Shown here: one piece after another, positions 1 to 28,922 of the stretch
How the letters are laid out: each line of letters opens with the position of its first letter
Position numbering within the stretch: position 1 is the stretch's first letter
From: a virus
Direction: 5' to 3' (one strand)
Virus record (IMG/VR): IMGVR_UViG_3300017963_000635
Coordinates: 1-28,922 of that record
DNA: 28,922 bases
Made by a program: the position numbers and the translations under genes
The notes under the pieces: model-generated
Database searches by the model: none
What the model was told of the DNA's origin: nothing
Seen by the model: the letters and a program-made list of their open reading frames with translations, nothing else

Positions 1-213
1 GTTTCCATAAACCAAAGCGTCGTCAGAAACACTAGCGTTTCCATAAACCATAGCGTCGCCAAAAACCCAGCAATCACCATCATGGCTTAAATTTTCTTCT
101 TTCTCTATGTAACCACCAATGTTACCTTTTTTAACATCTCCAAAATCTCTCAAGGCCTCTACTCTGTGTAAACCATTACCTTCTTTTTCTAATAATTTGT
201 ACTTTTTAGTCAT
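1..213 (-). CDS. Hexapeptide-repeat (left-handed beta-helix) phage protein, partial
   Basis: The leftward reading frame opens at the ATG at 211-213 and runs off the left edge after 71 codons with no stop. It begins MTKKYKLLEKEGNG, then has a GNIGGYIEKEENLS segment and CWVFGDAMVYGNASVSDD-type repeats, in which a G-[ND]-A-x-V hexapeptide recurs. Such repeats build left-handed parallel beta-helices and occur in many phage proteins of unknown role. The start lies one base after the stop of the exonuclease gene, so it is the last visible gene of the leftward operon. Identification of the fold is from the repeat pattern. No enzymatic function is claimed, and the C-terminus is outside the window. 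Confidence 0.8.
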   Translation of the reverse strand, partial: MTKKYKLLEKEGNGLHRVEALRDFGDVKKGNIGGYIEKEENLSHDGDCWVFGDAMVYGNASVSDDALVYGN

Positions 214-214
214 C

Positions 215-1081
215 TTAACCTCTTTTGATAGGTGTAACTTTGGGATATCCAATAGATTTTTTTCTGTATTTTTCAACGTCAATACCATCTTCAGACATTT
301 TTTTTACGTCGATAGAGCCAGCTCTATTGCATCTTGTTATTTTAAAGTAACCCCCTCGCGCGTTTCCATCGTCTGTAAGCTCGAGTAGTTGTTTTTTGAT
401 ATCATCCCACCTTTTCTTTGTGATCGTGTATTCTGTATAAGCTAAAACAGCTTCAGCTTCAACTGAGTTCCAATCCTCATCCTTAGTCATATCGACATAG
501 TCTTTTTCAGAAAGAGGGGGCTCCTCTCTATCTATGACATATTGAAAAAATTCTTTCTCTTTCTCGATGAGATCTAAGATGTAATCATCATCAGGAAAGA
601 CATCCACTTTACAATAGCTATCTTTGTGACAAAAGACAAAAACAACCTTCTCTGCCTCGCAGCAAGCGAGCTGGTGTTGCCCTTGGGCATAATAGTAGTT
701 TGGAACCTTTCCGCACTGGGCATCTTTAAAGACCTCTTCTTTACATGTCTTACATTCAAGAATAACCTTACGATCTATAGAGATCCCATCCAATGAAGCA
801 ATCATAAATGAATGTTCTTCACTCTGAATAACCATTGGAGTAAACAGATCTCCGGTCTCTTTTTCGTACCAAGAGCGAATATCTTCTTCTTTAATCTTTC
901 CATAGGTCATTGCCAAAGTTTCGACGTCAAAAGAAAGATCACTGGTTTTTTGTTGCCACAGCTCGTAAGCAGTTTTCCAAGGAGATATCCCAATAACGAT
1001 AGGAGCGTCTGACGCCCCTATCTTTAATTTTCTAAACTCCAACCACTCTTCAGAATTTTGTTCTAAATCTATTTTTATCAT
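215..1081 (-). CDS. YqaJ/lambda-exonuclease-type phage recombination nuclease
   Basis: A 288-residue protein starting MIKIDLEQNSEEWLEFRK. The GASDAP motif near residue 23 and the catalytic pattern SLDG (D98), then ECK (E109, K111), are those of the YqaJ/lambda-exonuclease branch of the PD-(D/E)XK nucleases. These degrade the 5' strand of a duplex end and hand the single strand to an annealing protein. The frame is open 23 codons further upstream, but the start at 1081 is chosen because AAGGA sits about 9 bases before it and it overlaps the preceding stop as ATGA. An ERF-type annealing protein lies two genes upstream in the same operon, the usual exonuclease/annealase pairing. The family call is firm; activity is inferred. 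Confidence 0.9.
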   Translation of the reverse strand: MIKIDLEQNSEEWLEFRKLKIGASDAPIVIGISPWKTAYELWQQKTSDLSFDVETLAMTYGKIKEEDIRSWYEKETGDLFTPMVIQSEEHSFMIASLDGISIDRKVILECKTCKEEVFKDAQCGKVPNYYYAQGQHQLACCEAEKVVFVFCHKDSYCKVDVFPDDDYILDLIEKEKEFFQYVIDREEPPLSEKDYVDMTKDEDWNSVEAEAVLAYTEYTITKKRWDDIKKQLLELTDDGNARGGYFKITRCNRAGSIDVKKMSEDGIDVEKYRKKSIGYPKVTPIKRG

Positions 1082-1266
1082 TTTACAAATCCTTGGTATA
1101 GAACATGTGTTCTTCTCCCTAACTCTGTCAGACTCACAAGGTTTGCACATCCATAATTTCTTTTTAATTTTCTTACCTTCTTACCTCGAAGTAATTTTGG
1201 TCTCTTATGTAGAACAGCTTTTTTAACAGTTAAAATCGGGCTTGTACTTTCTGTAGATGAGATCAT
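1078..1266 (-). CDS. Small basic protein of the recombination operon
   Basis: A 62-residue, Lys/Arg-rich ORF beginning MISSTESTSPILTVKKAVL with a KRPKLLRGKKVRKLKR stretch in the middle. The chosen start at 1266 has AGAGGA about 6 bases upstream and overlaps the ERF stop as ATGA. Its own stop overlaps the exonuclease start the same way, so the three genes are probably translationally coupled. An alternative start 11 codons upstream (1299) would overlap the ERF gene further and lacks a site as good. No family is recognised. The charge suggests nucleic-acid or protein-partner binding, but that is only inference. Confidence 0.7.
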   Translation of the reverse strand: MISSTESTSPILTVKKAVLHKRPKLLRGKKVRKLKRNYGCANLVSLTELGRRTHVLYQGFVK

Positions 1267-1850
1267 TGTTTTTCCTCTTTTATTGTTTTTTTTACCCATG
1301 ATAAGGCTAGGCGATATTGCTCTTCGGTCATGTCTGACATATTCCCATTGAATCTAGATTGTATCTGTTCTCTTAAATCGTCGTACCCATTCAGTGTTAA
1401 ATCTAGAGTTTTTAGCTGTTCAGGTGTGACTTTTCTCATCTTGTCAGGGTCGTCCTCATCTGTCGGGATTTGGAATGTCTTTAGTAAGAAATATCTTGAG
1501 GCATAGGTCATAAGACCGCCGACTTTTTTTACATCCAATCCAAGGTCTTGAAGAATGATCGTCTTTGAAATCTTCTCTTCAGGATCTTCAGCATTTACCC
1601 ATGTGAATTCGAACTTAGCAACAAGACATTTGTTATCCATAGTTTGTTCTAAAGAGATCATATCAACCTCTAAAAACACACCAAGCTCATCCATTTTTGG
1701 GCGTATAGCCATCAGTATCGATGACTCTTTTGCGTACTTATAGTTGTATCCCTTAGAGTCTTTTTGGACGTAATCCACACATTTTCTTATCTCTACAAGC
1801 TTCTGATAGAGGTTTAACGGCTTTTCTTTTGATTGTTTTTTTTCTGACAT
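1263..1850 (-). CDS. erf: ERF-family single-strand annealing protein
   Basis: A 195-residue protein with the ERF signature. Its N-terminal half reads NLYQKLVEIRKCVDYV, then YNYKYAKESSILMAIRPKM and KVGGLMTYASRYFLLKTFQI. The last corresponds to the family's conserved glycine followed by the aromatic YASRY-type helix. ERF proteins (type member P22 Erf) form rings that anneal complementary single strands, for recombination-dependent replication or circularisation of the genome. The length fits the family. A GGAG 6 bases before the ATG sets the start. It is the second gene of the leftward operon and pairs with the exonuclease downstream. The C-terminal third (DMTEEQYRLALSWV) is the usual variable tail. 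Confidence 0.92.
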   Translation of the reverse strand: MSEKKQSKEKPLNLYQKLVEIRKCVDYVQKDSKGYNYKYAKESSILMAIRPKMDELGVFLEVDMISLEQTMDNKCLVAKFEFTWVNAEDPEEKISKTIILQDLGLDVKKVGGLMTYASRYFLLKTFQIPTDEDDPDKMRKVTPEQLKTLDLTLNGYDDLREQIQSRFNGNMSDMTEEQYRLALSWVKKTIKEEKQ

Positions 1851-1859
1851 GTTAGTCTC

Positions 1860-2102
1860 CTATAGGTTTTGTGTTGTTTGTAAGGACGCATCTCTCGCAA
1901 CATCGGAGAACCACTCAAAGAGAGACTCTGTTTTCGGATAGTCGCATCTACACTCAGGGTCTCTTTCCATTTCCATCTCATACTGTGACGGAAGGGAATA
2001 CCCATCATCGAAATCTTCACCTTCTCTTTCTGGCTCGTGAAGGTATGCATGTAGCTCATCTACAAAACATTCTTCTACTTGTGACCATTTGTTATAGTCC
2101 AT
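1860..2102 (-). CDS. Small acidic protein, first gene of leftward operon
   Basis: An 80-residue, strongly acidic ORF (MDYNKWSQVEECFVDEL, then EPEREGEDFDDGY). The frame has two ATGs, at 2114 and 2102. The downstream one is preferred because GGAG lies exactly 6 bases before it, while the upstream one has no recognisable ribosome site and lies only about 14 bases from the predicted transcript start. The stop is TAG, ten bases before the ERF start. No domain is recognised. Small acidic proteins at the head of phage early operons are often DNA mimics or host-takeover factors, but nothing in the sequence shows that here. Confidence 0.65.
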   Translation of the reverse strand: MDYNKWSQVEECFVDELHAYLHEPEREGEDFDDGYSLPSQYEMEMERDPECRCDYPKTESLFEWFSDVARDASLQTTQNL

Positions 2103-2115
2103 CTTTTTCTCCATG

Positions 2116-2163
2116 TTGACTTAAAAGAATACACATGTTAACATAATGATTTCATATAGTCAA
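2116..2163. promoter_or_regulatory. Bidirectional promoter with shared palindromic -10
   Basis: On the plus strand TTGACT (2116-2121) is followed, after 17 bases, by TAACAT (2139-2144). On the minus strand TTGACT (2163-2158) is followed, after 17 bases, by TAACAT (2140-2135). The two -10 hexamers overlap in the perfect palindrome ATGTTAACAT (2135-2144). Predicted start points are near 2151 (rightward, to the ribbon-helix-helix gene) and near 2128 (leftward, to the recombination operon). The same nucleotides would melt for both directions, so the two transcripts should compete. Confidence 0.7.
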
Positions 2164-2185
2164 CAAAAAAAACAAAGAGGGAAAT

Positions 2186-2386
2186 ATGGGAAGGAAAAAA
2201 CTATCTTTTTGTAGAAATAAAATTTTTACTATCAGGGTGACTGAGCACATGCATGATGTCATCATTGAGAATGCAAACAAATACGGTATTAAAGGGCCAG
2301 ACGTTATCCGTCAGTGCATTGAGTATGCGTTTAAGTTGGATAACAGGGCTGGAAAAATAGACTTTAAACAACAAGAAAGGGAATAA
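2186..2386 (+). CDS. Ribbon-helix-helix (Arc/MetJ-like) DNA-binding protein
   Basis: A 66-residue ORF. The core FTIRVTEHMHDVIIENANKYGI (residues 14-35) has a beta strand with alternating hydrophobic and charged residues. It is followed by two amphipathic helices, the second being GPDVIRQCIEYAF, as in the Arc/CopG ribbon-helix-helix fold. Such proteins dimerise and insert the strand pair into the major groove. A GAGG site precedes the ATG by 7 bases. It is the first gene to the right of the symmetrical promoter at 2116-2163, so it may repress that promoter in both directions, as an Arc-like early switch. The fold call is from pattern; the role is inferred. Confidence 0.72.
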   Translation: MGRKKLSFCRNKIFTIRVTEHMHDVIIENANKYGIKGPDVIRQCIEYAFKLDNRAGKIDFKQQERE

Positions 2387-2393
2387 AAATTAC

Positions 2394-2675
2394 ATGGTAA
2401 TAGAGAATAGTTTAATTGAAAATTCAAACATAAGTAGCGAAACATTTAAAATACTTTGTATAGGATTGTATGATCCTGATGGCTAGAAATGTGATAATGA
2501 TAATATTTTTAAATATTTTAAAGAGGATAGGGATTTAATCATTCCAGCTATTCAAGAGTTACTTGAATTGGGATATCTCCATATTTTTAAAGGAAGGTAT
2601 TTTTGGTTTAAAGATCCTGTCTCAGATGACTATTTCAAAAACTACATTGATAATCAGAAAAAAAATAACCTTTAA
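2394..2675 (+). pseudogene. Winged-helix-like ORF interrupted by an in-frame amber codon
   Basis: From ATG 2394 the frame reads MVIENSLIENSNISSETFK, then KILCIGLYDPDG, then TAG at 2484-2486. It continues open and protein-like (KCDNDNIFKYFKEDRDLI, AIQELLELGYLHIFKGRYF) to TAA at 2673-2675, 93 codons in all. The second half looks like the recognition helix and wing of a winged-helix domain, in line with the two winged-helix genes that follow. A TGG to TAG change would give DPDGWKCDN, so a nonsense mutation is the simplest explanation. TAG serves as the ordinary stop of several other genes here (portal, Cse60-like ORF, ejection proteins), so genome-wide amber recoding is unlikely. A sequencing error cannot be excluded. 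Confidence 0.6.
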
Positions 2676-2709
2676 TAAAATTGAAGGTTTGGCAATAGTG
2701 TAGTTTTTC

Positions 2710-2746
2710 AAAAAAAAAGTCCCGGTCACCAAAAGATGATCGGGAC
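2710..2746 (-). terminator. Intrinsic terminator reading leftward
   Basis: A 10-bp stem (2719-2728 with 2737-2746, one G-T pair) encloses the loop CCAAAAGA. On the minus strand it is followed immediately by nine T (plus-strand A run 2710-2718). This is a textbook intrinsic terminator, but for leftward transcription. No leftward protein gene ends here, so it may end a non-coding transcript from the structured element at 2763-2914, or block antisense reading. Confidence 0.6.
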
Positions 2747-2762
2747 AACCTCACAAGGAGGT

Positions 2763-2914
2763 AACTTATTTCTATATCTCAAGAGGATATAAATACGAAT
2801 GTCGGGGGATTACACCGGTCCCCAAAAGTTTTCTTTCTATATCACAAAGAATGAAAACTATATTAAAAACTAAAACAGGTGTAGTTTACCCTCTTGAGAT
2901 ATAGAAATCAAGTT
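2763..2914. other. Large structured inverted-repeat element (candidate origin or ncRNA)
   Basis: A perfect 19-bp inverted repeat, 2768-2786 against 2890-2908, extends through AACTT/AAGTT with a one-base bulge to 24 paired bases. Its 103-base interior holds two further hairpins. One is GGGG (within 2804-2808) with CCCC (2820-2823). The other is AGTTTTC (2827-2833) with GAAAACT (2853-2859), which continues inward by TTC/GAA. The 288 bases between the amber-broken ORF and the first replication gene contain no convincing gene. Position just upstream of replication initiator-type genes suggests an origin. The leftward terminator next to it suggests a roughly 170-base RNA on the minus strand. Neither is proven. 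Confidence 0.55.
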
Positions 2915-2963
2915 ATTTCGTTGTGAAAGAATTTGTATTGAAATCTAAACCAGAGGAAATGTT

Positions 2964-3323
2964 ATGTCGATTGCGCAAACTACAGATTCACAAGAACAAC
3001 TAGACGTTGTTGATCATTCTTCTTTACACCACTACAGAACAGAAATCCCTAACATAATCTTTCAGTTGGGTTTGTCTGCTTATGAGATATCTTTGTATTT
3101 AGCTATAAAAAGAACGGCCGGAGATCGTGGTTGGTCTTTCATAGGAACAAAAAGATTAGCCAAAGAATCTGGAATGTCTGAAGGAAAAGTTTCTCAGGTG
3201 AAAAAAGATTTAACCAAGCCACACGATCTTCTTAATGGAAAATCACTTATCACAATCACAAAACGTAAAAGAGAAGATGGGGGGAATGCGACAGATTTGA
3301 TAGAAATTACAGATGTATTGTGA
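2964..3323 (+). CDS. Winged-helix DNA-binding protein, replication module
   Basis: A 119-residue protein with a single winged-helix domain. The sequence LSAYEISLYLAIKRTAGDRGWSF gives the first helix, TKRLAKESGMSEGKVSQVKKDL is the helix-turn-helix, and LITITKRKREDGG is the wing. This is the architecture of DnaD/O-protein N-termini that bind phage origins. There is no C-terminal helicase-loader-binding part, so it is about a third the length of the next gene. GAGG lies 7 bases before the ATG. Its 40-base leader and first four residues (MSIA) match those of the next gene, pointing to an old tandem duplication. It could be a regulator or an accessory origin-binding protein. Confidence 0.7.
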   Translation: MSIAQTTDSQEQLDVVDHSSLHHYRTEIPNIIFQLGLSAYEISLYLAIKRTAGDRGWSFIGTKRLAKESGMSEGKVSQVKKDLTKPHDLLNGKSLITITKRKREDGGNATDLIEITDVL

Positions 3324-3359
3324 AAAATTTATATTAGAAACTGAATTGGAGGAAATGAG

Positions 3360-4337
3360 ATGTCGATTGCACTATTCACAGCACCAAATTGGACTCAGGT
3401 ACCAAACCTTCTTCTTGATGAGAAGATGAGTCAGGTTTCACCAGCAGAATTTAAATGTATAATGTTGATTACGAGAAAAACGGTTGGTTTCCATCGCCAA
3501 ATGGCTCGGATATCTCTTAAAGAATTCACAATAAAATGTGGGTTGTCAAAACAGGGGGTTTTGAACTCTATAAACAATTTACTTGAAAAAGGGTTTATAA
3601 AAAAAACTAAACAAGATGGTTACGAAGAGGCAAATCAATATGGGTTGAATGTTTTATATCCTGAAAATTCAGATGATGTAAATTCAATAGACCCTATAAA
3701 AAAACACCCAGTAAACTCAGTGGCCCAAAGGGTAAACCAAGTAGACGGGAGGGGGGTAAAAGAAGTTGCCACTATAAAAGAAAAGAAGAAAAGAAAAGAT
3801 AAAGAAATAATACATAATGCTCAGAGCCCGGCAAAGCCGACTCATGAGCCGAAGAATGACGATTTTTTCTTTGATCAAAATTTGAAAGACTTTGTCGGAA
3901 TCTCTGAAAAGGACATGGCCGATTGGAAAGAAATTTACAAGCACATTGATGTGCGATCGGAGATCTTAAAGGCAAAGCAGTGGGTCATCGCAAACCCATC
4001 AAAGAAAAAGAAACTGTGGCGGAAGTTTCTCACCACTTGGCTCAATAAGGCAAACGACTGCGCAGAAAACAAAAAGGCCTACAGACAGAACACGTTTCAG
4101 CTCGATGGAAACGACAGCTTTGTTGATTGGATGGATAATTTTTACAAGGAGGTGAGGGAATACGTCTCGAAAGATTGGATCTTTGAGTACAACTTCGAGA
4201 AAAAGTATATCTTGTATGGGGGATCAATCCGTCCAAGAACGATCGACTGGAGTAGGCAGAAATTAGACGAAAACATCATAAAAAACGATTTACAAAAATA
4301 CCTAAATTACTTAAAATCAATGAAAAAGAACAGTTGA
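3360..4337 (+). CDS. Phage replication initiator (O-like, winged-helix N-terminus)
   Basis: A 325-residue protein. Residues about 10-95 form a winged helix (VSPAEFKCIMLITRKTVGF, then FTIKCGLSKQGVLNSINNL, then the wing), as in phage replication protein O and related replisome organisers that bind the origin. A Lys-rich linker (EKKKRKDKE) separates it from a C-terminal region. That region contains ILKAKQWVIANPSKKKKLWRK followed by FLTTWLNKAND, a W-x-np-x-kk-x-FL-x-WL pattern typical of phage initiator C-termini that contact the helicase or its loader. GGAGG lies 7 bases before the start. It follows the shorter winged-helix gene by 36 bases in the same operon. No helicase or loader gene is in the window, so host or outside genes must supply it. 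Confidence 0.82.
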   Translation: MSIALFTAPNWTQVPNLLLDEKMSQVSPAEFKCIMLITRKTVGFHRQMARISLKEFTIKCGLSKQGVLNSINNLLEKGFIKKTKQDGYEEANQYGLNVLYPENSDDVNSIDPIKKHPVNSVAQRVNQVDGRGVKEVATIKEKKKRKDKEIIHNAQSPAKPTHEPKNDDFFFDQNLKDFVGISEKDMADWKEIYKHIDVRSEILKAKQWVIANPSKKKKLWRKFLTTWLNKANDCAENKKAYRQNTFQLDGNDSFVDWMDNFYKEVREYVSKDWIFEYNFEKKYILYGGSIRPRTIDWSRQKLDENIIKNDLQKYLNYLKSMKKNS

Positions 4338-4366
4338 GAATAGTTTGCAAAAACAATTTTGTATGT

Positions 4367-4396
4367 TTCAACTGAAAAAATATATTTATATATAAA
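4367..4396 (+). promoter_or_regulatory. Possible promoter giving a near-leaderless mRNA
   Basis: TTCAAC (4367-4372), an 18-base AT-only spacer and TATAAA (4391-4396). Transcription would start around 4403-4405, directly at the ATG at 4406. That would explain why the following ORF has no ribosome-binding site. The match is moderate and the region is AT-rich, so chance is possible. Confidence 0.35.
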
Positions 4397-4405
4397 TTGT
4401 TTTAG

Positions 4406-4627
4406 ATGATTAAAGTAAAAGTTATATATGGTAAAGTCGAAGAAGAGGTCAACCAGTGGATCTCTGAGAACTTCGACTATAGTAAAATATTTGATATAAA
4501 GTATTCTACAGGTGTTGATAGTGATGATTGTTTTAGCGACGCCGCTATGATTATCTATGAAGAAAAAATTAGTGAGGAGGCAGTATCGGAAAGTTCGACT
4601 CAAAAGGATTCCCGTAGGATAACGTAG
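4406..4627 (+). CDS. Cse60-like small protein
   Basis: A 73-residue ORF. MIKVKVIYGKVEEEVNQWI is followed by IFDIKYSTGVDSDDCFSDAAMIIYEE. The pattern of a beta strand, a helix, then D-I-K-[YF]-S-T and a final [AS]-M-I-I-Y strand is that of the Cse60 family, first seen as a Bacillus sporulation protein but widespread in phages with no known function. No ribosome-binding site is visible. The last codons fall inside a short direct repeat (4606-4641), which suggests the 3' end has been altered. The Ser/Thr/Arg-rich tail after IIYEE is not part of the family core. Confidence 0.6.
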   Translation: MIKVKVIYGKVEEEVNQWISENFDYSKIFDIKYSTGVDSDDCFSDAAMIIYEEKISEEAVSESSTQKDSRRIT

Positions 4628-4641
4628 GATTCCCGTAGGAT
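4606..4641 (+). repeat. 15-bp direct repeat, two copies
   Basis: GGATTCCCGTAGGAT occurs at 4606-4620 and again at 4627-4641 (period 21), with GTAGGAT as an internal sub-repeat. It straddles the stop codon of the Cse60-like ORF and begins the convergent intergenic region. Two copies are too few for an iteron or CRISPR array. Confidence 0.7.
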
Positions 4642-4653
4642 TAGCAATCTTTC

Positions 4654-4721
4654 AACTTTTATCGTGTCGAATGAGAACTAGGTATTCGTGAAATACACGT
4701 AAATGTTCTGAAATAAAAGTT
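4654..4721. repeat. Nested inverted repeats in convergent intergenic region
   Basis: AACTTTTAT (4654-4662) pairs with ATAAAAGTT (4713-4721). Inside it GAAC (4675-4678) pairs with GTTC (4705-4708), and CGTG (4687-4690) with CACG (4696-4699). The arms are offset, so the fold would have bulges. It sits between the ends of converging operons (4627 and 4776), where a two-way terminator is expected, but there is no T-run. The 148 bases of this gap hold no convincing gene. Confidence 0.4.
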
Positions 4722-4775
4722 ATCATTTGAATGGTATCACGAAAAAGATATAAATATTTTAACTGAAGGTCTGTG

Positions 4776-4901
4776 TTAAAAATAATTTTCATCCACGAAA
4801 TAGTCACAGTCTTCACAGTCTTCATAGGAGTCTTTCCTCTCATCATCGAGGAAATACGAGATAACTAAAATACAAAGAAGAAAAACATAAAACAAAAACA
4901 T
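4776..4901 (-). CDS. Small single-pass membrane protein with acidic tail
   Basis: A 41-residue ORF. MFLFYVFLLCILVISYFLD is one hydrophobic segment filling the first 19 residues, followed by the very acidic, Cys-containing tail YEDCEDCDYFVDENYF. A strong GAGGAG site lies 8 bases before the ATG, which is better evidence than the short length would otherwise allow. It follows the Cys-rich ORF by two bases and is the last of three small genes in this leftward operon. An overlapping frame at 4652-4846 is rejected in its favour. No family is recognised. The N-terminal segment would anchor the acidic tail in the cytoplasm or periplasm. Confidence 0.6.
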   Translation of the reverse strand: MFLFYVFLLCILVISYFLDDERKDSYEDCEDCDYFVDENYF

Positions 4902-4903
4902 AG

Positions 4904-5158
4904 CTAATTCTCCTCAAATGAACATTCGTTACACCTACCATCTGGCATAACATAACCAGACTCACAAGAAGGGCATCTATCAACCCACTCTACATAAACT
5001 TCGTCATACGCATCACACCATTGCTCTTTTGAATACCCTCTTTGGTCTAACATCTCAGATATGCAGTCACAAGAAGACTCTTTATCATCAAAGAGCTCAA
5101 ATACACCTTCTCTAACTTCAACACAAAACTTATGATAACTCACTACCAAACTCCTCAT
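4904..5158 (-). CDS. Small protein with C-terminal zinc-ribbon-like Cys pairs
   Basis: An 84-residue ORF (from the ATG at 5158) ending with CPSCESGYVMPDGRCNEC, two Cys-x-x-Cys pairs that could bind one zinc ion. The N-terminal part is acidic. The start is uncertain. A GTG at 5143 has AGGAG 7 bases upstream and would give a 79-residue protein starting at SYHKFCVEV. The ATG at 5158 has only a weak site. Either way it overlaps the 3' end of the preceding gene, so the two are probably coupled. No function can be named. Confidence 0.65.
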   Translation of the reverse strand: MRSLVVSYHKFCVEVREGVFELFDDKESSCDCISEMLDQRGYSKEQWCDAYDEVYVEWVDRCPSCESGYVMPDGRCNECSFEEN

Positions 5159-5390
5159 TTAAAATCTCTACTAAGTCCTGATAGCTATCACAAGCACAGA
5201 TACAAGCAAGCTCTTCTATCTCTTTTTTATCTAAGTCTTCTACAGACTCACCATGAGAGCTAAAACACCCCCAAGGACTCGCGCTTTCACTATCTATCTC
5301 CTCAAAATCAATAGAAAATTTATCGTCTAAACCAAGCTTACGTAGTTCTTCATAAAAACAATCAAAAAAATATTGGTCTTTATTTTCCAT
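5130..5390 (-). CDS. Small acidic protein of unknown function
   Basis: An 86-residue, very acidic ORF (MENKDQYFFDCFYEELRKL; then SVEDLDKKEIEELACICACDSYQDLVEIL). AGGAG lies about 7 bases before the ATG, with a second AAGGA directly before it. It is the first gene of a leftward operon whose promoter lies at 5426-5454, and its 3' end contains the ribosome site of the next gene. No family is recognised. The whole operon encodes small acidic proteins, as early host-takeover loci often do, but function is unknown. Confidence 0.65.
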   Translation of the reverse strand: MENKDQYFFDCFYEELRKLGLDDKFSIDFEEIDSESASPWGCFSSHGESVEDLDKKEIEELACICACDSYQDLVEILNEEFGSELS

Positions 5391-5425
5391 TCCTTATCTC
5401 CTATCTGTGCGATTAATGAAACTAT

Positions 5426-5454
5426 ATTGTAACACAAATGATTTCTTTTTACAA
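5426..5454 (-). promoter_or_regulatory. Leftward promoter for the small acidic gene operon
   Basis: On the minus strand: TTGTAA (5454-5449), a 17-base spacer containing GAAATCATT, and TACAAT (5431-5426). A T-rich tract lies upstream of the -35. It aligns well with the leftward promoter at 2135-2163, which has the same spacer motif and the same upstream tract. The predicted transcript start is about 30 bases before the ATG at 5390. Confidence 0.65.
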
Positions 5455-5467
5455 CAAAAAAACAACG

Positions 5468-5496
5468 TTGACACAAAAAAAACAAAATATTATAGA
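5468..5496 (+). promoter_or_regulatory. Rightward promoter for the packaging operon
   Basis: TTGACA (5468-5473, full consensus), a 17-base A-rich spacer and TATAGA (5491-5496). Transcription would start near 5503, about 36 bases before the small terminase ATG. It stands back to back with the leftward promoter at 5426-5454 but, unlike the pair at 2116-2163, does not overlap it. Confidence 0.6.
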
Positions 5497-5538
5497 TAAG
5501 TATGATATTAAAAAATTTAAGGAACGATAAGGAAACGT

Positions 5539-5970
5539 ATGCCACCTAAAAAGTCAAACCCACCTAACCCTGGAGGCCAGGGAGCCCCGACAAAGTATAC
5601 CGAAGAAGTTATGGAAAAGTACGCAAGAGATATTTTAGAGTGGGCAAAAAAAGAAGACTCTTTGATCTTGAGACAGTGGCTCGGAGATAATGGTTTTGAC
5701 TATGCTTGGCTCTGGGAAATGTGCGAAAAATTTCCTATGTTTTCCAAGGCCTACGAAAATGCGCGGGTGATAATTGGGTCAAGAAGAGAGCTCATGTGCA
5801 TGCATGGAAAGCTTAATTCAACTATCGTTTCAAAGACTATGCACAACTACGACCGAGAGCTTCTGAAGACAGAAAGAGAGCTTAAGAAAATAGAAAAAGA
5901 TAACGAAAAAAAAGATCCCACTGTTGTTCATATCATAAATTATTCTGACGCAAAAGTGGAAAAAGATTGA
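5539..5970 (+). CDS. terS: Terminase small subunit
   Basis: A 143-residue protein. After a Pro-rich start (MPPKKSNPPNPGGQGAPTKY) it has a helix-turn-helix-like region with DSLILRQWLGDNGFDYAWLW and MFSKAYENARVIIGSRRE. A charged coiled-coil segment (LLKTERELKKIEKDNEKK) follows. This layout, DNA-binding N-terminus and oligomerising helical C-terminus, and the position ahead of the large subunit are those of small terminases, which recognise the packaging site and regulate the motor. AAGGA lies about 7 bases before the ATG. Sequence similarity within this family is low, so the call rests partly on context. A metallophosphoesterase gene separates it from the large subunit. Confidence 0.75.
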   Translation: MPPKKSNPPNPGGQGAPTKYTEEVMEKYARDILEWAKKEDSLILRQWLGDNGFDYAWLWEMCEKFPMFSKAYENARVIIGSRRELMCMHGKLNSTIVSKTMHNYDRELLKTERELKKIEKDNEKKDPTVVHIINYSDAKVEKD

Positions 5971-6014
5971 TCATTTTTAAGACAAAATGTAATCTTATCG
6001 CGAACAACATTCAC

Positions 6015-6059
6015 GCGTGCGTTTGATCGACCTAGCCCCGGCTCGCTCCGGGGGCACGC
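6015..6059 (+). other. GC-rich structured intergenic element between terS and the phosphoesterase
   Basis: CCCCGG (6036-6041) pairs with CCGGGG (6048-6053) across the loop CTCGCT. Directly outside on the 3' side, GCACGC (6054-6059) pairs with GCGTGC (6015-6020), leaving a 15-base bulge on the 5' side. The region is conspicuously GC-rich compared with its surroundings and has no T-run, so it is not a normal terminator. It could be a processing or packaging signal, or the scar of the phosphoesterase insertion. The rest of the 110-base gap shows nothing. Confidence 0.45.
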
Positions 6060-6080
6060 TTTACCTAGCGAGGGGTAACG

Positions 6081-6695
6081 ATGACAAAAATCACCTTTCT
6101 AAGCGACCTTCACGGACACATGCCAGAGCTTCCTGGCGGAGACATCTTGATCATAGCCGGTGATCTTACTGCACAAAACAGAGAGCAAGAATACAAAGAC
6201 TTTGAAGAATGGGCCTTATCTAGCCCGTATAAAGAAATCGTTGTTGTACCAGGTAATCACGACACAAAGATAAGATCTCTCAACACGGACAGAATAAACG
6301 TGCTTATTGACCAATCTTTAGATATCGAAGGACTCAAGATCTACGGATCTCCATGGTCTCTGTACTTTGAAGGTATCAGCCCTTTTTGTACTGCCTACAC
6401 AAAAAAGTCTGAAGGAGGTCTACATGAGCTCTTTTCCAAGATACCCGAAGATCTAGATATCTTAGTGACACACAGCCCACCATACAAAATTTTAGACAAA
6501 ATTTTCAGTGGGTTTCATGCGGGATCTCTATCTCTGAGGATGTGTGTAGACAATAGACGGCCAAAAAACCACGTATACGGCCATATTCATGAGGGATACG
6601 GCCAAAAAACCATCGGAGAGACAACCTTTATCAACGCGTCTTATGTCGATGTTCGCTATAAACCAGTCAATAAAATAATAACTTTAGATATATGA
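6081..6695 (+). CDS. Calcineurin-like metallophosphoesterase
   Basis: A 204-residue protein with every core motif of the family: SDLHG (D9, H11), AGDL (D28), GNHD (N59, H60, D61), VTHSPP (H131) and GHIH (H168, H170). These ligands hold a two-metal centre that hydrolyses phosphoesters. The compact size and THSPP motif resemble the MPPED-type branch. GAGGGG precedes the ATG by about 7 bases. It sits between the terminase subunit genes, where it has no obvious structural role, so it looks like an added (moron-type) gene. The substrate is unknown; nucleotides, a host signalling nucleotide or RNA ends are possibilities. Its stop is in frame with the large terminase that follows. Confidence 0.88.
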   Translation: MTKITFLSDLHGHMPELPGGDILIIAGDLTAQNREQEYKDFEEWALSSPYKEIVVVPGNHDTKIRSLNTDRINVLIDQSLDIEGLKIYGSPWSLYFEGISPFCTAYTKKSEGGLHELFSKIPEDLDILVTHSPPYKILDKIFSGFHAGSLSLRMCVDNRRPKNHVYGHIHEGYGQKTIGETTFINASYVDVRYKPVNKIITLDI

Positions 6696-6704
6696 GGATT
6701 TTTA

Positions 6705-8003
6705 ATTATTCCGGAACTTATCCTTCCATACAACTTTACTCCAAGACCGTACCAGATACCGGCTCTAAAAGCGCTCGATGATGGATATAAAAGACTTTTG
6801 CTCACACATCATCGGCGCGCCGGGAAGGATATGCTTTGCATAAACATGATGATTAGAGAAATGTACAAGAGAAAAGGATACTATTTGTATCTCTTTCCTG
6901 ATGCAGGTCTCGCAAGGCGTGTGATATGGAATGGTGCAACAAAAGATGGCTTTCGGTTCTTAGATTTCTTTCCTGAAGAGATCATTGTAAGAAAACAGCA
7001 GCAAATGATGACCGTTGAGCTTGATAATGGCTCGATTTTCCAGCTCGTTGGATCTGATCGCTTTACTAACGTCGGTATCAACCCTGTCATGGTTGTTTTT
7101 TCTGAGTTCAGCTTGCAAAATCCGATGTGCTGGAACTTAATCAGACCAATTTTAGCTGAAAACGATGGAATAGCCATCTTTAACGGGACGCCTAGGGGTC
7201 GCAACCATTTTTACGATCTCTATGAAATGTCTAAACGCAATCCGGATTGGTTTGTGCAGAGACTTTCCGTTGACGACACAAAAGCAATTCCGCTTAAGGC
7301 GATAGAAAAAGAGCGTCAATCTGGTATGAGCGAAGAGCTGATTCAACAGGAGTTCTATACCTCTTTCTCTCGAGGTGTAGAGGGGGCATACTACGGTCGT
7401 CTCATTGAAGAGGCAAAAGCGCAAGGTCGTGTAGGAAAAGTTTCTTACAATCCTCAGGTGAAAGTTAATGTTGGCTTTGACTTAGGTATGAACGACAGCA
7501 CGTCGATTTGGTTTTGGCAGCAAGTTGGGCAAGAGGTTCATTTCATCGATTACTACGAAAACAGCGGGGAGCCACTCAGTCACTATGCGAAGGTACTACA
7601 AAATAAAGATTATGTTTATGGTGATACTTGGCTCCCTCATGACGCTAAAGTTCGTGAGCTCGGAACAGGCCTTAGTCGTGTGGATGTTTTTCGCTCTTTG
7701 GGGATTACTCCGCTTATTGTACCCAGTATTGGATTGATGGACGGGATCGAGGTTGTTCGTGGTTTACTGCCCCGCTGTTGGTTTGATGAGGATAAGTGTG
7801 AGTATGGGATCAAGTGTCTTGAGATGTACCATAAGGATTATAATCCGAAAAGAGAGGTGTACTCTGACCGCCCTTGCCATGATCGCTGGTCACATGGAGC
7901 TGATGCGATGAGAATGTCTGCTATCGCGATATCTCGTGGAAATCTTGGAGAAGGGATTAGTGGTGAGGAGTGGAACAAGATTAGACAGAGGAATATTTAC
8001 TAA
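6705..8003 (+). CDS. terL: Terminase large subunit, apparent AUU start
   Basis: The packaging ATPase/nuclease. Residues 1-42 read IPELILPYNFTPRPYQ then HHRRAGKD, the Q-type adenine motif and Walker A. VMVVFSEF is a Walker B of the terminase type (S-E). GFDLGMNDSTSIWFW begins the RNase H-like nuclease domain, and a late HDRWSHGADAMRM segment supplies a further metal ligand. The frame has no ATG, GTG or TTG before Walker A. The first TTG (6798) would delete the N-terminal PRPYQ motif. GAGGA (6695-6698 region) lies 6 bases before ATT at 6705, so an AUU start giving 432 residues is the best reading. It overlaps nothing and follows the phosphoesterase stop by nine bases in the same frame. Confidence 0.85.
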   Translation: MIPELILPYNFTPRPYQIPALKALDDGYKRLLLTHHRRAGKDMLCINMMIREMYKRKGYYLYLFPDAGLARRVIWNGATKDGFRFLDFFPEEIIVRKQQQMMTVELDNGSIFQLVGSDRFTNVGINPVMVVFSEFSLQNPMCWNLIRPILAENDGIAIFNGTPRGRNHFYDLYEMSKRNPDWFVQRLSVDDTKAIPLKAIEKERQSGMSEELIQQEFYTSFSRGVEGAYYGRLIEEAKAQGRVGKVSYNPQVKVNVGFDLGMNDSTSIWFWQQVGQEVHFIDYYENSGEPLSHYAKVLQNKDYVYGDTWLPHDAKVRELGTGLSRVDVFRSLGITPLIVPSIGLMDGIEVVRGLLPRCWFDEDKCEYGIKCLEMYHKDYNPKREVYSDRPCHDRWSHGADAMRMSAIAISRGNLGEGISGEEWNKIRQRNIY

Positions 8004-8017
8004 AAGGAATTAATTTA

Positions 8018-8197
8018 ATGAATTGTTCTTGTATCTGTGATTGGTGTAATGCCTTGATTGAATATTGCGTTACTCAAGGCGAGGGATTCGAGTCTAGAGA
8101 AGAGTCTCCGCTGGCCACACCTGAAAAACCAGAACAAAAAACAGAATGGCAGGTGTACTACTCACCTGAACAAACTTGGAGAAAAGAAGATGAGTGA
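8018..8197 (+). CDS. Small Cys-rich protein
   Basis: A 59-residue ORF beginning MNCSCICDWCNALIEYC, five cysteines in the first 17 residues, then a hydrophilic tail ending in YYSPEQTWRKEDE. AAGGAA lies about 9 bases before the ATG. Its last eight bases overlap the start of the next gene, as expected for coupled small phage genes. The Cys spacing could make a small zinc knuckle. No family recognised. A competing longer frame starting at 8058 is discarded because this gene and the downstream start at 8190 explain the region better. Confidence 0.6.
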   Translation: MNCSCICDWCNALIEYCVTQGEGFESREESPLATPEKPEQKTEWQVYYSPEQTWRKEDE

Positions 8198-8414
8198 TGA
8201 ATGTTGTGAAGTTGGAGATATCTATCAAATAAACCCGGAGCACGATGAGATTTTTGGGGCTTGTCTGATGATTGTAACTGAACCAAAACCGTGGGGGGCG
8301 CAAGGATACTTTAACGTTCCCGGTGAAGGTCTTGCTTTTTATCGATGCAACTTTGAAGATATGGAGAGCGTTGGAAAAGCATCTTGGATTAGGAATGAAG
8401 AGGAGTCTGATTAA
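8190..8414 (+). CDS. Conserved small phage protein following terminase
   Basis: A 74-residue ORF: MSDECCEVGDIYQINPEHDE, then FGACLMIVTEPKPWGAQGYF and a final AFYRCNFEDMESVGKASWI. The pattern VGD-x-V-x-I-x-P-E-H-D-E-x-F-G-G, followed by a strand-rich middle with WG-x-QGY and a G-K-A-x-W ending, is one I know as a recurring phage hypothetical near terminase genes. It looks like a small beta barrel. GGAG sits about 8 bases before the ATG at 8190. The frame is open upstream to 8058, but that part overlaps the preceding gene and reads like non-coding shadow. Function unknown. Confidence 0.7.
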   Translation: MSDECCEVGDIYQINPEHDEIFGACLMIVTEPKPWGAQGYFNVPGEGLAFYRCNFEDMESVGKASWIRNEEESD

Positions 8415-8416
8415 GG

Positions 8417-8656
8417 ATGGATGATTTTGAAAGAGACGATCAAGCCAAAAAGGTTATGAAGTTGTCTGAAAGATTTATAGAATATTTTAAAGAGAATGAA
8501 GTAGACCCATCTGTTGCATTACCAGCTCTTCTTTTTTCTTCTGCGTTTTGTAGCTTTGAGCTTTTTAATGATAGAGAAAAATTTTTATGTGATTGCAAAA
8601 GAACTTATGAACTTATTGAAAAACTTTACAAACTTGAAAATTTGAGGACATTATGA
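8417..8656 (+). CDS. Small helical protein of unknown function
   Basis: A 79-residue, largely helical, acidic ORF (MDDFERDDQAKKVMKLSERF; LPALLFSSAFCSFELFNDRE). AAGGATGG immediately precedes and includes the start, with the stop of the previous gene two bases upstream. Its own end overlaps the next start as ATGA. No domain recognised. Tight packing in the operon is the main support. Confidence 0.6.
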   Translation: MDDFERDDQAKKVMKLSERFIEYFKENEVDPSVALPALLFSSAFCSFELFNDREKFLCDCKRTYELIEKLYKLENLRTL

Positions 8657-8958
8657 AGAACACACAAGAAATTGAATGGAAAAAATTTTCAGAAAACAAA
8701 CCAAATCACAACGACTTCGTAGTTTTTTTTATAAAAGATAAAGATTCTGAAGAAAAAGACGATTTAGTCTTTTATTTTGGTCAGTTTAAACATCCGTATA
8801 TGATGGAGCCAGCAAAATATAAGGAAACATGGATGTACTTCGCTGTTTTGAATAACAAAATGATCGATCCAGACGATTCAACGATGTGGGTTTCTTTGAC
8901 TGAAATTTCCACAGTCGCAAGAGGCAAATTCATGAAGGAAATTTTTTCTGAGAAATGA
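8653..8958 (+). CDS. Small protein of unknown function (DUF551-like start)
   Basis: A 101-residue ORF whose opening, IEWKKFSENKPNHNDFVVFF, resembles the W-x-x-x-x-x-x-P-x-x-x-x-x-V pattern of the DUF551-type phage proteins, followed by a Trp-rich middle (YKETWMYFAVL) and MWVSLTEIS. The resemblance is by eye only. TTGAGGACATT precedes the ATG, with GAGG 6 bases away. It is the last gene before the hairpin at 8968-9017, so it closes the packaging operon. Confidence 0.6.
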   Translation: MKNTQEIEWKKFSENKPNHNDFVVFFIKDKDSEEKDDLVFYFGQFKHPYMMEPAKYKETWMYFAVLNNKMIDPDDSTMWVSLTEISTVARGKFMKEIFSEK

Positions 8959-8967
8959 TCTAACCCT

Positions 8968-9017
8968 TGATATATCTTTATATCACTGAAAATTTGTTAT
9001 AAAGATATATCATTTTT
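8968..9017 (+). terminator. AT-rich intrinsic terminator
   Basis: A perfect 15-bp stem (8968-8982 with 8998-9012) encloses a 15-base loop and is followed by five T and then TTTT after a G. It lies 9 bases after the last stop of the packaging operon. The stem is nearly all A-T, so termination may be partial. Confidence 0.6.
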
Positions 9018-9028
9018 GTTTTATATAT

Positions 9029-9286
9029 ATGAAATATAGTTACATTGTATACAAAATAATAAGTACTTATGAAGAGACTTTAGAGAAACCAATAGTCTGC
9101 TTCTCTGACCTAGAAAAAGCAAGAGAGTTTGCTGAAAAAGCCAGAAATATAAACTATTTTTTTGTTGAGATCAAAAAGTTGATTAAAAATAGTAAATACA
9201 TGAGTTTTTTGGTCGACAAAGAATTTTGTGATTACGGTTGTGAGGATTGCTCTTACGAAATAAAACAAGTTTTTCAAATAGATTAA
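9029..9286 (+). CDS. Small Cys-containing protein of unknown function
   Basis: An 85-residue ORF: MKYSYIVYKIISTYEETLEK, CFSDLEKAREFAEKARN, and CDYGCEDCSYEIKQVFQ near the end. The alternating strand-helix-strand layout is typical of small phage ORFs, and the CEDC motif recurs in the tail of the small membrane protein at 4776-4901. There is no ribosome-binding site, and the gene lies directly behind the terminator at 8968-9017, so how it is expressed is unclear. The 80-base gap after it, before the portal, shows only a weak promoter-like TTGAAG with CAGAAT 17 bases on. Confidence 0.55.
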   Translation: MKYSYIVYKIISTYEETLEKPIVCFSDLEKAREFAEKARNINYFFVEIKKLIKNSKYMSFLVDKEFCDYGCEDCSYEIKQVFQID

Positions 9287-9366
9287 AATTTTAACGTTTA
9301 TACACTTGAAGTTTTAATTTAAATCATACAGAATGAAGCTGTCTATGAATCAAATTTTCAATACAG

Positions 9367-11457
9367 ATGGCTTTAGATACACAAATAGAACACGAGTTTA
9401 CGCAGTTTGCTTCAGACACACAACGTGTGTGGGGGTCTTACTTCAGAGAGGCTAGAGAGGATTTAAATTTCTATGCCGGACAGCTTCTCTCTGCTCAAGA
9501 AGTAGGTAAGCTAAGCAATCAAAATAGAAATTCTTACCAAGTAAACAAGATTCGTCGTGTTATCAACCAATATTCTGGTTACGAGAGAGAAAATCGCGTA
9601 TCTACGGTCATTGGTTCTACAGATGAAACAGATGATCAGACAGCTGAGCAGCTCTCAGACTGTATGCTGTATGCCTATGACAAGGGCGATGCTCACATAA
9701 ACATCTCAGATGCCTTTGACCACTCTTTAAAGACAGGCCTTTCAGTTATTGGTGTCGCCATGGACTTTTCTAGGGATAGGGTCAATGGTGACATCAAGTT
9801 TTGGTGGAAACCGTACAACGCCGTCCTAATCGATCCATACTTTACTAAGAGAAATCTCGACGATGCGGAGAGATGCGCGACGAGAGACATGCTAGACAAA
9901 GAGCAAGTTAAACAGCTACTTCCTTTTGTAGATCCTAAAGAGATTGATTCACTACCGACAGGTGTGACTGACAATAAATTTCCTCAATACATTCTAAACT
10001 TATCCAACACAACCTCTGCAATTAGAAATTTAGTTACCTATGACCAATATTGGGTGAGATCTTCAAAGACGGTAAGGCTTCTTATCGATACAACATCAGG
10101 TGAAGAGATCGATGTAACGGACTTTGAAGAAGAAGAGATACAGATCCTTCTTTCCCAGTTCGCTGAGAATGATGTACAGGTCGTCAAAACGTCAAAAGAG
10201 ACAGTTACCCTTCATATTATTGTTGGTGGCAGGCTCCTTTATTCTGGCCCTGATGCAACTGGAATAGATACCTTCCCGTTTAGGCCGATGATCCCGTTTT
10301 TTGAGCCCTACACAGACAGATTCGACCTAAGGATACAGGGAGTTGTTAGATCACAGAAAGACCCGCAGAGGCTTTACAATCGCCGTATGAACCAGATAAC
10401 AGACTGGCTTGAATCTAAGGTTCACACAGGATTTAAAGTCGTTAATGGAGCTGTTCAAGATCCTAACATGCTCTTTCAGACTGGTCAAGCAAGGCTTATC
10501 GTTGTCAATCAGGGATTTGATCCTACCCGTGATGTGCAACAGTTGGATGCTTCAGATCTCCCACCTAATGTTTTGCAGCACATGCAGATGTTAGACAAAG
10601 ACATCTTAGAGGTTTCCGGAGTTACTGAAACCCAACTTGGTACTGACGAGGGTGGTAATACTCAAGTTTCTGGAAGGCTTGCAGAGGTGAGAGCCTCTCA
10701 CGGTATGACAGGATCAAGGGGGATCTTTGATGTCTATGAATACACCCTTAAAGAGCTTGGTCGCGTAGTTCTTGAAACGATACAGAAAAACTACACCCCT
10801 GAGAAAGTGGAGAGAATAACCAATAAACAACCAACAGATCAGTTTAACTCTAGAATATTTCAACAGTATGATACGAATATCAAGCAAGCTGTACTGACTA
10901 AGACACAAAGAGACACATACTACTACGAGTTGTTACGTCTTAGAGAGCTTGGTATAGAGATCCCAGACAGTGAAATTATAAAATCTGTTCCAATTCAATC
11001 TAGAGATCGCTTAAATCAACTGATAGAAGAGCAAGAGCAGCAAGCGCAAATAGCGATGCAGAAACAGCAAGAAGCCGAAGAGCGCATGAACGAGCTTATG
11101 GAGGCTAGAACAGCAGGCGAGATTGCAAGAACAGAGGCTGAAACAGCAAGATCTAAATCTCAAACAGGTCTTCTCATAGAGAGGATCGCTAGAGCTAATG
11201 AAGACTCTGCCGGAGCGGCTCTCGATCGCGCAAAAGCTCTTACAGAGATCGAGAATCTTCAGACAGATCAGCTTTTAAAGATGCTGCAGTTTTTACAAAT
11301 CCTTGAAAACCCGGTTCCGGGCGCTCAAGCAAACACAAAAACAACGGAGGCAACAAATGTCCAACGTACGATCAGCCCCTCCGGGGAACGGACGGGGAAA
11401 GTACTCGACAAACAAGCCGAAGGGATCAGCCCCACGGAAGGGGTCGAGCTTACCTAG
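9367..11457 (+). CDS. Portal protein, P22 type
   Basis: A 696-residue portal subunit. The start has FTQFASDTQRVWGSYFREAR and FYAGQLLSAQEV, then NKIRRVINQYSGYERENR and the AYDKGDAHINISDAFDHSL segment, which are the landmarks of P22-type portals. The stem and wing follow, and the last 170 residues are a long coiled coil (IEEQEQQAQIAMQKQQEAEE) corresponding to the P22 barrel. The dodecamer forms the DNA channel at the vertex and binds terminase, then tail factors. No ribosome-binding site is obvious before the ATG, and an in-frame stop lies eight codons upstream. The last 101 bases overlap another gene in a different frame. Confidence 0.9.
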   Translation: MALDTQIEHEFTQFASDTQRVWGSYFREAREDLNFYAGQLLSAQEVGKLSNQNRNSYQVNKIRRVINQYSGYERENRVSTVIGSTDETDDQTAEQLSDCMLYAYDKGDAHINISDAFDHSLKTGLSVIGVAMDFSRDRVNGDIKFWWKPYNAVLIDPYFTKRNLDDAERCATRDMLDKEQVKQLLPFVDPKEIDSLPTGVTDNKFPQYILNLSNTTSAIRNLVTYDQYWVRSSKTVRLLIDTTSGEEIDVTDFEEEEIQILLSQFAENDVQVVKTSKETVTLHIIVGGRLLYSGPDATGIDTFPFRPMIPFFEPYTDRFDLRIQGVVRSQKDPQRLYNRRMNQITDWLESKVHTGFKVVNGAVQDPNMLFQTGQARLIVVNQGFDPTRDVQQLDASDLPPNVLQHMQMLDKDILEVSGVTETQLGTDEGGNTQVSGRLAEVRASHGMTGSRGIFDVYEYTLKELGRVVLETIQKNYTPEKVERITNKQPTDQFNSRIFQQYDTNIKQAVLTKTQRDTYYYELLRLRELGIEIPDSEIIKSVPIQSRDRLNQLIEEQEQQAQIAMQKQQEAEERMNELMEARTAGEIARTEAETARSKSQTGLLIERIARANEDSAGAALDRAKALTEIENLQTDQLLKMLQFLQILENPVPGAQANTKTTEATNVQRTISPSGERTGKVLDKQAEGISPTEGVELT

Positions 11458-11545
11458 CGGTGGTATGTCGAAAGATTCTTCAAAGGCCAATAAGATGGCT
11501 AGTATGCAAAAATCAAGAGAGTCTCTAAGAGGCGAGCTGATTTAA
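11357..11545 (+). CDS. Small basic protein overlapping the portal 3' end
   Basis: A 62-residue ORF beginning MSNVRSAPPGNGRGKYSTNK, rich in Lys, Arg, Ser, Gly and Pro, so probably disordered. GGAGG lies 6 bases before the ATG, the best site in the neighbourhood, although it is inside the portal coding sequence. The frame is open upstream to 11303, but that part is only portal shadow. The overlap with portal is 101 bases. Next to portal and scaffold, a small basic Gly/Ser protein could be a minor capsid or DNA-binding factor, but no family is recognised. Confidence 0.65.
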   Translation: MSNVRSAPPGNGRGKYSTNKPKGSAPRKGSSLPSGGMSKDSSKANKMASMQKSRESLRGELI

Positions 11546-11556
11546 AGGAATGTAAA

Positions 11557-11889
11557 ATGGCTTTACTTGTACCAAAACATGTCGGATTAGCTCAGCAAAG
11601 AGCTGAGAAGGAGGCTTTGGTTAACCATTTCAATGATGAGATGGAAAAAGTCATTAACAAAAACAAAGAAAAAGATAAGTTCTGGATCCTTGGAAAAGTT
11701 AGATTCCCTCCAGAGTTTGGAGGTAAGGTTGGTCGCGTCTTTTTGGATGCTTCAGACGAGAAACCGCCTGTTGTTAAAGGATCATTTGTCTATGAAGTAG
11801 ACAATAAAAGAGGAACGAAAGAGCTTTTGTGGACTCACAGCAATGATCAGTTGACTGTTGTTCCTACAAAGAAGACGATTAAAACATAG
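11557..11889 (+). CDS. Conserved hypothetical protein between portal and scaffold
   Basis: A 110-residue ORF: MALLVPKHVGLAQQRAEKEA, a Lys-rich helix, then WILGKVRFPPEFGGKVGRVF and a beta-rich end (TKELLWTHSNDQLTVVPTKK). AAGGAATG lies just before the ATG. The helix plus small beta domain is not one I can name. The neighbours suggest a capsid accessory or assembly role. The 75 bases that follow contain a short CGCC/GGCG hairpin and no gene. Confidence 0.65.
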   Translation: MALLVPKHVGLAQQRAEKEALVNHFNDEMEKVINKNKEKDKFWILGKVRFPPEFGGKVGRVFLDASDEKPPVVKGSFVYEVDNKRGTKELLWTHSNDQLTVVPTKKTIKT

Positions 11890-11964
11890 AGAAACATCCC
11901 ATGTCGCCGGTGAACGGGCGCCTCAGTTACGCAGACTGTAAACGTGCGAAAATACGGGAGTAAA

Positions 11965-12618
11965 ATGACTGAAGAACAAGTACCTGTCTCCGAGGTAGGA
12001 GCTGAAGGAATCGACAATCAGGAAAATCAACAAGAAGTTGTTGAACAGCAACAAGAGGAACGTCAAGTTCCATTGTCTGCATTAGAAGCGGAGAGAAGAA
12101 AAAGACAAGAGATGGAAGCTGAGAATAGGATCTATCAGCAATATCTACAAGATGCTCAAAAAGCTCAACAGCAACCGCAAGAAGATGATTCTGATGATTG
12201 GGTGACAAAAAAAGAATATCGCCAATCTGTCGAAAGCCAAATATCAAGTGCTAAAAGAGAAATTCTCGAAGAGGCGTTTGTTCAGGCTAATCCCGATGCT
12301 CACAAGAAAATAAATGACTATTTACCAGAATTAATGAAACAAAAACCATGGGTGAAAGAGGTCATTGAAAACGCACCAAACAGGTGGCAGCGGGCATGGG
12401 AACTTGTAAATGATTTATATATGCCTCAACAGTCTCAACAGCTAAAAAAGAATGAAACTGCTCAGAAGATTGTTGAGAATTCTCAAAAACCCGGTTCTCC
12501 AACGATTGTTGGAAAAAGCCACACAGCTTCTACTGTTGAATACATGAGAAGCGTTCGTGGAACATCTGAATGGGACGATTACAGGGCCAAGTTAAGAAGG
12601 GGTGAAGCCTCTCTTTGA
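11965..12618 (+). CDS. Scaffold-like protein
   Basis: A 217-residue, acidic, Gln/Glu-rich, mostly helical protein (MTEEQVPVSEVGAEG; EEERQVPLSALEAERRKRQE-type segment; WVTKKEYRQSVESQI) with a C-terminal SAWDDYR-type ending (TSEWDDYRAKLRRGEASL). Directly upstream of the major capsid gene, this composition and the coiled coil with a charged C-terminal helix are those of capsid scaffolds. In that class the N-terminal part is disordered and the C-terminal helix binds coat. The ATG at 11965 has GGGAG 4-5 bases upstream. An in-frame ATG seven codons earlier has none. The call is from position and composition, since scaffolds share little sequence. Confidence 0.7.
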   Translation: MTEEQVPVSEVGAEGIDNQENQQEVVEQQQEERQVPLSALEAERRKRQEMEAENRIYQQYLQDAQKAQQQPQEDDSDDWVTKKEYRQSVESQISSAKREILEEAFVQANPDAHKKINDYLPELMKQKPWVKEVIENAPNRWQRAWELVNDLYMPQQSQQLKKNETAQKIVENSQKPGSPTIVGKSHTASTVEYMRSVRGTSEWDDYRAKLRRGEASL

Positions 12619-12620
12619 TC

Positions 12621-12644
12621 TTTCTCCATGAACTAAAGGAGAAA
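12621..12644 (+). promoter_or_regulatory. Hairpin covering the capsid ribosome-binding site
   Basis: TTTCTCC (12621-12627) pairs perfectly with GGAGAAA (12638-12644), which contains the AAGGAG site of the capsid gene at 12649. The scaffold stop is at 12616-12618, so a ribosome finishing scaffold would cover the 5' arm and free the site. That would couple coat synthesis to scaffold synthesis. Confidence 0.5.
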
Positions 12645-12648
12645 ACGA

Positions 12649-12678
12649 ATGGCAGTAACAACTACCACTCAAGTCGAT
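12649..12678 (+). CDS. Major capsid protein, exon 1
   Basis: Ten codons, MAVTTTTQVD, then an in-frame TAA three bases into the intron. The N-terminus is the typical start of N4-gp56-type coat proteins. An AAGGAG site precedes the ATG. Exon 1 ends in U12678, which forms the U-G pair that marks a group I 5' splice site. It joins exon 2 at 13633, giving QVD followed by VQRYFDN. Without splicing only this 10-residue peptide would be made. Confidence 0.8.
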
Positions 12679-13632
12679 TAACCTATACGGGTCGACGTAA
12701 AATGTCTCTAATTCGGGGAAACTCCGCAAAAGGACAATCCCGAGCCAAGCCGAAAAGGAAGGTGTAACGACTATGAAGTTCAAAAACAAATTGGAATTAA
12801 AAGGTGCAATCATAGGAATGCTTTTAGGTGATGGATACATACCAAATTCCGGAGTTAACAAACTAATGAGAATCAAAATGAAGTCAGCGCATAGAGAATA
12901 TTTTATGTTTAAAAAGGATATTCTTGAAAATGTATGTTCTCTAAAGACTTTCCTTGGTGAAACAAATGATCGATGGGGAAAAGTAACATTTTCTGATCGT
13001 TTATCAACAAAGACAAATCCATTATTTACACAGCTTAGAGAGCACATGTATCACGATGGCAGAAGAACTGTTGATGAACATGTGATGAAGTGTCTGACAC
13101 CTCTTGGAATGGCTCTATGGTATCAAGATAATGGCTCCTATGCAAAAGGTTCTGGTTATGGAGATGTTATTCTCTGTACAGATGCATACAGTAAGACAGA
13201 ATGTGAAATGATGGCAAGAGAGCTTCAAAAGAGGTTTAAGCATCAGTGGAGAGTTTATAGAAGAGTTAGAAAGAATAAAGATGGTGAAAAATTGTACTTT
13301 TATCGTCTTTATCTTCGTAAAAAAGACCATGAATACTTCTTCAAACTCATAGATCCATTCGTTGTTGATTGCATGAAATATAAACTGAAACGTGATGATG
13401 TTGATGTCAAAGCTTTCAGGGGAACAAGAGAAGAGAGTATTATTTGCCCTGTCTGTAAAAAAGAGTTTAAACGATTCAAATCTCAGAAAGGTAAGTATTG
13501 TTCGAAGGAGTGTTTCAAAAAATTCCACAGAACTTCTCAACGGGACACAGCGAAAGCTGAAGATATAGTCTGATCTTCATAGGAATATGAAGGGTTTGTA
13601 GAAATGTAAACCATTAACACTTAAAGCCGGAG
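12679..13632 (+). ncRNA. Group I intron in the major capsid gene
   Basis: A 954-base insertion with the marks of a group I ribozyme. P1: exon bases 12673-12677 pair with 12692-12696, and U12678 with G12691 as the splice-site wobble. P5-like hairpin CGGGGAAACTCCG. Q-like element around AATCCCGAGCCAAGCC. P7: GACTAT (12769-12774) pairs with ATAGTC (13565-13570), the latter inside the classic GAAGATATAGTC element. P9: CTTCAT (13575-13580) with ATGAAG (13587-13592). P9.1: GGTTT (13593-13597) with AAACC (13608-13612). The terminal G is most likely 13632. The last base is inferred from reading frame and could be one base off (13633, giving Phe in place of Val). Confidence 0.85.
12773..13573 (+). CDS. 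LAGLIDADG homing endonuclease encoded in the intron
   Basis: A 266-residue protein with two LAGLIDADG-type helices, GAIIGMLLGDGYI (D20) and LGMALWYQDNGSY (D119), so a monomeric two-motif enzyme. A C-terminal Cys4 element (C225, C228, C243, C247) may add DNA contacts. Such enzymes cut intron-lacking alleles of the capsid gene so that repair copies the intron in. The ORF lies exactly between the two P7 strands. The ATG overlaps the 5' strand and the last codons before TGA encode the 3' strand, so ribozyme core and protein termini share bases. AGGTG about 10 bases upstream is the only ribosome site. Confidence 0.9.
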   Translation: MKFKNKLELKGAIIGMLLGDGYIPNSGVNKLMRIKMKSAHREYFMFKKDILENVCSLKTFLGETNDRWGKVTFSDRLSTKTNPLFTQLREHMYHDGRRTVDEHVMKCLTPLGMALWYQDNGSYAKGSGYGDVILCTDAYSKTECEMMARELQKRFKHQWRVYRRVRKNKDGEKLYFYRLYLRKKDHEYFFKLIDPFVVDCMKYKLKRDDVDVKAFRGTREESIICPVCKKEFKRFKSQKGKYCSKECFKKFHRTSQRDTAKAEDIV

Positions 13633-14523
13633 GTTCAGCGCTACTTTGACAATATCCTTCTAGATAGAAGGAAACCAAACTTCATTCATATGATTGGAGC
13701 GCAAGTACGACGTTTACCTCAAAAAAATTCAGATACCGTTATCTTCAGACGTTTTGACAACTTGTCAGACGCACTAACACCATTAACAGAAGGTGTAACA
13801 CCAAATAGTGAACAAGTAAGTAAATTTGATATCACAGCCGTCACAAGCCAGTACGGAAAAGTTATCGAATTGTCAGACAAAGTAATCATCACTGTACAAG
13901 ATGACACTTCTAACGAAGTTGCTGATATGCTAGCACAAAACATGAACAGCACTCTTGATAAGATCGTGCGTAACATGTTGAATGCAACAGCATCTCAAAT
14001 TGCTTGTGCTAATGGTGTTAATGGAAGTACGCCTACTGAAATTAACCAAACAGATATCGATCTAGTTATCGACTATCTAGAAGGAAACAATGCTGTTAAG
14101 TATGTTCCAACTATGGAAGGTATGAATAAATTCGGTACAGCTCCACGCTGGGCGGGGTATTGGGGACTTCTCCATACAGACCTACGCTCTGACTTGAAAG
14201 CTGTTTCCTCTTTCCTATCTAGAAACCAATACCCAGATCCAAAGGCTGCTTTGGAATCTGAGCTTGGTTCAACAGACGAGGTTAGCTGGCTAATGTCTTC
14301 AGAGGTTTATGAAAGCTCTGGAACATACAACAACATCATCTTTGGACAGAACGCTTATGCAAGGATCGCAATTGATGATCTTTCCAGCGAATTTATCATT
14401 AAAGAGTTGGGAGCGGGAGAAGATCGCTTGAACCAACGTCGTTCGATGGGCTGGAAGTCATATTTTGGATCTGTCATTCTTGATGACGGCTGGGTCGTTA
14501 ACCTACAAGCTACTCAAGCGTAA
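13633..14523 (+). CDS. Major capsid protein, exon 2 (N4-gp56 type)
   Basis: 296 codons plus stop, joined to exon 1 for a 306-residue coat protein. It reads VQRYFDNILLDRRKPNFIHM, then NSDTVIFRRFDNLSDALTPL and TEGVTPNSEQVSKFDITAV, which are the landmark motifs of the N4-gp56 coat family with its HK97-like fold. The ending GEDRLNQRRSMGWKSYFG, then a WVVNLQ strand, is also typical. The frame is open upstream of its first ATG (13690), and the 19 residues before it are needed by the family. Translation from 13690 alone would lack the N-terminal arm. The most abundant virion protein is thus dependent on intron splicing. Confidence 0.9.
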   Translation, partial: VQRYFDNILLDRRKPNFIHMIGAQVRRLPQKNSDTVIFRRFDNLSDALTPLTEGVTPNSEQVSKFDITAVTSQYGKVIELSDKVIITVQDDTSNEVADMLAQNMNSTLDKIVRNMLNATASQIACANGVNGSTPTEINQTDIDLVIDYLEGNNAVKYVPTMEGMNKFGTAPRWAGYWGLLHTDLRSDLKAVSSFLSRNQYPDPKAALESELGSTDEVSWLMSSEVYESSGTYNNIIFGQNAYARIAIDDLSSEFIIKELGAGEDRLNQRRSMGWKSYFGSVILDDGWVVNLQATQA

Positions 14524-14534
14524 GGAGGAATAAT

Positions 14535-15221
14535 ATGACTGACGTAAGAGATTTAGAATTAGTTCAAGCTGCTGGTTATACCTTCACCTCCGGTGGAGCC
14601 GCTTATAACTTAACACTTGAGTTTTACCCAGACTATGTCGAGGTAATCAACTACACAAAATCAGCAACTGTGTCTCAGATCGTAAGGTCTACATGGATGC
14701 GTGGTTTCCCCGCAGGGGACGCTGTATCTATCCAGTCAATTGCAGACAATGGTTCTACAGGTAACCTAAACTCCGTCCTAGAGACTACTAACGGTTTCAC
14801 ATGGGCAGGAAGTGCTGCAGGATATACAGCTACTCAGAAGACAATTACAGGTGCTACACAAGCGTCTCCTGTAGTTATCACGTCTACTGCGCATGGTCTT
14901 TCAAATGGAGATCGTGTCAGGATTACAGATGTTGTTGGTATGGTTGAGCTGAACGGTAGGGAGTTCGTAGTAGGTTTATCCGCTACTAACACCTTTGCTC
15001 TTTATGATGTCTATGGTGATGCGATCGATGGTACTGGCTATACCGCTTACTCAAGTGGTGGTGAAGCTAATGCTATCGGCCCAACCGATGATGTTGAGAA
15101 TGCAGAAGAAACATTTATTCTCACCTTGGGATCCGGAGTCGTTGGAAACGATGGTGATACTATGTACGTACACGCTATCAAATATCCCGGCGGCGTGAAT
15201 TCCTTGGGGGATATAGGATGA
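14535..15221 (+). CDS. Virion protein with E1-FCCH-like domain
   Basis: A 228-residue protein. The N-terminal half (MTDVRDLELVQAAGYTFTSG and following beta segments) is unassigned. Residues about 105-180 (ITGATQASPVVITSTAHGLS, then NGDRVRITDVVGMVELNGRE, then TAYSSGG) match the small beta domain that databases label E1-FCCH when it occurs in phage virion proteins. A domain with the same motifs lies in the tail protein at 18321-20525. AAGGAGG precedes the ATG by 7 bases. Position directly after the coat gene suggests a capsid decoration or head-tail role. A terminator follows at 15257. Confidence 0.7.
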   Translation: MTDVRDLELVQAAGYTFTSGGAAYNLTLEFYPDYVEVINYTKSATVSQIVRSTWMRGFPAGDAVSIQSIADNGSTGNLNSVLETTNGFTWAGSAAGYTATQKTITGATQASPVVITSTAHGLSNGDRVRITDVVGMVELNGREFVVGLSATNTFALYDVYGDAIDGTGYTAYSSGGEANAIGPTDDVENAEETFILTLGSGVVGNDGDTMYVHAIKYPGGVNSLGDIG

Positions 15222-15256
15222 TGATAATGGGTAAATTTTAACCGTTGTGATTATAT

Positions 15257-15286
15257 GGGTTGGAAATTTCCAACCCTCTGTGTTTT
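15257..15286 (+). terminator. Intrinsic terminator after the head operon
   Basis: A 20-base perfect palindrome at 15257-15276 (arms GGGTTGG and CCAACCC around AAATTT), followed by TCTGTGTTTT. It lies 35 bases after the stop of the FCCH-domain gene. The 140-base gap from there to the HNH gene holds nothing else convincing besides a weak TTTACA/TTGTTT promoter-like stretch. Confidence 0.7.
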
Positions 15287-15363
15287 ACAAAAAAGAAACG
15301 TTTGTTTTATTTTGGAAATAATTATATCACTCTGAGAGTGAAAGCAAAACTCTTGGAGGGTAT

Positions 15364-15945
15364 ATGGAAGAAGAAAAAAAAATATGTGATAAGTGTGGTA
15401 TTGAAAAACATCCATATCACCATAAAAGCGGAAGAATTCAGTGGGTTTGTAAACCATGTAGAAATAAAAGAGCTAGGAAGTGGAGAAAAGAAAACCCTGA
15501 AGAAGCAGCAAGAATAAGTAGACATTATGCAAGATTAGATAGAAAAAAAAATCCATTAAGACAAAGAGAAGCCAATAGAAGATATAGAGAAAAACATCCT
15601 GAAAGATATCTTCAACAGAAAAGAGAATGCGATAAGAAATATCGAGATAAAAGAAATAAATCATTAGTAGAATATAGAAAAAATAATTTTGAAAAATGTA
15701 GAGCTCATGACAAAATTAAATATGCAATAAAAAAAGGGAAAATAAAAAAATCAGAAAAATGTGAATTTTGTGGGGAAAAAGAAAAATTACATGGACACCA
15801 TGAAAATTATGAAAAACCACTAGAAGTAATTTGGTTATGTAGTAGATGTCATGTAGCTATTCACAAAATGAATGAGATAAGAAAAAGTAATGAAATAAAA
15901 AAGAATCTAGAAAAAGAGGCCCAAGATGACAAAAGTTCTTTATGA
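15364..15945 (+). CDS. Free-standing HNH endonuclease
   Basis: A 193-residue, very basic protein. The N-terminus is a Cys4 finger (ICDKCGIEKHPYHHKSGRIQ, then WVCKPC). The middle is Arg/Lys-rich and helical. The C-terminus is an HNH nuclease: CEFCGEKEKLHGHHENYEKP and WLCSRCHVAIHK, with the paired CxxC motifs binding zinc and the HH supplying the catalytic histidine. GGAGG lies 5 bases before the ATG. It sits alone between a terminator and the next structural gene, and its 3' end overlaps the start of that gene by 20 bases. This is the usual situation of a homing endonuclease that has invaded intergenic DNA. It is far more A-rich than its neighbours, a sign of separate origin. Confidence 0.88.
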   Translation: MEEEKKICDKCGIEKHPYHHKSGRIQWVCKPCRNKRARKWRKENPEEAARISRHYARLDRKKNPLRQREANRRYREKHPERYLQQKRECDKKYRDKRNKSLVEYRKNNFEKCRAHDKIKYAIKKGKIKKSEKCEFCGEKEKLHGHHENYEKPLEVIWLCSRCHVAIHKMNEIRKSNEIKKNLEKEAQDDKSSL

Positions 15946-16129
15946 GTTCGACATGTATGAAGACAATGAAGATCTCGAGCTATTCCAAAAGAGCCGCGAC
16001 ATGAATAACGCTCTATGGGACATCTATCATATGTGTCGCGATAAGCTGAAATATCAAGAGCCAAGTGAAGAAACATTAGAAATGTGCGAGATTATCAAGA
16101 AAAGAATTCAAGATGTTGGTATATTATGA
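15926..16129 (+). CDS. Conserved small phage protein
   Basis: A 67-residue acidic ORF: MTKVLYEFDMYEDNEDLELF, then NNALWDIYHMCRDKLKYQE and a C-terminal helix (LEMCEIIKKRIQDVGI). The pattern of a beta strand, E-D-x-E-[ED]-L, L-W-D and R-x-KLKY is shared by many phage hypothetical proteins. GAGG precedes the ATG by 7 bases. The HNH gene overlaps its first 20 bases in another frame, so the nuclease presumably inserted just upstream without damaging it. Function unknown. Confidence 0.75.
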   Translation: MTKVLYEFDMYEDNEDLELFQKSRDMNNALWDIYHMCRDKLKYQEPSEETLEMCEIIKKRIQDVGIL

Positions 16130-16156
16130 AAAAACCCCCTAGTGGCATCTAGGAGG
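16129..16156 (-). terminator. Hairpin with T-run on the leftward strand
   Basis: CCCCCTAG (16135-16142) pairs with CTAGGAGG (16149-16156), seven pairs with one mismatch, loop TGGCAT. On the minus strand it is followed by six T (16134-16129). There is no T-run on the plus strand, so as a terminator it points leftward, the second such structure in the window after 2710-2746. Confidence 0.35.
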
Positions 16157-16221
16157 TAAGAGGTTTAAAGTCATGTTTTTAATTTTATTTAACTTATGGA
16201 AAAAAGACAAAGGAAAGTCGC

Positions 16222-16785
16222 ATGACTGAAGAAAAAATTAGTACAGATGAGTTTATCGTTCCTCAAGAAACATTGATGGATACTGAAGAGGAACCTAAAA
16301 AAAGAAGGGGTCGCAAGCCTGGCCCAAAGAAAGAAGATCTTCAAGCACAGGCGTTCGAAAAGCTGTTAGACGAGTTTAAAGCTCTTAAGGGAGAGCTTGA
16401 AGACACCAAGAAAAAGCTAGAGGAAGTAAAGAGCGAGCCTGTCTCTGTCAGATTACAGAAGAGTAAAAAAAAACGACGCAACATACCGCCATACACAGGC
16501 CCAATGAGGCGGGTGAAATTTATGAGAAACGATCAACCACAAAATCCTATGAACTCGCGATTAACAAAAGTCGTCGTTAATAAAGAAAAGAATATTGATG
16601 AGCTTGTAGACTGGAGAGGAACCCTTGTTCCTGGTCAGGTGTATGAGCTCCCAGAGCCTGTCGTTGATTTTATAAATAGTCGTTCAGAGCCAACTTATGG
16701 CGAAAGACCTGACCCGGAGAATCCAAGACAGTCAATAACAACTATTATTGGTGAAAAGCAGAGGTGTTACTGCGTTCCAGCATAA
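16222..16785 (+). CDS. Virion-region protein with AT-hook-like motif and coiled coil
   Basis: A 187-residue protein. An acidic start is followed by EPKKRRGRKPGPKKED (RGRKPG resembles an AT-hook), a coiled coil (FEKLLDEFKALKGELEDTKK) and a second basic patch (KSKKKRRN). The C-terminal part is globular: TLVPGQVYELPEPVVDFINS and GEKQRCYCVPA. Phage proteins with this kind of C-terminal VPG-x-x-[YV] segment occur near head-tail genes. An AAAGGAAAG site precedes the ATG. It is followed 12 bases later by the adaptor-like gene. The DNA-binding suggestion is from motif only. Confidence 0.65.
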   Translation: MTEEKISTDEFIVPQETLMDTEEEPKKRRGRKPGPKKEDLQAQAFEKLLDEFKALKGELEDTKKKLEEVKSEPVSVRLQKSKKKRRNIPPYTGPMRRVKFMRNDQPQNPMNSRLTKVVVNKEKNIDELVDWRGTLVPGQVYELPEPVVDFINSRSEPTYGERPDPENPRQSITTIIGEKQRCYCVPA

Positions 16786-16797
16786 GAAGAGGAAGTT

Positions 16798-17445
16798 ATG
16801 GCCACTAAGACATTAGGTGATATTGCAGAGATCGTTAAAAAGGTAACTGGTCGTACTGATCAGTCTGTGAGTATCAATACAATCTATACCTATGTAAACG
16901 ATTTTTATCAGCAGATCGCTGGTCAAGAGTTGAGGCTTTTTGAAAACAATTCTTTTTACGAATTTAGCACAGTAGCCTCTATAGATGAGTATTCAATAGA
17001 TTTATCGTCTATTGGATATTCAATCTTGAGCAAGCCAGCTTACATAGGAGGGAGTGGATACCCCGGATATGACCTTGATTTTCATATCCATCCCTCAATC
17101 TTCTATGCAAGATGGCCAGACACACAGGATTATACGGAACAAAGACCAACAGACGTTCTTTGGTATGACAACAAATTAGTTTTTAGGGCTCCCCCTGATG
17201 ATGTGTATGATGTAAAAATTACTGCATACACGATCAATGCAGAGTTGAGCGATCCATCTGATCAGATTCAAGAAGATTATTGGTTTAGATACATCGCTTA
17301 CGGGGCTGCTTTAGACTTACTTGGAGATGCTGGCGAGTTTGAAAAAGTTTCTCAGGTGATGCCATTGTTTGAAAGGTATAAGGCAATTGTTAATGCAAGA
17401 ACGTATACACAAATGAAAGAACGCGTTGCGATTAGAAATTTTTAA
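16798..17445 (+). CDS. Head-tail adaptor-like protein
   Basis: A 215-residue protein. It opens with TLGDIAEIVKKVTGRTDQSV and IYTYVNDFYQQIAGQ, a helical start. A beta middle includes DVLWYDNKLVFRAPPDDVYDVKIT, and the C-terminal helices are YWFRYIAYGAALDLLGDAGE, then PLFERYKAIVNART. The order of an N-terminal helical hairpin, beta insert and helical end matches the adaptor-type proteins that dock on the portal in short-tailed phages (functional counterparts of P22 gp4). Similarity is by architecture and position, before the tail/stabilisation gene. GAGG lies 6 bases before the ATG. Confidence 0.6.
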   Translation: MATKTLGDIAEIVKKVTGRTDQSVSINTIYTYVNDFYQQIAGQELRLFENNSFYEFSTVASIDEYSIDLSSIGYSILSKPAYIGGSGYPGYDLDFHIHPSIFYARWPDTQDYTEQRPTDVLWYDNKLVFRAPPDDVYDVKITAYTINAELSDPSDQIQEDYWFRYIAYGAALDLLGDAGEFEKVSQVMPLFERYKAIVNARTYTQMKERVAIRNF

Positions 17446-17453
17446 GGAGTATT

Positions 17454-17618
17454 ATGAAAAAATTAACAACTTTATTTGTCATCGGAGCATTGTTAAGTAT
17501 TGGGCTTAGTAGCTGTGCTGCTAGATGTGGATTTTCAGGCCCAAAGCTTACGATTGATGGGTTAAATTTTGAGGCTGAAGGCCGTATGGGCCCTCAAAGC
17601 ATGTTAGAATCTAAGTAG
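17454..17618 (+). CDS. Small phage lipoprotein
   Basis: A 54-residue ORF: MKKLTTLFVIGALLSIGLSS then CAARCGF, a classic type II signal peptide with lipobox LSSC (C21 as the lipidated residue). The mature part is only 34 residues, ending LNFEAEGRMGPQSMLESK. AAGGAG lies 6 bases before the ATG, and the stop is directly followed by the ribosome site of the next gene. It is embedded in the virion gene operon. Phage lipoproteins of this kind are known as superinfection-exclusion factors or outer spanins, but the Pro-rich composition of spanins is missing. The signal implies a diderm host. Confidence 0.8.
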   Translation: MKKLTTLFVIGALLSIGLSSCAARCGFSGPKLTIDGLNFEAEGRMGPQSMLESK

Positions 17619-17628
17619 GAGGTAAAGT

Positions 17629-18321
17629 ATGCCTTGGAATGGTGGTAGCTTCCCTGATGGAGCTAAGAACTTACCTGATAACAGGGTTGGCATAGCTGAT
17701 AACTTCTCTTGGATTGATCTTTACATGCCGACAGATCATATCTGGGATGACAGCGACGCAAACAAAAACGGTCATCATAGCCAAGCGGCTCTTGTAACAA
17801 AGGGGGCCTCTCCGGGTATTACAGTTCCGACAAGTACAGACGGAATTTTGTATGTACAAACAATCTCTGATGAGAAGCCAGCAGCTGCGGGGTCTGTAAA
17901 TAAAGAGGTTCTTTATTACGCAGATAAAGACGGAGACGCTGTCACCACTCATCGGCCGTTAAACTGGGGAAGTGTTTGGGCTCAGGCCGTTTTCAACCCA
18001 AAAACAGTGAATGCTATTGGCTCAGCTGATACAACAGGGATCATTAGATCAAGCAATATTGCCTCTGTTGGTTACAATAATCGGTATTTTGAGTTTACAT
18101 TCTCTGAAAACGCTCCAACGTCAGATTATATCGTTTTGGGATCTATAACTAGGGCAACAGGATCAGCAACGGCTAGCAGAGAGATGATTGCTATTCGTGG
18201 TTTTGATGGGGCTCAGTGTACAACGAGCTCTTTCCAGATTGTTTTTAATAAAACAACTGATGTTCCAGTAGATCAGATTGATTTAAGTACAACGCAAGCT
18301 TTTGTGGTGGTAATTGTATAA
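17629..18321 (+). CDS. Virion/tail-region protein of unknown function
   Basis: A 230-residue beta-rich protein (MPWNGGSFPDGAKNLPDNR; then ISDEKPAAAGSVNKEVLYYA; then NRYFEFTFSENAPTSDYIV), with an MIAIRGFDGAQ strand near the end. The low charge and Gly/Ser/Thr/Asn-rich composition are typical of tail or fibre-associated proteins. AGGAGG lies 6 bases before the ATG. Its stop shares a base with the start of the stabilisation/tail gene. I cannot assign it to a named family. Confidence 0.65.
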   Translation: MPWNGGSFPDGAKNLPDNRVGIADNFSWIDLYMPTDHIWDDSDANKNGHHSQAALVTKGASPGITVPTSTDGILYVQTISDEKPAAAGSVNKEVLYYADKDGDAVTTHRPLNWGSVWAQAVFNPKTVNAIGSADTTGIIRSSNIASVGYNNRYFEFTFSENAPTSDYIVLGSITRATGSATASREMIAIRGFDGAQCTTSSFQIVFNKTTDVPVDQIDLSTTQAFVVVIV

Positions 18322-20525
18322 TGCAGACATTTTTAGTTGCTCCATTTTCTGAAGGGTTAGATAGAGAAGTTGAACCTTGGTTGCTTCCACAGGATGCTTT
18401 TGTTTCAATGCAAAACGCGTTTTTGCGAAGGGGAGTGTTACAAAAGCGTCCCGGATATGCAGAGCTTGCCACAGGTGGAGAAGGTGGGGTAGCTGAAACA
18501 CAGAGCCGGGTTGTTGATGCCGGCGGTGTTGGAAGTTATGCAGAGCTCCCAGTGATGGGAATTTTCAATTACATCGACTCCAACGAGGATAAGAGGTTGT
18601 GCGTTTTAGATACGCGCAACTTCAATCTCTATAGCACATCAAACAATCGGCTTGAATATGTTACGCATAGCTCTGGAACAACATATAACGGCGGTGATGA
18701 CGACTTTTGGTCTGCGACTAACTATACTGTTGTAAACACGTCAACGTCTACAAGGACTCCGATACTTGTTTTTACAAACAATGTTGATGTTCCTCAGTAT
18801 TTTGACGGAACAAACACAGAAGATCTAAACAACGCGGCATCATTCAATTATCAAGAGCCTCCAGCATCTTTAGGAGGTGATCTTGAGGCAGCTAGACTGT
18901 GCTTCTTCTATGGAGATCGTTTAATCTTCTTAAATACAAAGCAAGATACGTATCGATATCCAAATAGGTGTCTGTACAGTCCTTTGTTTAACTCTGTCGC
19001 TGTTGGTGGTAACTCTATAGCTCTTGACTTTAGTGATAAAAACGCTGGTGTTGTCGATGCAGCAACATCTGACGAAATTCTTGGTGCTGACTTTCTTGCA
19101 GGTGATCTTATCGTATACTTCAAGGAAACGGGTCCCTGGGCACTTAAAGTGACTACAGATCGCTTCTTTCCGTTTAGATGGGAAAAACTAGGGCCAAAGG
19201 GTGTTTCGCGCTGTGACGCTCCTAAAAGCGTTTCTAGCTACTTTGGTGAAGTTACAGGAGCTGGAATTCTTGGAATTATCTCAACAGATGGGAACACCGT
19301 TGGTAGGGTTGATAATAAGCTTCCCTTCTTTACAAGAGACGACATCAATCCATCAAAGTTTCAGTATTGTTATGCTGTGGAGTCTGAGAGGTATAGACAG
19401 AGATGGTTGGCATATCCAAGCATAACGTCTCAAGAAGACTCTCCGGATAAGGTTCTTGTAAATGGCGTAGAAGACAACACGTGGTTTATCTATGATTTAC
19501 CTATCCATTGTTTTGGAAATTACCATGATGCGGCTTTTGATCAATCATGGGATGAATTTACTAAGCCTTGGGATTCCTACGGAGGTAAGTGGGATTCCTA
19601 TACAGAGTTTGAAAAGTCTCTTTCTGTGATTGGTGGGTCATACGATGGGTATGTCTTCAAGATGGATACAGAGGACAATGATGGACAGACAGATATCACC
19701 GGAATATCTCAGGCTAATCCAGCCGTTGTAACTGTTGCAAACCATAGGTTGAATACTGGAGATGTTGTTAAGATTTACAACGTTTCAGGTATGACAGAAA
19801 TCAACGAGCTTCAGTCTCAGGTAACGGTTGTCAATGATACATCTTTCCAGCTTAACGAGATCGATAGCTCTAGCTTTACAGCTTATACCTCTGGTGGTTT
19901 TTTTGAGAAAGCAATCTTGTTCGATGTAAAAACAAAACCATTAAATCCTTGGATTAAAGAGGGACGTAAAGCCGCTTTACATTGGGTTGACTTTAGAGTT
20001 GATACGAGCCAGTTAACAACATGTAATATTGAATTTTTTACAGATGAGAGAAAAACACCTTACACGCTTCCAGACCAATCAAACACCTCTATATCTGTTG
20101 AAAGCAGTGGAACAACCTCATCATCAGGGGATATCTCATTTTTCTTGAAAGAAGCCCCTGTTCTCCCTGGAACAGTCTCTATCAGTGTTGGAGGTACTGA
20201 AACAATTACAGATAATGGTTATCAAACGCTTTCTGGCGATGTTGTAGCGACAGGAAATATAAATTATAAATCCGGGTTGATTCGAATCTTCGGTTCTGTA
20301 GCATCGTCAGCTGTTTTATCTTCATACACAGAAGACAACTCAACAACGACATTAATCTTCAAAGATGAAACGGGCAGAGAACAAAACTGGTATCGCGTTT
20401 ACGTCAACTCTGTCGCGAGATCTCATCAAGTAAGGATATTCCAAGAGAGAGTAGACGAAAGGTTGAGAATACATGCGATCGGATTTGCGATGTCTCCGGC
20501 TGGAAGTATTGAGGGGGGTAACTAA
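18321..20525 (+). CDS. Tail/DNA-stabilisation protein (P22 gp10-like) with FCCH-like insert
   Basis: A 734-residue protein. The start (MQTFLVAPFSEGLDREVEPW then LLPQDAFVSMQNAFLRRGVL and QKRPGY) has the G-L-D-x-x-x-E-x-x-L-x-x-x-x-A-x-x-x-x-N-x-x-x-x-x-G-x-x-x-x-R pattern of P22 gp10-type proteins. In short-tailed phages these bind beneath the adaptor and hold the packaged DNA in. Beta-propeller-like repeats follow (GDRLIFLN; FLAGDLIVYFKETGPWALKV). Residues about 455-532 (ITGISQANPAVVTVANHRLN, then TGDVVKIYNVSGMTE, then FTAYTSGGF) form an E1-FCCH-like domain matching the one at 14535-15221. The rest is a C-terminal beta domain. Confidence 0.7.
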   Translation: MQTFLVAPFSEGLDREVEPWLLPQDAFVSMQNAFLRRGVLQKRPGYAELATGGEGGVAETQSRVVDAGGVGSYAELPVMGIFNYIDSNEDKRLCVLDTRNFNLYSTSNNRLEYVTHSSGTTYNGGDDDFWSATNYTVVNTSTSTRTPILVFTNNVDVPQYFDGTNTEDLNNAASFNYQEPPASLGGDLEAARLCFFYGDRLIFLNTKQDTYRYPNRCLYSPLFNSVAVGGNSIALDFSDKNAGVVDAATSDEILGADFLAGDLIVYFKETGPWALKVTTDRFFPFRWEKLGPKGVSRCDAPKSVSSYFGEVTGAGILGIISTDGNTVGRVDNKLPFFTRDDINPSKFQYCYAVESERYRQRWLAYPSITSQEDSPDKVLVNGVEDNTWFIYDLPIHCFGNYHDAAFDQSWDEFTKPWDSYGGKWDSYTEFEKSLSVIGGSYDGYVFKMDTEDNDGQTDITGISQANPAVVTVANHRLNTGDVVKIYNVSGMTEINELQSQVTVVNDTSFQLNEIDSSSFTAYTSGGFFEKAILFDVKTKPLNPWIKEGRKAALHWVDFRVDTSQLTTCNIEFFTDERKTPYTLPDQSNTSISVESSGTTSSSGDISFFLKEAPVLPGTVSISVGGTETITDNGYQTLSGDVVATGNINYKSGLIRIFGSVASSAVLSSYTEDNSTTTLIFKDETGREQNWYRVYVNSVARSHQVRIFQERVDERLRIHAIGFAMSPAGSIEGGN

Positions 20526-20791
20526 TGCCTGATGTTGAGCCAACCAGTAGAATCTCTTCAATAGAGAATATTGATCAGAAAGAGCTGGCAAGGCAGATAG
20601 ATAAAAACTATGAGAAGCTTGCAAATGGAATAAACACAAAGGCAGATGTTGTAGTTAGAGATGTAAACCCAGCAGCAAGCGACTTTCAATACAGTATTGG
20701 AACAACCTGGGTTAATGAATCTGCAAATACAGCTTACATTCTGACGTCAAGGTTAACAAGCAGTACCGTCACATGGACGTTGATAACGTAG
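20525..20791 (+). CDS. Small virion protein with IGTTW module
   Basis: An 88-residue protein: a helical start (SIENIDQKELARQIDKNYEK) and then DFQYSIGTTWVNESANTAYI and LTSSTVTWTLIT. The second half is a stand-alone copy of the IG-x-x-W...Y-x-L-T...W-T module that also begins both tail fibres downstream (25160 and 27798). The ATG shares its A with the previous stop, and GGGGGG lies about 9 bases upstream. It probably belongs to the tail or fibre-attachment complex, and the shared module suggests a common interaction surface. Confidence 0.65.
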   Translation: MPDVEPTSRISSIENIDQKELARQIDKNYEKLANGINTKADVVVRDVNPAASDFQYSIGTTWVNESANTAYILTSRLTSSTVTWTLIT

Positions 20792-20802
20792 AGAGGTAAA
20801 AC

Positions 20803-21336
20803 ATGGCTAATTTTTTTTCTAAGCTTTTTAAAAGTAAGCCGGCAAGGACTCGAGAGATCGATCCAATGTCGGATACTCAGAGAGCTTTCTTTGAGATGAT
20901 TCAACAAGGGATATCTGGTCAAGGTCCATTAGCGGGGGCTATTGGTGGTTTTAATCCAGAAGAAATCGCTCAATTTTTTCAAACAGGGGTTGCAGAACCA
21001 GCTAGAAAACAGTTCTTTGAGAGAACAGCTCCTGGCCTGCAGCAAAGAGCCGCTGCATCTGGTCTTTCAAGGTCTTCTGGTCTTCAGAGAATGATTGAAG
21101 AGCAGCAGGGAGATCTAGAGGGACAGCTTTCAGCTTTGCTTGCACAACAACAGATGGGAGCAAGAGAGTCTGCTTTAGAGAGACAGTTGAGAGCTGCTGG
21201 AATTGGAACAAGCGCCCCTCAGAATCAGGTTGGTATTATTCCTGGAAGGCAAAGTATTATGGAGGGAATTCTTCAAGGAGCCTCATCAGAAATTGGTAAA
21301 GCTGCTGGTTCTGGTTTGGCTGGATTTTTTAGATAG
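20803..21336 (+). CDS. Putative DNA-ejection (internal virion) protein
   Basis: A 177-residue, helical, Gln/Ala-rich protein: MANFFSKLFKSKPARTREID, then FNPEEIAQFFQTGVAEPARK and APGLQQRAAASGLSRSSGLQ, LEGQLSALLAQQQMG. This composition, the F-x-x-G-V-x-x-P-A-x-x-x-F pattern and a small hydrophobic Gly-rich C-terminus (AAGSGLAGFF) are typical of short-tailed phage ejection proteins of the P22 gp7 sort, which leave the head with the DNA. GAGAGG precedes the ATG. It is the first of three consecutive genes of this kind. Role is inferred from composition and position. Confidence 0.65.
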   Translation: MANFFSKLFKSKPARTREIDPMSDTQRAFFEMIQQGISGQGPLAGAIGGFNPEEIAQFFQTGVAEPARKQFFERTAPGLQQRAAASGLSRSSGLQRMIEEQQGDLEGQLSALLAQQQMGARESALERQLRAAGIGTSAPQNQVGIIPGRQSIMEGILQGASSEIGKAAGSGLAGFFR

Positions 21337-21346
21337 GAGAAAAAAA

Positions 21347-22456
21347 ATGGTTTTTGTATTTCCAGAAGAAAGACCTTCATTGATTGGTCAGGCTTTAGGT
21401 CAGGGGCTTTCTGGTGGTTTTAGAGAGAGATTAGGGTCAGATCGCCTTAAAGGTATTATTGGGGGTGATCAGACTCTTGACGAGCAAATGGCTTCGATTT
21501 TAGGCTCATCAACAATACTCCCTGAACAAAAGCAGCAGGCTTTACAATCTCTTCAACAGAGGCAGCAAACAAGACAACAAGAACAAAAACAACTTCTTGA
21601 TTTAATTAAGGAAAGAAGAAGGCAAGATGTTTTGAGTAGATTTGGTCTGATTCCTGATTCTGTTCAAGATGGTCAAAAGTCTGTTAGTGATGGTGATTTA
21701 AGCGATCAACAGATATTAGCTCTTGCAACACAAGATCCTCAATTAGCTCGAGTAGCCCAACAACAAAGAAAACAAAGACAGCAATCGTTTAGTGATGAAG
21801 CAAAAAGACACGCACCAGTTGTTAATGAGTTTTTTAAAGAGGCTGACAAACGAGGTCAAGAGTTAATACGGAAAAGAGGACTTTTAGATCTTCAAGAAGA
21901 TGCAATAAGAAATAACAATCTTGGTTTCTTCTCATTAAACAACCTTGCTGAATTAACAGGTATTGAGGGGCTTCGTGATCCTGGTGGAGCTTTATTTAAT
22001 TTTGCTGCTAAGGAATTCTTATTGTCTAACATATCACGCGCTGGCCCAAGACCTAACCAATGGATTGAACAACAGATTTCCAAGTCATTAGCAAAACAAG
22101 GAAGGTCAAGAGAGGCTAACTTATCTGTTGTTGCTTCTCAGAAGGCAGATCTAGATGTTGCAGAAGAAGAAGAAAAGATTATATCTGATATTGAAAGAGA
22201 ACATGAACAAAAATTTGGTTTTGTAAAAAGATCTATAGGTAGGGAAGTTCGTCAAAAATTAAAGAAATTTGCTACTAGAAGACAAAATATTTTAGAGCAT
22301 GAGTTGAGGGAAATTAACAATGAGTTTAGTACTGGAAAAGTTCCAAAAGGAACCCCATTAGGCCCAAATAAGGTTAATTGGTATCTAGATAAAGCTAAAG
22401 GAAATGTTAAAAAAGCAAGGCAAATGGCCATAAAAGATGGTCATTCAATCTCATAG
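21347..22456 (+). CDS. Putative ejection protein, Gln-rich coiled coil
   Basis: A 369-residue protein: MVFVFPEERPSLIGQALGQG, LSGGFRERLGSDRLKGIIGG, then a run of Gln/Arg (LQQRQQTRQQEQKQLLDLIK) and long coiled coils (VAEEEEKIISDIEREHEQKF). The ATG at 21347 has TAGGAG 6 bases upstream, immediately behind the previous stop. The frame is open further upstream to 21203, but that stretch overlaps the previous gene and reads as shadow. Long helical proteins of this kind, in this position, form the trans-envelope channel for DNA entry in short-tailed phages. No enzymatic motif is visible. Confidence 0.6.
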   Translation: MVFVFPEERPSLIGQALGQGLSGGFRERLGSDRLKGIIGGDQTLDEQMASILGSSTILPEQKQQALQSLQQRQQTRQQEQKQLLDLIKERRRQDVLSRFGLIPDSVQDGQKSVSDGDLSDQQILALATQDPQLARVAQQQRKQRQQSFSDEAKRHAPVVNEFFKEADKRGQELIRKRGLLDLQEDAIRNNNLGFFSLNNLAELTGIEGLRDPGGALFNFAAKEFLLSNISRAGPRPNQWIEQQISKSLAKQGRSREANLSVVASQKADLDVAEEEEKIISDIEREHEQKFGFVKRSIGREVRQKLKKFATRRQNILEHELREINNEFSTGKVPKGTPLGPNKVNWYLDKAKGNVKKARQMAIKDGHSIS

Positions 22457-22466
22457 AGAGGAAAAA

Positions 22467-23750
22467 ATGCAGCCAGATTTATTTGATACAGTAGCAGAAG
22501 AAAGAAAAGATATATTTGATAAGGTAGCTGAAGAGCGCGCTCTTGAACAACAGAAACCTGGGATTTTTAAAGAATCTTTACGTCATGTTGCAAGAACTGG
22601 GTCTCGCATTGCTGAATCAATAGCTGGTTTTCCTGGAGATATGGCTCAATTAGCTAAGTTTATAGGTGAAAAGTCTCCTAAATTTCTTCAAAAGGATCCA
22701 AACTTCATTCAAAGATTTGGCCAAAAAGTTGTAGAGAGAATTCCAACTTCTGATGAATTAGCAAAATTTATGGGAGATATTACCGGAGGTTTTACAGACC
22801 CACAAAGTGCAACAGAAGAATTTTCAGATAGTGTTGCTGGATTAGCTTCTATTCTTGCTTTTGGAAAAGATCCAACAAAAATAAGAAATTTATTGAAACC
22901 TATAGGAAAAGCTTTTACTGCTAAAGGAGTAGCTAAAGGTGTTGAATCTCTTGGAGGGGGAGAAAAAGCTCAAGCAACTGCAGAGTTGGGAACTCTTTTT
23001 TTAATGGAGTTAGTAGATCCAAAAATGACCAATAGATTTATAAGTGATAAGTATAATCGCGCAAGGAGTTTTATCCCTGATGGAACAATGCTTGATACAA
23101 CTGGATTGACAAAAGAGCTTGAAAATTTAGAAAAAACTCTATCAAAAGGTTTGACTACATCTACAAAAGCAGAAGTTAAAAATGTTGTGTCGGAGGCAAG
23201 AGCAAAAGTCTCTGGCGGAGCTTTTCCAGCAGAAGAAATGGTTGATTTCTTTCATGATATAAATGAAAGAATGACTGCTAGGAAACTTTATACTGATTTA
23301 TCTAAATCTGAAAGAAAAAATTTAAAATTTAGATTTGAAAAGTTTAAAAATATTATCGGTAATGAAATAGAGAAATATGGAAAATCTAACCCTAAATTTT
23401 TTAATGAATGGAAAGAAGCAAATGCAGCGTTTTCTACTGTTCAAAACAGTAAAAAAGTTTCTAGGTTCTTAGAAAGAAATATTGGTAGTTTACCAAATAG
23501 AGTTGTTCAGGGAGCTGCTATTGAGACTCTTCTTGGTTTTCCAACAGCCGCCGCAGGAACTGTTGCGTCTTTAGGTTTGTTAAAGTCTGGTGAGCTTATG
23601 TATAGAATTGCCACTAGTAAAACAATGGCGAAACTTTATGCGACAGCTGTTAAATCTGCTGCCGAAGAAAATTTGCCAGCAACAATAAAAGCGTTAACAA
23701 AACTTGAGGATGAAATGCAAAAATCACTCATCAGTGATAAAGCTAAATAA
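22467..23750 (+). CDS. Putative ejection protein with hydrophobic segments
   Basis: A 427-residue protein beginning MQPDLFDTVAEERKDIFDKV and containing VARTGSRIAESIAGFPGDMA, a helical middle, and two hydrophobic stretches near the end (AAIETLLGFPTAAAGTVASL and nearby). The ATG at 22467 has AGAGAGG 5 bases upstream. An upstream in-frame ATG at 22437 lies inside the previous gene. The two VAEER repeats near the start are notable. Its amphipathic and hydrophobic parts fit a protein that enters the host envelope with the DNA. This is the last gene of the long rightward structural operon before the leftward P63C cassette. Confidence 0.6.
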   Translation: MQPDLFDTVAEERKDIFDKVAEERALEQQKPGIFKESLRHVARTGSRIAESIAGFPGDMAQLAKFIGEKSPKFLQKDPNFIQRFGQKVVERIPTSDELAKFMGDITGGFTDPQSATEEFSDSVAGLASILAFGKDPTKIRNLLKPIGKAFTAKGVAKGVESLGGGEKAQATAELGTLFLMELVDPKMTNRFISDKYNRARSFIPDGTMLDTTGLTKELENLEKTLSKGLTTSTKAEVKNVVSEARAKVSGGAFPAEEMVDFFHDINERMTARKLYTDLSKSERKNLKFRFEKFKNIIGNEIEKYGKSNPKFFNEWKEANAAFSTVQNSKKVSRFLERNIGSLPNRVVQGAAIETLLGFPTAAAGTVASLGLLKSGELMYRIATSKTMAKLYATAVKSAAEENLPATIKALTKLEDEMQKSLISDKAK

Positions 23751-23783
23751 TAAAACTAGAAAAATTAAAAATATAGCAATCAA

Positions 23784-23811
23784 AAACAAAACAACCTCCT
23801 TGTTATTGTTT
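23784..23811. terminator. AT-rich hairpin between converging operons
   Basis: AAACAA plus AACAA (23784-23794) pairs with TTGTT and TTGTTT (23800-23811) with a single bulged A; the loop is CCTCC. It lies 33 bases after the last rightward ejection gene and 31 bases before the end of the leftward small membrane gene, where a two-way terminator is expected. The all-AT stem makes it weak. On the minus strand the loop reads GGAGG. Confidence 0.4.
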
Positions 23812-23841
23812 AATTATATAGTTTAATTAGTTAAATGTCAA

Positions 23842-24024
23842 TTATTTGTTTTTATCTTTATCTATTATTATGTTAATTTTATCTTCAAGCATTGAAATAT
23901 AGTTTAAAATACTTGAAATATATTCATCTTTTTTGTGGTCAAGCTTCTTTTTTATATACAACAACATTATTGTAAAAGTTAATACTATTAAAACATTACA
24001 TGCGGTTAAAAAAATATACATCAT
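23842..24024 (-). CDS. Small single-pass membrane protein
   Basis: A 60-residue ORF: MMYIFLTACNVLIVLTFTIM then LLYIKKKLDHKKDEY, one strongly hydrophobic segment (about residues 2-23) followed by positive charges and an amphipathic tail. The charge layout places the C-terminus in the cytoplasm. It follows the P63C gene by 10 bases on the same strand with only a weak ribosome site, so it is probably translated by coupling. Size and topology would suit a one-segment holin or an envelope-associated effector, but no lysis genes are nearby. Confidence 0.55.
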   Translation of the reverse strand: MMYIFLTACNVLIVLTFTIMLLYIKKKLDHKKDEYISSILNYISMLEDKINIIIDKDKNK

Positions 24025-24034
24025 ATTTCAAAAG

Positions 24035-24886
24035 TTATTCTTCTTCTATCTCACTGGTTTTTTCGTAATATTTTTGAAACTCTTCTCTGTTTTTAGCTAT
24101 TTTCATTAATGTTGTTACCTTAATCAACTGTCTGTCTAGAGCTTTTATTCCACAATCTTCATTTAAATGTTGATGATGTGTGTTTTTTCTATATCCAAGT
24201 TCTGTTTTAGGGTTTAGTCTTTCTAGCTCTTGAAGAACTCCTGGAGCAAGTTCTTTGTAGACATATCTTTTTATGAAATTTCCAATATGAGATGGACACA
24301 TTTTATCTTCTGGCCAACTATACATTCTCTTGTATGATTTAAAAAAAACATCTGGAAATCTTTTTGTCCATGGTAGGAGTTCTTCAGAAATGTATTTTGA
24401 TAGAATTTTTTGAAGAGCCTCTCTTTCTCTGTCTTCTTGATATCCAGACGCCTCGTCTACTAACGCAACTATTCCTGTAACTGCTAGCGCACGAATTAAT
24501 ATATCACATTGAGCTGCGACATGTTGTTGGTTGTGTGGAAGTTTTCCAGCATCTCTAGCTTTGAGGTAAACTTCACAAACTTCAGGAAGTAAGGTTGCTT
24601 TATATCCTTTGGAAATCTGTCCAGTAACAGATTTGAAAACAATAGGACAGCTCTCACCTATTAACTTATTTGTAATAAATGGTTTAAGTGATAGTGAACG
24701 TAGAAAAGGTGGTAAGTGCTCTACACTTGGAGAGTGTTTACCAGAGGGAACAGATTTTCCTAGTGCTTTTTGCATTGACATTCTACTTATTACTCTTGTG
24801 CCATCTTCTAAAACAGCACAAAAAATTTCCTTATTTCCTATTGTTAGAGTACCGATATGTGTAGCTTTTGGAATTTTCTTAGTCAT
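24035..24886 (-). CDS. P63C-domain protein
   Basis: A 283-residue protein. The N-terminal third (THIGTLTIGNKEIFCAVLED then GTRVISRMSMQKALGKS) is followed by YLKARDAGKLPHNQQHVAAQ. The C-terminal P63C domain has ALVDEASGYQEDRE, LLPWTKRFPDVFFKSYKRMY, LAPGVLQELERLNP and HHQHLNEDCGIKALDRQL. The P63C domain is known from phage transcription-regulator-like proteins and from chromosomal genes, with no settled biochemical role. The gene overlaps the ribbon-helix-helix gene before it by 8 bases (coupled). The cassette runs against all flanking structural genes, which marks it as a later arrival or a lysogeny-expressed unit. AGAGGAAAT precedes the ATG by about 7 bases. Confidence 0.85.
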   Translation of the reverse strand: MTKKIPKATHIGTLTIGNKEIFCAVLEDGTRVISRMSMQKALGKSVPSGKHSPSVEHLPPFLRSLSLKPFITNKLIGESCPIVFKSVTGQISKGYKATLLPEVCEVYLKARDAGKLPHNQQHVAAQCDILIRALAVTGIVALVDEASGYQEDREREALQKILSKYISEELLPWTKRFPDVFFKSYKRMYSWPEDKMCPSHIGNFIKRYVYKELAPGVLQELERLNPKTELGYRKNTHHQHLNEDCGIKALDRQLIKVTTLMKIAKNREEFQKYYEKTSEIEEE

Positions 24887-25067
24887 TTTGATTTCCTCTA
24901 GGGATATTCAAATTTATTTGATCGTTTCGTACTCGCGTAGCGATAGTCTGAAGAACGTATTCAGACATGTTTATGCCAAGATATGAGGATGTGATTTTAA
25001 TTTGACGATGAAATTCTTCATCAATATTAATGTTTAACCGTTTAGGATTTTTTCTTTTTTTGTTCAT
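24879..25067 (-). CDS. Ribbon-helix-helix regulator of the P63C cassette
   Basis: A 62-residue ORF: KRLNINIDEEFHRQIKITSS then YLGINMSEYVLQTIATRV. The strand RLNINID, turn, helix and second helix beginning at MSEYVL are a standard ribbon-helix-helix fold. It lies first in the leftward cassette, overlaps the P63C gene by 8 bases, and faces a 14-bp palindrome (25071-25084) directly upstream, a likely operator for self-repression. The predicted -10 ends about 10 bases before the ATG and there is no ribosome-binding site, so the mRNA may be leaderless. It is clearly different from the other ribbon-helix-helix protein at 2186. Confidence 0.75.
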   Translation of the reverse strand: MNKKRKNPKRLNINIDEEFHRQIKITSSYLGINMSEYVLQTIATRVRNDQINLNIPRGNQND

Positions 25068-25070
25068 ACT

Positions 25071-25119
25071 TATATGATCATATATTTAGGTATTTTATTG
25101 CAACTTAAATATTTGATCA
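25071..25119 (-). promoter_or_regulatory. Promoter/operator region of the P63C cassette
   Basis: A 14-bp perfect palindrome centred on TGATCA at 25071-25084 contains the leftward -10 TATGAT (25082-25077). A second TGATCA lies at 25114-25119, 39 bases away centre to centre, and TTGCAA (25098-25103) is a possible -35 with a short 15-base spacer. A dimeric repressor such as the ribbon-helix-helix protein of this cassette could bind both sites. Confidence 0.45.
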
Positions 25120-25159
25120 TTAAATTAAATTTAAATTTGCTTAAACCTAGGGGGTGAAA

Positions 25160-27193
25160 ATGGCAAAAACAAAAAGAAGATCTTACGGTTTGGGGAGACC
25201 ATTAGATCGTTATAATCCTTTTCCTATAGAAGCAACTAGAGCTCCAACTACATCAGACGTTAATTATGACATTGGACAGACTTGGGTGAGAACAGATACA
25301 GACCAAGCATGGTTGCTGACATCTGTCTCAAGTGGTAGCGCCGCATGGACTTTAGCCGGGCCTGGAGCTTCGGATGTAGATACTCTAACTGGTGATTCAG
25401 GCGGAGCAATTTCTCCAGCAGCGGGTAATATTACCTTAGCAGGGGGAACAAATGTAACAAGTGCGGGTGCAGGATCAACGATTACTTTTAATCTTGATGC
25501 AGCAATCACGTTAGCAACATCTGTAACTTCACCTCTTTACACTGCTGCTGCAGGATCAGACCTTGATTTAACGGTTCCAGCGGGGCAAGATTGTGTTTTA
25601 AAACTCGGTGATGCTGCAGGAGCTAACAAGTTTTCTATCACAGATAGTGCAGACTCAGAGGTTTTTGCTGTAGATTCTACAGGAGCTCAAACATATGCAG
25701 GGATTACTGTTGCAGGAAACTTTGTGTCAAATGGTGGTACTGTAACACTTGGTTCTGACAATGCTGCAAATGCAATCATTGTTGGGGGTGGTACTACAGC
25801 AAGAGCAATTACAATTGGTCAGGATGCGGCAGCACATACCGTAGCTATTGGTCAAGCTGCTGCTGGTGCTATCACAATTGATACAGCTGCTGGTGTTTCT
25901 ATCGACTCTGCAACAGCTTCTAACTTTACTGTAACTGGAGCTGCAGACCTTACATTAGATTCTAGTGCCGGATCTGTAAATATTGCTGGTGGTGAAGCCG
26001 CTGCTGATGCTATTTCAATCCAAGCAGCTGCTGGTGGTGTTGATCTTGATGGAGCATTACAAGTTAATATTGCTTCTGCCCAAGCCGCAGCTGATGCAGT
26101 AAGAATTGATGCTTCTGATGCAAGTGGTGGTATTGATATCGATGATGGAGGTGGCGGAACTACAATTGACTCTGCTGGAGCTGTAAGTATCGACGCTGCA
26201 GCAGCCTCTAACTTCTCAGTTAGTGGAGCTGGAATCGATTTAACATTAGCTTCAGCAGCAGGTCGTGTTGTTGTTAATGGTGAGGAAGCGGCAACCGATG
26301 CAATTGCTCTTCAGTCTGCAGCTGGTGGTATTGATGTAAATGCAGCACTTGAGATTAACATCGACTCATCTGAGGCAGCTGTAGCAGATGCGATACGCAT
26401 TGTAGCCTCTGCAGCAGATGGTGGTATCGATATTGATGCAGGAACTGGCGGAATCGCGATTGACTCTACAGGAGCTCTATCTCTTGATGGTGCAGCAGCC
26501 TCTAACTTCTCAGTTAGTGGAGCTGGTATTGACCTTACTCTTGCATCTGCTGCAGGTCGTGTTGTTTTAAACGGAGAAGAAGCTGCAGATGACGCTGTAA
26601 GAATTCTTTCTGCTGCTGGAGGTCTTGATACAGATGTTGCATTACAACTAAGCCTTGTTTCTTCTGAAGCATCTGCAGACGCTGTTGTTATCAATGCATC
26701 TGCTGGCGGAATGGATATCACAGCTGCAACCAATGACTTGGATGTTACTGCAACTGCAGGAAGTGTTAATATCACAGCTGGTGAGGCTGCTGGTGATGCA
26801 ATTGTTATCAATGCAAGTAACGCTGCTGGAGGTATCGATCTTCAAGCTGGTACAGGAGCTGTAAGTTTCAACACAGGTATGGTAACGAATGTTGTTAACA
26901 AAGCTGCAGCTGATACGCCATATTCTGTACTTCTAACAGACTATGTTATCGCATGTGACACTGGAGCTGGTGTTCTTACCGTAACGCTTCCAGCGGCCCC
27001 GGAAACAGGTCGTGTGTACATTGTATGTGACGAAGGTGGTGCAGCAGGTGCAAACAACATTACAATCGGTGGTAATGGAAACAATATTTCTGCCGGAGGT
27101 TCTACAGCTGCATCAAAAGTAATCGACTCCAACTATGGAAGTATGTACCTTGTTTATACAGGAACAATATGGACTGGACTGGACGTCGCTTAA
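25160..27193 (+). CDS. Tail fibre built from repeated beta modules
   Basis: A 677-residue protein. Residues 1-25 are basic (MAKTKRRSYGLGRPLDRYN). Residues about 28-70 are the shared IG-x-TWV attachment-like module (SDVNYDIGQTWVRTDTDQAW, LLTSVSSGSAAWTL). From about 130 to 570 come Ala/Gly/Ser/Asp-rich repeats of about 98 residues (for example NFSVSGAGIDLTLASAAGRV), each made of short beta strands, as in trimeric beta-helical fibre shafts. The C-terminal domain (SVLLTDYVIACDTGAGVLTV, TLPAAPETGRVYIVCDEGG, NYGSMYLVYTGTIW) is a common phage fibre tip or chaperone-like domain. GGGGGTG lies 4 bases before the ATG at 25160. An ATG two codons upstream is less well placed. Confidence 0.8.
   Translation: MAKTKRRSYGLGRPLDRYNPFPIEATRAPTTSDVNYDIGQTWVRTDTDQAWLLTSVSSGSAAWTLAGPGASDVDTLTGDSGGAISPAAGNITLAGGTNVTSAGAGSTITFNLDAAITLATSVTSPLYTAAAGSDLDLTVPAGQDCVLKLGDAAGANKFSITDSADSEVFAVDSTGAQTYAGITVAGNFVSNGGTVTLGSDNAANAIIVGGGTTARAITIGQDAAAHTVAIGQAAAGAITIDTAAGVSIDSATASNFTVTGAADLTLDSSAGSVNIAGGEAAADAISIQAAAGGVDLDGALQVNIASAQAAADAVRIDASDASGGIDIDDGGGGTTIDSAGAVSIDAAAASNFSVSGAGIDLTLASAAGRVVVNGEEAATDAIALQSAAGGIDVNAALEINIDSSEAAVADAIRIVASAADGGIDIDAGTGGIAIDSTGALSLDGAAASNFSVSGAGIDLTLASAAGRVVLNGEEAADDAVRILSAAGGLDTDVALQLSLVSSEASADAVVINASAGGMDITAATNDLDVTATAGSVNITAGEAAGDAIVINASNAAGGIDLQAGTGAVSFNTGMVTNVVNKAAADTPYSVLLTDYVIACDTGAGVLTVTLPAAPETGRVYIVCDEGGAAGANNITIGGNGNNISAGGSTAASKVIDSNYGSMYLVYTGTIWTGLDVA
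26201..26794 (+). repeat. 294-bp tandem repeat inside the tail fibre gene
   Basis: The block starting GCAGCCTCTAACTTCTCAGT at 26201 recurs at 26495, identical over its first 32 bases and then diverging by silent and conservative changes. The period is 294 bases (98 codons). Weaker copies lie on both sides (about 25905 and 26745). Near-identity of the two central copies points to recent duplication or gene conversion. Confidence 0.7.
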
Positions 27194-27259
27194 TCTAAAG
27201 AATGGTCTTGCGGGATACCAAAAATTCCGCTTATTTCTAAATTAGAAAGGAAAATAGAA

Positions 27260-27427
27260 TTGGATTGGGCACAGGTGATTACGATAATTCTATCTTTGAC
27301 AGGAACGTTTTACTTCTTCTTTGGTCGTATGGATGGAGAGGTTAAAGCAATGAGGAAAGACCTAACAGATCAAGGAAAGAGAACAGATCGTTTATATGAG
27401 ATGTTCATTGATTTTCTAAAAAAATAA
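27260..27427 (+). CDS. Small membrane-anchored coiled-coil protein, UUG start
   Basis: A 55-residue ORF with TTG start at 27260 and AAAGGAAAA about 8 bases upstream. MDWAQVITIILSLTGTFYFF is an N-terminal membrane segment. The rest (EVKAMRKDLTDQGKRTDRLY then EMFIDFLKK) is an amphipathic coiled coil ending in the Y-x-M-F-x-x-[FL]-L pattern common in small phage membrane proteins of unknown role. It lies between the two fibre genes, where lysis or fibre-assembly helpers are often found. There is no ATG nearer the hydrophobic segment. Confidence 0.65.
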   Translation: MDWAQVITIILSLTGTFYFFFGRMDGEVKAMRKDLTDQGKRTDRLYEMFIDFLKK

Positions 27428-27448
27428 TGATATAAAAAAGGAATTGTT

Positions 27449-27580
27449 ATGCCTTTTAAGAGTTCTAGTCAAAGAAAATTTCTTTTTGCAAACAAACCAA
27501 AAATTGCAAAAAAATTTACTACTGAAACGCCTAAAGGTAAAAAATTACCAAAAAAAGTAAAAAAAAGAGGTAAAAGATGA
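27449..27580 (+). CDS. Conserved tiny basic phage protein (MPFKSxxQRKFLFAN type)
   Basis: A 43-residue ORF: MPFKSSSQRKFLFANKPKIA then KKFTTETPKGKKLPKKV and a Lys/Arg-only tail. The MPFKS-x-x-QR-[RK]-[YF]-L-[FY]-A-N...P-x-I-A-x-[KR] pattern recurs in many phages, with no known function. AAAAAGGAATTG precedes the ATG. Its stop overlaps the next start as ATGA. The high positive charge suggests binding to nucleic acid or to virion DNA. Confidence 0.75.
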   Translation: MPFKSSSQRKFLFANKPKIAKKFTTETPKGKKLPKKVKKRGKR

Positions 27581-27798
27581 CCTCACCTTCAGAAAGAGTT
27601 TCCCTAACAATGTATACATCGTCAGAAAGTCGTGACTTTTCTACGAAACGTCGTGGAATTGTCGAAAAGATTAAGATAAACACGTCAAAAAGAAGCTTTA
27701 GCGACAAAGATGTTGAGGAGATTTGTAGACGTGTTGAAGAGGCTTTTAAAAGGTCTGAACAAGCGCGTAGATTTGTTACATATCAGGGAGGGCAATAA
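27577..27798 (+). CDS. Small protein of unknown function
   Basis: A 73-residue ORF: MTSPSERVSLTMYTSSESRD, a basic middle (FSTKRRGIVEKIKINTSKRS), and a helix DVEEICRRVEEAFKRSEQ. GAGG lies about 8 bases before the ATG, inside the tail of the preceding gene. Start and stop overlap both neighbours (ATGA before, TAATG after), so the small genes between the fibres are a tightly coupled run. No family recognised. Confidence 0.6.
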   Translation: MTSPSERVSLTMYTSSESRDFSTKRRGIVEKIKINTSKRSFSDKDVEEICRRVEEAFKRSEQARRFVTYQGGQ

Positions 27799-28922
27799 TG
27801 CCAAGACTTCAACGGCCAGATAAATACATAGGCCCGGATGTAGATACAATCGCAAGGGTCTCTAGAAGTAGAGCTCCAACAACAGCCGACTATAGAAGGC
27901 CAGAAAACAACAAGTACTATGAAATATCGACCATATGGATGGATGAAACAACAGATACCCCATACATCTTAGTTGATATCACAGCAAACGTCGCTACATG
28001 GAAAACGTTCGGTTCTCCTTCAACAAGTATTGTCTCAACACTTACTGGGGACACAGCTATTACAGTTTCTCCGGATGCAACAGGGGATATCGATCTTTCT
28101 GGAGTCGTTGTAGCTAACGCAACTAACGCAAAACCTTTGTATGTTGATGAGGACGCAGTAAACAATAAGCTAAACTTTCAAGTACAAGTTGCTTCAGATA
28201 TAACAGGGGCGCCAAGTGACAAAAATGATGCTGGTATTTGTAGTTTTAGTGATACTCAATTTGTTGTTGATGCTAATGGTTATGTTACATTGGTAGGAGG
28301 AACAAATCCGCCACCACAAACGTTAACAGGTGATGATGGTGTGTCTGTTGGACCAAATGGAAGCGGTAACATCGATCTTTTGGGTGTGACTGTTGTCAAT
28401 GGAACAAACGGACAGGCTCTCTATACAGATGGAGATACCGCAAGTAATAAGATAGACTTTGAGATTCAGTTGTCTGCTGATAGAACCGGAGCACCAGCAG
28501 ATTCAAAGGATGCCGGTGTTTGTTCTTTCGATGACACTGCCTTTACAGTAGATGCTAATGGATATGTAACTCTTAAGGGTGGAGTAGGTCCAGCTGTTGA
28601 TGCAATCAATGTAGATTCGAATACAGGGCCAGGAACAGATCCTGTTGTTCCAGATGGAACAGGAACATTAACAATGTCTGGAGCTGCTGTAGCGGCTCAT
28701 AGTGTTCCTATAGAAACACATTCTCGCGCCGCTAATGCTCTTAATATTGAAGTTCAAGTTTCAAAGGAATTGAGTGCTGCCCCTGGAGATACAGACGAGG
28801 CTGGTATTTGTTCTTTTGATTCTTCAGGATTTAGCGTTGATTCTGATGGACATGTAACATCTAAAGCTCCTCCAAATAATTTAAGAACGACTCATCTTTT
28901 TGAAGATTATATAAGCGGAACA
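27798..28922 (+). CDS. Second tail fibre, repeat-built, cut by the right edge
   Basis: 375 codons are visible, with no stop before the right edge. After a basic start (MPRLQRPDKYIGPDVDTIAR), residues about 25-72 form the shared module (TTADYRRPENNKYYEISTIW then MDETTDTPYILVDITANVAT). At least three repeats follow, each running from TLTGDTAITVSPDATGDIDL to GICSFSDTQFVVDANGYVTL. The spacing is 282 and then 288 bases. Such alternation of short strands is usual for trimeric fibre shafts, and the receptor-binding tip would lie beyond the window. The ATG shares its A with the preceding TAA, and GGAGGG lies about 8 bases upstream. Confidence 0.75.
   Translation, partial: MPRLQRPDKYIGPDVDTIARVSRSRAPTTADYRRPENNKYYEISTIWMDETTDTPYILVDITANVATWKTFGSPSTSIVSTLTGDTAITVSPDATGDIDLSGVVVANATNAKPLYVDEDAVNNKLNFQVQVASDITGAPSDKNDAGICSFSDTQFVVDANGYVTLVGGTNPPPQTLTGDDGVSVGPNGSGNIDLLGVTVVNGTNGQALYTDGDTASNKIDFEIQLSADRTGAPADSKDAGVCSFDDTAFTVDANGYVTLKGGVGPAVDAINVDSNTGPGTDPVVPDGTGTLTMSGAAVAAHSVPIETHSRAANALNIEVQVSKELSAAPGDTDEAGICSFDSSGFSVDSDGHVTSKAPPNNLRTTHLFEDYISGT

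Follow-up and report, generated by a model that had tools for sequence, protein, structure and literature searches.

The long inverted repeat at 2751-2926 and the intrinsic terminator at its left edge may together form one leftward transcription unit, lying at the position that pO-oop-tO holds in phage lambda and giving an oversized structured RNA. This is the explanation that we prefer, tentatively and at a little short of an even chance. The window, meaning the whole stretch of DNA that was analysed, is an IMG/VR virus record of 28,922 bases with 39% G+C, and its source is an uncultured, P22-like phage. The repeat, the terminator sequence, the gene order and the iterons in the O-like gene are observed, and the promoter, the transcript and its antisense action are inferred. 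In favour of the leftward RNA, only 4 bp separate the top inverted repeat of the record from its strongest intrinsic terminator. Four other readings are weighed below where the evidence bears on them (in falling order of probability, a protein-binding DNA element, a rightward mRNA leader, a replication origin, and an insertion or invertible segment); the ranking of all five is a matter of our judgement and was not computed.

The strongest inverted repeat of the record

The repeat consists of two arms:

2751..2789 (+), left arm of the long inverted repeat, with its core at 2768-2789; it pairs with 2887-2926 and includes TTTCTATATCTCAAGAGG
2887..2926 (+), right arm of the long inverted repeat, with its core at 2887-2908

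The two cores, of 22 nt each and 97 nt apart, are 95% complementary with one mismatch, and if one bulge and a few mismatches are allowed, pairing reaches outward as far as about 2751 on the left and 2926 on the right, giving about 40 bp per arm in an AT-rich element. With a score of 19.5, this is the top-scoring inverted repeat in the 28.9-kb record; the maximum among dinucleotide shuffles was 16.0, and none of the 100 matched the element's score. The inverted repeat that a sequence-only reading had placed at 2763-2914 is thus borne out and is larger than was claimed. Folded as RNA, the element gives z -9.6 on the + strand (2740-2940) and z -8.4 on the - strand (2700-2940), and the DNA fold gives z -8.8.

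A second, separate assembly carries the element unchanged (99.99% identical, with one base differing in 12.8 kb, at 2973), so that an assembly accident is ruled out. Relatives were sought in viral contigs with the portal, TerL, O, 2964 and capsid proteins, with alignments of two to three sequences and with one DNA pattern, and further in genome contigs, by blastn against phages and plasmids, and by tblastn against phages. These searches returned the near-identical twin and three partial relatives (L027, L116 and L117), the O region being absent from the latter three, and no diverged relative with the element region. The 18-bp tandem repeats at 1-67 of the window, in a leftward ORF for a repetitive protein (DALVYGN-type), continue in L006 at 7955-8421, and this repeat region is about 450 bp long in the twin contig.

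The arms around a 97-bp interior are outwardly like invertible switches or small insertions, and the element could accordingly be an insertion remnant, an invertible segment or a functionless, neutral inverted duplication. We consider this the least probable of the five readings, and very improbable in itself: among 2.9 million viral contigs the repeat pair occurs only here and in the near-identical twin, no inverted orientation was seen, there is no recombinase or transposase among the genes scanned, and the fit to the terminator and to the gene boundary would be accidental. A mobile repeat was rejected on the same distribution, a good inverted core pair occurring only in the twin besides the window.

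A leftward terminator beside the repeat and a candidate promoter beyond it

The proposed leftward unit is made up of the following features:

2710..2746 (-), intrinsic terminator, with stem GTCCCGATCATC-TTTT-GGTGACCGGGAC (2746-2719) followed by T9; -16.3 kcal/mol
2942..2970 (-), candidate leftward promoter TCGACA-17-TAGATT, with a -35 that overlaps the start of the coding sequence of gene 2964
2710..2935 (-), inferred leftward RNA of about 227 nt, with a 5' end of about 8 nt, a 40-bp hairpin and the terminator

At the threshold used, a scan of both strands gave only two intrinsic terminators in the record, both leftward, and the one at 2746-2719 is the stronger, so that the earlier claim of a strong leftward terminator here is upheld by the sequence. 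The terminator faces left amid rightward genes, and a leftward transcript must therefore come in from the right. Only the element separates it from gene 2964; since the flanking genes are rightward, it is most likely the stop of a leftward RNA whose start is within the element or immediately to its right. Read-through from the two leftward ORFs at 4904-5390 could also reach it, but would need to cross the O gene. The record's other strong intrinsic terminator (16134-16157, -) faces left as well; it follows an HNH ORF (15364-15945) and lies within the rightward structural operon.

The best minus-strand promoter candidate in 2750-3000 is TCGACA-17-TAGATT, from which transcription is predicted to start near 2935, just beyond the right arm. 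It ranks 23rd in the record, and its score is not significant alone, with about 0.1 such sites expected, by rank, per 250 positions. As a control, the scorer ranked lambda pO (38711-38683) first among leftward promoters in lambda's cI-O region, in agreement with the published placement of the pO -10 at 8-13 nt right of 38,675 (PMC5869508).

The RNA predicted between this start and the terminator folds to -79.8 kcal/mol as one long hairpin followed by the terminator, and no ORF of at least 20 codons lies wholly within 2710..2935 on the - strand. Its 3' end (about 2710) stops about 35 bp short of the upstream ORF, whose stop is at 2675, so that it cannot be antisense to that coding region, a point against the leftward RNA. 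A leftward structured RNA, one of two readings offered earlier, is favoured by the adjacent terminator, a plausible promoter from which a transcript would bracket the repeat, and a lambdoid gene order.

Gene neighbourhood and candidate replication origin

To the right of the element lie two genes and, within the second of them, a candidate origin:

2964..3323 (+), gene for a 119-aa HTH_36-like protein, flanked by the element and the O gene; its HTH_36 match (E 1e-4) falls narrowly short of the Pfam cutoff
3360..4337 (+), gene for the O-like replication initiator; matches phrog_678 with E 2.8e-20 and Phage_rep_O with 35.8 bits, against a cutoff of 28.7
3678..3815 (+), candidate lambda-type origin in the O gene, with iterons at 3678, 3711, 3732 and 3756 and a purine/A-rich tract at about 3774-3815

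Leftward from about 2114 run genes with RecE/YqaJ and ERF recombination domains. Rightward come the gene for a ribbon-helix-helix-like regulator (2186), an interrupted ORF (2394), the HTH_36-like gene (2964) and the O-like initiator (3360), followed by TerL, P22-type portal, capsid and tail genes; no tRNA genes were found in the 28,922-base window. With the element between 2394 and 2964, this order fits the lambdoid one, 2964 sitting at the position of the lambdoid 'orf' and 2394 being cII-like by position only. Between the two gene sets, identical promoter-like sites (TTGACT-17-TAACAT at 2116-2144 and 2163-2135) stand face-to-face in one inverted repeat with overlapping -10 boxes, and are probably the divergent early promoters. 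The ORF at 2394-2675 (+, 93 codons, at the cII position) has an in-frame TAG at about 2484, the same in the second assembly, and this phage probably has a broken copy of the gene or else reads through the TAG; TAG recoding was ruled out, as TAG ends 7 of 32 genes.

Two winged-helix replication genes had been proposed to follow the element. Of these, 3360 is O-like, its Phage_rep_O match being above the cutoff; 2964 has a sub-threshold HTH_36 match only, and the predicted structure of its protein is poor (mean pLDDT 38). That 2964 is a duplicated O DNA-binding domain was considered and set aside as weak (hhalign E 0.09; nothing by BLASTP), even though the two genes have similar leaders: 2927-2985 and 3323-3381, covering the leaders and first codons of 2964 and 3360, form a 59-nt direct repeat (73%) that starts from the element's edge and is a local duplication.

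Two observations concern the structural genes. The terminase large subunit frame has no ATG, GTG or TTG ahead of the ATPase motif HHRRAGKD (6696-6798, +), and may use a rare start codon or another upstream arrangement. At 12707-13592 (+), a LAGLIDADG ORF (12773-13573) is surrounded by group I intron matches that stay below the Rfam threshold (33.6 and 25.5 bits), and it directly precedes a capsid gene without an N-terminus; there is probably an intron in the major capsid gene at this place.

The other reading offered earlier was a phage replication origin, at which the repeat would be extruded or bound to start replication. The element does adjoin the replication genes, is AT-rich and has three repeat copies. 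However, the O-like gene has a lambda-type origin anatomy of its own: its iterons, GTAAA-type repeats whose score is reached by 1 of 500 codon-preserving shuffles, occupy the part of the gene that matches lambda's four iterons in O, and with the A-rich tract that follows them they give 3678-3815 the arrangement by which a lambda-type ori is recognized, iterons inside an O-like gene and then an A-rich tract. At the element itself, searches for DnaA boxes (allowing 1 mismatch), primosome-assembly hexamers and IHF consensus sites gave nothing. An origin at the element is therefore disfavoured, and we judge it improbable.

A third core copy and the fold of the interior

The interior of the element holds four features:

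2834..2847 (+), third arm-core copy TTTCTATATCACAA, in left-arm orientation, 13/14 identical
2805..2823 (+), inner GC-rich hairpin GGGGATT-ACACC-GGTCCCC, in the + strand fold; weak against shuffles and not preferred on the - strand
2827..2859 (+), inner A/T-rich hairpin AGTTTTC/GAAAACT, which holds the third core copy; predicted on both strands
2799..2873 (+), 24-codon ORF MSGDYTGPQKFSFYITKNENYIKN within the element

The arm core, TTTCTATATC[TA]CAA, is thus present a third time, a copy that the sequence-only reading had missed. It agrees with the arm at 13 of 14 positions, far beyond chance, with 11/14 as the best among 300 shuffles of the interior and none reaching 12; in the rest of the record, every match to the core has at least three mismatches. 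This copy has no role in the leftward RNA model. It would have one if the element acted as DNA and offered a phage DNA-binding protein three copies of a site, two inverted and one direct; candidates for this protein include the O-like protein, the ribbon-helix-helix regulator of 2186 and the 119-aa HTH protein of 2964. The element would then be an operator, an auxiliary replication site or a looping site, and the RNA hairpin a by-product of the inverted sites. In keeping with this, the core is the best-conserved part of the arms, the outer parts having diverged, and AAACTACA is found four times between 2639 and 2984. However, pairing goes well past the core in both directions and spans about 40 bp, more than a mere duplication of sites would have to produce; the neighbouring leftward terminator is left unexplained; and none of the known binding motifs tested (DnaA, IHF, LexA, primosome) matches at the element. 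We place protein binding second to the leftward RNA, as a serious alternative that is nevertheless rather unlikely.

The strand preference of the fold bears on another alternative, in which the + strand hairpin would act in cis as a structured leader of the rightward early mRNA, e.g., as an RNase III site separating the regulator mRNA from the replication mRNA, or in translation control of 2964. Over 2748-2928, the + strand folds at -71.2 kcal/mol versus -62.1 on the - strand, better by about 9 kcal/mol. Folded alone, the interior gives z -2.4 on the + strand (5 of 200 shuffles equally good) and z -0.9 on the - strand (42 of 200), which favours a different fold. The two inner hairpins described earlier therefore find weak support on the + strand only and do not go beyond shuffles on the - strand. 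That the hairpin and inner hairpins are better supported on the rightward strand counts against the leftward RNA. The flanking genes are also rightward, and a good rightward promoter candidate lies at 2116-2144. Yet the hairpin stops about 27 bp before the Shine-Dalgarno of 2964, leaving it uncovered, and the leftward terminator is not accounted for; a leader role is, in our estimate, unlikely. In the same interior, the loop ACACC of the GC-rich hairpin is complementary to GGTGT at about 2879-2883, and the 24-codon ORF is a possible leader peptide, of a size within chance expectation by estimate.

Proposed action of the leftward RNA

The evidence thus divides, with the adjacency of the terminator speaking for the leftward RNA, the + strand fold for the rightward leader and the third core copy for protein binding. 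In the leftward unit that we prefer, transcription would begin near 2935, where the first replication gene starts, pass through the repeat and halt at 2710, yielding about 227 nt of non-coding RNA. Most of this RNA would be the 40-bp hairpin, and it would be complementary to the leader of the rightward mRNA for gene 2964 and the O-like initiator. Pairing with this leader would lower or time initiator expression. The sense RNA would itself fold into the complementary hairpin, so that loop-loop contact could start the pairing, and RNase III would cut the double-stranded RNA. Transcription converging on the rightward early promoter may be a second route, as has been reported for lambda pO, which reduces transcription from pR and affects replication (PMC3985674).

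Comparison with lambda oop and other known systems

The proposed unit resembles lambda pO-oop-tO in its leftward direction, in its place after the second early rightward gene and before the O-like gene, in its intrinsic leftward terminator, in a promoter candidate at the start codon of the next gene, from which it would oppose the rightward early transcript, and in the origin iterons inside O. It differs in size, with about 227 nt predicted versus 77 for oop, and in the 40-bp hairpin body, which oop lacks; lambda oop is antisense to cII, whereas the RNA predicted here has no overlap with the upstream ORF, and its leftward transcript is a prediction. The 33-nt sequence conserved among lambdoid phages (PMC3349717) gave no matches with up to 3 mismatches allowed. 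The element is not counted as a member of the oop family, since it has neither the 33-nt sequence nor the 77-nt size and would not overlap the gene upstream. By analogy, the element occupies oop's position and would work there if transcribed, with no identity with oop implied. The candidate origin at 3678-3815 is like lambda ori in its four mid-gene repeats in an O-like initiator, followed by an A/purine-rich tract, and unlike it in repeat sequence and in the first spacing (33, 21 and 24 bp here versus 20, 24 and 23 in lambda).

Leftward terminators are found at most 300 bp upstream of O in 5 of 34 O-homologue loci, with one more at -301, and rightward ones in 0 of 34. These loci are non-redundant and include lambda and the window's twin, and lambda tO was recovered by the terminator script. 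Leftward terminators thus recur ahead of O, and in the window one precedes the pair 2964-3360. In the Salmonella prophage BTP1, a candidate non-coding RNA, OOP-BTP1, lies in the corresponding position (PMC7067206). Rfam gave no matches in the window at the gathering score, and sub-threshold matches in 2600-3000 had E 0.17 or worse. The earlier statement that no named RNA class has this layout is therefore right for the structure; the position, though, is that of lambda oop.

It has been debated why lambda pO/oop acts on replication in addition to cII (PMC3985674, PMC3349717). If the leftward reading is true, a diverged phage keeps the leftward unit by the initiator, gives up the upstream overlap and enlarges the RNA to a 40-bp hairpin, which would suggest that the replication side of pO/oop is the older or more general role. 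The case also shows that gene order offers a way to approach unnamed structured phage RNAs where family models fail.

Phage early mRNAs have hairpins that are processed by RNase III, and the element is like them as a long, near-perfect hairpin between early genes of an operon. It is unlike them in that the candidate here would act from the + strand, with the leftward terminator unexplained. In the CopA/CopT system of plasmid R1 repA, an antisense RNA of about 90 nt, CopA, is complementary to the leader of the initiator mRNA, and both strands fold into complementary hairpins. The likeness here is one of layout alone, with a predicted RNA of about 227 nt and a 24-codon ORF in the leader that is perhaps there by chance. 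The locus might, as a long shot, be an R1-like initiator operon, in which the antisense hairpin RNA of about 227 nt and the rightward leader hairpin would meet by their loops and set the initiator dose; that the 24-codon leader peptide in the hairpin is the switch belongs to the same joint claim and shares its low probability. If the R1-like reading were true, what sits at the position of lambda oop would be an antisense RNA for replication control, and not a regulator of cII.
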